From positions 1 through 41,816 of the IMG/VR virus record IMGVR_UViG_3300025141_008636: a DNA stretch of 41,816 nucleotides; one strand, given 5' to 3'. The number at the start of each line of letters is the position of its first letter. Position 1 is the stretch's first letter. A program made the position numbers and the translations under genes. A model generated the notes under the pieces. The model searched no databases, was not told where the DNA came from, and saw nothing but the letters and a program-made list of their open reading frames with translations. Positions 1 through 41,816 of the stretch are shown piece by piece. The DNA comes from a virus.

Positions 1-27
1 ATGATTTAATTTCTTATTTCTATCCAT
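1..27 (-). CDS. 5' end of a gene cut by the window edge
   Basis: An ATG at 27 opens a frame reading MDRNKKLNH up to the window edge. It is preceded by a strong Shine-Dalgarno (GGAGG, about 10 nt upstream) lying inside the end of the previous gene. Only nine codons are visible, so no function can be given. The ribosome site and the 1-nt gap to the upstream gene are the only support. Confidence 0.55.
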
Positions 28-28
28 T

Positions 29-244
29 TTAATTGTCCTCCAAATCAGCTAAACTGCTGAAATCTGTTTCTTGGTACGAATCAAAATCTTCCAAGTCCTC
101 AAATACTAAATCCATATCGTTACCTTTGGCATCACGGATTACATCTGTAAGTGCCTCAATGATTGCATCTTTATCGATTTTATCATCGTTGATTGCTTGT
201 TCGTTTATGTTTTCTAACTCTGCTATTATATCTTGTAAAGTCAT
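29..244 (-). CDS. small acidic protein, unknown
   Basis: 71 aa, strongly acidic: the last 30 residues are mostly D, E, S and F (ending SSLADLEDN). The N-terminal half (MTLQDIIAELENINEQ) looks helical. Start supported by AAGGAGATAAAGT just upstream. It follows the QueC-like gene and precedes the edge gene by 1 nt. Small acidic phage proteins often bind host proteins or mimic DNA, but nothing specific is recognised here. Confidence 0.7.
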   Translation of the reverse strand: MTLQDIIAELENINEQAINDDKIDKDAIIEALTDVIRDAKGNDMDLVFEDLEDFDSYQETDFSSLADLEDN

Positions 245-274
245 TTTACTTTATCTCCTTGTATTGTTTATTAA

Positions 275-958
275 TTAATCTATCCATCTTTTATATTGTT
301 TAATTTCTTCTAATGTTAATTGTCCTGTGGCTCTTTTTACTGCCATACACGATACACAAGTACCACATTTACCGTGACCTGTTAGTGGTGTCCTACAATA
401 CCAACATAAAGACAATAAATCTTCTGGTAGGTATGCTATAACTTCTTCTTTTGTCCAATTTTTTAGAGGTGTATAGTAAACTCCACCATTTTCTGTAAAA
501 TTTGGGCTATTTTCTGTATATCTATCATATCTAAAACCCGAAACCATATCCAAAAGTTCTTTACATTTTTTACGATTGTATTTTCGAAATGATTGTGAAC
601 TTTCACTATTATTATATAATTTAATATCACCACCCACAAATCTATCTAATTTATTTGTTTTATTTATTCCCATCACTTTACACCCACCTATAAATGTATA
701 AATCAATCTGTCGTAGGGAATCCAACCATTCATTCCCAAGTCAATGGTTGATTCTGTATATTCAAATTTTCTTTTATTTATCTCAAACCAATTTAAGATA
801 TTGTAGACTGCTATTTTTTCTGACTTATATCTATTTGTTCTATTTATTAAATTAATATGATGAACTTCAATATTATCATCTGTATTATCCAACATCCAAA
901 GTAATGTTGCAGTTGAATCAATTCCACCTGATAACATCAGTAATGTATTTTTCTTCAA
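275..958 (-). CDS. queC: QueC-like PP-loop ATPase (7-cyano-7-deazaguanine synthase family)
   Basis: 227 aa, the usual QueC length. QueC converts 7-carboxy-7-deazaguanine to preQ0 with ATP and ammonia, in the cytosol. Seen: the PP-loop SGGIDSTA at residues 10-17, binding ATP pyrophosphate, and a C-terminal zinc site with C185/C188, C198, C201 and C204 in the QueC pattern C-x(9-12)-C-x2-C-x2-C. The middle of the protein is divergent, so a related PP-loop enzyme (tRNA thiolase or amidotransferase type) is possible. Phages use QueC to make preQ0 for queuosine-type tRNA or for 7-deazaguanine in DNA. A QueF-like gene lies at 39921..40340 in this window. FolE, QueD, QueE and DpdA are not present here. 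Overlaps the upstream gene by 4 nt. Confidence 0.75.
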   Translation of the reverse strand: MKKNTLLMLSGGIDSTATLLWMLDNTDDNIEVHHINLINRTNRYKSEKIAVYNILNWFEINKRKFEYTESTIDLGMNGWIPYDRLIYTFIGGCKVMGINKTNKLDRFVGGDIKLYNNSESSQSFRKYNRKKCKELLDMVSGFRYDRYTENSPNFTENGGVYYTPLKNWTKEEVIAYLPEDLLSLCWYCRTPLTGHGKCGTCVSCMAVKRATGQLTLEEIKQYKRWID

Positions 959-1218
959 CTAACCATTTCCTTGTATTGTTTATATAATCTGTTACATCTT
1001 TCTATTTCTAATTTTGTAATTCTGTGATATGGTTTTTCTATTAAATCTTCCATCATGTTATTAACAAATGTTAAATCTGAATTGGTCATATTGATTTTAT
1101 CCACATCAAGTATAAGTTTTGCCAATCTACTTAATTTATCCACCACCATCTTGTTAGTAGTATCTTCTTTGAGATTCATTTCATCTATTATATCTATTAG
1201 TTTTTTACTACCCGGCAT
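955..1218 (-). CDS. small helical protein, member of a local paralogue family
   Basis: 87 aa, mostly charged and helical. The C-terminal half carries the pattern FVNNMMEDL...TKLEIERCNRLYKQY, which recurs in the three neighbouring genes 1219..1614, 1580..1870 and 2182..2649. The start is directly adjacent to the upstream stop (TAAATG). Function unknown; the four genes look like diverged copies of one helical module. Confidence 0.7.
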   Translation of the reverse strand: MPGSKKLIDIIDEMNLKEDTTNKMVVDKLSRLAKLILDVDKINMTNSDLTFVNNMMEDLIEKPYHRITKLEIERCNRLYKQYKEMVS

Positions 1219-1614
1219 TTACCACCCCTTTTTTATTTTAATTTCTCTTGCATCCACCATCTCTTTGGCTTCTCTTAATGTGCTATCAACAAACCTTCTG
1301 TATAATTTAATAGCACCTATCTTTGTAGGATTTTTTTGTGTTAACATACCATCAATCAGTTTCCACATATTTTTATTTGTTGGTTCTACACCACCATTAT
1401 CATTATATTTCTTCCACATTAAATTAGCCATATCAAATTCTTCTTTGGTTGGAAAAGAATCATTATCTCTAACTTCAGCCCTTAATCTCTTACACCAATT
1501 TAAATCTTTTGTATTATCAAGTGGTGAATATGAAACTCTCTCTGTTAATGAAAGTAATTTATCTAATATTTTATATTTGTTATGCACTTTTAGGATATTT
1601 CTTCCATAATTCAT
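1219..1614 (-). CDS. small protein with two copies of a helical module
   Basis: About 131 aa, basic. It holds the module seen in its neighbours: LTERV...WCKRLRAEV...TKEEFDMANLMWKKY, then a second weaker copy, NMWKLIDGML...IGAIKLYRRF. The start is uncertain. The ATG at 1614 overlaps the upstream gene by 35 nt without a good ribosome site; a TTG two codons earlier and a GTG at 1587 (8-nt overlap) are alternatives. No enzyme motif seen. Confidence 0.65.
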   Translation of the reverse strand: MNYGRNILKVHNKYKILDKLLSLTERVSYSPLDNTKDLNWCKRLRAEVRDNDSFPTKEEFDMANLMWKKYNDNGGVEPTNKNMWKLIDGMLTQKNPTKIGAIKLYRRFVDSTLREAKEMVDAREIKIKKGW

Positions 1615-1870
1615 TGGCAACTTTCATTTTAGTTGCACTTAACCACCCACCATTTCTCAAATCACTTATTTGTTCCATAACCCAAGTCTTATCAGATTTA
1701 GTTTCTCCATCGTTTTCTTGACGGTGATTGTAAGCATCATTGATACGATACTTTAATTTAAGTAATCTACCTAATGGTGATTTTGCATCTACTGCTCTTT
1801 TTACTTTAACCTTACGAGGTTTCTTTGCCGCTTTTGTTCTTTTAGTCCAAGTTGTTTTAGTTGGTTTCAT
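1580..1870 (-). CDS. small basic protein with helical module
   Basis: 96 aa. The first 30 residues are extremely rich in K/R/T (MKPTKTTWTKRTKAAKKPRK), as in nucleic-acid-binding tails. The C-terminal half has the local paralogue module: WVMEQISDLRNGGWLS, then KVANELWKKYPK. Overlaps the upstream membrane-protein gene by 14 nt; GAAAGGAAAAA gives a ribosome site. DNA or RNA binding is an inference from composition only. Confidence 0.7.
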   Translation of the reverse strand: MKPTKTTWTKRTKAAKKPRKVKVKRAVDAKSPLGRLLKLKYRINDAYNHRQENDGETKSDKTWVMEQISDLRNGGWLSATKMKVANELWKKYPKSA

Positions 1871-2051
1871 TTTTTCCTTTCACATACCAAATTATTGTTC
1901 CTAATATACCACCTACTATGGCTACATCTTTTAATATAAATAAGATTAAAATCAAACCTTCCCAAAAATCTAAACCTGAAGATTTAGCAGTAACAATCAT
2001 ATCATAGGCTTTTATTATATCAGTTAGTTGTGCTAATTCTAATTGCAACAT
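1857..2051 (-). CDS. small membrane protein
   Basis: 64 aa. An amphipathic N-terminal segment (LAQLTDIIKAYDMIV) is followed by a long hydrophobic stretch at residues 30-58 (GLILILFILKDVAIVGGILG then TIIWYV) and a short charged tail, KGKNETN. Ribosome site AAGGAG 6 nt upstream, inside the preceding 47-aa gene, which it overlaps by 13 nt. Two adjacent tiny membrane genes could form a lysis or membrane-remodelling unit (holin-like), but no lysin is nearby, so this is conjecture. Confidence 0.7.
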   Translation of the reverse strand: MLQLELAQLTDIIKAYDMIVTAKSSGLDFWEGLILILFILKDVAIVGGILGTIIWYVKGKNETN

Positions 2052-2182
2052 TTACACTCCTTACATACACATTTACATTCGTTAACACTCTTACGCCACA
2101 TAGCAGTTGCTATCCCTAAACCACATATTGATATAAAGAATAAACAAAACGATACGAATAACATATATATTGTTTGAGCCAT
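2039..2182 (-). CDS. 47-aa membrane microprotein with Cys-rich tail
   Basis: ATG at 2182 overlaps the upstream stop as TAATG. One transmembrane segment spans about residues 5-28. The tail, from about residue 36 to the end, reads ECKCVCKECKCCN: seven Cys in 13 residues. The cysteines would face one side of the membrane and could bind metal or form disulfides. The 13-nt overlap with the next membrane-protein gene suggests coupled translation. No family recognised. Confidence 0.65.
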   Translation of the reverse strand: MAQTIYMLFVSFCLFFISICGLGIATAMWRKSVNECKCVCKECKCCN

Positions 2183-2649
2183 TATTTATTTCCTTTCATT
2201 TTAATATATCTTTTATAAACTTTATTTAAACCAGCCATCTGTTTCTCCGATAACCTACCTCTGTTCTTTAACTGACTCATAATGGATGAGACAAATGATA
2301 AAGCTGAATAGTTCTTTATATAATAATCATCCTTACCTTCATCCACCCCCTTAACAAGTTCTAAAACCATGTTTATCTTTTCTAAAATAGGTTTAATTTT
2401 CTCTTGTCTTTCAATCATATGAACTGTATCATATTGAGGACTATTCATATTCTTTCTAACTGCTTCAATCATTTTAGGTGTCATCTTACGAGATCCTGTA
2501 ATAAGAATAGTGTACATATCTATCATAAACTTATCATCTTTTAAAAGAGTTAAGTTATCCTTCAACCATTTTATTTCAGTAAGATAGAGATTCTTATATT
2601 CCTCTCTATTCTTCCGTTTAGTTTCAGGTTTAATCTTACGATAAAACAA
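2182..2649 (-). CDS. helical phage protein with RGxLSxKQ motif
   Basis: 155 aa, basic and helical. It ends in FVSSIMSQLKNRGRLSEKQ at about residues 123-141, then AGLNKVYKRY. An F..S...Q...RG.LS.KQ pattern is familiar from many phage hypothetical and ssDNA-related proteins (recalled, not searched). Translation probably begins at a TTG (2649), directly after the upstream TAA and 8 nt downstream of GGGGAG; no ATG is available until far inside. Three smaller genes downstream carry diverged versions of the module. Confidence 0.7.
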   Translation of the reverse strand: MFYRKIKPETKRKNREEYKNLYLTEIKWLKDNLTLLKDDKFMIDMYTILITGSRKMTPKMIEAVRKNMNSPQYDTVHMIERQEKIKPILEKINMVLELVKGVDEGKDDYYIKNYSALSFVSSIMSQLKNRGRLSEKQMAGLNKVYKRYIKMKGNK

Positions 2650-3006
2650 TTAGGCAACTCCCCACTCAACATCATCATCAATACCAACACTCTCTAAATA
2701 CATCGCTTCTTCTGTGTAGTTAGAATCTAATTCATTAAGTTCATCAATAGTATAACCACAATCTTCATCTACAACCTCTACAAGATAACGATATAATGTG
2801 CCACAATCTTCATCTTCCCAATCGGTTTCTGTAATACGAATACTATGATATTGTTCCATTGTTTCTATCAATGAAACTGGAATTCTATCCCAATAATTCA
2901 CACGAATACTAAATTGTGTGTTATTTGGTACTGCTTTTACCTCATCAAAACCATTATGGTTTAAGGTATTTGTTACATCTAACATTAAAGTTTCTAATTC
3001 TGTCAT
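2650..3006 (-). CDS. acidic protein, unknown
   Basis: 118 aa from the ATG at 3006, which has AAAGGAAG upstream; the frame is open further back to 3045 but that would overlap the previous gene. Very acidic in the second half (DEDCGYTIDELNELD, ending SVGIDDDVEWGVA). A mixed alpha/beta pattern is suggested by FSIRVNYWDRIPVSL and YHSIRITETDW. No motif recognised. Second gene of the unit driven by the promoter at 3481..3510. Confidence 0.7.
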   Translation of the reverse strand: MTELETLMLDVTNTLNHNGFDEVKAVPNNTQFSIRVNYWDRIPVSLIETMEQYHSIRITETDWEDEDCGTLYRYLVEVVDEDCGYTIDELNELDSNYTEEAMYLESVGIDDDVEWGVA

Positions 3007-3022
3007 TTTATTTCTTCCTTTA

Positions 3023-3439
3023 TTAAAATCCATAATCAAATTCAAATGATTCTAGATTGTTATATTTTTCCACATACGATAACATTTTTTCTAACTCAAC
3101 ATCATGCCCCGCATCTGGTTCTCTTTTTAAAGCACCTCTTAAATAAGGTAATCTACTTTTAGCTAATTTAAACTCTCTATAAAGTCTTTTGTTACCCAAC
3201 ACATTTACATAAAAATCATTGGAATCACACTCACCTAAATACTCAAATTTCTCAACTATTTCATCCCAAGTATACCAGTAAGTTAATTCGTTTCTTGTGT
3301 TGGAAGTACTCATACTTAAATGATTTGGATTGTTCTCATAACCATTGTTTCTAAAAATACCTAAAGTTAATATAGTGCCTGTTTTTGGGTTTCTCCAATA
3401 AGTCCACTCTGGTACATTTTCGAAGGTTAAATCTTTCAT
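3023..3439 (-). CDS. unknown protein, first gene after promoter at 3481..3510
   Basis: 138 aa. The frame is open from an ATG at 3472, but that ATG lies only 8 nt after the -10 box, so it would sit at about +1 or +2 of the message. The ATG at 3439 has GAGAG immediately upstream and is the better start. Rich in aromatic residues (WTYWRNPKTGTILTLGIF, LTYWYTWDEIVEKFEYL) with a basic middle. No enzyme motif seen; an early-expressed host-interaction protein is possible but unproven. Confidence 0.65.
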   Translation of the reverse strand: MKDLTFENVPEWTYWRNPKTGTILTLGIFRNNGYENNPNHLSMSTSNTRNELTYWYTWDEIVEKFEYLGECDSNDFYVNVLGNKRLYREFKLAKSRLPYLRGALKREPDAGHDVELEKMLSYVEKYNNLESFEFDYGF

Positions 3440-3480
3440 TTCTCTCAATTCTTTATTTTTCTCATTTCTCATTACCCTAT

Positions 3481-3510
3481 AATATACGGATCTTTATGGT
3501 ATCAAGTCAA
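3481..3510 (-). promoter_or_regulatory. sigma70-like promoter, copy A of a five-member set
   Basis: Minus-strand TTGACT (3505-3510), an 18-bp spacer, then TATATT (3481-3486) followed by ATAGGG. An A-rich run plus AAGC lies directly upstream of the -35, like an UP element. The same arrangement recurs at 4608, 5076, 9585 and 20433. The -35 overlaps the stop codon of the upstream 46-aa gene. Confidence 0.8.
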
Positions 3511-3647
3511 GCTTTTTCTTTATATTTATTCATTTTATTTTCCCATATTATATCATCTTCTAAATCAGACCTTAATAAATCCAATTCGTGATGATTATGG
3601 TTATCAATTATATCATTTACTCTATCGAGTACTTCTTGCATTGTCAT
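3507..3647 (-). CDS. 46-aa acidic/helical microprotein
   Basis: ATG at 3647 follows GGAGAAATAAGTT. The product starts MTMQEVLDRVNDIIDNHNHH and ends MNKYKEKA; the centre (LLRSDLEDDIIWE) is acidic. Its TGA stop is the TGA of the next promoter's TTGACT, so gene and promoter are fused. The N-terminus resembles that of the acidic 71-aa protein at 29..244 (MTLQDIIAELENI), suggesting a shared short helical motif. Confidence 0.65.
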   Translation of the reverse strand: MTMQEVLDRVNDIIDNHNHHELDLLRSDLEDDIIWENKMNKYKEKA

Positions 3648-3660
3648 AACTTATTTCTCC

Positions 3661-4023
3661 TTATAAATAGTTTGGACCAGTCCATCTGAAATAGTCTTGA
3701 TTGTCATCAAATATATTACCACGAGTATGTTTGGCTGGTGCACTCCAACCCGCAGCTTTTAATACATCACCCATCTTCATTGGAACACCTTTGTGAGTTC
3801 CATCTGATTTAGCCACAAATCCCCATACTGAATTATCTCTAATTATCTTTATAAATTTCCTACCAGGTTTTATGGTTATATTAGCTCTTTCAAAATTATC
3901 ACCATGATTATAACTAACATTACCTCTCCAACCGTCAAAATCTTTATGTATATTCTCAACTAATCTATTCAAAGCTGAATCAAAATCACTTACTGATGGT
4001 AGTGGTTTTATTCCATTAATCAT
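3661..4023 (-). CDS. conserved phage hypothetical protein
   Basis: 120 aa, basic. A glycine/tryptophan-rich C-terminus reads KMGDVLKAAGWSAPAKHTRG at about residues 82-101, followed by NIFDD and WTGPNYL. I recall similar DVLKAA.W..PAKH.RGNIFD endings in large-phage hypothetical proteins, but their role is not known to me. The middle (ERANITIKPGRKFIKIIRDN) looks beta-stranded. ATG overlaps the end of the upstream Cys-rich microprotein gene by 8 nt. Confidence 0.75.
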   Translation of the reverse strand: MINGIKPLPSVSDFDSALNRLVENIHKDFDGWRGNVSYNHGDNFERANITIKPGRKFIKIIRDNSVWGFVAKSDGTHKGVPMKMGDVLKAAGWSAPAKHTRGNIFDDNQDYFRWTGPNYL

Positions 4024-4144
4024 TAGTATTCTCCAAACAAGTACCTATTGTCGCACAACACATATAACAAGTAACGGCTACAACTCCTTCATCACACATT
4101 ACTGTTTCATTACAATTTTCAGTTTTACATTCTAATTCATTCAT
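4016..4144 (-). CDS. 42-aa Cys-rich microprotein
   Basis: Starts MNELECKTENCNETVMC and continues with CYMCC and a further C; seven Cys in 42 residues, including CxxCC. A small metal-binding or disulfide-knotted protein is likely. The ATG at 4144 lies 1 nt after the upstream stop; GGGGATTAACTAAT precedes it. No family recognised. Confidence 0.6.
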   Translation of the reverse strand: MNELECKTENCNETVMCDEGVVAVTCYMCCATIGTCLENTND

Positions 4145-4145
4145 A

Positions 4146-4238
4146 TTAGTTAATCCCCTTTATTTCTTGATAAATTAAACCTATTAATGTTATGCCAATC
4201 ATTATAACATAACCCCATATTGATTCTTCAATGTACAT
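4146..4238 (-). CDS. 30-aa single-span membrane microprotein
   Basis: ATG at 4238 overlaps the upstream stop (TAATG), implying coupled translation. The product is one hydrophobic helix (GYVIMIGITLIGLIY) flanked by MYIEESIW and QEIKGIN. Short, so the call depends on the overlap and the clean hydrophobic profile. Confidence 0.5.
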   Translation of the reverse strand: MYIEESIWGYVIMIGITLIGLIYQEIKGIN

Positions 4239-4564
4239 TATATTATCTCACTTAAATCTGATACTGAAACCACTTCACCTTGAGCTGTAATAAACTCATT
4301 AGGTGTATCAGTAAGGTGTTCCATATAATCATCTATATCACCATAACCGATAATGTTTTTTAATATAGTAGATATATATAAATCAAAATTACTACTTCTA
4401 TTCTTTAATTTATATAACATTTCAACTACATCTTCTTCTGATGTATTATTAGTAACACCAACCGAAGCCATTAAATAACCAAATATATCACAACTTGGTG
4501 TACCATTTAAGTTATCCATATTTGGTGAATACATCCCATTTATAGTACAATCATTATTATTCAT
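4238..4564 (-). CDS. unknown acidic protein, first gene after promoter at 4608..4637
   Basis: 108 aa from the ATG at 4564, which has AAGGAGAAAAT upstream. An in-frame ATG exactly 11 codons earlier (4597) sits too close to the transcription start to be ribosome-bound. Segments such as SEEDVVEMLYKLKNRSSNF are helical, and the tail (ITAQGEVVSVSDLSEII) is acidic. No motif recognised. Confidence 0.65.
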   Translation of the reverse strand: MNNNDCTINGMYSPNMDNLNGTPSCDIFGYLMASVGVTNNTSEEDVVEMLYKLKNRSSNFDLYISTILKNIIGYGDIDDYMEHLTDTPNEFITAQGEVVSVSDLSEII

Positions 4565-4607
4565 ATTTTCTCCTTTTATATTTAAATTCTCTTTCATCTT
4601 ACCCTAT

Positions 4608-4637
4608 AATATAAGGATCTTTAGATACCTATGTCAA
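4608..4637 (-). promoter_or_regulatory. sigma70-like promoter, copy B
   Basis: Minus-strand TTGACA (4632-4637), an 18-bp spacer, TATATT (4608-4613), then ATAGGG. AAAAAAAAGC precedes the -35. The spacer shares ATCTAAAGATCC with copy A's CATAAAGATCC, showing recent common origin of A and B. Confidence 0.8.
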
Positions 4638-4655
4638 GCTTTTTTTTAAATTAAT

Positions 4656-4811
4656 TTAATTATTTTTTTTAGCACAATACCAATTACAATAGTTTCTGTC
4701 ATTATAATTTACTACAGCTTTATGCTCACCACACTCATTACATAAACCTTGTTTATCGTAAACACCATCCATTATATGTTTATTTGATTGTATAAATTGA
4801 GGTACATTCAT
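4656..4811 (-). CDS. 51-aa zinc-ribbon-like microprotein
   Basis: ATG at 4811 overlaps the upstream stop (TAATG). The product contains CNECGEH around residue 24 and CNWYCAKKNN at the end: a CxxC...CxxxC arrangement fitting one zinc. Last gene of the unit that starts at promoter C. The A/T run after its stop leads into promoter B. Zinc binding is inferred from spacing. Confidence 0.65.
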   Translation of the reverse strand: MNVPQFIQSNKHIMDGVYDKQGLCNECGEHKAVVNYNDRNYCNWYCAKKNN

Positions 4812-5029
4812 TATTTATTTACCTCTACTTTATAATTATTTTTCAATAACCAATCATCTAATAATCCAGTATCTTCCTCTGATAAAGATTCACTCCACTC
4901 ATCAGTAGTATCTAACCAATCAACACCACATTCCATATCTGGAGTGCCATCCACGTTAAGTGGGTAAGTAATACCATCCTCGTCTATACAAGAACCAACA
5001 CTTTCTAATACTAAAACATTCAAACTCAT
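4811..5029 (-). CDS. 72-aa acidic protein, first gene after promoter at 5076..5105
   Basis: Begins MSLNVLVLESVGSCIDEDG, with a very acidic second half (DTTDEWSESLSEEDTGLLDD). The ATG at 5029 has AAGGAAAATAAA upstream. As with the two neighbouring promoter-proximal genes, an in-frame ATG exactly 11 codons earlier (5062) falls close to the predicted transcript start. Highly acidic small phage proteins can be DNA mimics; that is only a possibility here. Confidence 0.65.
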   Translation of the reverse strand: MSLNVLVLESVGSCIDEDGITYPLNVDGTPDMECGVDWLDTTDEWSESLSEEDTGLLDDWLLKNNYKVEVNK

Positions 5030-5075
5030 TTTATTTTCCTTTATTTTATTTAATTCTTTCATTTCCTTACACTAT

Positions 5076-5105
5076 AATATACGACAAAAACCTGACATAA
5101 GTCAA
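5076..5105 (-). promoter_or_regulatory. sigma70-like promoter, copy C
   Basis: Minus-strand TTGACT (5100-5105), an 18-bp spacer, TATATT (5076-5081), then ATAGTG. AAAGAAAAAGC lies just upstream of the -35. Between the previous gene's stop (5143) and this promoter is a direct repeat of TGTTACA (about 5119-5138). Confidence 0.8.
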
Positions 5106-5142
5106 GCTTTTTCTTTAATTAAATTGTAACAAGATGTAACAG

Positions 5143-5421
5143 TTATTTTTTCAAATAATAGTGTTTTAGGAAGGTTTTTATTTCTGGTAGGTTTAATTTT
5201 CTTCTTAAATAGTTCTCTAATCTAGTATACGGGCAATCTAATACTTTACTAAAACCAAGATACATTATCCAAGCTAATAATGGTAAAGATACCCAAGGTG
5301 GTTCTTTTATGATTAACAATGGAACTGATATAATAAATCCAAGAAATCCCAAATGATGAGTTATAACCACAAAATAAAATAATAATTTATATAATTTAGT
5401 CTTCACAATCCTTTTCTTCAT
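5143..5421 (-). CDS. small integral membrane protein
   Basis: 92 aa. Two or three hydrophobic stretches: about residues 11-35 (LLFYFVVITHHLGFLGFIIS region) and 44-62 (VSLPLLAWIMYLGFSKVL). A basic C-terminus follows, DCPYTRLENYLRRKLNLPEI. The CP.TRLENYLR motif resembles small two-helix membrane proteins of the DUF2784 type, from memory and not checked. The ATG at 5421 overlaps the upstream gene by 26 nt; a GTG at 5406 is an alternative start. Last gene before promoter C. Confidence 0.7.
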   Translation of the reverse strand: MKKRIVKTKLYKLLFYFVVITHHLGFLGFIISVPLLIIKEPPWVSLPLLAWIMYLGFSKVLDCPYTRLENYLRRKLNLPEIKTFLKHYYLKK

Positions 5422-5800
5422 TACATTTACATTCAGCAGTCCATCTATCTACGGGACATTTGGATACTACATAGTGAACTTTTATGTTCATAAAACATCC
5501 ACAGTGAGTGCAACGACCATCTCGTTTTCCCGTATCTGGATTAGTCTCATCATATAATAGATGAGGACATTGTTTACATATCTCCCACCTTTTTTGTGCT
5601 ATTTCTTGTGGTGCTATGACCTGTGAACCTTTTACCCACGCCTTTAAAGAATTCCAATGATCTGTTGCTATGTTACGAACCATCTGAGATGCTGGTGGGA
5701 GTTGTTGTTCTCCCTCCAGCATTTCCTCAGTTTCTTTGATACATTCTAATTCTTCTTGAGTGGCCTCTCTATCTTTTTTGACCTTTGGGCGAGTTTTCAT
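5396..5800 (-). CDS. zinc-binding phage protein, unknown role
   Basis: 134 aa. The N-terminal third is charged and probably coiled (REATQEELECIKETEEMLEG). The second half has three cysteine clusters, WEICKQCPHLL, RCTHCGCFMNIKV and SKCPVDRW, typical of a two-zinc ribbon fold. I have seen CGCFM.IK...KCP...W in phage hypothetical proteins of unknown function. Short gap (3 nt) to the thioredoxin-fold gene upstream; co-transcribed from promoter D. Confidence 0.75.
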   Translation of the reverse strand: MKTRPKVKKDREATQEELECIKETEEMLEGEQQLPPASQMVRNIATDHWNSLKAWVKGSQVIAPQEIAQKRWEICKQCPHLLYDETNPDTGKRDGRCTHCGCFMNIKVHYVVSKCPVDRWTAECKCNEEKDCED

Positions 5801-5803
5801 ATA

Positions 5804-6622
5804 TTATTTTACACCAAAATGAGATAATATCCTATCTAATTTAACTTCAAGGGACTGAACTTTAGCATCTAATGTGTTCAGTTGAGCATTATTATTAATA
5901 ACAGGAGGAGCTGGTGGTACAGGTGCCCCTTGATTTGATGCCATTTGATCTCTTCTCTGTTTCATACCTTGAATCATGTTGTCTACTGGCTGTAGGTTAG
6001 GAAGATGTTTATTTTGTTCTTGCCAATCCTTCATTTGTTCACCCCAATCATCAAATTGTTTATCAGTAGTTTGAGGGCCCATGGGTGGTCTTGGTGGATC
6101 TGATTTTGCTCGAGGTCCATCTATAAGTTCATTAGCTGATTTTTGTCTATCTTGCCAATCTTTGGGCATATGCTTATTATCTCTAACCCACTTATTATAT
6201 CCTTTTTTCCAATCAATATTTTCTTTATTGGTTGAGCCGTAAAATGGTGTTTTTGGTGGAGCTCCTGTTGGTCGTGGTGGTTCTGGAATATCTTCTCCAT
6301 CTAACCATTTTTTAACAATCGACTTTTCACGATAACCACAAATACCCTTACCAGTTTCAGCATTGATAAACCAGGGTGTACCACATTGAGTTTTATACTC
6401 ATCTTTAAGTTCTTGATTTAATTTTGCATTATCTGGTTCAGAAATGTCAAGAGTAAGAATATCATAACCTTCATTATTTAGCTCTTCTACCACCGGTTCA
6501 GCTTTCTTACAGAAACCACAACCAGTTGAACAAAAAACGTACCAGGGTGATAATTCTTCTTCTATTTCCTCTGCTTTAGTAGGTTCTTCTACCACCGCCT
6601 CTAATACTTCTTCTTTTGTCAT
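5804..6622 (-). CDS. thioredoxin/glutaredoxin-fold protein with proline-rich tail
   Basis: 272 aa. Residues 26-110 form a thioredoxin-like domain: WYVFCSTGCGFCKKAEPVV with the redox motif CGFC at 35-38, and GTPWF at 81-85 supplying the cis-proline. Extra Cys at 31, 80 and 95 are unusual. Residues 112-235 are proline-rich with repeated DW/KHLP or KHMP elements (NKHMPKDWQDRQK, NKHLPNLQP). The last 30 residues form a predicted coiled coil (LDAKVQSLEVKLDRIL). This suggests a redox domain tethered to an oligomerising scaffold. Strong ribosome site, AGGAGAAAATAAGTT. Confidence 0.8.
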   Translation of the reverse strand: MTKEEVLEAVVEEPTKAEEIEEELSPWYVFCSTGCGFCKKAEPVVEELNNEGYDILTLDISEPDNAKLNQELKDEYKTQCGTPWFINAETGKGICGYREKSIVKKWLDGEDIPEPPRPTGAPPKTPFYGSTNKENIDWKKGYNKWVRDNKHMPKDWQDRQKSANELIDGPRAKSDPPRPPMGPQTTDKQFDDWGEQMKDWQEQNKHLPNLQPVDNMIQGMKQRRDQMASNQGAPVPPAPPVINNNAQLNTLDAKVQSLEVKLDRILSHFGVK

Positions 6623-6641
6623 AACTTATTTTCTCCTATAA

Positions 6642-7067
6642 TTAGATTAAGTTTTGTTTTTTAAATTTATTATACCATTGTTTCCAATTTTTTTGTCCGT
6701 ATTCTTCAGCTTCTCTCTCAAAACTAATTTCTTTACGCTTATTTCTCATCCAACCATCCACGTCTTTTGGATTTTTTGATTGCCAATGAGCTATCTCCAA
6801 CTCATATGAATCTCTTAATTTTCTCCACCCCATCTTCGTGGCCTGAACTGCATGCCATGTTTCATGAAGGACTGTAATTAAAAAATCTTTTTCATTCCTA
6901 ATAACGCCTTTCTTATTTGATATTTCAAGAACTCCTTTACCCAATACATAGTATGCATAATCTTTAATGGGTTTATATATAACTCTGACTTTAACCCTAT
7001 GATCTTTAAGTATAGCGGCTATCATTTGATTTTTTTCAGCTTCCCTTATAAACTCATTCAGAATCAT
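6642..7067 (-). CDS. HExxH zinc metallopeptidase-like protein
   Basis: 141 aa. Contains HETWH at residues 68-72 (FLITVLHETWHAVQ), the zincin zinc site, and a downstream acidic helix FEREAEEYGQ at 116-125 that could give the third ligand, as in gluzincin-like or SprT/IrrE-type minimal peptidases. No signal peptide, so it would act in the cytoplasm. The substrate is unknown; phage zincins of this size may cut host regulators or phage structural proteins. Overlaps the upstream gene by 14 nt. Confidence 0.8.
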   Translation of the reverse strand: MILNEFIREAEKNQMIAAILKDHRVKVRVIYKPIKDYAYYVLGKGVLEISNKKGVIRNEKDFLITVLHETWHAVQATKMGWRKLRDSYELEIAHWQSKNPKDVDGWMRNKRKEISFEREAEEYGQKNWKQWYNKFKKQNLI

Positions 7068-7335
7068 CTTCTTTATCGTCTTTGGAAGTTTTAGGTAATG
7101 GTGGTATGTTCTTTATAACTTTTTTCCAAGTATCACCCTTAAATACCTCATCTAAAAATGGACTACTTTCATTGATCTGTGTTATACTTCCGCTTAATTC
7201 GGACAATTCCGATAAATCTAAATTCTCATATTCTTCAACAACATTAGATGCTATATCTAACATATTATTTACCATATCTTGAAGTACTTTTTCTTGCTCT
7301 TTAGTCATCAAATCTATTTTTTTCTTCTTAGCCAC
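7054..7335 (-). CDS. unknown helical protein
   Basis: 93 aa with a GTG start at 7335, supported by AGGAAG 8 nt upstream. Basic first eight residues (MAKKKKID), a long acidic helix (VLQDMVNNMLDIASNVVEEY), a DLSELSELSGS linker and an acidic tail, SKDDKEDDSE. No motif recognised. Overlaps both neighbours (8 and 14 nt), implying coupled translation. Confidence 0.65.
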   Translation of the reverse strand: MAKKKKIDLMTKEQEKVLQDMVNNMLDIASNVVEEYENLDLSELSELSGSITQINESSPFLDEVFKGDTWKKVIKNIPPLPKTSKDDKEDDSE

Positions 7336-7513
7336 TTATATCTTCCTTATTTACCCACCATATTTTACCAAGATCATCTACCACCCTAATGTTACCTCTG
7401 ACGGGATTACCGCCGAGTGTTATCTCATCTATCTTTACAATAGTTCCAACATATAACATACCATTTATGCTTGGTATATCTTTTATAATTTTTACTTTGT
7501 CACCTATTTTCAT
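7328..7513 (-). CDS. small SH3/KOW-like beta-barrel protein
   Basis: 61 aa: MKIGDKVKIIKD, then MLYVGTIVKIDEI, ...IRVVDDLGKIWWVNKEDI. The pattern GDxVxI...GxxxxVxxI...DxxGxxWWV matches small SH3-like or KOW barrels seen in phage microproteins. Function unknown. Starts within a 4-nt overlap of the HNH-like gene. Confidence 0.65.
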   Translation of the reverse strand: MKIGDKVKIIKDIPSINGMLYVGTIVKIDEITLGGNPVRGNIRVVDDLGKIWWVNKEDISG

Positions 7514-8016
7514 TTTACGAATTTCTTTGAATTGTGAAAAAAACCATTATGTACAAAATAACAATTCGGGCATAATAATCTCATATTATCCAAACTCTTA
7601 TTTTCTGACTCCCCATCAATGAAATCAATCGTTAATGGGATTTTACCATCTGTAACTCTACCTTCATTCCAACCACAACTGTAACACTCTTCTTTAGCAT
7701 ATCCATCTAAAACCATTCTCTTCTTTAACATTGGTAATGTATAATTGCATTTTCTTTTACCCTCAAATATATCTTCTAAATTTATTTTATAGGTAGCCCA
7801 ACCTTTTTTAACACCAAAACCTGATTGATTTAAATGTTGATCAAACAAGTTATAATACTTAGCCCATTTCTTGTAAGTATTATAAGATACCTTCAACCAC
7901 CTAGCCGCTTCCATATTTGATTTAGAATGTTTTTGAGATTCCTCAATCATACCTTTAGTTAAAACAAATCTCTTACCTGGAATACGAACTGGTCTAATGA
8001 AAGACCTATCAGACAT
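7510..8016 (-). CDS. HTH plus degenerate HNH-fold protein
   Basis: 168 aa from the ATG at 8016, which forms a TAATG overlap with the upstream stop. Residues about 27-56 look like a helix-turn-helix (SNMEAARWLKVSYNTYKKWA). Residues 111-153 follow the HNH zinc template: C111/C114, LTIDFIDG at 128-135, N144, C149/C152. In active HNH enzymes the motif reads LxxDHIDG...CPNCH; here the first His is F132 and the last is Y153. The fold and zinc Cys are kept but both catalytic His are gone, so a DNA-binding protein derived from a nuclease is more likely than an active endonuclease. Confidence 0.75.
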   Translation of the reverse strand: MSDRSFIRPVRIPGKRFVLTKGMIEESQKHSKSNMEAARWLKVSYNTYKKWAKYYNLFDQHLNQSGFGVKKGWATYKINLEDIFEGKRKCNYTLPMLKKRMVLDGYAKEECYSCGWNEGRVTDGKIPLTIDFIDGESENKSLDNMRLLCPNCYFVHNGFFHNSKKFVK

Positions 8017-8249
8017 TATGTTTTCTGCCATACTACTGTGTTCGGATTAAAATTATGATTTGTCTCTGCCTTTAAATTTCTACCCTGTGTTGGACTTATT
8101 TTACGCCAGGGTATGTTAACACCCGGTTGATTTGTTTGCCAAAACAAATCATTTACATCAAGGTCTGAAAATTTGAACTTTTCAAAATCTTCACTTAAAT
8201 TTCCAGGTGGATTGTATCTATCATTTGCTTGATTGTTTGTTGGTGTCAT
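8016..8249 (-). CDS. unknown phage protein
   Basis: 77 aa. Pattern KFSDLDVNDLFWQ...INIPWRKIS-like, then GRNLKAE...NPNTVVW. It resembles a small phage domain in which a short loop L-F-W is followed by (Y/W)RKI and N(L/A)K, often met in phage hypothetical genes (from memory; function unknown). Start ATG with weak upstream AGG. One of a string of small genes under promoter D. Confidence 0.65.
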   Translation of the reverse strand: MTPTNNQANDRYNPPGNLSEDFEKFKFSDLDVNDLFWQTNQPGVNIPWRKISPTQGRNLKAETNHNFNPNTVVWQKT

Positions 8250-8252
8250 AAC

Positions 8253-8420
8253 TTATACCTCCATCCAAGTTCCGGCTTGTTCTACGATGCCGGATATTGC
8301 TTCAAACTCCTGTTGAACTGAGTTAAATTGACCACTAGCTTCTAATTTATCATACATTGAATCAAGTGCATTCTTGATTACCTTTATTTGTTCATAACCT
8401 TCTTTACTTATCGCTGACAT
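8253..8420 (-). CDS. 55-aa helical protein
   Basis: ATG at 8420 preceded by AGGAGGACAAAGAAA, a strong ribosome site lying inside the upstream gene (17-nt overlap). The open frame reaches back to 8474, but that part is the overlap. The product begins MSAISKEGYEQIKVIKNALD and ends IVEQAGTWMEV; all helical, no motif recognised. Confidence 0.65.
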   Translation of the reverse strand: MSAISKEGYEQIKVIKNALDSMYDKLEASGQFNSVQQEFEAISGIVEQAGTWMEV

Positions 8421-8634
8421 TTTCTTTGTCCTCCTGTAACAGTTGTTTTTCTGGTTTCTCTTCAGCCACATCATCTACCTGATAATGTTTAACTAAAAAT
8501 TCATCTATGTTTACCTTTAACCGATTTAATTCAGTTAAGGCCAATTCTTTTACAAAGTCATCTTCCTTATTATCAAGAACCGTTGTCATTAGTTTTTGTA
8601 TATAAGGACCTAATTTATCGCCCGTATTACTCAT
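8404..8634 (-). CDS. small acidic helical protein
   Basis: 76 aa. Helices LGPYIQKLMTTVLDN and FVKELALTELNRLKVNIDEF, then an acidic tail (VAEEKPEKQLLQEDKEN). Overlaps the upstream gene by 8 nt. No motif recognised. Confidence 0.65.
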   Translation of the reverse strand: MSNTGDKLGPYIQKLMTTVLDNKEDDFVKELALTELNRLKVNIDEFLVKHYQVDDVAEEKPEKQLLQEDKENVSDK

Positions 8635-8812
8635 CTATATAATCCTCTACTGTTTTTAAATCAAAATTCTCTTTTAAAAAATCTACAACATCAGCAACTT
8701 TATAATCTTCTAACATTGTTATAGCTTCACCAACAACTTCTTTTACCAATCTTGTATGAATATCATCACTTGTATAATTTAAAGATATACCATCCTTATT
8801 TTTGTGTTTCAT
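8627..8812 (-). CDS. small helical protein
   Basis: 61 aa: TRLVKEVVGEAITMLEDYKV then VVDFLKENFDLKTVEDYIDE. ATG at 8812 has GGGGAGTAAGG upstream, inside the previous gene (17-nt overlap). No motif recognised. Confidence 0.65.
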   Translation of the reverse strand: MKHKNKDGISLNYTSDDIHTRLVKEVVGEAITMLEDYKVADVVDFLKENFDLKTVEDYIDE

Positions 8813-9008
8813 CCTTACTCCCCATCATACCACCAGTTAATTTTAACCCATCCATAGCTCTTTCGTTTAAACTCATAGTTGTATAACTACCATCTGTATC
8901 TTCGTGGGATAAAGTATATATCCATTCTCTACCTCTACCCATACGATGTTCAGATATTGTCCAATTTGTATTATTGATTGATATTGAATCACCTATATTA
9001 TATTTCAT
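8796..9008 (-). CDS. small beta-rich protein, unknown
   Basis: 70 aa. MKYNIGDSISINNTNWTISE, then WIYTLSHED...YTTMSLNERAMDG. The GD-x-I...W-x-I pattern suggests a small beta barrel. Overlaps the lipoprotein gene by 11 nt. No known family. Confidence 0.65.
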   Translation of the reverse strand: MKYNIGDSISINNTNWTISEHRMGRGREWIYTLSHEDTDGSYTTMSLNERAMDGLKLTGGMMGSKDETQK

Positions 9009-9447
9009 TATCTATGACTATCACCTTTATTATATCCTTATGCTCATTACTACAATCATCGTAATAACCAGCATATACTGTTATTGTATCTCCAATCATC
9101 TCTTCCCAGACAGCTAAAACTGTATGAGCAACACCATTATCAGTATAAGATGCTGGATTAACACAACTAACAAATTCACCACCATATTCTATACCGGAAT
9201 CACAATTCCAGTACACTTTTTGAACTAAAAAATTACTTCCTGTACTAGCATCCAGTGTACTAAATGTTTGATTATAACCTTCTAACCATTCTATGTGGTA
9301 ATAACCATTTTCATCCAATTGTAAACTTGGTGCTTCTATGTCCAAATAACAATCCGTCTCACACCCACTATTAATTAACGGATTTTGTGTGTTACATCCT
9401 ACTAATAATGTATATATAAATATATATAAAATAGATTTTTTTACCAT
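8998..9447 (-). CDS. lipoprotein (phage moron candidate)
   Basis: 149 aa. Residues 1-18 are a type II signal peptide: KK, a hydrophobic core SILYIFIYT, and the lipobox LLVGC with the lipidated Cys at 18. The mature part is acidic and beta-rich with Cys at 29, 33, 78, 88 and 131, probably disulfide-bonded outside the cytoplasm. Phage lipoproteins such as T5 Llp or Cor block receptors against superinfection; that role is possible here but rests only on type. It sits directly behind a strong promoter with one 40-aa basic gene in between. Confidence 0.8.
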   Translation of the reverse strand: MVKKSILYIFIYTLLVGCNTQNPLINSGCETDCYLDIEAPSLQLDENGYYHIEWLEGYNQTFSTLDASTGSNFLVQKVYWNCDSGIEYGGEFVSCVNPASYTDNGVAHTVLAVWEEMIGDTITVYAGYYDDCSNEHKDIIKVIVIDNEI

Positions 9448-9563
9448 TTATCTTTCCTTTTCTTTTTTTTGTTTTCTTGTTGTCGTTTACGCTTCTTTTC
9501 ACGCTTGTCACGTCTCCTTTGTTCTCGTTCATCATCCCATTGTTTAGGATCAATCTTACTCAT
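9441..9563 (-). CDS. 40-aa highly basic microprotein
   Basis: ATG at 9563 with GGAG 7 nt upstream; first gene after promoter D. The product is nearly all charged: MSKIDPKQWDDEREQRRRDK, then REKKRKRQQENKKKKRKDKW. About half of the residues are K or R, and the K/R content rises along the chain, implying nucleic-acid or acidic-protein binding. Its stop overlaps the ATG of the lipoprotein gene. No homologue recognised. Confidence 0.65.
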   Translation of the reverse strand: MSKIDPKQWDDEREQRRRDKREKKRKRQQENKKKKRKDKW

Positions 9564-9584
9564 TTTCATACTCCATTATGTTAT

Positions 9585-9614
9585 AATATACTACTTTTTA
9601 ACTATATAAACCAA
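9585..9614 (-). promoter_or_regulatory. sigma70-like promoter, copy D
   Basis: Minus-strand TTGGTT (9609-9614), an 18-bp spacer, TATATT (9585-9590), then ATAACA. AAATAAAAAGC upstream matches copies A-C. Its spacer contains AGTTAAAAAGTAG, like AGTAAAAAGTTG in copy E, so D and E form a sub-pair. It drives the small-gene unit from 9563 to 5143. Confidence 0.8.
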
Positions 9615-9623
9615 GCTTTTTAT

Positions 9624-10517
9624 TTAACCGGCCCACCTTTTTCTATCTTTTTTAATTACATCTTCAACAACAGCTCTACCCTTTAATTCTTTCCAATCCT
9701 GTTCTGGTCTAACATTCAAATTAGTATCCCAAGCAGCTGAAATTACATTAGGTGGAATATCCATTTTTTCAGCTACTTTAATAAGAGCATTTATATCTTT
9801 TGGAAAACAACTACCACCAAACCCACAATGTCCGTCAGGTCCAGGCACGGACCAATGTGATTTGCCCAATCTATCATCATAAATTGAATACTCCACCACT
9901 TTATCATAATCAATATCCAACTTATCACATATCATTTTTATTTCGTTTGCAAATGATACCTTTACAGCTAAGAATGAATTAGTCATATACTTGACCATTT
10001 CTGCAGTAGTTGAACCTGTTTTTACAATTGGTGTTTCTGGAAATGCAACTGAATACATCTGTCTAACTTTTGTTGTTGCTGGTCTATCCCCACCTATTAT
10101 GATTCTATCTTGATTCCTAAAATCTTCAACAAAATTAGCCTCTGTTAAAAACTCTGGATTAAATATAACAGTTACATTATTATTCTCTTTATTTAATCTA
10201 TCTGTGGTGCCTGGTGGAACTGTAGACTTAATAACTACTATCTTATCTGTTTTTGGATTATGATTTAACCTATCTATTTGAACCGAATCATTTATGTCTG
10301 AAATCACATCTTCGACTATATCTGTATTACAACTACCATCTATATCCATTGGTGTCGGAACACATACAAATATAATATTTGATTTAGTTACAAGTTCTCT
10401 CAAAGTATCACAAGTGCAATCTTGTTTAATATCAAATGTGTTTACTTTATAGTAATTTGACATAACTTCTTTTACTGCAGTTCCTACAAAACCCTGTCCC
10501 ACTACTCCCATTTTCAT
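9624..10517 (-). CDS. UDP-glucose/GDP-mannose dehydrogenase family, lacking the C-terminal domain
   Basis: 297 aa from the ATG at 10517 (ATGA overlap, GGAGG upstream). NAD-binding VGQGFVG at 6-12; VIKSTVPPGTT in the mid-region; conserved Lys in NSFLAVKVSFANE; the catalytic Cys237 in FGGSCFPKD. Family members oxidise the C6 hydroxyl of UDP-glucose, UDP-sugar amines or GDP-mannose to a uronic acid. Typical members have 390-440 aa with a C-terminal nucleotide-sugar-binding domain. Here the chain stops about 60 residues after the catalytic Cys, so the UDP-binding domain is missing. Last gene of the glycan island. Confidence 0.85.
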   Translation of the reverse strand: MKMGVVGQGFVGTAVKEVMSNYYKVNTFDIKQDCTCDTLRELVTKSNIIFVCVPTPMDIDGSCNTDIVEDVISDINDSVQIDRLNHNPKTDKIVVIKSTVPPGTTDRLNKENNNVTVIFNPEFLTEANFVEDFRNQDRIIIGGDRPATTKVRQMYSVAFPETPIVKTGSTTAEMVKYMTNSFLAVKVSFANEIKMICDKLDIDYDKVVEYSIYDDRLGKSHWSVPGPDGHCGFGGSCFPKDINALIKVAEKMDIPPNVISAAWDTNLNVRPEQDWKELKGRAVVEDVIKKDRKRWAG

Positions 10518-11371
10518 TTGTTTTCCTCCAGCCATTGTTTAATATATTTTTTTAAATTATCTTTTGGTTTATAACCCAGTTGTTTTTCTGCTTTTGAATA
10601 ATCACATAAAGTTTTATCATATTCACCAGGTCTTGGTGGTATATATTTTTTTTCTATACCCCCAAACATGTCCGCTAACTCATTTATAGAATAATTAACA
10701 CCACTACCTAATTCAAATTCTTCCGCTCTAAAATCTTTTCCAGTACATCTAATTAAACCATCAACTATATCGTCAATGTGAGTAAAGTCTCTCCTTTGTT
10801 CTCCATCAGCCGTAATAGTAAGTGGTTTTCCATTTAAATATTGTGTCTGAAAAATACCTATAATAGCAGCGTATTCCCCTTCCAAAATTTGACAAGGACC
10901 ATACACATTATAAAATCTACATATAGTTGTACTCAACCCATAAACTTCACTATACAATTTACACAACTCTTCACCACCATATTTAGACCAAGCATATGGA
11001 CTACCATACAATCCGTGATGTTTTGAACTTGACCCAGCATAAACAACTTCAATATCATTCTTTCTCGCGTATTCTAATATATTTAAAGTTCCATTAAAGT
11101 TGTTCTCAATTGTTTCTTTTGGTGAAAATATTGATGGTTGTATTCTCGCCAAAGCCGCTATATGAAATATAACATCTGGTTTATCCGCAAAAAATGAATA
11201 ATCTCTAACTTTAGTTATATCTAAATCAAAATACTGGCATCCTTTTTGTTCATTCTCTTTAAAACCAGTGCTGTAGTTATCCAGAGATACAACTTTATGC
11301 CCATCATTCAATAATCTTTTAATTAAGTTAGTGCCAACAAATCCAGCACCACCGGTTACTAATACTCGCAT
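10514..11371 (-). CDS. NAD-dependent nucleotide-sugar epimerase (GalE/WcaG-type SDR)
   Basis: 285 aa, extended SDR. GGAGFVGTNL at 7-16 binds NAD; the catalytic pair is Y126/K130 in SPYAWSKYGG; RFYNVYGP follows; the C-terminus YIPPRPGEYDKTLCDYSKAE fixes the sugar nucleotide. Likely a UDP-hexose 4-epimerase or related reductase/epimerase acting on precursors for the island's transferases. GDP-fucose synthase activity cannot be excluded, since a GMD and a fucosyltransferase are present. Overlaps its neighbours by 13 and 4 nt. Confidence 0.85.
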   Translation of the reverse strand: MRVLVTGGAGFVGTNLIKRLLNDGHKVVSLDNYSTGFKENEQKGCQYFDLDITKVRDYSFFADKPDVIFHIAALARIQPSIFSPKETIENNFNGTLNILEYARKNDIEVVYAGSSSKHHGLYGSPYAWSKYGGEELCKLYSEVYGLSTTICRFYNVYGPCQILEGEYAAIIGIFQTQYLNGKPLTITADGEQRRDFTHIDDIVDGLIRCTGKDFRAEEFELGSGVNYSINELADMFGGIEKKYIPPRPGEYDKTLCDYSKAEKQLGYKPKDNLKKYIKQWLEENK

Positions 11372-12561
11372 TTAACTAAATCCTTTTCATAAGTTTCTAT
11401 TTTATTAATTGTTATTTTAAATATTCCTAATTCCATTTCACCAATTTCTCCACTATCTTTAATTATATCTGGTAGTTGTGCTATATAATTAAATTGTTCA
11501 GGTGTCATCTCCCTACCATCAAACTCAACCACTATATCATTAGTTACTTCATCACTGATATATTTCACTCTATCTTTTAAATTAAACAAAGTATTATCTT
11601 GTTCCATACCAATGTAACCAGATATATGTTCTGGATTTATATATAGATTAGAACACCAAGGTTCTAACTCATACAATAGTTCATATGAACAATTCTTAAC
11701 AACAAATCCTATATTATACTTTGGCGGTATAATGGGTTTCATTAACGTGTCATGTTTAACAAAATGCCCCCACTTACGAATAAAGTTACGAGTAGACCTA
11801 TTGTTCTGTTGCAACCACTCGTCTGTTTCCCGATTCTTCATAAATACCTCACCTGTCGGGTTACGTTTAGCTCCATCTGCAAATCGTGAACCTCTACAAG
11901 TCATATGATATACAAAACCTTCCCAAGTCTGAACTAATTTATACCCAGCCAACACAAATCTATTAAATATATCAGAGTCTTCTTTTGATTGTGGTGCATA
12001 TAGTGGATCGTGACCACCAATAGATTGAAAGTCTTCTTTCATTATAGCCCAAGGTGCGAATATACCTTCTGTTGGCTCATGAGTAAATTCACTATCTGAA
12101 TTAAACCAATTTAATAATTCTTGTTCTTTAAACTCTTCTGGTTCTATACCAAAATCTTTTATTATCTTTTCAGGCCCATCTGGATGCAGTGGTGGTTCTA
12201 TCCTCGTACCACTAACTACTACACCTCGTTTTATATATTTATCTACTTCCTTATCAAGTCCCGGAAGTGCATACATATCAGCATGATATATCATAACAAT
12301 ATCATTAGTAGCATAATCATTAATCAATGTATCATATAATATTGTATGTCCTAATCTCGTTGGACCTTCATTCCTATGTATCTTAACATTCTTATCTTTC
12401 TTTGCAGTATCTTGCATCCATTTCCAAGTTCCATCGGTTGAAAAATCATCAGCCATACATATTTCATGTATGTATCCAAGATTCTTTCTAATAGAATTAT
12501 AAGACCATTTAAGATATTTAAGATTGTTTCTACTTGGTTGTATAAAACTAATTTTCTTCAT
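11359..12561 (-). CDS. GT2-type glycosyltransferase with C-terminal extension
   Basis: 400 aa. Residues 1-240 are a GT-A fold: ISFIQPSRNN start, CMADDFSTDGTW (nucleotide-binding DD), and IYHADMYALPG at 91-101 as the DxD-like metal site. SKEDSDIFNRFVLAGYKLVQ is the acceptor-side ED region. Residues about 280-400 are an extra acidic domain of unknown role (NCSYELLYELEPWCSNL). Cytosolic, no membrane span. Overlaps its upstream neighbour by 14 nt. Confidence 0.8.
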   Translation of the reverse strand: MKKISFIQPSRNNLKYLKWSYNSIRKNLGYIHEICMADDFSTDGTWKWMQDTAKKDKNVKIHRNEGPTRLGHTILYDTLINDYATNDIVMIYHADMYALPGLDKEVDKYIKRGVVVSGTRIEPPLHPDGPEKIIKDFGIEPEEFKEQELLNWFNSDSEFTHEPTEGIFAPWAIMKEDFQSIGGHDPLYAPQSKEDSDIFNRFVLAGYKLVQTWEGFVYHMTCRGSRFADGAKRNPTGEVFMKNRETDEWLQQNNRSTRNFIRKWGHFVKHDTLMKPIIPPKYNIGFVVKNCSYELLYELEPWCSNLYINPEHISGYIGMEQDNTLFNLKDRVKYISDEVTNDIVVEFDGREMTPEQFNYIAQLPDIIKDSGEIGEMELGIFKITINKIETYEKDLVKCEY

Positions 12562-13507
12562 CCATAACCTCTTTTATAACCTTGTTCATATTATAAATAT
12601 ATTCTTTTTCTGTAAAACTACTTTTTTTATAAAGTTCTTTACATTCTTGACTGCATTTTATATAAAAATCGCTGTCATCGCGGAGCATGTGTGCTAATGT
12701 TCTAGCCCCATTCAAATCTCCACATTCTACACTCAATGATGGATGTAATTTTTCTTGTGTATCTAATCCTCTGTAACCAATACATGGTATTCCCCAATAA
12801 GCACAATTCAATGTAAAAGTACCAGCTGCCCAAGTAGGCATCAAGTGAACACCATACTTATATCTACTAATTTCTTTTATCCATTCTATCCAAGTCATAT
12901 ATGGTAGATGATTTATATCCATCTCATCTTCTCTATCTATCTTTCTTCCCATTGATGGAGCATATATTGGAACTCCTAACTCCTGAGCTATTACATAAGA
13001 ATCAAATCCACCATACCACCTAACCATATTACCACCAATCATTACAGCTTCTAATTTATCATTTGACTCCTCTATATAATCCTCAATCATCAAAGTTGGA
13101 TTTACATAACATTTCTTATTTACCAATCCTTTATAATATTTTACATCTATTTCATTGTGACAAAAAATAAAATCCATTTCCATTAATAAATTATAAAACC
13201 AAATTTGTTCTTCCATTGAGTAATCCTGAAAATACCAATGGGGTCCTTCTTGCATAGTTCCTACTTTTTTACACATCTTTTTTATAGATTCAACTACTGG
13301 ATATTGAGATAATTTATCTATATTTGTTTTTGGAACAGTAACTATGCCTAAATCATATTTTTCTTGAATTTGGTGTAAATTGTAGATAGAATAATGATCA
13401 ACGTCAAACGAATGCATCCAAGCCATATCATTTCTCATATTTGGATGACTTCTCGGCACTTTACCCTGCCAACCACCCTCCGTAAACCAAGCTATTTTGT
13501 ATTCCAA
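12548..13507 (-). CDS. GT-B-like glycosyltransferase
   Basis: 319 aa. The two-domain layout typical of GT-B is suggested by DLGIVTVPKTN and VMIGGNMVRWYGGFDS in the centre, and by GVHLMPTWAAGTFTLNCAYWG in the donor domain, where a conserved G-x3-E-type acidic site would sit. The end reads SFTEKEYIYNMNKVIKEV. Donor and acceptor are not predictable. Placed between the PseB-like dehydratase and a GT2, so probably part of the same glycan assembly. Confidence 0.6.
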   Translation of the reverse strand: MEYKIAWFTEGGWQGKVPRSHPNMRNDMAWMHSFDVDHYSIYNLHQIQEKYDLGIVTVPKTNIDKLSQYPVVESIKKMCKKVGTMQEGPHWYFQDYSMEEQIWFYNLLMEMDFIFCHNEIDVKYYKGLVNKKCYVNPTLMIEDYIEESNDKLEAVMIGGNMVRWYGGFDSYVIAQELGVPIYAPSMGRKIDREDEMDINHLPYMTWIEWIKEISRYKYGVHLMPTWAAGTFTLNCAYWGIPCIGYRGLDTQEKLHPSLSVECGDLNGARTLAHMLRDDSDFYIKCSQECKELYKKSSFTEKEYIYNMNKVIKEVMDEEN

Positions 13508-14427
13508 ACTAAGTTCTCCATTTCTTTTTTTGTCATCCTATCTGCAGTAAATGAATTGTATGGATGTTCTAATCTATTCAAAAGTCCACAACTACTCTTA
13601 CCACAATTCTCTTCTTGTTTGATCATTATATAATCACCCCTCACGTAAGTATATGGTAACTCTTTCTCACTTATTAAATCCTCATTTACTTTCTCACCAT
13701 CTCTTTTACCAACAATCTCAATATCTTTTGATATAGTTTTAGCCAAATCTAACATGTTGGTTGTTTTCATTTTAGTTGAACCAACAAATCCACCTCCAAA
13801 TAATTCAGTATATTTTATAGTCTTCATTATTAGTTCAGCAGCATCTCTTTGTGTGAATATCAATCTGTTCATCTCTGGGTCTGTAAGTTTTAATGGTAAT
13901 CCCTTTTCTTTTAATCCCAACCAAAATGGTAATACTGAACCATTACTATGTGCTACATTAGCAAAACGACAAGATGAAAATCTTACACCCTCACCATTAG
14001 CATTCATAAAACATCTCTCCATAAGATGTTTAGTATCACCGTAAACACTTCCAGATGAACAAGCCTTGTCCGTACTAACCGCTATAGTTATTGGAACATT
14101 GTATTTATTAGATGCTGATATTATATTTAAACTACCCACAACATTGATATTACAAGCTTGTATGGGTTCGTGTTCTATTATATCTATATGTTTCATAGCC
14201 GCAGCATGTATTACGATGTCAGGTCTAACACTTTCAAATATCCTATACACGCTACCTATATCTTCAACGCAACCAATATAATTCACTGATTCTGGAAACT
14301 CTTTTTTTAGTTGTGCTTGAGAGCTTTCATTTCTACTCATATTATAAAACTTATATTTGTCTTGATATCTTTTTATAAATGCCCTACCTATCGTTCCAGC
14401 ACCACCAGTTATTAAAACTCGTTTCAT
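13492..14427 (-). CDS. PseB/FlaA1-type UDP-GlcNAc 4,6-dehydratase
   Basis: 311 aa. Extended SDR with GGAGTIGR at 8-15, HAAAMKH at 74-80, and the family signature VSTDKACS at 117-124 followed by Y129/K133 (VYGDTK). A typical polysaccharide-biosynthesis (CapD) C-terminus reads KRDGEKVNEDLISEKEL. Soluble: it lacks the membrane part of WbpM. PseB-type enzymes turn UDP-GlcNAc into a 4-keto-6-deoxy sugar with C5 inversion, the precursor for aminotransfer by DegT enzymes, two of which are in this island (18419..19576; 22187..22777). Confidence 0.85.
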   Translation of the reverse strand: MKRVLITGGAGTIGRAFIKRYQDKYKFYNMSRNESSQAQLKKEFPESVNYIGCVEDIGSVYRIFESVRPDIVIHAAAMKHIDIIEHEPIQACNINVVGSLNIISASNKYNVPITIAVSTDKACSSGSVYGDTKHLMERCFMNANGEGVRFSSCRFANVAHSNGSVLPFWLGLKEKGLPLKLTDPEMNRLIFTQRDAAELIMKTIKYTELFGGGFVGSTKMKTTNMLDLAKTISKDIEIVGKRDGEKVNEDLISEKELPYTYVRGDYIMIKQEENCGKSSCGLLNRLEHPYNSFTADRMTKKEMENLVWNTK

Positions 14428-16817
14428 TTATATAATTCCTCGTATGTTCTTTTTATCCAATAGTTAGCATCTCGTTTCATTGAGTTTTGTGGTATAGAAT
14501 TAAAATGATACATCCAACCAGATTTTAAAAAATGAAGTTCATCGGTCCACCAGCAATTTTCGTGTAAATATAATAAATTCTTTCTAGATAAATCTTGTAG
14601 ATTATAACATTGAGGTAGAATTTTTAAATCAATATTATATTTACGCAATAAAAAATTAATTGGTGTTTGATCTGTCCCAACTTTAAAGTTTTCTTGTGCA
14701 TATAATAATTTATCTGAATTTTCCCAATAAAATTTAACCACGTCTTGATAAAATTGTTTGTGTTTTTTATTTACTATCTGAAATCCACCGTTTATGTATT
14801 CCCACGGCTTAATTGGTTCTTGGTCTTTAAATAAATAGTTATGATAATTATTGATACTTCTATTTACCCATTCATGACATCCTTCAACCGCAACACCACA
14901 ATATTTATCTTCAGTTTCTTCAAAAAAGTTTGGACAATCAGGATGAACAATTGTATCAGCATCAACCATTAATATTTGATTGTAATCAATATTATTATCT
15001 TCTAAAATATCAAATAAATAATATCTTTGAAATGTTATTTTCATTCTTTCAATAGGAAATACCAAATTATCCAATACAATTAAATCTGTATTATTCTTTT
15101 CACACCAATGTTTCCAGCTCTTTACTGAATAATGATAGGAATCGCTTCTGCCGTTTCCTAAATTTATATTTGGTATAAAAACTATATTTTTCGTGTTCAT
15201 TCTATATCTCTGATCTATATCTACCAAATAAATTTCACCATCATCGGTCCGTATACAATTTTTAGGAACACAATCATCTTTAATACTTCGTATCTCTCTA
15301 TGAATTTTATTTCTTTCACAAAATTCTATCAATTTATCTATCCATTTTTCATCTGGTTGAACATGAGTTCCTTTGATATTGTCCATCTTTATAGCGAAAT
15401 ATTCCCGAGAATCATCCTGACATTTTATAATTTCGTGTGCTCTGGGAGCGAATCCTTTTCTAAAAAGTAAATTCTGTATGTTGAATAGTAAATTTATTTC
15501 TTTTTTCTTGAGTCCTTCATCTATAAAAATTTTATATCCATAATCTTTATCTTTGCTACATAGAAATCTACAAAATCTTCCAGTAAAATAATATCTATCT
15601 TTCTTAGAAATATCATATTTTTCAGCCTTACACTGCTCTTCGGTTTCAACCGTTTTAGTTTCCCAAGTTTCTACAAATTCATATTCATCACCATCAAAAT
15701 AAGTAGATTCATTTATTCCACCTAATTTTATTTTAATTAATTTTATATCATCTACATCCGGTGGAGTCATAGTCCTAAATGGAATTGATAACTCATTTGG
15801 TCTGATATAATCATAATTTTTTTCTTTCATAAATTTATCTAAAGTACTAAAAAGAAATCCTTCATTGTGTACATTAGATTCATTTATACTCACATTCATT
15901 TTAGGTTCAAAATCTAAAAACTTTTTCTTATAGGTGTTTGATAAACCACCTGGTGCTTTTTGACAAAGACCGTGATACATTAAACTATAAAAATGATTAG
16001 CATCATCCATAATATAAAATCCATTAAAAAGAACTCTGTTATCTAATATATCCTTTTCCCAATCTGTACAATAATAATTATCTCCCATATGTCTAACATC
16101 TACATCAACTTCTATATTGTCAATTCTAACTTTATTACATACCTTATATCCACCATCTTCAACCATAGGTCCTTTTCTCGCCTTACCTCCAGATATTGCC
16201 TTGAATAAAAAATAATCATTAGTTAAAATATCTATATCAGCATGCTCATCAAGCTGTACTTTATCTGGATAATTATCAAAATTTCTCATAACAACATATT
16301 CTAAACCCTCATAAGAATTTAGTTCTTCAAAATAATCTGTTAAGCTGTTGAAAGTTGGTCTCTGCTTGATCCACTCATCATAGATACTTGAATCTTCTAA
16401 AACTTCAGAAAGTACTTTAAGGTCATCATGTGTTTCTTCCATATTATCTGTAGCATGTATATAATTTCCCCGACCTTTTCTTAACTTATGTTTCAAATCG
16501 AATAAATTTTTATTAAAATGTTTAAATTGTCGAGATGTCTGTTTCAATTCATAAACCGGATTATCATCAATAATTACAAATACAACCATTGGATGAGTAC
16601 CCTTTGATACTGATATAAGATTTTCCATTGGTAGTTCAAATCTATAAATAACATTCAATACTTCAAGACGTTTTTCTTGACCAACCTCTTTATCCAAAGA
16701 TGGTACAGAAATCTTTCTAACTACTCTAAATCTCTTATTGATATCACCTTCAACTTCACTAATGTTATCTTCATTCCATAAAATTATTAAATGTAACTCT
16801 TCTTTTATTTTTTTCAT
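14424..16817 (-). CDS. four-part fusion: NDPK-like, nucleotidyltransferase-like, kinase-like and GT-A modules
   Basis: 797 aa, the largest protein here. Residues 1-140 look like a ferredoxin fold ending in GNYIHATDNMEETHDDL, which resembles the nucleoside-diphosphate-kinase active-site turn IIHGSDS (H121). Residues 165-300 resemble a nucleotidyltransferase fold: DEHADIDIL at 190-198 and IEVDVDVRH at 235-243 give three Asp. Residues about 405-540 are protein-kinase-like: YKIF (K429), a possible helix-C E440, and DDCVPKNCIRTDDGEIYLVD with D515, N520 and D533. Residues 543-797 are a GT-A transferase with MVDADT at 617-622 and YINGGFQIV. The last module is the most secure; the first is tentative. 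No close analogue recalled. Confidence 0.7.
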   Translation of the reverse strand: MKKIKEELHLIILWNEDNISEVEGDINKRFRVVRKISVPSLDKEVGQEKRLEVLNVIYRFELPMENLISVSKGTHPMVVFVIIDDNPVYELKQTSRQFKHFNKNLFDLKHKLRKGRGNYIHATDNMEETHDDLKVLSEVLEDSSIYDEWIKQRPTFNSLTDYFEELNSYEGLEYVVMRNFDNYPDKVQLDEHADIDILTNDYFLFKAISGGKARKGPMVEDGGYKVCNKVRIDNIEVDVDVRHMGDNYYCTDWEKDILDNRVLFNGFYIMDDANHFYSLMYHGLCQKAPGGLSNTYKKKFLDFEPKMNVSINESNVHNEGFLFSTLDKFMKEKNYDYIRPNELSIPFRTMTPPDVDDIKLIKIKLGGINESTYFDGDEYEFVETWETKTVETEEQCKAEKYDISKKDRYYFTGRFCRFLCSKDKDYGYKIFIDEGLKKKEINLLFNIQNLLFRKGFAPRAHEIIKCQDDSREYFAIKMDNIKGTHVQPDEKWIDKLIEFCERNKIHREIRSIKDDCVPKNCIRTDDGEIYLVDIDQRYRMNTKNIVFIPNINLGNGRSDSYHYSVKSWKHWCEKNNTDLIVLDNLVFPIERMKITFQRYYLFDILEDNNIDYNQILMVDADTIVHPDCPNFFEETEDKYCGVAVEGCHEWVNRSINNYHNYLFKDQEPIKPWEYINGGFQIVNKKHKQFYQDVVKFYWENSDKLLYAQENFKVGTDQTPINFLLRKYNIDLKILPQCYNLQDLSRKNLLYLHENCWWTDELHFLKSGWMYHFNSIPQNSMKRDANYWIKRTYEELYK

Positions 16818-17506
16818 CTTCTTAATCCCGCTCTTATTTCACGCCAACCACCTTGTTTAATGTGATAAACATAACAAGTTCCAACAACTATTGAATGTTC
16901 GACCCTCTGTTGTACTTCAACATCTTGCTTACCCCAAATATATTCTTTACCCGTATTAAAAAAATTACCAGCCGAATCAAAATAGTTATGTTGAATAGAT
17001 TCTCTAGTCATAGCCAGACAAAAACCATTTAACTCTTCCGTAGGTTTACCAGAAATTTCCCAAATCTTTCCATTTGGCTGATATGCTCTTTGATAATCAT
17101 TATTTGGATTATTACTTAACGGACCAAATATAGCGTTGTCTTTATGTTCATGAGTTAAAATAGTATCAATAAAATCATTTACTGTTTCATCATATATTTG
17201 ATCATCAGAAGTTATTATGACAGCATCATAATCTTCTTTTATTGCCATTTTAATTCCTTCATTCCAAGTATATGTACAACCACCTTTATATTGGTCATCT
17301 ACTCTTGTTATAACTAAATTATCTAATAAATTTTCAACTTCAAATTTATCATCAGATTCATTGTCAAAACCAAATAATTTAAATGGATACTTACATGAAG
17401 TATATATTGATTCTAAATAATCATTAAATAACTCAAATCCATTTGGTCTGTGTGCTTCACTTTGATGTATTGCACATACAAATGCAACTTTTTTATTTTT
17501 TATCAT
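16814..17506 (-). CDS. GT2-like glycosyltransferase
   Basis: 230 aa. KVAFVCAIHQSEAHRPNG opening; GGCTYTWNEGIKMAIKEDYD, then VIITSDDQIY with the DD metal site; later IWGKQDVEVQQRV as the acceptor-side E/D region. Single GT-A domain without membrane helices. 4-nt overlap with the fusion gene downstream. Confidence 0.7.
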   Translation of the reverse strand: MIKNKKVAFVCAIHQSEAHRPNGFELFNDYLESIYTSCKYPFKLFGFDNESDDKFEVENLLDNLVITRVDDQYKGGCTYTWNEGIKMAIKEDYDAVIITSDDQIYDETVNDFIDTILTHEHKDNAIFGPLSNNPNNDYQRAYQPNGKIWEISGKPTEELNGFCLAMTRESIQHNYFDSAGNFFNTGKEYIWGKQDVEVQQRVEHSIVVGTCYVYHIKQGGWREIRAGLRR

Positions 17507-18194
17507 AAAATTCCTTCAATTTATCTAAATTCATACTAACATCTAATGGCATTGTATCATAAAACTTTTCATTGGTTGGAACAACATCATCCTTTGTCAT
17601 TTTAGCCAATTCATACATAGTCTTTAAATGAGTTCCAACATTATATATACCAACGGCATCTCCCCTAATTAAATCTATATGTATTTTTGAAACTGTATCA
17701 ACATAATCAAAATTTCCAACTTGACTTATCAATCCCCTGTCAAACATAAAAGGTCGTGGTTTATGAGTCGCTCTTATGATAAGATAATTATCTAATCTCA
17801 GTTCAATATATGGTTCAGCAATTATTTTTGTATAAGTATACCAATTTGAATCGTGGATAGGAACATCATTTTCGGATGCATTTTTTTTGGATTTAGCATA
17901 TACATAATCAGTAGAAAAATGAACAAGTTTTATACCTCTATTGGTAAGATAATCTACTAAATCTACTACTCCAATGTAATTTATATTCCAATTTTCTTCT
18001 TTATTTTTATCATAAGTATTGGTACATGCAATACAATTTATAATTTCATCATACCCATCTAAGTAATCTTTATATGAATCTATATCTGTAAACTCTATCC
18101 CATCTTTTTTTCTACTGATGTAATCCCACCCAGTTTGTTTTACCAATTCAGTACCTAACCACCCGTCACCCAAAATTAATCTATTTATCTTCAC
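17493..18194 (-). CDS. RmlD-like nucleotide-sugar 4-ketoreductase
   Basis: 233 aa SDR. GDGWLGTEL at 9-17 binds NAD(P)H; HFSTDYVYA at 92-100 is the RmlD hallmark; the catalytic pair is Y119/K123 (WYTYTK). It is shorter than RmlD (about 290 aa), with a trimmed substrate domain. RmlD reduces the 4-keto group of dTDP-4-keto-rhamnose, the last step of deoxysugar synthesis. Here it could finish the deoxysugar started by the genes near 30 kb (inference). Overlaps both neighbours by 14 nt. Confidence 0.8.
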   Translation of the reverse strand: MKINRLILGDGWLGTELVKQTGWDYISRKKDGIEFTDIDSYKDYLDGYDEIINCIACTNTYDKNKEENWNINYIGVVDLVDYLTNRGIKLVHFSTDYVYAKSKKNASENDVPIHDSNWYTYTKIIAEPYIELRLDNYLIIRATHKPRPFMFDRGLISQVGNFDYVDTVSKIHIDLIRGDAVGIYNVGTHLKTMYELAKMTKDDVVPTNEKFYDTMPLDVSMNLDKLKEFYDKK

Positions 18195-18426
18195 TGAATA
18201 CCTCTACACACAATACATTATCGTCATTAACTAAAACATATCTACCATCTTTTAGTTTTAATTTGGTGAATTGGCCCTGTTTTATAGATTTTGTTTCTAT
18301 ACCTGTAAATGTCCGTTTGACACCTTCTTTAAAATGAATTATTTCAGTAACATATTTACCCCTTTCTTTAAGAGACGATTCTAAATCAGAAAACACTTTA
18401 TCAAATTCTTTCATATCTTTACTCAT
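18181..18426 (-). CDS. small unknown protein inside the glycan island
   Basis: 81 aa from the ATG at 18426, which has GAGGAG upstream and overlaps the aminotransferase gene by 8 nt. It begins MSKDMKEFDKVFSDLESSLK; the second half is beta-rich (FTKLKLKDGRYVLVNDDNVL). The only island gene that resembles neither a sugar enzyme nor a transferase. Unknown. Confidence 0.6.
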   Translation of the reverse strand: MSKDMKEFDKVFSDLESSLKERGKYVTEIIHFKEGVKRTFTGIETKSIKQGQFTKLKLKDGRYVLVNDDNVLCVEVFSEDK

Positions 18427-19576
18427 AAATCTCCTCAATAAATTTATTAACCCAATAAATAACATAATCAATATCATCATCAGTCATCCCATTGTGACAT
18501 GGTAATGTAATTAATTTAACCCATTCTTCTTCTGAAACTGGTAGTTGTTTTTTAGTATCATTAAATAGTTCATACAAATGCAACGGTTTAAAATGTACTG
18601 AAGTATGTATCTTTTTATCTGCTAAATAGCTTATTAAATTATCTCTACCGTAACCAGCATAACCACTTTTATCTGGGGCCCAACTCGTAATCTTAAATGG
18701 TAATCTCGCACAGTAATATTGAACCGTATCAGAATATGCTGGTCTTTCTATTATAGGAGATAATTCTTCATTATATCTTTTCTGTATATGTCTGCGTGTA
18801 TCTAAAAATTGTGGTAACTTTTTCATTTGTGATAATCCAAGAGCTGCTATTATATCTATCATATAGTATTTATATCCAAGTTTATTCACTTGATAATCCC
18901 ACGCATAACCTGGTCGTGTTCCACTTTTATCCGATGCTCTACTCCAAGTTGATGAAACTCCAAACCATAACATTTCTCTAAGTTTACTCGCTAACTTATC
19001 ATCATTAAGCGTAATCATACCACCATCCCCGGTTGGCATTGTCTTTACGGCCTGAAATGACCATACTGCCACATCACCTTTTGTACCTGCCCCCTCCGTA
19101 TAACAACTATGCGCACAATCTTCAATGATAAATCCACCGAATACTTTTCGTATCTCATCGATAGGTGCGGGAATACCAGCGTTATTTACTGCGATGCAAA
19201 CTTCTGAATCAGGTTTTTTCCACTTCTCGACTTCTTCTGGTGTCATGTTGAGGTTAACTCTATCTACATCCACTATATTAGAAGTACAATCATTCCACAG
19301 TGGAATTTCCGCAGTTGCCACAAATGACATTGATGGATTAATAACATCAACTCCCTTGAATCCCATAGCTTTCATTACTAAATCTTGACCATGAGAATTA
19401 CTAGTAACTGCTATTGCATGTTTTGCACCTACAAGTTTTGCAAATTCATTCTCAAATTCTTCTACTTTAGGACCTTTACCCCACCAACCACTTTCTATTA
19501 CTTCTCTTACGGCTTGAACATCTAATTCGTCACCAAAGGGTCCTAATACTTTTAATGGATTTTCTTTTATATTCAT
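18419..19576 (-). CDS. DegT/DnrJ/EryC1 sugar aminotransferase
   Basis: 385 aa, normal family length. PLP enzyme adding an amino group to 4-keto or 3-keto nucleotide sugars, with glutamate as donor. Seen: IIEDCAHS at 150-157 (Asp binding the PLP ring nitrogen), WSFQAVKTMPTGDGG with the Schiff-base Lys178, and SNSHGQDLVMKA in the N-terminal part. The PseB-like dehydratase upstream of it in the pathway is at 13492..14427, making a 4-amino-4,6-dideoxy sugar plausible. Overlaps the GT2 gene by 4 nt. Confidence 0.88.
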   Translation of the reverse strand: MNIKENPLKVLGPFGDELDVQAVREVIESGWWGKGPKVEEFENEFAKLVGAKHAIAVTSNSHGQDLVMKAMGFKGVDVINPSMSFVATAEIPLWNDCTSNIVDVDRVNLNMTPEEVEKWKKPDSEVCIAVNNAGIPAPIDEIRKVFGGFIIEDCAHSCYTEGAGTKGDVAVWSFQAVKTMPTGDGGMITLNDDKLASKLREMLWFGVSSTWSRASDKSGTRPGYAWDYQVNKLGYKYYMIDIIAALGLSQMKKLPQFLDTRRHIQKRYNEELSPIIERPAYSDTVQYYCARLPFKITSWAPDKSGYAGYGRDNLISYLADKKIHTSVHFKPLHLYELFNDTKKQLPVSEEEWVKLITLPCHNGMTDDDIDYVIYWVNKFIEEIYE

Positions 19577-20400
19577 AACTCAAATTCCTTATAGTTTTCT
19601 TTATTTCTACCATGTGAAATTAACCAATCTCTTGCTTTTACAGTATCCATATCCACCCACTCTTGTATCTTTTCATTACCACAATCATTCCATTTCAAAT
19701 ATATTTGACAATCACCTTGTTTCATATCAACACTAACATCTGCATGTTTCCACTTTGGTGTTCCAGTTTTATCACCTGGTGTGTGATGATGAATATTTTC
19801 AAGTTCGAGTCTCCAATTCTCATATCCAAGTTCTATTAATTGTAAATTGATATCTGCGTTTGGAACAGTCATCATATGTTCATCACATCTTAGATTATGT
19901 TTCTTTACAACATCACGACTTATCAAGGTAATTCCACCCGACCAATATACTTCAAATATATCCTTATCTCTAACTTTTAAAGATTCAATAGTATATTCTT
20001 TTCGTGGATTATACTTTCGCTGTCCACCAAATAATCTAATTCCGAGTGTTCCACATTTAGGGATAGACTTATAGGTAGATATAGCATTTTCCATCCAATT
20101 TTCAGTAGTAATAATTAAATCATCTTCTTGATACATCCACCAATCAAATTCACCTGTCATATATTCTAAACCAGCATTTATAGCTTTTGCAATATGACCA
20201 CCGGGTTTAGACTCTAATTTTATAACATCATATCCTAAATCAAAATCATAATATTCTTCATTAGGAAATGTTCCATTCTTAACAATAACAGTTGTAATAT
20301 CAAACTTATCTTGATTTAAATATACTGAATCTAAAACTTCTTTTAATAGTGGTAATCTACTAGCCGTAGTAGGAACTGTAACTAAAACTTTTTCTTTCAT
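19573..20400 (-). CDS. GT2-type glycosyltransferase, first gene after promoter at 20433..20462
   Basis: 275 aa. VTVPTTASRLPLLKEVLDSV opening, GGHIAKAINAGLEYM, and WWMYQEDDLII around residue 95 as the metal-binding acidic triad. The rest is a GT-A-type C-terminal half without membrane segments. The start is set by GGTAGGG about 8 nt upstream in a short leader. It heads the second half of the glycan island. Confidence 0.75.
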   Translation of the reverse strand: MKEKVLVTVPTTASRLPLLKEVLDSVYLNQDKFDITTVIVKNGTFPNEEYYDFDLGYDVIKLESKPGGHIAKAINAGLEYMTGEFDWWMYQEDDLIITTENWMENAISTYKSIPKCGTLGIRLFGGQRKYNPRKEYTIESLKVRDKDIFEVYWSGGITLISRDVVKKHNLRCDEHMMTVPNADINLQLIELGYENWRLELENIHHHTPGDKTGTPKWKHADVSVDMKQGDCQIYLKWNDCGNEKIQEWVDMDTVKARDWLISHGRNKENYKEFEL

Positions 20401-20432
20401 GCTAAATACCCTACCAATTTATTTATTATTAT

Positions 20433-20462
20433 AATATACAACTTTTTACTAATACAAATCAA
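20433..20462 (-). promoter_or_regulatory. sigma70-like promoter, copy E (inside the glycan island)
   Basis: Minus-strand TTGATT (20457-20462), an 18-bp spacer, TATATT (20433-20438). It starts directly after the GMD stop codon (20464). It lacks the AAGCTTG block of the other copies (AACTTG instead) but shares AGTAAAAAGTTG in the spacer with copy D. It gives a separate start for transcription of 20400..9624. Confidence 0.75.
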
Positions 20463-20463
20463 G

Positions 20464-21438
20464 TTAAATTTTTGTTTGCCAAAAATCAATCATTTCATCC
20501 ATCAACGCTTCAAATGTGTATTCAGGTTTCCAACCAAAAGTTTCTCTGAGTTTTGTAGCATCTCCGCGGAGATATTTAAGTTCTTCAGCTCTCATAAATT
20601 TCTCGTCCTGTGTCACATAATTTTTATAATCTAAATCTAATTTACTAAATACATACTTACACATATCACCAACTGATCTACTAATTCCAGTAGCACATAC
20701 AAAATCATCTGGTTCTGTATGATTAATTATCATATGCATTGCTCTAACATAATCCTTTGAATGTCCCCAATCACGATAAGCGTCTAAATTACCAAGTGGG
20801 AGTTTATCTCTTAGTCCTTTACTAATCTCCACTGATGCCTTTACCACCTTATTAGTTACAAAATTAGAACCTCGTCTTGGTGATTCGTGATTAAACAAAA
20901 TACCATTACATGCAAATAAATCATATGCATTTCTATAATGTTGAACCATATTAAATCCAAATACTTTTGTACACCCATAAGGACTTGTAGGATGCATCGG
21001 TGTAGTTTCTCTTTGATAACCATCTTCATCTACTGATCGACCAAACATTTCAGAAGATGATGCTTGATAGAATCTAGCATTAGGACAATTATTTTTATAA
21101 GCCTCCAATACATTTAAAAGACCAAGTGCATTTGTCTGTACTGTAAATTGTGGAATATCCATACTGATTCTAACATGACTTTGAGCTGCTATATTATAGA
21201 TTTCATCAGGTTGAATTGTTCTTATCATTCTTTCCAATGAACTAACATCAAGTAAATCACCATACTCTGTTTCAACTCCATTACCTATCAAATGGTCAAT
21301 CCTACTTTCTTGGTGCTCCGCTACAGAATTTCGTCTTACGATTCCATATACTTCATAATCTTTTTCTAATAATAACTCTGCAAGATAACTACCGTCTTGC
21401 CCATTTATGCCAGTTATAAATGCTTTTTTCTTGTTCAT
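20464..21438 (-). CDS. gmd: GDP-mannose 4,6-dehydratase
   Basis: 324 aa, close to the family's usual 320-370. Converts GDP-D-mannose to GDP-4-keto-6-deoxy-D-mannose, precursor of GDP-fucose, rhamnose, perosamine and colitose. Seen: TGINGQDGSYLAE (NADP site, near the start), RRNSVAEHQESRIDHL, ASSSEMFG, Y/K in SPYGCTKVFG, and the signature NHESPRRGSNFVTNK. Complete catalytic set. The TAATG overlap with the upstream GT2 gene shows coupling. A GT11 fucosyltransferase is nearby (23432..24370). Confidence 0.93.
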   Translation of the reverse strand: MNKKKAFITGINGQDGSYLAELLLEKDYEVYGIVRRNSVAEHQESRIDHLIGNGVETEYGDLLDVSSLERMIRTIQPDEIYNIAAQSHVRISMDIPQFTVQTNALGLLNVLEAYKNNCPNARFYQASSSEMFGRSVDEDGYQRETTPMHPTSPYGCTKVFGFNMVQHYRNAYDLFACNGILFNHESPRRGSNFVTNKVVKASVEISKGLRDKLPLGNLDAYRDWGHSKDYVRAMHMIINHTEPDDFVCATGISRSVGDMCKYVFSKLDLDYKNYVTQDEKFMRAEELKYLRGDATKLRETFGWKPEYTFEALMDEMIDFWQTKI

Positions 21439-22190
21439 TATATAATTTCCTCTATAAGTTTTGGGTATACAAATAATTTTTCATTAGATAAACTTTTATC
21501 ATATTCTTCATCACCATTCACACATGCACCTCTTCCAAAATAAATAAATGTGACATCAGATAAGTCAACCAACTTATCTAATACATTAGATCTTTTAAAC
21601 TTCCTAATCAAATAATCATCCTCACCGACAGGATTTCTGTACCAAGTTTTGTCCTTACTAATTTCAGTTGAAGTATTCCAATAACCAACTGATTCTATAA
21701 CACTCTTTGTATGACCATAACATTGCATATCATTCTTATGGATCCTACCAGTTATGTCCTCAATAGTAGGAATACCATAACTTAATACTTTTTTTATAGA
21801 ACCACTTCCAACAACATCAATATTTATCTCACACATATTTATTCTACAAATTTCTGTACCATTAGATAATTCATTATAAATAATATCTAAATGATTAGAC
21901 AAAATAATATTATCATCATCACAATAAACAATATAATCACTATTAGCATTTTTTATCCCAATGTTCTTACCAACAGCACCGACATTTTTTATATGTGGAC
22001 TCGGTGTTGAATAATATTTAATTCTATTATCATCAAAAAGATTTACAACTTTTTCAGCGAAAGGACAATTATCACCAACTACTATATGTTCATAATTTTT
22101 TAATTTAGATAGTTGTACAGCTTTAATGCATCTATATAATAAATCAGGTCTTCTATGTGTTGGTGTAATAACTGATATTAATGGTTTCAT
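21438..22190 (-). CDS. GT2-type glycosyltransferase
   Basis: 250 aa. Classic GT2 start ISVITPTHRRPDLLYRCIKA, HIVVGDNCPF, and YIVYCDDDNIIL with DDD at about 95-97 for the metal; EDDYLIRKF as the second acidic site. Single GT-A domain, cytosolic. 4-nt overlap with the mini-DegT gene upstream. Confidence 0.85.
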   Translation of the reverse strand: MKPLISVITPTHRRPDLLYRCIKAVQLSKLKNYEHIVVGDNCPFAEKVVNLFDDNRIKYYSTPSPHIKNVGAVGKNIGIKNANSDYIVYCDDDNIILSNHLDIIYNELSNGTEICRINMCEINIDVVGSGSIKKVLSYGIPTIEDITGRIHKNDMQCYGHTKSVIESVGYWNTSTEISKDKTWYRNPVGEDDYLIRKFKRSNVLDKLVDLSDVTFIYFGRGACVNGDEEYDKSLSNEKLFVYPKLIEEII

Positions 22191-22777
22191 TTAAATACAT
22201 CCATTTTTGTTAAGTCTGGCCAATCTGTAACAATCCATTTTCTCGGTTTAGTTTCTATAGCAGTTGATAATTTATCCAACCCAATCTGTGCTATTTCTGG
22301 ATTCATATAATAGTGATAACCCATAGTTTGTATGTTCTGTTCTCTCCAAGGTACATCTGGTAATCTACCATCATACGACATTTTCTTTAATTCATCCATA
22401 GCTACATGATTTCCAGTTAAAATCATACCACCCCTACCCAAACTTAAATGTTTTTGAAACTGAAAACTCAAACACATAAAAGTTCCTTTTATATAGCTAT
22501 TTTCTTTCCACAATACAGATGCATCTATAATATTTGTACCACCTATCCAATAATACTCCTGCCAATCTTCATCCTTCCATCTCAATTCAATTCCAAGTTT
22601 GTTTGCTAAAAATGGAATAGATATATAAGTTCTTTTGGGAACTGTAATTGATTTAACATTTTGATACCTCAAACATAACTCAATTGCGTGAGTACAACAG
22701 TCAACAGCAACAGCATAAGGTGCACCATAAAACTTAGATATCTTCTTTTCAAAATCACTTACTGTTTTAAAACTCAT
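22187..22777 (-). CDS. half-length DegT-type PLP protein
   Basis: 196 aa against about 370-400 for the family. It keeps the N-terminal start (FEKKISKFYGAPYAVAVDCC), an Asp likely to contact PLP (IIDAS, D85) and the Schiff-base Lys109 in SFQFQKHLSLGRGGMIL. Almost the whole C-terminal small domain is missing. The reading frame is intact, flanked by 4-nt overlaps, so it is not an obvious pseudogene. It might be a compact aminotransferase, a dehydratase-like relative or a regulatory partner of the full DegT at 18419..19576. Confidence 0.8.
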   Translation of the reverse strand: MSFKTVSDFEKKISKFYGAPYAVAVDCCTHAIELCLRYQNVKSITVPKRTYISIPFLANKLGIELRWKDEDWQEYYWIGGTNIIDASVLWKENSYIKGTFMCLSFQFQKHLSLGRGGMILTGNHVAMDELKKMSYDGRLPDVPWREQNIQTMGYHYYMNPEIAQIGLDKLSTAIETKPRKWIVTDWPDLTKMDVFK

Positions 22778-23451
22778 AACTTTGTATTCCTTAATAATAC
22801 ATTTCCAAAATTTCCCATAAAATTATAAATACCTATGTATTCAAAACCAGTTAATTTATCTTTAATGTCTTCAACATTAAAACAATTTTCATATAATTTT
22901 TTATCACCAACTCCATTAAATTCAATATATAAATAGTTAACCTTTTCATTTATAGTATTTAACCCACCGTTTAAAAATTCTTCTTCTCCCCCATTTACAT
23001 CAACCCACATAATATCAATTAGATTGATATCTTTATCTAATATCCATGTATCCAATCTTGTAGATTTTACTTTATTTAATTTAAATTGCACATCAGGGAA
23101 CACACTCAAATGGTTCTTTGGTTTTCTGACTGAACCTGACGCTGACCAAGTTTTTTCATAATCATATCGATCGTGTCTGCGAGTTTCACTTTCACTTTGA
23201 TAAAACTCAATTTCTCCATCTATATTAGATAATGCGGTTTCTACTAAATTGATTGGTTTATCTCCAACATACTTTTTAAAAATGTCTATTGATCTTTTAT
23301 CTGCTTCAAATGCATATATACTTGGATTTTCAAATAACTTTAAAAAATCTAAAGAATCACTCCCATCAAATGTCCCAACATCAAATATTGTTGGGTTTTC
23401 TTTTTTTATATTTTCTTTAAAAAAATTCTTATCAATATCTTTTTCCATCAT
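22774..23451 (-). CDS. FkbM-type SAM-dependent methyltransferase
   Basis: About 225 aa. PTIFDVGTFDGSDSLDFLKL is the SAM motif I; IYAFEADKRS is motif II; SNIDGEIEFY and STRLDTWI, then MWVDVNGGEEEFL, are FkbM landmarks. FkbM enzymes O-methylate sugars or polyketides, here presumably a sugar hydroxyl. The start is uncertain: the frame reaches 23466, but GGGG lies just before the ATGs at 23451 and 23448. Confidence 0.85.
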   Translation of the reverse strand: MMEKDIDKNFFKENIKKENPTIFDVGTFDGSDSLDFLKLFENPSIYAFEADKRSIDIFKKYVGDKPINLVETALSNIDGEIEFYQSESETRRHDRYDYEKTWSASGSVRKPKNHLSVFPDVQFKLNKVKSTRLDTWILDKDINLIDIMWVDVNGGEEEFLNGGLNTINEKVNYLYIEFNGVGDKKLYENCFNVEDIKDKLTGFEYIGIYNFMGNFGNVLLRNTKL

Positions 23452-24370
23452 GTCCCCAAATTTCATAATCTGATTCTACCCTTATTGAATTCCATTTTGG
23501 AAGTCTAATATCACTTTCATTTCTATTATAATATCTTCTTCCCCACCATCTATCTGGAACAAATACATCTCCATCTGTTTTACTCAACCAAGCTCCCCAC
23601 CAACTAAAAGTACTACAAGACATAACAAAATTATCACAATAAGTTATTAAACATAAATCTAAATACTCAAGTTTAATTTTACTATCTTTATGAGCACTGA
23701 ATTTTGAATAAATAACATCTTCACCTCTTAAATTCTCTTTACACCATTCTATATCATCTGAAATTATCAAAAATATATTATCATCACTTTTAAGTTTTTT
23801 CATCATTTTATTATACCAACCCGCATTTGGTAAAACTAAACATCCACCTAACTGACCATTATGAATATGATCTTTTCCTATTGTATCACCACGCCTAACA
23901 TGAATTCCTGTTATTATTTTTTCATTATATTTGTTTTTTAACTCATCAAAATAATTTTTAGTTGTTTCTTCTATTTCTTTTTTAAATTGAAATTCCTTTT
24001 TAAGTTCATTTTCAAATCCTTCAAAATATTTATACGATTGAAAAGATCCCTTAATGTTAGTGTAATCATTTATATCAAATACATCTGGAATAAACTTAGA
24101 ATAATCTTTACCATGTTCAAATGTATTATTAAAATGAATTTCAGATTTAGGTAATAATTTACCAGTTACATTAAAACATTCATATATTTGTAAAAACATA
24201 TAATCTCTTTTACCAATTACCGGATTGGGTGAAGAATCTACAACCTTAAAATTGTCAGATGGTAATGCAAAATCATATCCATTCTTTTTTGCAACCACAT
24301 ACAAAACACCATACTGAAAAAGTTGATTACAAAGTCTACCATAATGTCCTATATTTTCAAATGTTATCAT
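23432..24370 (-). CDS. GT11 alpha-1,2-fucosyltransferase family
   Basis: 312 aa. Family motifs are clear: GRLCNQLFQYG at 11-21, GSFQSYKYFE at 108-117, GIHVRRGD at 155-162 (GDP-fucose binding) and CSTFSWWGAWL near 255. GT11 moves fucose from GDP-L-fucose to a galactose or similar. GDP-fucose needs GMD (present, 20464..21438) and a GMER/WcaG reductase; the epimerase at 10514 could supply this, or the host does. 4-nt overlap with the upstream gene. Confidence 0.9.
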   Translation of the reverse strand: MITFENIGHYGRLCNQLFQYGVLYVVAKKNGYDFALPSDNFKVVDSSPNPVIGKRDYMFLQIYECFNVTGKLLPKSEIHFNNTFEHGKDYSKFIPDVFDINDYTNIKGSFQSYKYFEGFENELKKEFQFKKEIEETTKNYFDELKNKYNEKIITGIHVRRGDTIGKDHIHNGQLGGCLVLPNAGWYNKMMKKLKSDDNIFLIISDDIEWCKENLRGEDVIYSKFSAHKDSKIKLEYLDLCLITYCDNFVMSCSTFSWWGAWLSKTDGDVFVPDRWWGRRYYNRNESDIRLPKWNSIRVESDYEIWGHDGKRY

Positions 24371-25032
24371 ATTAAACTCATATATGGATCTTTTCTTCCG
24401 TGAAAAGTAAAAGGTGTAATTCCTTCATTTTCTGGAATTGGTGGGGTGTGTAACTCCCGTCCCCATTTAGCCGCCATTTCTATTGGTGCAAATTTACATC
24501 CATGTTCTTCATAAATATGTCTATTCTTCACGCAAATCCAAGAATCTTCCCAAAAGCCAGGTTTATGTTCTCCATTATTAGTAAATGGATCCCAAGGTAA
24601 GTTTAACTTTGAAGCTAATCCCATAAGTTTTTGACTTCTTAGTGCTATACCATCACCAACTCTAATTCTGTTACCATTTTTATCAAAATAATTATGACCG
24701 ACTGTCCACAAGGGACCTATCCAATCATAATTTAAAAATTCCTCTGTCCATTGTTCAGGATGAACTATAAATCCATCATGTTGAACCAATATACAATAAT
24801 CAGTATCAACATATTTAGGTAAATCATATATTGTTATTTTACTAAATTCATCTGTACTGTTAATTCGAGGAACTTTGTGCACTGTGATTCCGTCTGGATT
24901 TACATCCTCGTGAGTAACAAATTTGACTTCTCCAAAATTAATACCTCTGCATGAATATTGGAGCGCCTTGATAGTTCTTTCTATCTTAATTGAAGAAATA
25001 GCTATTAAAGTAATATTAGGTAAATTAATCAT
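24367..25032 (-). CDS. DUF5672-type glycosyltransferase
   Basis: 221 aa. TDYCILVQHDGFIVHPEQW with EEFLNYDWIGPLW is the DUF5672 signature, with HDG in place of a DxD. VGDGIALRSQKLM and FWEDSWICV follow as in the family. Members occur in bacterial and viral polysaccharide clusters; donor unknown. No membrane segments. Confidence 0.8.
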   Translation of the reverse strand: MINLPNITLIAISSIKIERTIKALQYSCRGINFGEVKFVTHEDVNPDGITVHKVPRINSTDEFSKITIYDLPKYVDTDYCILVQHDGFIVHPEQWTEEFLNYDWIGPLWTVGHNYFDKNGNRIRVGDGIALRSQKLMGLASKLNLPWDPFTNNGEHKPGFWEDSWICVKNRHIYEEHGCKFAPIEMAAKWGRELHTPPIPENEGITPFTFHGRKDPYMSLI

Positions 25033-25035
25033 ATT

Positions 25036-25926
25036 TTAAAGTCTCTCTATAAATTTCATTCGTTCTAATGTTCTCTTACTTGTAGATTCATTCATATCAA
25101 TATAACTTTTAAAATTATTCAACATTTCAACAAAATGGTCTGTATTCTCTACTTTATATGATTTGACTTCTCCATTTTTTAAAATCTTGATATCTTCATC
25201 ACAATCTTTTGGTCGGGTGAAAACTCTTTTTGCAGTCAAAATTGATTTATCTCCCCAAATAGTTATTTCATTTCTATAGGAGTGCCCAAACCCATATGAT
25301 ATATTTGCTATTGAATCATCATATTGTAATCTAATATAACCACATTCGTCAATATCATTTACTATGTCCCAAAAAATTTTAGGTTCGTAATCTGTATAAT
25401 CATATCCTAAAATTCTAAATACAAAACTTAGGGGATAGACAAGACAATCTAATATTGCTCCACCACCTAAATCATTTTGATACCTAATATCATTTTTATT
25501 TTCAAAATGTGGAAATCCAAAGTGTGCTTCAACACTTCTAATATTACCAACATCTGATAGCAATGATTCAATTTGATTCTGTAAAGGATGAAACTCATAC
25601 ATCAAAGCTTCCATACAAGATAAATTTAACTCTTTTGCCAAATCAAATAACTCTTTTGCCTGTCTATATGTTTCAGTAAATGTTTTTTCTAATAAAAGAT
25701 GTTTTCCAGATTCGAGAACTTTCTTTCCCCATTTATAATGCAGTCCAACAGGTAAAGAAACATATATGGCATCAACATCACTTTCTAAAATTTCTTCGTA
25801 TGAATTTCCAGTTCTGATGTCTCGTGCGCCTATCCCACCTAACATAAACCAGTCACACTTCTCGATAGCTGGTATCATTGATTTTTTAGCAATGGTCGAA
25901 TGACCTAATAGACCAATCTTCATCAT
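25036..25926 (-). CDS. Gfo/Idh/MocA oxidoreductase, candidate NDP-hexose 3-ketoreductase
   Basis: 296 aa. Rossmann start GLLGHSTIA at 5-13; YVSLPVGLHYKWGKKVLESG; HLLLEKTFT at 76-84 (the conserved EK pair); EALMYEFHP at 106-114; GGGAILDCLVYPLSF near 150. This set is typical of the sub-family reducing 3-keto-6-deoxy NDP-sugars (TylC1/KijD10 type), which acts immediately after a 2,3-dehydratase. Such a dehydratase is at 30313..31089. A generic sugar dehydrogenase role remains possible. Confidence 0.82.
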   Translation of the reverse strand: MMKIGLLGHSTIAKKSMIPAIEKCDWFMLGGIGARDIRTGNSYEEILESDVDAIYVSLPVGLHYKWGKKVLESGKHLLLEKTFTETYRQAKELFDLAKELNLSCMEALMYEFHPLQNQIESLLSDVGNIRSVEAHFGFPHFENKNDIRYQNDLGGGAILDCLVYPLSFVFRILGYDYTDYEPKIFWDIVNDIDECGYIRLQYDDSIANISYGFGHSYRNEITIWGDKSILTAKRVFTRPKDCDEDIKILKNGEVKSYKVENTDHFVEMLNNFKSYIDMNESTSKRTLERMKFIERL

Positions 25927-25935
25927 ATATTTATT

Positions 25936-26367
25936 CTAATTTTCATCTAAAAATACTTTATCATTTTTTTGTCCTTTATAAGGACCTGTTTTATATTCAT
26001 AAACTAATGTGTCATCTTCTAAAATTAAATATGTATGTCCTCCACCCAAAGTCACACTACAATCTCCAGGATTTAATATTGGTTTAGATAAAGTAGTAGC
26101 ATCAGTATCCATAAGATTACATTCAACACTACCTTTAATAACTACCCACGACTCCTGAGCTATACAGTGTTCTTCTCCTGGTTTCCAAATATGTTGATGT
26201 GGTCTGAAAGTATGTTCTTTTTCCATATTTAATGCAGATAACTGAATAAACTCTTTTTCTCCCACTACATCTCGTCTATGTCCTTCCTTTATTGTATAAA
26301 ATTCAGATTTTCTATGAATTATATGTAATAACTTATCTGGTTCAACTTTTGAATATATTAATTCCAT
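25936..26367 (-). CDS. cupin-fold protein
   Basis: 143 aa from the ATG at 26367, whose first base is the last base of the GME stop. Cupin metal motifs: FRPHQHIWKPGEEH (two or three His plus Glu), then LNPGDCSVTLGGGHTY. YKTGPYKGQKNDKVFLDE at the end is typical of small cupins found in sugar clusters (WbuC-like). It could be a sugar isomerase/epimerase or a sensor of a sugar nucleotide; no catalytic assignment is possible. Confidence 0.7.
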   Translation of the reverse strand: MELIYSKVEPDKLLHIIHRKSEFYTIKEGHRRDVVGEKEFIQLSALNMEKEHTFRPHQHIWKPGEEHCIAQESWVVIKGSVECNLMDTDATTLSKPILNPGDCSVTLGGGHTYLILEDDTLVYEYKTGPYKGQKNDKVFLDEN

Positions 26368-27365
26368 TATATTTCTCCAATAACTTGACTTTTGATCCAA
26401 TTATATGTTTGTGTCATACCTTCTACTAATGATTTTTTTGTTTTCCAACCAATTTTTTCAATGAATAATCTATTATCTGAATTTCTACCTTTCACACCAA
26501 TTGGACCAGCTATATTTTTTATTTTTATATTTTTTCCAGATATATCAATAGCCATTTGAGCAAACTCATTTATTGAAATCATTTCTTCTGAACCTATATT
26601 TACTGGTTCTGTAAAATCAGATTCCATTAAATGTCTAACTGCTTCTATACATTCATCAACATAAAGAAATGACCTTGTTTGATATCCATCCCCCCACACT
26701 TCCATTTCATCACCATCTTCTGTCATTATAGCTTTTCTACACATAGCAGCCGGTGCTTTTTCTCTTCCACCGTCCCATGTTCCTTCTGGACCGAAAATGT
26801 TATGAAATCTTGCTATTCTAACATTCAATCCATAATTTCTTTCATAAGCTTTATATAATCTCTCACTAAATAATTTTTCCCAACCATAATCTGAATCAGG
26901 ATTTGCTGGATAAGCTGAACTTTCTTCACAATTTGGATTATCGGGATCTTCTTGATTATGAGCTGGATACATACATGCTGATGAAGAATAGAATACTTTG
27001 TTAACACTCTTTTTAACACACTCGTGAACAACATTTAAGTTAATTAAACCTGAATTATGCATTACATCTGCATCATTTTCACCTGTAAATATAAACCCAG
27101 CTCCTCCCATGTCAGCTGCAAATTGATAAACTTCATCAAAAGCACCACCAACATCATCTTCTGAATGCTGTGATGGACTAAAAATAACTAATGACACTAA
27201 TTTAGGATCTCTTAAATCTCCAATTACAAAATCATCAGCTTCTGTTTCTGAAAATTCAGGATATTTTAAATCTACCCCTCTGACCCAGTAACCTTCTTTT
27301 TTTAATCTCTTAACCATATGACTACCAATAAAACCACCCGCACCTAATACTAAAGCTGTCTTCAT
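26367..27365 (-). CDS. GDP-mannose 3,5-epimerase-like SDR
   Basis: 332 aa. Very recognisable: LGAGGFIGS at 7-15, AADMGGAGFI at 83-92, SSSACMYP at 127-134, Y160/K164 (YGWEK), RFHNIFGPEGTWDGGREKAP at 186-205, WGDGYQTRSFLYVDECI at 224-240. Plant and bacterial GME turns GDP-D-mannose into GDP-L-galactose and GDP-L-gulose by epimerising C3 and C5 through a transient 4-keto sugar. Together with GMD in the same unit it implies a GDP-sugar branch. Confidence 0.88.
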   Translation of the reverse strand: MKTALVLGAGGFIGSHMVKRLKKEGYWVRGVDLKYPEFSETEADDFVIGDLRDPKLVSLVIFSPSQHSEDDVGGAFDEVYQFAADMGGAGFIFTGENDADVMHNSGLINLNVVHECVKKSVNKVFYSSSACMYPAHNQEDPDNPNCEESSAYPANPDSDYGWEKLFSERLYKAYERNYGLNVRIARFHNIFGPEGTWDGGREKAPAAMCRKAIMTEDGDEMEVWGDGYQTRSFLYVDECIEAVRHLMESDFTEPVNIGSEEMISINEFAQMAIDISGKNIKIKNIAGPIGVKGRNSDNRLFIEKIGWKTKKSLVEGMTQTYNWIKSQVIGEI

Positions 27366-28087
27366 ATTATTTTCTCCTGTTTCATTTCTTCTACAATATT
27401 ATTGTCAAGATATATGTCTTCATTCACAAATTTAAAATCAAAATCCTTACCCCAATATCTACGCCTTAATGCTTCCGCATGTTGAATAGCTACTTTATTT
27501 CTACATCCTATCAAATGATATCCATTATGTTTTGATATTTGAGAATTTACTCTTTCAAACTGCCACGGTGATAATCCATTGGGTAAATATCTACATAAAT
27601 AATCTTTATTCCAGATTGACCACTCAGTAGTCATTCTAAATTCCGAACCTTGACCATATTCAATTATTTCATAATCTTTTTGTATATCATAACCACTATG
27701 TTTTTTACCCATGTGAGATTGAAATATAGAATTAGTCAAACAAGCTCTACCAACTTTCTCTCTATCTAAATATTCTGAAAGTTTATCTATTACATCAAAA
27801 TTTACATAATCTAAAATAAATTGATCTTCCATCGTACAAATAAAATGAGAATCATCAATCGACTCATAAAATGATCTTAAATCTTCAGAATAATAAGATG
27901 GACCTCTTTGTTCTCCAAGAGATATAAAATCAAAATTTGAAGGTAACATTACTTGCGGTTCTTTATAACCAATAAAAGTAACTTTCTTATCACTTGACCA
28001 AAACTTATTAAATAGAAAAGCAAATGGTTTTAAACAATGATGATAAGCATCTGACGTTGTTATATAAATATTTAAATCATTACTCAT
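27362..28087 (-). CDS. putative glycosyltransferase, unclassified
   Basis: 241 aa. KVTFIGYKEPQVMLPSNFDF, FISLGEQRGPSYYSEDLRSF and SHFICTMEDQFILDYV resemble a GT-A-like protein seen in polysaccharide clusters, with the MEDQF segment taking the place of a DxD. RYWGKDFDF near the C-terminus. No membrane helix. Overlaps its neighbours by 8 and 4 nt. Classification is from memory and weak. Confidence 0.55.
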   Translation of the reverse strand: MSNDLNIYITTSDAYHHCLKPFAFLFNKFWSSDKKVTFIGYKEPQVMLPSNFDFISLGEQRGPSYYSEDLRSFYESIDDSHFICTMEDQFILDYVNFDVIDKLSEYLDREKVGRACLTNSIFQSHMGKKHSGYDIQKDYEIIEYGQGSEFRMTTEWSIWNKDYLCRYLPNGLSPWQFERVNSQISKHNGYHLIGCRNKVAIQHAEALRRRYWGKDFDFKFVNEDIYLDNNIVEEMKQEKII

Positions 28088-29033
28088 TGATAATATCCAA
28101 GATATATTCTACTCTTTTTTGTGCAGTATGATATTTTAATAAATGTTTATACCCATTCTCTGATATTCGTTCCATCTCATTTTTATCATTTAGATATCTT
28201 CTTATTTTTGATTCAAATTCTTCTATTGTTTTATATTTTACAATATTTTCTCCATCCGTAAAATCATTTGGAAATTTAATATTATATTGTTGAGTCATTA
28301 CCATAGTATTATTTGCTAATATTTCCCAAAGTCTTGCGCAACAATCACCACCACCCCAAGCATCAATACCAATCCAAGATGATTTCAATTTTTTCTTAAA
28401 CTCCTCGTATGAAAATCCCCCCTCAACAATAACATTATATCCCTCATCTTTTAACTTCCTACATAAATTTAATGTTTCTCTCCTCAGACCTTCATTCAAA
28501 TGCCCATATGAACAAAATATATCATATTTCTTTTCAACACTTTTATTATAAAAATTTCTATCAACCGATCCAAAAAGTAAAGGTATGATTCCTCTATCTA
28601 AATCCTGTTCGTAACATTCTCGTTTAAAATACCATTTAGATTTTATATACATGGACTCATTAATCCAAGCATTTCCACGGCGTCGGGTAAAATCCCCTGT
28701 TCGAGATTCTACCAGTTGTCCTTTTTCGGGTCGTCCAGTATATGTCCATTCACTCCCATCAATATAAACTGTTTTTTCTTTTCTGTTAATCTCATTAACT
28801 AAATAATATTTAGGTCCTGGAAATTGATTCTTTACCTTACCCCAAATTACAAATATATAATCACAATCCTTTGAATGTTCTACTATCTGCCTATCAGAAT
28901 ATACATCCCCTGCTCTTATACCATTACCAGCATCTGAAGAATAAATATCCGCTCCATTCTTATACAACCCCTCTATAATTGTTTCTGCTAAATAATCCAA
29001 TTTATCTCTTGGTGGAATAACTACTATTTTCAT
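28080..29033 (-). CDS. CgeB-like GT-B glycosyltransferase
   Basis: 317 aa from the ATG at 29033 (ATGA overlap). C-terminal half: KYDIFCSYGHLNEGLRRETL, IGIDAWGGGDCCARLWEILA and NTMVMTQQYNI, then FTDGENIVKYKTIEEFESKI, ending with GYKHLLKYHTAQKRVEYIL. This is the layout of CgeB/GT4-like transferases, with the donor-binding E in the RLWE segment. Acts in the cytosol; sugar unknown. Confidence 0.75.
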   Translation of the reverse strand: MKIVVIPPRDKLDYLAETIIEGLYKNGADIYSSDAGNGIRAGDVYSDRQIVEHSKDCDYIFVIWGKVKNQFPGPKYYLVNEINRKEKTVYIDGSEWTYTGRPEKGQLVESRTGDFTRRRGNAWINESMYIKSKWYFKRECYEQDLDRGIIPLLFGSVDRNFYNKSVEKKYDIFCSYGHLNEGLRRETLNLCRKLKDEGYNVIVEGGFSYEEFKKKLKSSWIGIDAWGGGDCCARLWEILANNTMVMTQQYNIKFPNDFTDGENIVKYKTIEEFESKIRRYLNDKNEMERISENGYKHLLKYHTAQKRVEYILDIINE

Positions 29034-29767
29034 TGTAATTGTCTCTGTCTCCATCCTTTCATATAATGAAAGTATTCATTGTCATCTATATCTTCTTGTA
29101 TATAGTTAAACTTTAAATTTTGTTTCCAAGCAACATAATTAAAACTTATTTGATCTCTCCTACTACCATATTTCATCTCACTCCACCAATTTTCAGAATT
29201 AGTAATAACATCATCTTCATTATGTCGTCTAAATACTACGGTTGTTCTTGCCAATCCATTATTTTCAGGGTATCCCTCTTTTCTATATCTATCTACTTGA
29301 GAATGTATAATGTTCATATTATCTTTATATTCTTTTTTTGGATTTTGATCACCTAACCATTGAATAAATCTTGCTTCCTCATATACACATTTTCTTACAT
29401 TTAAATCACCAGTCACAGTCCTACCACACAACTCATGATTCAATATAGCAAAATTAGTATCACTCAATAAATCATCGACCAGTTTAGATGGATCCTTTGA
29501 TATCTTTACATCAACATCAACCCAAATACTTTCATCATATTCTTTTAAATATCTATGTGGTAAGGTTTTATATCTCTTAGCATCTCTCGCACCATCTATA
29601 TATAATGAATGAACTAATCTAATATCCCATACATCAGATTTAAGATTAGTATTATTTGTAAAACATACAAAATTATAACCATCAGGAATAACTTCCGGTT
29701 CAAATAAAAAATAATCCATATTATTTTTATGTGGAAATGTTGCGGTGTATATAACTTTTTTATTCAT
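29030..29767 (-). CDS. DUF616-type glycosyltransferase
   Basis: 245 aa. KVIYTATFPHKN opening, YNFVCFTNN, then RDAKRYKTLPHRYLKEYD, SIWVDVDVKIS (DVDV metal site) and later GSRRDQISFNYVAW. These match the DUF616/MUCI70-like GT-A family of bacteria and plants. Overlaps the RmlC gene by 8 nt and sits next to the deoxysugar genes, so it could be the transferase that uses that sugar (inference from position). Confidence 0.8.
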   Translation of the reverse strand: MNKKVIYTATFPHKNNMDYFLFEPEVIPDGYNFVCFTNNTNLKSDVWDIRLVHSLYIDGARDAKRYKTLPHRYLKEYDESIWVDVDVKISKDPSKLVDDLLSDTNFAILNHELCGRTVTGDLNVRKCVYEEARFIQWLGDQNPKKEYKDNMNIIHSQVDRYRKEGYPENNGLARTTVVFRRHNEDDVITNSENWWSEMKYGSRRDQISFNYVAWKQNLKFNYIQEDIDDNEYFHYMKGWRQRQLQ

Positions 29768-30302
29768 ATTTGGGTAATAACTCTTTATTTTGTTCTAAAA
29801 GTTTTGGAAGTATTCCATCCTTTTTTGATACTAATGGATTTTTATTTGACCAATCAAAATCTATACTATTCCACAAAATACCATGCTGATCATCTAAATA
29901 ATAGTAATCTGTGCACTTATAAGTAAATATAGCCTCATCACTCAACACAAAAAATCCATGTGCAAAACCTGTGGGTATATAAAGAGATATGTTATTTTTA
30001 TCATTCAATACCTTAGAATTGACTTTACCAAAAGTGGGTGAACCAAATCTTATATCAACAGATACATCTAATACTTCACCTCTGATACACCTTACTATTT
30101 TACCTTGTGGATTATTTAATTGGTAGTGTAACCCCCGCAATACACCTTTCGTAGACTTAGATATATTATCTTGAACAAAATCGAGATTAAGTCCAGCATC
30201 TATAAGATATTTCTCAGAGTAAGACTCTAAAAAGTATCCTCTATCATCCTCATATGTATCGGATTCGATTACATATATATCATTTTCTTCATAAACAATC
30301 AT
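29760..30302 (-). CDS. rfbC: dTDP-4-dehydrorhamnose 3,5-epimerase family (RmlC-like)
   Basis: 180 aa from the ATG at 30302, which has AGGAT upstream; this is the family's normal length. Seen: DDRGYFLESYSEKYL, GVLRGLHYQ with catalytic His59, GKIVRCIRGEVLDVSVDIR, PTGFAHGFFVLSDEA at 110-124, FTYKCTDYY with Tyr128, and IDFDW. RmlC epimerises C3 and C5 of a 4-keto-6-deoxy sugar nucleotide. Close relatives (TylK, EvaD) epimerise only C5 in dideoxysugar pathways, which fits the neighbouring 2,3-dehydratase. Ten nt downstream of that gene. Confidence 0.92.
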   Translation of the reverse strand: MIVYEENDIYVIESDTYEDDRGYFLESYSEKYLIDAGLNLDFVQDNISKSTKGVLRGLHYQLNNPQGKIVRCIRGEVLDVSVDIRFGSPTFGKVNSKVLNDKNNISLYIPTGFAHGFFVLSDEAIFTYKCTDYYYLDDQHGILWNSIDFDWSNKNPLVSKKDGILPKLLEQNKELLPKYE

Positions 30303-30312
30303 TTTTATCCTA

Positions 30313-31089
30313 TTATATAAATGAAAAGATACCTCGAACATGAGAATTAACCCAATCGTATCTTTTTATAAAATATCTTATTTGATACAAACTCATCCAA
30401 ATAAAATTATCATTGACTATCTCTATTGGTTTATCAATCTCAATTAACATATTTAAATTTCTTTTATTATACAATCTACCACCATCTTCACATAACCAAT
30501 TACTAAAATGAACTTTATGTTCCCCCGTATTCAAAAAGTAATTTAGATAGTGTGGTACATATCCCTTATGTGCTGCACTCATATTACTAAGAGTGGCTTG
30601 TAAAGTTGGACTAAATTGTACTAAGTTTACATTACCTGGTTCAAATTTGGCTTCTAATAGATAATGTGGAATTCCATCAAATCTTTTTCTTATGATTCCT
30701 AATATACCACCATCTGTTGATAAACCGTCTTCCAATAGATTATCTTTTGCAACTTGTTCTATGATTGGTTGAGACCAACCACCCTCAGCCTCTCGTGTCT
30801 TTGATTTAACCTCAACCCCCTTCACAGAAAAGAACTCTCCACTTTCGTGATAAATCTTATCAGATTTAACTATCCAACCCTCACACTCATTTAATGGTAT
30901 TTCTTTAACAGTCATACTTGAACTATCTACTTGTTTCTTATACCATTTTTTAATATAATCAATATCATGAAATGACGACCAGTCTTTTAAAGATTCAAAA
31001 TTGAACTCCAATATATCATCAGTAGTATTGTGCTCTAATTTATTAATGGAGTTTAAATAAAAATTAAGTTCTTCTTTATATTTATACAC
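30313..31089 (-). CDS. NDP-hexose 2,3-dehydratase family, single-module form
   Basis: 258 aa with a GTG start at 31089 (AGAGG upstream). The family (TylX3, EvaA, SpnO) removes the C2 hydroxyl of NDP-4-keto-6-deoxyglucose to give a 3,4-diketo-2,6-dideoxy sugar. Seen: GGWSQPIIEQ at 103-112, LLEAKFEPGNVNLVQFSPTL, QATLSN at 164-169, and EDGGRLYNKRN at 201-211. Known enzymes are about 450-480 aa with two tandem copies of this module; here only one is present, so it must work as a homodimer, pair with something else, or be altered in function. No gene for another module is seen. Confidence 0.88.
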   Translation of the reverse strand: MYKYKEELNFYLNSINKLEHNTTDDILEFNFESLKDWSSFHDIDYIKKWYKKQVDSSSMTVKEIPLNECEGWIVKSDKIYHESGEFFSVKGVEVKSKTREAEGGWSQPIIEQVAKDNLLEDGLSTDGGILGIIRKRFDGIPHYLLEAKFEPGNVNLVQFSPTLQATLSNMSAAHKGYVPHYLNYFLNTGEHKVHFSNWLCEDGGRLYNKRNLNMLIEIDKPIEIVNDNFIWMSLYQIRYFIKRYDWVNSHVRGIFSFI

Positions 31090-32251
31090 AACGAACCTCT
31101 GGAACGTGAGTTATATACTGACCTTTAAATTCTGTTTCGTTCTCACGAATATAATCTATAAAGTTCCACGCTCCAAGAAATGCATAATCATAATCATTAA
31201 TATTAATTGAATTTCTATCTACTACTGGTATGTGTGTACCAGGTTGTAATAAATTCTGTTTATCAGGTGTTGTGTCTGTAATACACTCCATTAATGACTC
31301 ATCTATACCACAATAATTGAAAACAATAGAAGATTTACAAGTTGCTCCAATACTTAAAACCTTTTTACCTTCTGATTTGGCTTTATATAATAATTCCAAC
31401 AAATCATCTTTTGACTTATCAACTCTATCAGCAAACTTTTTATAAGTTTCAAAATCATTCAAACCAAATTCTTCTTCTCGTTTTAAATTATCTCTAACTG
31501 AATCTTCTGATTCAATATTGCTTGCAAGTCTAGCAAATATTCTATTAGATCCACCATGAACTTGTAGGTTATCCACTCTAAATAATTCTAAACCGTATAG
31601 TTTCAATAAATTATTTAAAGACGTAACAGAAAACAAATGTGGATGCTCATCATATATTTGATCATAAGAATTTCTCTGTAAAACTGATAGACAAGATGGA
31701 TCTTCAAATACAAATATACCTCTACCTGATAATGTATTTTTAACAGCTTTAAATACACCATCTAAATCATTAATGTGAGAAATACAATTCGCAGAATAAA
31801 TTAAATCAAATTTACCATGATTATCTCTAATAGTTTTTGATAATTTAGTTGTCCAATAATCACCGTAAGTTTTATAACTCAATTCCTCATTCGTATATTT
31901 TGCAAAATTTCCACAAGGTTCTACACATATTGACTTATCTTTATCAAAATTCTTTATAAAAGTTCCGTCATTTGAACCTATTTCTAATACCTTATTTGGG
32001 TTAAATTCATTTTGTAACATTTTAGCAGTATTTTTAAAATGTTCTATCATGGGAACAGATTTAGATGTCCAATATGGATATTCAGCATTAAAATTTAATT
32101 CTGGTTTAACAAATTCTTTCATTGAAACTAACTTTGTATCTTCATCAAATACAACTTTCAAATTATAAAAAAATTCATTATCAATTTGTTCTTTGTTCAA
32201 AAATTTATTCCCCAAAGGTTGTCTACCTAAATCTAAAAATTCTCTCTTCAT
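31082..32251 (-). CDS. sugar C-methyltransferase (TylC3/NovU type)
   Basis: 389 aa, near the family's 400-415. SAM site KVLEIGSNDGTFI at 87-99; VEPCGNFAKYT at 110-120; YDEHPHLFS, corresponding to the family's YHEHxxYFS; C-terminal GTHIPVVDRNS, the family's PGTHIPI. These enzymes add a methyl group to C3 of 4-keto-2,6-dideoxy NDP-sugars (mycarose, noviose-type and others). The N-terminal zinc-binding CxxC usually found in the family is absent: the start reads LDLGRQPLGNKFL. It directly precedes the 2,3-dehydratase (8-nt overlap), which strongly supports a branched-chain deoxysugar. Confidence 0.88.
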   Translation of the reverse strand: MKREFLDLGRQPLGNKFLNKEQIDNEFFYNLKVVFDEDTKLVSMKEFVKPELNFNAEYPYWTSKSVPMIEHFKNTAKMLQNEFNPNKVLEIGSNDGTFIKNFDKDKSICVEPCGNFAKYTNEELSYKTYGDYWTTKLSKTIRDNHGKFDLIYSANCISHINDLDGVFKAVKNTLSGRGIFVFEDPSCLSVLQRNSYDQIYDEHPHLFSVTSLNNLLKLYGLELFRVDNLQVHGGSNRIFARLASNIESEDSVRDNLKREEEFGLNDFETYKKFADRVDKSKDDLLELLYKAKSEGKKVLSIGATCKSSIVFNYCGIDESLMECITDTTPDKQNLLQPGTHIPVVDRNSININDYDYAFLGAWNFIDYIRENETEFKGQYITHVPEVRCV

Positions 32252-33189
32252 TTAATTAGCTCCAATTTTTCTAAATAATTATCTCTATTAACATAGTGAT
32301 TTGCTTCTATCACATTTTGGTTTAATGGAAAAACTCTCTGAATTTGAAATGCTTGTGAATATCTTGATATAGCATCTATAATTCCACAATGAGTTCCAAT
32401 ATTAAGTTTCGCTTTACTTCTAATATAAAGTTGTAACCGAGTATCCATGTGTCTCATATCCAAACACTTATTAAAACTAAAGGGATATTCCTTTGGTTGT
32501 TTGTAAGTGTAATAAAAAAATGGTAGATCACCACATTTTTCTAATAATGATGTCATTATCATTTTATTACCTTCTTCATCATAAATAGTATCAGTTGTTG
32601 TAGAACGTCCTTCAAATCTACTAGTAATAACTAATCCTCCAAATTCATGGTCACCGGCGTATTCCTCTATAATTCTATCACCCCTCTGTTTTTCTTCATC
32701 TGTCCAATAAAATTCAGGTGTATAATCTTCCATTTCCTTATCTTCAAATTGCCAAAACTTTAACATCTGTTTAATTAAGGGTGTGTCTAATTTATTATCA
32801 TTATATGTTCTATAATGATCGTGAAATACTTCTCCGTCTATTTCATCTACAAATCCATCTACATAAGGATTATTATCAAAAATATAACTTACAGTTTTAA
32901 ATGGATTTTCCCAATTTCCCCAGTGGTCTTTTATATCACCAAATAATTTTTCAAGTAAATTTATAGATGGTAAATAGACTTTGCAATTTGGATATTTTTC
33001 TTTAAGTAGTCGTGGCATGGCAGATATGATTACCCAATCACCCAATCCGTGAGCGGTTCTCATAACCATAAATTTCTGTTTATTTAAATACTCATCCGGA
33101 ATATATATCTGTTCCGACACTTCAAAACCTAATTTTTCAACATCATCAACAGGATGTAACTGATTATCTAATATTCTCCAAAATATCAT
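32248..33189 (-). CDS. GT9-like (heptosyltransferase-type) protein
   Basis: 313 aa. FMVMRTAHGLGDWVIISAMP, then RLLKEKYPNCKVYLPS, gives the N-terminal GT9 pattern (GxGDxIxxxPxxxxLKxxYP). The C-terminal part, LNIGTHCGIIDAISRYSQAF, corresponds to the donor-site G-T-x-x-G region. GT9 members move heptose or related sugars in LPS cores; the donor here is unknown. 4-nt overlap with the methyltransferase. Confidence 0.75.
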   Translation of the reverse strand: MIFWRILDNQLHPVDDVEKLGFEVSEQIYIPDEYLNKQKFMVMRTAHGLGDWVIISAMPRLLKEKYPNCKVYLPSINLLEKLFGDIKDHWGNWENPFKTVSYIFDNNPYVDGFVDEIDGEVFHDHYRTYNDNKLDTPLIKQMLKFWQFEDKEMEDYTPEFYWTDEEKQRGDRIIEEYAGDHEFGGLVITSRFEGRSTTTDTIYDEEGNKMIMTSLLEKCGDLPFFYYTYKQPKEYPFSFNKCLDMRHMDTRLQLYIRSKAKLNIGTHCGIIDAISRYSQAFQIQRVFPLNQNVIEANHYVNRDNYLEKLELIK

Positions 33190-33810
33190 TTATATTCCCT
33201 TATAAAATTCATTTTGTTTTTCTTGACGTTCTATGTTTTTTGGATGGTAGAAACAAAACTCTTCTTCTTGTGGAAGAAATGTATGTTCTTTGTAACCAGT
33301 TAATTGCTCGTGTACTGGTTTTTCCCATCTTATATTCTGTCTGTTTCTCCAAATTCTACCTTGATAATCTGGAAAGTTTACCCAACCCTTATTATTTATT
33401 TGCCATCCCCATTTTTGTATATGTTCTTGTGTCAAACCGTCTACCGTATTAACCCGTGGTATCCAATATAAATCTACTGTTGGGTTTGCATTCAATACTG
33501 ATTTGATATTTTTTATTAACCATTTGTTAGGTAGTTCATCTGCATCTATATTTATAATATACTGACCTTTACACATGCGAGTCAAGTGATTTTTTTGACC
33601 AGCATAATCTTTATGAAGATTTCTCTGTTCAAATGTTATTTCATATATTGAACACATTGTATCAAGTATCTCTTTTGTCTTTTCATTATCTGAATAGTCG
33701 TCAAGAATTACTATCTCATCTTCTTCATCTTTATGTTTTACTAAAAATTGAATTAACTCTAATAACGAATCGGTTTCGTTGTGAGTTAATATGCTATAAC
33801 TTATTTTCAT
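33190..33810 (-). CDS. GT2-type glycosyltransferase (WaaE/KdtX-like)
   Basis: 206 aa. SYSILTHNETDSLLELIQFL, IVILDDYSDN, AGQKNHLTRMCKGQYI, IINIDADELP with DADE at 89-92, and KPVHEQLTGY. The DADE metal site and WEKPVHE motif match the LPS-core GT2 subfamily, shortened at the C-terminus. Abuts the GT9-like gene. Confidence 0.82.
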   Translation of the reverse strand: MKISYSILTHNETDSLLELIQFLVKHKDEEDEIVILDDYSDNEKTKEILDTMCSIYEITFEQRNLHKDYAGQKNHLTRMCKGQYIINIDADELPNKWLIKNIKSVLNANPTVDLYWIPRVNTVDGLTQEHIQKWGWQINNKGWVNFPDYQGRIWRNRQNIRWEKPVHEQLTGYKEHTFLPQEEEFCFYHPKNIERQEKQNEFYKGI

Positions 33811-34340
33811 TATTTTAATAACCCTTCTATATCATATGTAACTACTTTTATACTACTCATTTTGGTTTGAATATAACTTCTATAAATATCGTTCTTCTTT
33901 ATAATCTTTTTTAATTTCTTATCATATAACCTATCCATCTGCTTTACAGCTTCAGATTTTGATAATGGATTCCCACCCCTATCTTCTTTATAAGTTGGTA
34001 ATTTTAATCTTGTGTATGGATCTTTAAGAAGATTTCTATAAGGTAACTGATCATCATAATCTGTATCATCATCTTGATCTTCAACTATAAGTCTATTTCC
34101 CTTTTCCATTATTTCTTCAAATATCATTTTTATTTTAGATTCAATCAAATAATTCAGATTGATACCATGAATTTTAGATTCACTGTAATCATTCCAAAGA
34201 ACCAAAACCATGGGTTTCTTATCAAAAACTTTATCACCACTATACTTAAACTGAACTATTGTACCTGGATAGAGTGATTTTATTTTTGCAGGTTGTAAAT
34301 CAGTAACTCTTCTAGAGTGATTGTATTTTTGATGGGCCAT
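33810..34340 (-). CDS. conserved phage hypothetical protein
   Basis: 176 aa, basic. LYPGTIVQFKYSG, PMVLVLWND and KIHGINLNYL recall a small phage domain (pattern PLVLVL...LHGLNLNYL) seen in many tailed phages, whose role is unknown to me. A long acidic loop, DQDDDTDYDDQ, splits the protein; the C-terminal half (MDRLYDKKLKKIIKKNDIYR) is helical and basic. Non-sugar gene between GT2 and zinc-ribbon genes; 29-nt overlap upstream. Confidence 0.7.
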   Translation of the reverse strand: MAHQKYNHSRRVTDLQPAKIKSLYPGTIVQFKYSGDKVFDKKPMVLVLWNDYSESKIHGINLNYLIESKIKMIFEEIMEKGNRLIVEDQDDDTDYDDQLPYRNLLKDPYTRLKLPTYKEDRGGNPLSKSEAVKQMDRLYDKKLKKIIKKNDIYRSYIQTKMSSIKVVTYDIEGLLK

Positions 34341-34776
34341 CTGATTTTGCTCTTTTATTCATTTCAACCATAGCATCTAAAAATATATCATATATTTTTG
34401 GATTGTCTGTATCATACCTTTGTTTATAAAAACCATCACCATTTTCATTAGGATAATTTTTCTGTTCTTCTTCTGGTATATCTACCATTACGGCAAAAGC
34501 CCATTTCATTTCACCATCTATGTTTTCTGGATATAATGTACCAAATGGTAATGTAATCATCGATGGTATCCAAATTCTATCATTTACTTCTTTAGACCAA
34601 GATTGCATTTCTTCTGGCAATGTTTTATACATTTCATTATCTTCTTTAGTTCCAAGAAATTTAGTTGATGTTGCCATTCCACAATTTATACATTGTTGAG
34701 TTTCCATTGTTCCTTCATCACCTATTACGTGTAAAGATTTTTCATTACATAATGGACAATTTGATACTATTCTCAT
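34312..34776 (-). CDS. zinc-ribbon phage protein
   Basis: 154 aa. N-terminal zinc ribbon with C7/C10 (NCPLCNEKSL) and C29/C32 (QCINCGMAT), followed by a WIPSMITLPFGTLYPENIDG region and a helical C-terminus. Looks like a phage nucleic-acid or protein-binding factor; role unknown. 4-nt overlap with the GT4 gene. Confidence 0.72.
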   Translation of the reverse strand: MRIVSNCPLCNEKSLHVIGDEGTMETQQCINCGMATSTKFLGTKEDNEMYKTLPEEMQSWSKEVNDRIWIPSMITLPFGTLYPENIDGEMKWAFAVMVDIPEEEQKNYPNENGDGFYKQRYDTDNPKIYDIFLDAMVEMNKRAKSDGPSKIQSL

Positions 34777-36155
34777 ACTGGAGCTCCCGTTTGTTCTGTA
34801 ACTTTTTTTAATTTTGGTAATTTAATTTTTGATAATTCTTTATTTTCAGAACTTTCTACTTTTTTTAATTTTGGAAGATTTAAATTAACCTGTGATGGTA
34901 TGCTCTCCGTATATTTATCAACAATATTATTTAGTAGCTCTGTCATTTTCTTATGAGTAAATTTATTTCTATTTATATCCATCAAAGATTTGGCCTTATT
35001 CTTTACTTCGTATTCATTTTCAAAAACAAATGTAAGAGCTTTACTAGCCTGTAATTCATCCACTTCAAACCATTGACTTTGTTCTATAATTATATCTTTC
35101 CATCTTTGAGATTTTGGTACTTGTTGCAATTTACCTGATAAAAGGATTGATTTTTCAGTATCGAGAAAATCGATATGTCCACTCCAATTTGTGGCAATTA
35201 CAGGTAAACCAACCATCGTGGCTTCCTGCAATGGTCTACCGTAACCCTCGCCATGTGTTAATGATACAAAGGCTTTTACCTTTGGATGATTATAAAGATA
35301 ATTCATTTCTTTACCAGATAAATCACCATGTAACAGATATACATTTGGTAATTTCCAGTCAAAAGGAAATTGAGATTTAACTAATTTTATTTTATTTAAA
35401 ATATCTTCCCTATCCAGTAAAGAATAAGTAGCACCACTGGTTTTTAATATTAAAGATGGTTGTTTTTTCTTATTAGCAAATGTTTCATAAAAAACTTTAA
35501 TAGTTCTACCTAAATCTTTTCTATCTTCACCATAGCCACCTTTAGTCCATTGACCTACTGAAAGAAATGCAAATTTTTCAGGTACTTTTTCATTTAACAT
35601 ATCAAAGAAATCTGAATCTATTTCATCTACAGTTAAAGGTTTGTAAATATCTTCATTTGAACCTTCAAACACAACTTCCATTGGTTTTTCCAATTTCATT
35701 TCACCAACTTTTTGTTGTTTACCATCTGGTAATTGTTGAACCTTATCATATACAGAATTAACAAATCCATATTTAGAATGTTCTGATGGAACGATGTTTA
35801 AATGCATTTTATTACAACCTTCTAACCAAGCCTGAGATACTGCGTTTGTTTCAATACCCGCAGTTATTCCAATATTTACTTTACCGTGAGTTTCAAATTC
35901 ATTTGGAATACGAATATCTACATATACATCTGGTTGTCTATCCATTTGTGGATGTGGTAAAATACAATCTATAATTTGTTTATCTCTTATATTATTTTTA
36001 TCTAACGCATTTCTTGGACACTCACCCCAACGAACATCAAGAATTTTAATATCGTATTTGTCTGAATCTAAAAATGACTGAACTAAATCTCTAGCATGGG
36101 ACCCATATCCACTTCTTGATGTTACTGGTGCACATATTAACATTAATTTTTTCAT
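34773..36155 (-). CDS. GT4-type glycosyltransferase with repeated LPKLKKV tail
   Basis: 460 aa from the ATG at 36155, 1 nt after the upstream stop. GT-B fold: CAPVTSRSGYGSHARDLVQS start, VVFEGSNEDIYKP in the linker, and HGEGYGRPLQEATMVGLPVI at 301-320 with the donor-binding Glu pair. The tail has two copies of LPKLKKV (within NLPKLKKVESS and KLPKLKKVTEQ), a short basic repeat that may anchor to another protein. Same length as the neighbour 36157..37539 and likely a distant duplicate. Confidence 0.85.
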   Translation of the reverse strand: MKKLMLICAPVTSRSGYGSHARDLVQSFLDSDKYDIKILDVRWGECPRNALDKNNIRDKQIIDCILPHPQMDRQPDVYVDIRIPNEFETHGKVNIGITAGIETNAVSQAWLEGCNKMHLNIVPSEHSKYGFVNSVYDKVQQLPDGKQQKVGEMKLEKPMEVVFEGSNEDIYKPLTVDEIDSDFFDMLNEKVPEKFAFLSVGQWTKGGYGEDRKDLGRTIKVFYETFANKKKQPSLILKTSGATYSLLDREDILNKIKLVKSQFPFDWKLPNVYLLHGDLSGKEMNYLYNHPKVKAFVSLTHGEGYGRPLQEATMVGLPVIATNWSGHIDFLDTEKSILLSGKLQQVPKSQRWKDIIIEQSQWFEVDELQASKALTFVFENEYEVKNKAKSLMDINRNKFTHKKMTELLNNIVDKYTESIPSQVNLNLPKLKKVESSENKELSKIKLPKLKKVTEQTGAPV

Positions 36156-36156
36156 C

Positions 36157-37539
36157 TTAAACTGCCTCCAATGTATATTTCTCTCTAGGCATCCACTTTT
36201 CAAATGCAGTATCCATACCATCTATAAAACCTTGAGATAGATGTTCTCCTGTCATTTTAGCATCATCACCTAATACCCATTTTCTTCCAACCTCACCACA
36301 TCTTTCTCTTTTTTCAGGTCCTTCATTGTACCATTCTAAAAGTGCATTACCAGCGTCTTCATACTGACATCTATCATCAAAAATATATGGTGTAAGTGGT
36401 GAACCACATAATGATATGTTAGATGGAAATACTGGTTTAACCCACTCACCGTGTTCTTTATATTTACCTCTGTGATTTGAACCCAACTCAATATAATCAT
36501 CAGCCGTGAGATATGAACCATCTTCTTTTGTAAATCCACACTGATCTTGCATACCACCGGTCACATTTACTACTATTGGTGTTCCTACAGTAAGTGCTTC
36601 AAGTGAACCTAAACCAAATCCTTCATTTGATGCAAGATTGATATAAACATCAACTGAATTATAGAGGAAATTCATTTCTTCATCTTGCATTGGACCACTA
36701 ATATCGTGAGTAAAAATAACAGGATATTCAGGAAGTAATGTTTGACATACTGCTCTCATATCAGTTCCATTCTCATCACTTACTGCTGAGTGCCATACAA
36801 ATACACAATCTTTTCTTTGTTCCGGTGTAAGTTTATCCATCATATGTTTATATGCTAACGCAACATCACCTGGATTCTTTCTACGAATATTTCTGTTAAG
36901 AAATAGAATCTTAAATTTATATTTATCTAATCCATATTTTTGTTGAAATTTTATATAATTGTTATTATCTGGATGAACTTTAAAAAATCGTTTAGATGTA
37001 ACTCCATGAGGTACATATTTTAATTTCCAATTATCACAATAACCATAATCTTTTAAAATTCTATTATTTAATCCGTATGTCTGTTTTGATATTGACATAA
37101 GTAAATCAGAACTTCTATAAAAATCTCTATTATATTGTGGATCTGGCAAATCATCCCATATATTGTAATAAAAAATCGGCATTGTTTGTCTGATTTCATG
37201 TTCCATATTATAAAACCAAATCCAAAATCGGGGGTCCGTGAAATGTAAAATGGCATCTGGTTTTTCCATTTCTATGATTTGTCTCAATATATCTGGATTA
37301 CCATAACCAGTAACGGGATAAATTTTAAGATAGGCGTCTTTTATTCCAGTTTCCTGTCTTACTGCACTATTCATATCGATAATTTTACCCTGTTCTGGAT
37401 GTTTTACAGCTCCAGCTATCTGAACCCACTCATATTTATGCAATGTTCCCATTACAAATTCTTTTGATTGAGTCGCTATTCCTGAATGCATCCTTAAATC
37501 ATCTGACATTAAGAGTATCTTCTTCTTTTTACCCGCCAT
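36157..37539 (-). CDS. GT4-type glycosyltransferase
   Basis: 460 aa. SDDLRMHSGIATQSKEFV start; VPHGV at 176-180; NRNIRRKNPGDVALAYKHMM; ASNEGFGLGSLEALTVGTPI at 303-322 with the E-x7-E pattern of GT4. No membrane segment. First transferase gene of the island, with AAGGAG 8 nt before the ATG. Confidence 0.87.
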   Translation of the reverse strand: MAGKKKKILLMSDDLRMHSGIATQSKEFVMGTLHKYEWVQIAGAVKHPEQGKIIDMNSAVRQETGIKDAYLKIYPVTGYGNPDILRQIIEMEKPDAILHFTDPRFWIWFYNMEHEIRQTMPIFYYNIWDDLPDPQYNRDFYRSSDLLMSISKQTYGLNNRILKDYGYCDNWKLKYVPHGVTSKRFFKVHPDNNNYIKFQQKYGLDKYKFKILFLNRNIRRKNPGDVALAYKHMMDKLTPEQRKDCVFVWHSAVSDENGTDMRAVCQTLLPEYPVIFTHDISGPMQDEEMNFLYNSVDVYINLASNEGFGLGSLEALTVGTPIVVNVTGGMQDQCGFTKEDGSYLTADDYIELGSNHRGKYKEHGEWVKPVFPSNISLCGSPLTPYIFDDRCQYEDAGNALLEWYNEGPEKRERCGEVGRKWVLGDDAKMTGEHLSQGFIDGMDTAFEKWMPREKYTLEAV

Positions 37540-37554
37540 AATCTTTAATCTCCT

Positions 37555-37749
37555 TTATAAATTGCTACCGCTAATTGTTAAGTTGTTGTGTGTTTCTAAT
37601 TTGTTTTTATAGTTTTCATCTGTTAAATATAAATTGATTGAACGATTTGTTAGTTTTTGTAAAGTCATTTTTGTATTTACCGTTCTTGCTTTAAATCTCT
37701 TGTATAAATCTTCAAGAATCTTAACAGATGTAAGTTTCGAATTATCCAT
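37555..37749 (-). CDS. 64-aa ribbon-helix-helix-like protein
   Basis: Begins MDNSKLTSVKILEDLYKRFK at the ATG at 37749, which has GGAGAAGG upstream; an earlier TTG lies in this ribosome site and is rejected. A beta strand (TSVKILEDLYK) followed by helices (TLQKLTNRSINLYL) matches small Arc/CopG-like DNA-binding proteins. It stands at the head of the glycan island, so it could regulate it (inference). Confidence 0.65.
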   Translation of the reverse strand: MDNSKLTSVKILEDLYKRFKARTVNTKMTLQKLTNRSINLYLTDENYKNKLETHNNLTISGSNL

Positions 37750-37805
37750 AACCTTCTCCAATGTGTTGTATATGTATATATATAAGTATATATAAATATA
37801 AAAAA
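37750..37805. other. very AT-rich intergenic segment
   Basis: This 56-bp gap is nearly pure A/T with long TA alternations, the largest such block in the right half. No copy of the 18-bp-spacer promoter is present. Alternating TATA runs could act as a weak or phage-specific promoter, or just be melted DNA ahead of the glycan island; I cannot decide. Confidence 0.45.
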
Positions 37806-38207
37806 CTAATGAATTATTATTGTTTTCTTTCCAAATTTTTCTGCATATCTAATAGTTGACATTGTTCCGTTTGATATCCAACCTTTAGGTACAAATCCAA
37901 CTACCATATCAGATGTTCCGGCTATTATCTTATTTCTTGCAAAGTAATTTTTAACGTGATACGGTTTTCCATAACGAGATTCAGGTAAAGTACAAAATAA
38001 ATTATGACATTCATGAAATGGTGGATATTCTTCATATTGTAATCCGAGTTCTAATGCATATTTCTTAGCATATCTATCAGCACCATCTCTACAACCACCA
38101 CTCACTATTATTGTATCAATACCGTGTTCTTGTTTGAGTTTAAAAATAAAGTCTTTTATCTTTTTTTTATTTTCATATCTACGAGAACCAACAATACCTA
38201 TTTTCAT
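37806..38207 (-). CDS. SLOG/DUF2493-type nucleotide-binding protein
   Basis: 133 aa from the ATG at 38207, which overlaps the SET gene's stop (ATGA). MKIGIVGSRRYENK then IIVSGGCRDGADRYAKKYAL match the SLOG (YspA/DprA-related) pattern GSR...SGG..GAD..A. FARNKIIAGTSDMVVGFV and GTMSTIRYAEKFGKKTIII complete the fold. SLOG proteins bind nucleotides or their derivatives and occur in phage and defence systems. Adjacent to the SET-domain gene. Confidence 0.82.
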   Translation of the reverse strand: MKIGIVGSRRYENKKKIKDFIFKLKQEHGIDTIIVSGGCRDGADRYAKKYALELGLQYEEYPPFHECHNLFCTLPESRYGKPYHVKNYFARNKIIAGTSDMVVGFVPKGWISNGTMSTIRYAEKFGKKTIIIH

Positions 38208-38500
38208 TTCCAATCTTCCATTGGTTGTTCTAAATATGGCTGTTCTCTGTAATCTACAGTTATTTCCTCACCCCCCATAATATCTCCTTTAGCAATTATT
38301 AAATTAAGATTATCTCGTGTTTCTACTATACAATTTGGATTTTCCGAATGGTTATAATACCCATGAGTTGTCATATACCAAAAACCATCGTAATATACAT
38401 GACTAACACCTATTATACCACCAATTTTTAAATTCATAGGAGTAAAAACTCCAACGCCATGAATGTGTGATTTATGATGATAAACTGGAACATATATCAT
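38204..38500 (-). CDS. SET-domain protein (putative lysine methyltransferase)
   Basis: 98 aa, a minimal SET domain. HGVGVFTPMNLKIGGII start (SET-N); the SAM-binding NHSENPNC at 50-57 (canonical NHSxxPN); the catalytic-end GEEITVDY at 77-84, then REQPY. It lacks post-SET Cys. Bacterial and viral mini-SETs can methylate lysines; the chlorovirus vSET is about the same size. Possible targets are host or phage DNA-binding proteins. 4-nt overlaps on both sides. Confidence 0.85.
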   Translation of the reverse strand: MIYVPVYHHKSHIHGVGVFTPMNLKIGGIIGVSHVYYDGFWYMTTHGYYNHSENPNCIVETRDNLNLIIAKGDIMGGEEITVDYREQPYLEQPMEDWK

Positions 38501-38850
38501 TCCCCATCTCTCTTTTTTATATGATTTATAATTTTTAAATATTGTGATATACCTTGTAATATATCACCATCAAATGTATATCTACCATTACTTTTTTCCG
38601 AATCAATTGAAAACCAAACATCTTCTTGAATTTTAGTGATTTTTGTATTTACTTCAAATAAAAGATGTTCATTACGCTTTACAAAATCTTTACATTCTTG
38701 TTCAGTTAAGTTTACATGCCAAAATACCACCTTAAAAAACTTACCAACAACATTGCTACATCTTCTTATATTTTCCAATATAACTTGTTCTGTATCTTTG
38801 TCCTTAGTAACATCATTAAGTTTCATTCCTAATGAATAATATTTCATCAT
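38497..38850 (-). CDS. unknown protein
   Basis: 117 aa from the ATG at 38850, 1 nt after the nuclease gene's stop; the open frame extends back to 38892 inside that gene. MKYYSLGMKLNDVTKDKDTE, then VVGKFFKVVFWHVNLTEQEC, and FEVNTKITKIQEDVWFSI suggest alpha/beta. A tail of basic residues (INHIKKRDGE). No motif recognised. Grouped with nuclease and SET genes. Confidence 0.65.
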   Translation of the reverse strand: MMKYYSLGMKLNDVTKDKDTEQVILENIRRCSNVVGKFFKVVFWHVNLTEQECKDFVKRNEHLLFEVNTKITKIQEDVWFSIDSEKSNGRYTFDGDILQGISQYLKIINHIKKRDGE

Positions 38851-38851
38851 A

Positions 38852-39706
38852 TCACATTCCCCATTTACAATGTTCCGTTCCTTTAAACTCACACCACTTA
38901 CATGCTTTCTTACTTGGTGTTGCTAACATATTAGTTTTATATTCACCACTTTCTGTAAAAGCTTCGTTTATAAATTTAAGCATTCTTCCATTAACCTTAT
39001 TCATACTTGGTTTTCCGCTAGCAGGTACAAACTTCTGTATTCTTTTTTGCGGAAACATAGCATTTTCCCATAGTTTTCTTTTAACAATGAAGTATTCAAC
39101 TTCTATCCGTTCAACAGGATGATCATATTGTTTAGAATAGAATTGTTTATATAACAACAATTGTTGAGTTTTATTCTCATCTTTCTTCATCCACTTATTC
39201 CAACCCATTGTTGATGTTTTTATATCAATAATCTTAATTGAATCGGTTGGTATATGTCTCATTACCACATCAAGATAGCCAACCATTTTTATGTTGTTTT
39301 TTAAATCTACTTCTATCGGAATTTCACAACCTATTAGTTCCCAATCTCTTTTACTAAAGTATTGGTTTCTTCGTTTTTTAAAGAAGTCAATAATAAGTAT
39401 ACCATCGTCAAAAAATTCCACCAATTCTTCTTTTGTACATGGTGGTTTACCATCTTGTTCTTCTGCTTGTTTAAATTGTTCTATAAGTTTATTACGAAGA
39501 AGCTTATTTAAATCTAATATATCAGCATTCTTTGCACTATCCATATACATTATATTAAGATAAGTCTGAAGGACTTCATGCATAGCTGAACCAAATATTA
39601 AATGTATATTAGATTCTGATACTTTTATTTTATCAACATAATTTAATTTCCAGTGAAGGGGACATTCACTATACATTGATATTTGACTATATGATATTCT
39701 ACTCAT
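38852..39706 (-). CDS. Cas4/RecB-type PD-(D/E)XK exonuclease with Fe-S cluster site
   Basis: 284 aa. C15 (SECPLHWKLNY) plus C269, C272 and C280 at the C-terminus (KKACKWCEFKGTEHCKWGM) form a Cas4/AddB-type four-Cys cluster site. Nuclease motifs: H43 (GSAMHE), D146 (GYLDVV), D161-x-K163 (IIDIKTS) and the QLLLYKQFY helix (motif QxxxY). Predicted ssDNA exonuclease or end-processing enzyme for phage DNA recombination or host-DNA degradation. Complete active site. Confidence 0.88.
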   Translation of the reverse strand: MSRISYSQISMYSECPLHWKLNYVDKIKVSESNIHLIFGSAMHEVLQTYLNIMYMDSAKNADILDLNKLLRNKLIEQFKQAEEQDGKPPCTKEELVEFFDDGILIIDFFKKRRNQYFSKRDWELIGCEIPIEVDLKNNIKMVGYLDVVMRHIPTDSIKIIDIKTSTMGWNKWMKKDENKTQQLLLYKQFYSKQYDHPVERIEVEYFIVKRKLWENAMFPQKRIQKFVPASGKPSMNKVNGRMLKFINEAFTESGEYKTNMLATPSKKACKWCEFKGTEHCKWGM

Positions 39707-39899
39707 CTAATACCTCAATGGTAAACTTCTTTAACCCGTGATATTTCATAGTAGCAACTAAATATGCACAATAACCAGTTACAGTAGTTAATGGATTATT
39801 ATGATCACTCTCTTTATGAGTATAAGTTAAAACTTTTTGTGGTTTTTTTGTACCACTCCATTTTACTGGTTGTGAACAAGTTATCTTTATTTTATTCAC
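39699..39899 (-). CDS. 66-aa unknown protein, GTG start
   Basis: GTG at 39899; weak AGAGAT upstream. MNKIKITCSQPVKWSGTKKP opening (basic), a middle with YTHKESDHNNPLTTV, and YLVATMKYHGLKKFTIEVLD at the end, suggesting a small alpha/beta domain. Overlaps the nuclease gene by 8 nt. No family recognised. Confidence 0.6.
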   Translation of the reverse strand: MNKIKITCSQPVKWSGTKKPQKVLTYTHKESDHNNPLTTVTGYCAYLVATMKYHGLKKFTIEVLDE

Positions 39900-39920
39900 C
39901 CAAGATCTCTTTTCTTACCT

Positions 39921-40340
39921 CTACCATGTATCTTCTCTCCATTCTTTATATTCTTCTTTACCACCGAGAGCTTCCCAATCATTATCAATTGTAAGTCTTG
40001 ATGAAATTCCACCCCTTGGATTACAATCCAAGACTAATCTTAATCTTTGAGGAGTATAAATTTCCATCATATGGTCATAAATTTGATTTAATAATCTTTC
40101 ATAAGATATAACCACATCTCTATATTGTTGTAAATACAATTTCAATGATTTTAATTCAACAACCTTACCATTTGGATACATTAAAATATATAATGTAGCA
40201 AAATCTGGCTGATCATAAACACCTAAAAATGTAATCTCTGGTTGTTTAATTTTTACCTCATATGGTTTTACCTTTTCTGGATTAGGTAGTCCCTTTAACA
40301 TTGACGAATCTATATCACTATAAAGTTTCTTTTTTAACAT
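39921..40340 (-). CDS. queF: QueF-like protein lacking the catalytic cysteine
   Basis: 139 aa, T-fold. QueF reduces preQ0 to preQ1 with NADPH, through a Cys thioimide. Clear family blocks: QPDFATLYI at 44-52, VELKSLKLYLQQYR at 61-74, Glu81, and NPRGGISSRL at 107-116. At the place of the catalytic Cys (Cys55 of B. subtilis QueF, SLCPKTGQPD), this protein has LGVYDQPD with Gly40. The His next to the substrate Glu is Tyr80. So the fold and the purine-binding Glu are kept, but the nucleophile is missing. It may bind or modify deazaguanine in another way, or be inactive. QueC-like partner at 275..958. Confidence 0.85.
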   Translation of the reverse strand: MLKKKLYSDIDSSMLKGLPNPEKVKPYEVKIKQPEITFLGVYDQPDFATLYILMYPNGKVVELKSLKLYLQQYRDVVISYERLLNQIYDHMMEIYTPQRLRLVLDCNPRGGISSRLTIDNDWEALGGKEEYKEWREDTW

Positions 40341-40446
40341 TTTCGACTACCTCTTTTATTCTTCTATATAATACCATCTTTTTTAATTCCGGTACTCTTG
40401 GTTTCGGAAATTTTAAATTTGGAAATAATTCCAATTGTTTATTCAT
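40318..40446 (-). CDS. 42-aa basic microprotein
   Basis: ATG at 40446 overlaps the upstream stop (ATGA). Starts MNKQLELFPNLKFPKPRVPE with three prolines; the rest (MVLYRRIKEVVENVKKETL) is basic and helical. Its end overlaps the QueF-like gene by 23 nt. Small but well placed between two coupled genes; function unknown. Confidence 0.6.
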   Translation of the reverse strand: MNKQLELFPNLKFPKPRVPELKKMVLYRRIKEVVENVKKETL

Positions 40447-40838
40447 TTATCTCTCCCATGCATCTTCAATATCTCTTTTAATTGTTTTTTATTCATAAAA
40501 TTAATATATTCTATAATGTTACTTTTACTATCTTCAAAATAATCACATAAAATATTAATTAATTCTGGATCATATTTCTTTTTATTTTTACTTTTGATAT
40601 ATTTATTATATCGTTTACCTTTTGGTAAAAAATCTGAATACCATTTGTAAACCTCTCTTGGTTCGAGAGTTCCTATGGCATATTTCTGAAAATAATTGAC
40701 TACCTCTATAAACTCCTCATCCATAGACAACCAACGATTTATGATGAATGGACTAAAAGTTTTTTGATCTGTTTCTGTGAATGAATCCCAGGGCTTCTTA
40801 TGAACTAGAATCTGGTTTATCCACTCGAATATTGTCAT
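40443..40838 (-). CDS. candidate clamp-loader small subunit, T4 gp62-like
   Basis: 131 aa from the ATG at 40838. MTIFEWINQILVHKKPWDSF, then FSPFIINRWLSMDEEFIEVV, then DFLPKGKRYNKYIKS resemble the gp62-type subunit of marine T4-like phages (pattern NP..VNR.LS..., K.KR..KW). In T4 gp62 joins four gp44 subunits to load the sliding clamp gp45. The relationship rests on memory of the pattern; gp44 and gp45 are not in the window. The frame starts further upstream, but this start aligns better with the family. Confidence 0.6.
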   Translation of the reverse strand: MTIFEWINQILVHKKPWDSFTETDQKTFSPFIINRWLSMDEEFIEVVNYFQKYAIGTLEPREVYKWYSDFLPKGKRYNKYIKSKNKKKYDPELINILCDYFEDSKSNIIEYINFMNKKQLKEILKMHGRDK

Positions 40839-41055
40839 TTTTTTCTTTGGGTTTTTGTTTGTAGTCTGTTTCATAAAATCCTTCACCTTTAAATTGTGGT
40901 TTTGCAGTATGTCCATAAACTCGTTTCATCTCTACAATATGAATACCACAACTGGCATTAACACATCTCTGACATACAGGAACTGGTGCTTTCATACTTT
41001 GAGTTATATCTTCTTCTTTACCACAAGAAGGACATTTAAAAGTGTATAATGGCAC
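40798..41055 (-). CDS. FmdB-type zinc-ribbon protein
   Basis: 85 aa with a GTG start at 41055 sharing a base with the upstream TAG (TAGTG). PLYTFKCPSCGKEEDITQSM at 2-21 is the FmdB regulatory-protein N-terminus: CPSCG, then CQRCVNASCG as the second zinc knuckle. The tail is charged. Small phage FmdB-like proteins are common, role unknown. Overlaps the clamp-loader-like gene by about 41 nt. Confidence 0.8.
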   Translation of the reverse strand: MPLYTFKCPSCGKEEDITQSMKAPVPVCQRCVNASCGIHIVEMKRVYGHTAKPQFKGEGFYETDYKQKPKEKNDNIRVDKPDSSS

Positions 41056-41288
41056 TATACAGTTTCCATTTTCTCAAATTCAGCATTTACATGACCACAC
41101 TTTTCACAAGCAAATACAGCTACTGGGATAACTGTTTCTTGTCCACTTGGTGATACTAAAGCTGATAACTTTCTTATCAATAATGTTTGTTTAAATGTTA
41201 AATTTTCACATTTTTCACATTGAATTGATGTCGTTTGACTCATATCAATTGTTTGTTGAACTTGTCCGTCTTTTCCTGGTACAATCAT
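41055..41288 (-). CDS. small zinc-binding phage protein
   Basis: 77 aa from the ATG at 41288, with CCGGAGG 6-9 nt upstream. CEKCENL at about 24-30 and CEKCGHV at 61-67 form a two-CxxC zinc ribbon around a helix (TFKQTLLIRKLSALVSPSGQ). Many tailed phages carry such a protein; function unknown. Overlaps the preceding 52-aa gene by 4 nt. Confidence 0.75.
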   Translation of the reverse strand: MIVPGKDGQVQQTIDMSQTTSIQCEKCENLTFKQTLLIRKLSALVSPSGQETVIPVAVFACEKCGHVNAEFEKMETV

Positions 41289-41443
41289 TTTTGTTCCTCC
41301 GGTGTTGTTTCTGTTATCGTTACATCTTTTACTTTCCAACCAGTCTTATTTAAAATATTCTCATCTTCATAAGGTGGTTGATATAATGTTACCCTGATGG
41401 GTGGTTTGTCAAAAGATTTATGTTCTACTAAAAATGTTTTCAT
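41285..41443 (-). CDS. 52-aa unknown protein
   Basis: ATG at 41443, one base after the groES stop. MKTFLVEHKSFDKPPIRVTL, then YQPPYEDENILNKTGWKVKD, then ETTPEEQK; beta-rich. The stop forms ATGA with the next ATG, so translation is coupled. No family recognised. Confidence 0.65.
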   Translation of the reverse strand: MKTFLVEHKSFDKPPIRVTLYQPPYEDENILNKTGWKVKDVTITETTPEEQK

Positions 41444-41444
41444 C

Positions 41445-41732
41445 TTAACCCTCTAAAATTGATAATACTTCGTTTACACTCATTATAACATGCTCACCAT
41501 ACTCGTGAGTCTGTGCATGTTTGTTATATAATATTGTATCACCTACATTAACTACAACCGGAATAAGTGTTCCATTAGCAGAATACATACCTTTACCTAC
41601 TGATACTACCTCACCTTCCATTAATTTTCCTTGATCTACTGTATCTGGTAAAAGAATTCCACTTTCAGTAACTTCTTCTTCTTTAGTTGTTGGTTTTACA
41701 ACGATTTTATCGTTTACTGGTTTTAACTTCAT
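41445..41732 (-). CDS. groES: GroES-like co-chaperonin
   Basis: 95 aa, standard GroES length. KLKPVNDKIVVKPT strand; mobile loop around residues 16-33 with the hydrophobic ILL (ESGILLPD at 23-30) that binds GroEL; MEGEVVSVGKG and VGDTILYNKH as the barrel turns. Phage GroES proteins (T4 gp31 type) pair with host GroEL to fold capsid proteins. No GroEL in the window. Upstream gene overlaps in ATGA. Confidence 0.92.
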   Translation of the reverse strand: MKLKPVNDKIVVKPTTKEEEVTESGILLPDTVDQGKLMEGEVVSVGKGMYSANGTLIPVVVNVGDTILYNKHAQTHEYGEHVIMSVNEVLSILEG

Positions 41733-41816
41733 CTAATTATCCTCAATAATTTAACTATGGTTGACATAAAATTTATTTCTTTATCTACTACTTGTACATC
41801 TTGATATTGACCTTCT
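41729..41816 (-). CDS. 3' end of a gene cut by the window edge
   Basis: The last 28 codons are visible (EGQYQDVQVVDKEINFMSTI, then VKLLRIIR), ending with a TGA that overlaps the groES ATG. The basic helical end gives no family. It shows groES is not first in its operon. Confidence 0.5.
   Translation of the reverse strand, partial: EGQYQDVQVVDKEINFMSTIVKLLRIIR

Follow-up and report, generated by a model that had tools for sequence, protein, structure and literature searches.

A QueF homologue without the catalytic cysteine in phages and Bacteroidota, and its likely place in methyl-folate and methionine metabolism

QueF reduces the nitrile of preQ0 by way of a covalent thioimide formed on a cysteine. 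The window, i.e., the whole 41,816-nucleotide stretch of viral DNA analyzed here (IMG/VR record IMGVR_UViG_3300025141_008636), encodes a member of the QueF family in which this cysteine is missing. We refer to the Cys-less QueF-family gene as queF*. The locus raises the question of whether its product is a QueF at all and, if so, what reaction a QueF scaffold could serve without its nucleophile.

Fold, active site and family of the queF* product

The window ORF is a genuine T-fold homologue of QueF that lacks the thioimide cysteine. The gene and the codons discussed below are located as follows.

39921–40340 (−): queF*, Cys-less QueF-family protein of 139 aa (PF14489, 2.8e-20; TIGR03139, 92 bits; T-fold model; clade support 100/100)
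40203–40223 (−): codons G40-V41-Y42-D43-Q44-P45-D46, the catalytic loop, lacking the nucleophile Cys; Asp46 (Asp62 in QueF) is kept (QueF alignment)
40134–40157 (−): codons E62-LKSLKL-Y69, the intact QueF motif (motif as in PMC5372742; loose form in 30/30 Cys-less sequences)
40098–40106 (−): codons S79-Y80-E81, in place of F-H-E of QueF; Glu81 corresponds to the base-anchoring Glu97 of B. subtilis QueF (alignment)
40023–40025 (−): codon C106, variable within the family (other members have F, S, T or E)

Pfam matches of the protein were confined to QueF families, and its NCBIfam score lies above the TIGR03139 'preQ(1) synthase' cut-off of 86.9 bits, whereas PHROGs labels it 'GTP cyclohydrolase' (phrog_5949). 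The AlphaFold model adopted the T-fold with pLDDT of 83.7 and pTM of 0.80; the model is a monomer, and the T-fold active site sits between subunits. A Foldseek search with this model placed B. subtilis QueF on top (4fgc, 2.3e-10), followed by FolE and archaeal QueF-L, and the nearest solved structures are those of B. subtilis QueF (4fgc/4f8b). The Pfam search gave no PF02219 match, and the modeled T-fold is not a (beta-alpha)8 barrel.

In the alignment to 4fgc/4f8b, Cys55 of B. subtilis QueF is replaced by Gly40, in a loop shorter by one residue, and Phe95-His96-Glu97 by Ser79-Tyr80-Glu81. Asp62, which is among the active-site residues of QueF (PMC5372742), is retained as Asp46. The preliminary description of this DNA had read Gly40 in place of the nucleophile Cys, Tyr80 in place of His, and a retained Glu81, and the structure-based alignment bears out all three. 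It had also held that a reductase could not use the known thioimide route and that the protein may serve another reaction, which the replacement of the Cys by Gly40 supports. The QueF motif, E(S/L)K(S/A)hK(L/Y)(Y/F/W), said to hold the NADPH-binding residues (PMC5372742), is intact in the window protein as ELKSLKLY. A kept NADPH motif together with a lost covalent nucleophile suggests a reductase with a non-nitrile substrate.

The Cys was absent, and the SYER motif present, in all 16 close IMG/VR relatives (68–88% identity) and in all 24 more distant viral relatives (50–62% identity), i.e., in 40/40 viral members, which answers whether phage relatives also lack the Cys. The Cys-less SYER form was also found in 20 bacterial genomes, most of them Bacteroidota, plus one MAG each from Neomarinimicrobiota, Kangiellaceae and Actinobacteria. 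In a tree of 30 Cys-less and 21 canonical sequences, the former made up one side of a branch with support 100/100; the bootstrap of this tree is not fully settled and the stem of the Cys-less branch is very long. Within this set, SYE was present in 30/30 Cys-less sequences and FHE in 18/21 canonical ones, while the loose QueF motif was found in every Cys-less sequence. Gly40 and Asp46 are invariant across the Cys-less alignment and the C-terminal SSRLTIDSDW..GG region is conserved; the alignment contains no invariant His.

Cys106 was considered as a substitute nucleophile and rejected: other members have F, S, T or E at this position, which rules it out as the catalytic residue of the family. 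Sequencing error and gene decay were likewise excluded, because 60 members (40 viral and 20 bacterial) share the Cys-less form and dN/dS of the window gene, calculated against four relatives, is ~0.1. The automatic names 'preQ(1) synthase' (TIGR03139) and 'GTP cyclohydrolase' (phrog_5949) are probably wrong for the Cys-less family.

Gene neighborhoods of queF* and the distribution of MetF

In three phages, metE follows queF* with an overlapping start and, where complete, encodes both MetE domains. Most other close phage relatives have queF* flanked by genes for adenine phosphoribosyltransferase (Apt), MetK and an MTA/SAH nucleosidase-type protein (Pfs), in the order Apt-MetK-queF*-Pfs; the arrangement MetK-queF*-MetE also occurs among phage relatives, and in one locus, L015, Apt, Pfs, MetK, queF* and MetE are all found together. 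A different MetK, of 385 aa, is encoded directly upstream of queF* in L238, which suggests that MetK became linked to queF* on more than one occasion. Users of SAM are also present, namely two DNA methylases in one phage and a Dam-type methylase adjoining queF* in L229. The window record itself contains no MetE, MetK, Pfs or Apt, and 23/24 of the more distant phage members have none of these genes nearby. The Rfam search, SAM riboswitch included, returned no match in the window or in the four phage loci tested.

Other features of the viral loci were noted in passing. A small ORF just upstream of queF* starts with 'QLELFP', similar to a sliding-clamp binding motif, and adjoins a clamp-loader subunit gene (window 40318–40446 (−); L001 5601–5768; L017 9844–10011). 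The window also carries an extended array of sugar-nucleotide and glycosyltransferase genes (9624–36221 (−)) with two SAM-dependent methyltransferases (22774–23466 and 31082–32251), as well as a GroES-type co-chaperonin (41445–41732 (−)); the relative L018 has GroES and a GroEL-like ORF (6570–8526).

The bacterial neighbors and SAM riboswitches are evidence for a role in methionine metabolism. In four genomes, queF* lies between a metB/metY-type gene, for which the profiles did not single out the exact enzyme, and the homoserine dehydrogenase gene (hom); in a fifth, it adjoins homoserine dehydrogenase. Two bacterial genomes have metH beside queF*, and another has a metH fragment three genes away. 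In the Neomarinimicrobiota MAG (L025), queF* overlaps metE. Upstream in the same region (L025 6537–9584) is a frameshifted metK remnant, followed by the intact queF* and metE with GC of 0.29 vs 0.38 for the locus, a pattern that fits the transfer of a phage-like cassette whose queF* and metE survived undamaged. Overall, a methionine gene was found within 6 kb at 9/19 bacterial queF* loci vs 0/71 canonical queF loci (Fisher 1.3e-7). The SAM riboswitch (RF00162) heads five queF*-containing operons, standing directly in front of queF* in L194, and precedes a divergent metH in L188 and L189.

From this gene context, it was proposed before testing that queF* may encode a methylene-THF reductase, with the prediction that queF* genomes should be without MetF. 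MetF, scored by PF02219, was missing from 10/20 queF* genomes vs 2/60 genomes without queF* (Fisher 5.6e-6), the 60 controls having been picked by handle number, not at random; with the five sister genomes G020–G024 counted as one, the Fisher value was 8e-4. The MetF-less queF* genomes are G019–G024, G031, G032, G073 and G076, mostly MAGs whose completeness is not stated, and G031 is also without QueA. Ten genomes carry both MetF and queF*. In G031 and G076, which lack MetF, queF* adjoins a full-length metH; these two genomes should need methyl-THF. A methionine synthase was not located in G019–G024. We consider it very likely that queF* has a role in methyl-folate/methionine metabolism.

Proposed reaction and its alternatives

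As to the step itself, we favor an NADPH-dependent 5,10-methylene-tetrahydrofolate reductase built on the QueF scaffold, which would replace or back up MetF; we infer the reaction, the substrate and the roles of the residues. Glu81 would hold the pterin ring in place, as its counterpart in QueF does with preQ0. Asp46 is the likely general acid, which would protonate N10, so that the imidazolidine ring opens and the 5-iminium forms. The QueF motif would hold NADPH, and hydride would pass directly to the 5-iminium, yielding 5-methyl-THF for MetE/MetH. With Phe95/His96 gone and the loop shortened, there could be space for the p-aminobenzoyl-glutamate tail. The thioimide cysteine would be dispensable in this reaction because no nitrile is attacked. 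In phages, the 5-methyl-THF would supply a SAM cycle encoded by the virus (MetE, MetK, Pfs, Apt). Protonation to the 5-iminium followed by hydride transfer is the course described for methylene-tetrahydropterin reductases, and in the flavin-free Mfr hydride reaches methylene-THF straight from NAD(P)H (PMC11094777; PMC8765232). The proposed queF* enzyme is probably flavin-free as well. Our literature search found no paper that connects QueF with methionine or with methylene-THF reductase. With somewhat less assurance, we lean towards a broader picture: a T-fold family of methylene-tetrahydrofolate reductases, unrelated to the known barrels, flavin-free and NADPH-using, which arose from QueF by loss of the covalent cysteine and which stands in place of MetF in some Bacteroidota and forms part of a virus-encoded SAM cycle in phages.

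The linkage to metE, metH, metK, pfs, metB/metY-type genes and hom would also fit another step of methionine/SAM metabolism. Dihydrofolate reduction, for example, likewise moves a hydride from NADPH onto a pterin C=N, and the conversion of S-ribosylhomocysteine to homocysteine (the LuxS step) is the sole step of the activated-methyl cycle unseen in the phage clusters, L015 having no recognized LuxS among the genes examined. We nevertheless regard such a different step as unlikely, since MetF was the gene predicted to be missing and was missing in ten of the 20 queF* genomes. LuxS-type chemistry uses a metal site, and the lack of an invariant His in the family alignment speaks against that variant in particular. 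It is also conceivable, since the catalytic Cys and His are gone, that the protein kept its fold as a non-catalytic binder of folate, a base or NADPH, i.e., as a regulator or carrier. The retained NADPH motif and Asp, the dN/dS of ~0.1 and the missing MetF in half of the queF* genomes make this very improbable.

An action on a 7-deazaguanine (preQ0, CDG or a relative), either for phage DNA modification or in queuosine metabolism, appears improbable too, e.g., as a CDG decarboxylase like DpdL, for which Cui et al. (2023) reportedly proposed that activity. The QueF fold and the kept base-binding Glu are in favor of such an action, and two observations point weakly in the same direction: a QueC-like PP-loop protein of 227 aa in the window (275–958 (−); phrog_1550, 3.1e-20), with the QueC-like cysteine cluster kept, and a bimodular canonical QueF with its Cys, directly upstream of queF* on the same phage contig (L236 4422–5357). 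The QueC-like protein had no homologue in the other viral loci examined, and it was the sole exception to the absence of FolE, QueC, QueD, QueE and TGT of the tested types from 649 kb of viral loci. Moreover, there was no TGT/DpdA-type protein (PF01702) in seven viral records searched, the window included, and neither QueD nor a radical-SAM protein was encoded by the window or by the first 13 viral relatives. The carrier Bacteroidota gave no full-length QueC match, weak partial matches inside longer proteins not being counted, and PTPS genes at their inspected loci stand beside folE or alone and were thus read as pterin genes, not queD. In six Bacteroidota genomes (G019–G024), queF* is the sole QueF homologue and occurs together with TGT, QueA and a YhhQ-type transporter. 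We rejected the idea that it fills the QueF slot of queuosine salvage there: QueA is present in 396/399 genomes of the order of G020, so the pattern of TGT, QueA and YhhQ without QueC is background. As only 21 of these genomes have a QueF-type match to the family profile, import of preQ1 or queuine seems common in this order. The phage QueFs tied to dPreQ1 DNA, those of Dp-1 and HVTV-1 (PMC6884629), are more distant, sharing 37% and 31% identity with the window protein, respectively. Two functions had been suggested from the sequence, binding of preQ0 for phage DNA modification and blocking of host queuosine synthesis. Neither is supported, given the viral records searched for TGT/DpdA, QueD and radical-SAM proteins; the methionine gene neighbors and the MetF pattern indicate methionine/methyl-folate metabolism instead.

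Comparison with known systems

Unimodular QueF (B. subtilis; PF14489, TIGR03139), an NADPH-dependent preQ0 nitrile reductase, is one of the closest known systems. The queF* product shares with it the T-fold, the NADPH-binding QueF motif and the active-site Glu and Asp, with 33–37% identity in the structure match. It differs in lacking Cys55 and Phe95/His96, in its shorter loop and in the conserved C-terminal SSRLTIDSDW..GG region; the genomic context differs as well, with methionine/SAM genes for queF* and queuosine for QueF. If our proposal is true, a covalent nitrile reductase can turn into a simple hydride-transfer enzyme by loss of its nucleophile, and the 'preQ(1) synthase' annotation, assigned above the TIGR03139 cut-off, would have to be corrected on phages and MAGs. 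QueF-L, the archaeal archaeosine synthase, is likewise a QueF-derived T-fold protein with a different reaction; unlike the queF* family, it keeps the thioimide Cys (PMC5485725).

With MetF/MTHFR (PF02219) and the flavin-free Mfr, queF* would have the reaction in common, and Mfr, too, takes its hydride from NAD(P)H with no flavin in between. MetF/MTHFR and Mfr are, however, (beta-alpha)8 barrels (PMC11094777), whereas the queF* product is a T-fold protein unrelated to them in sequence. A T-fold replacement of MetF, if true, would explain methionine synthesis in some MetF-less bacteria.

Lake Baikal phages of methylotrophs carry MetK and an MTA/SAH nucleosidase on their genomes, and no QueF-type gene is mentioned in their description (PMC7678222). 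In the phages studied here, queF* lies between the MetK and nucleosidase genes, and in some of them metE comes after queF*. If the proposed function is correct, queF* would add a methyl-folate step to the SAM-cycle genes already known in phages.
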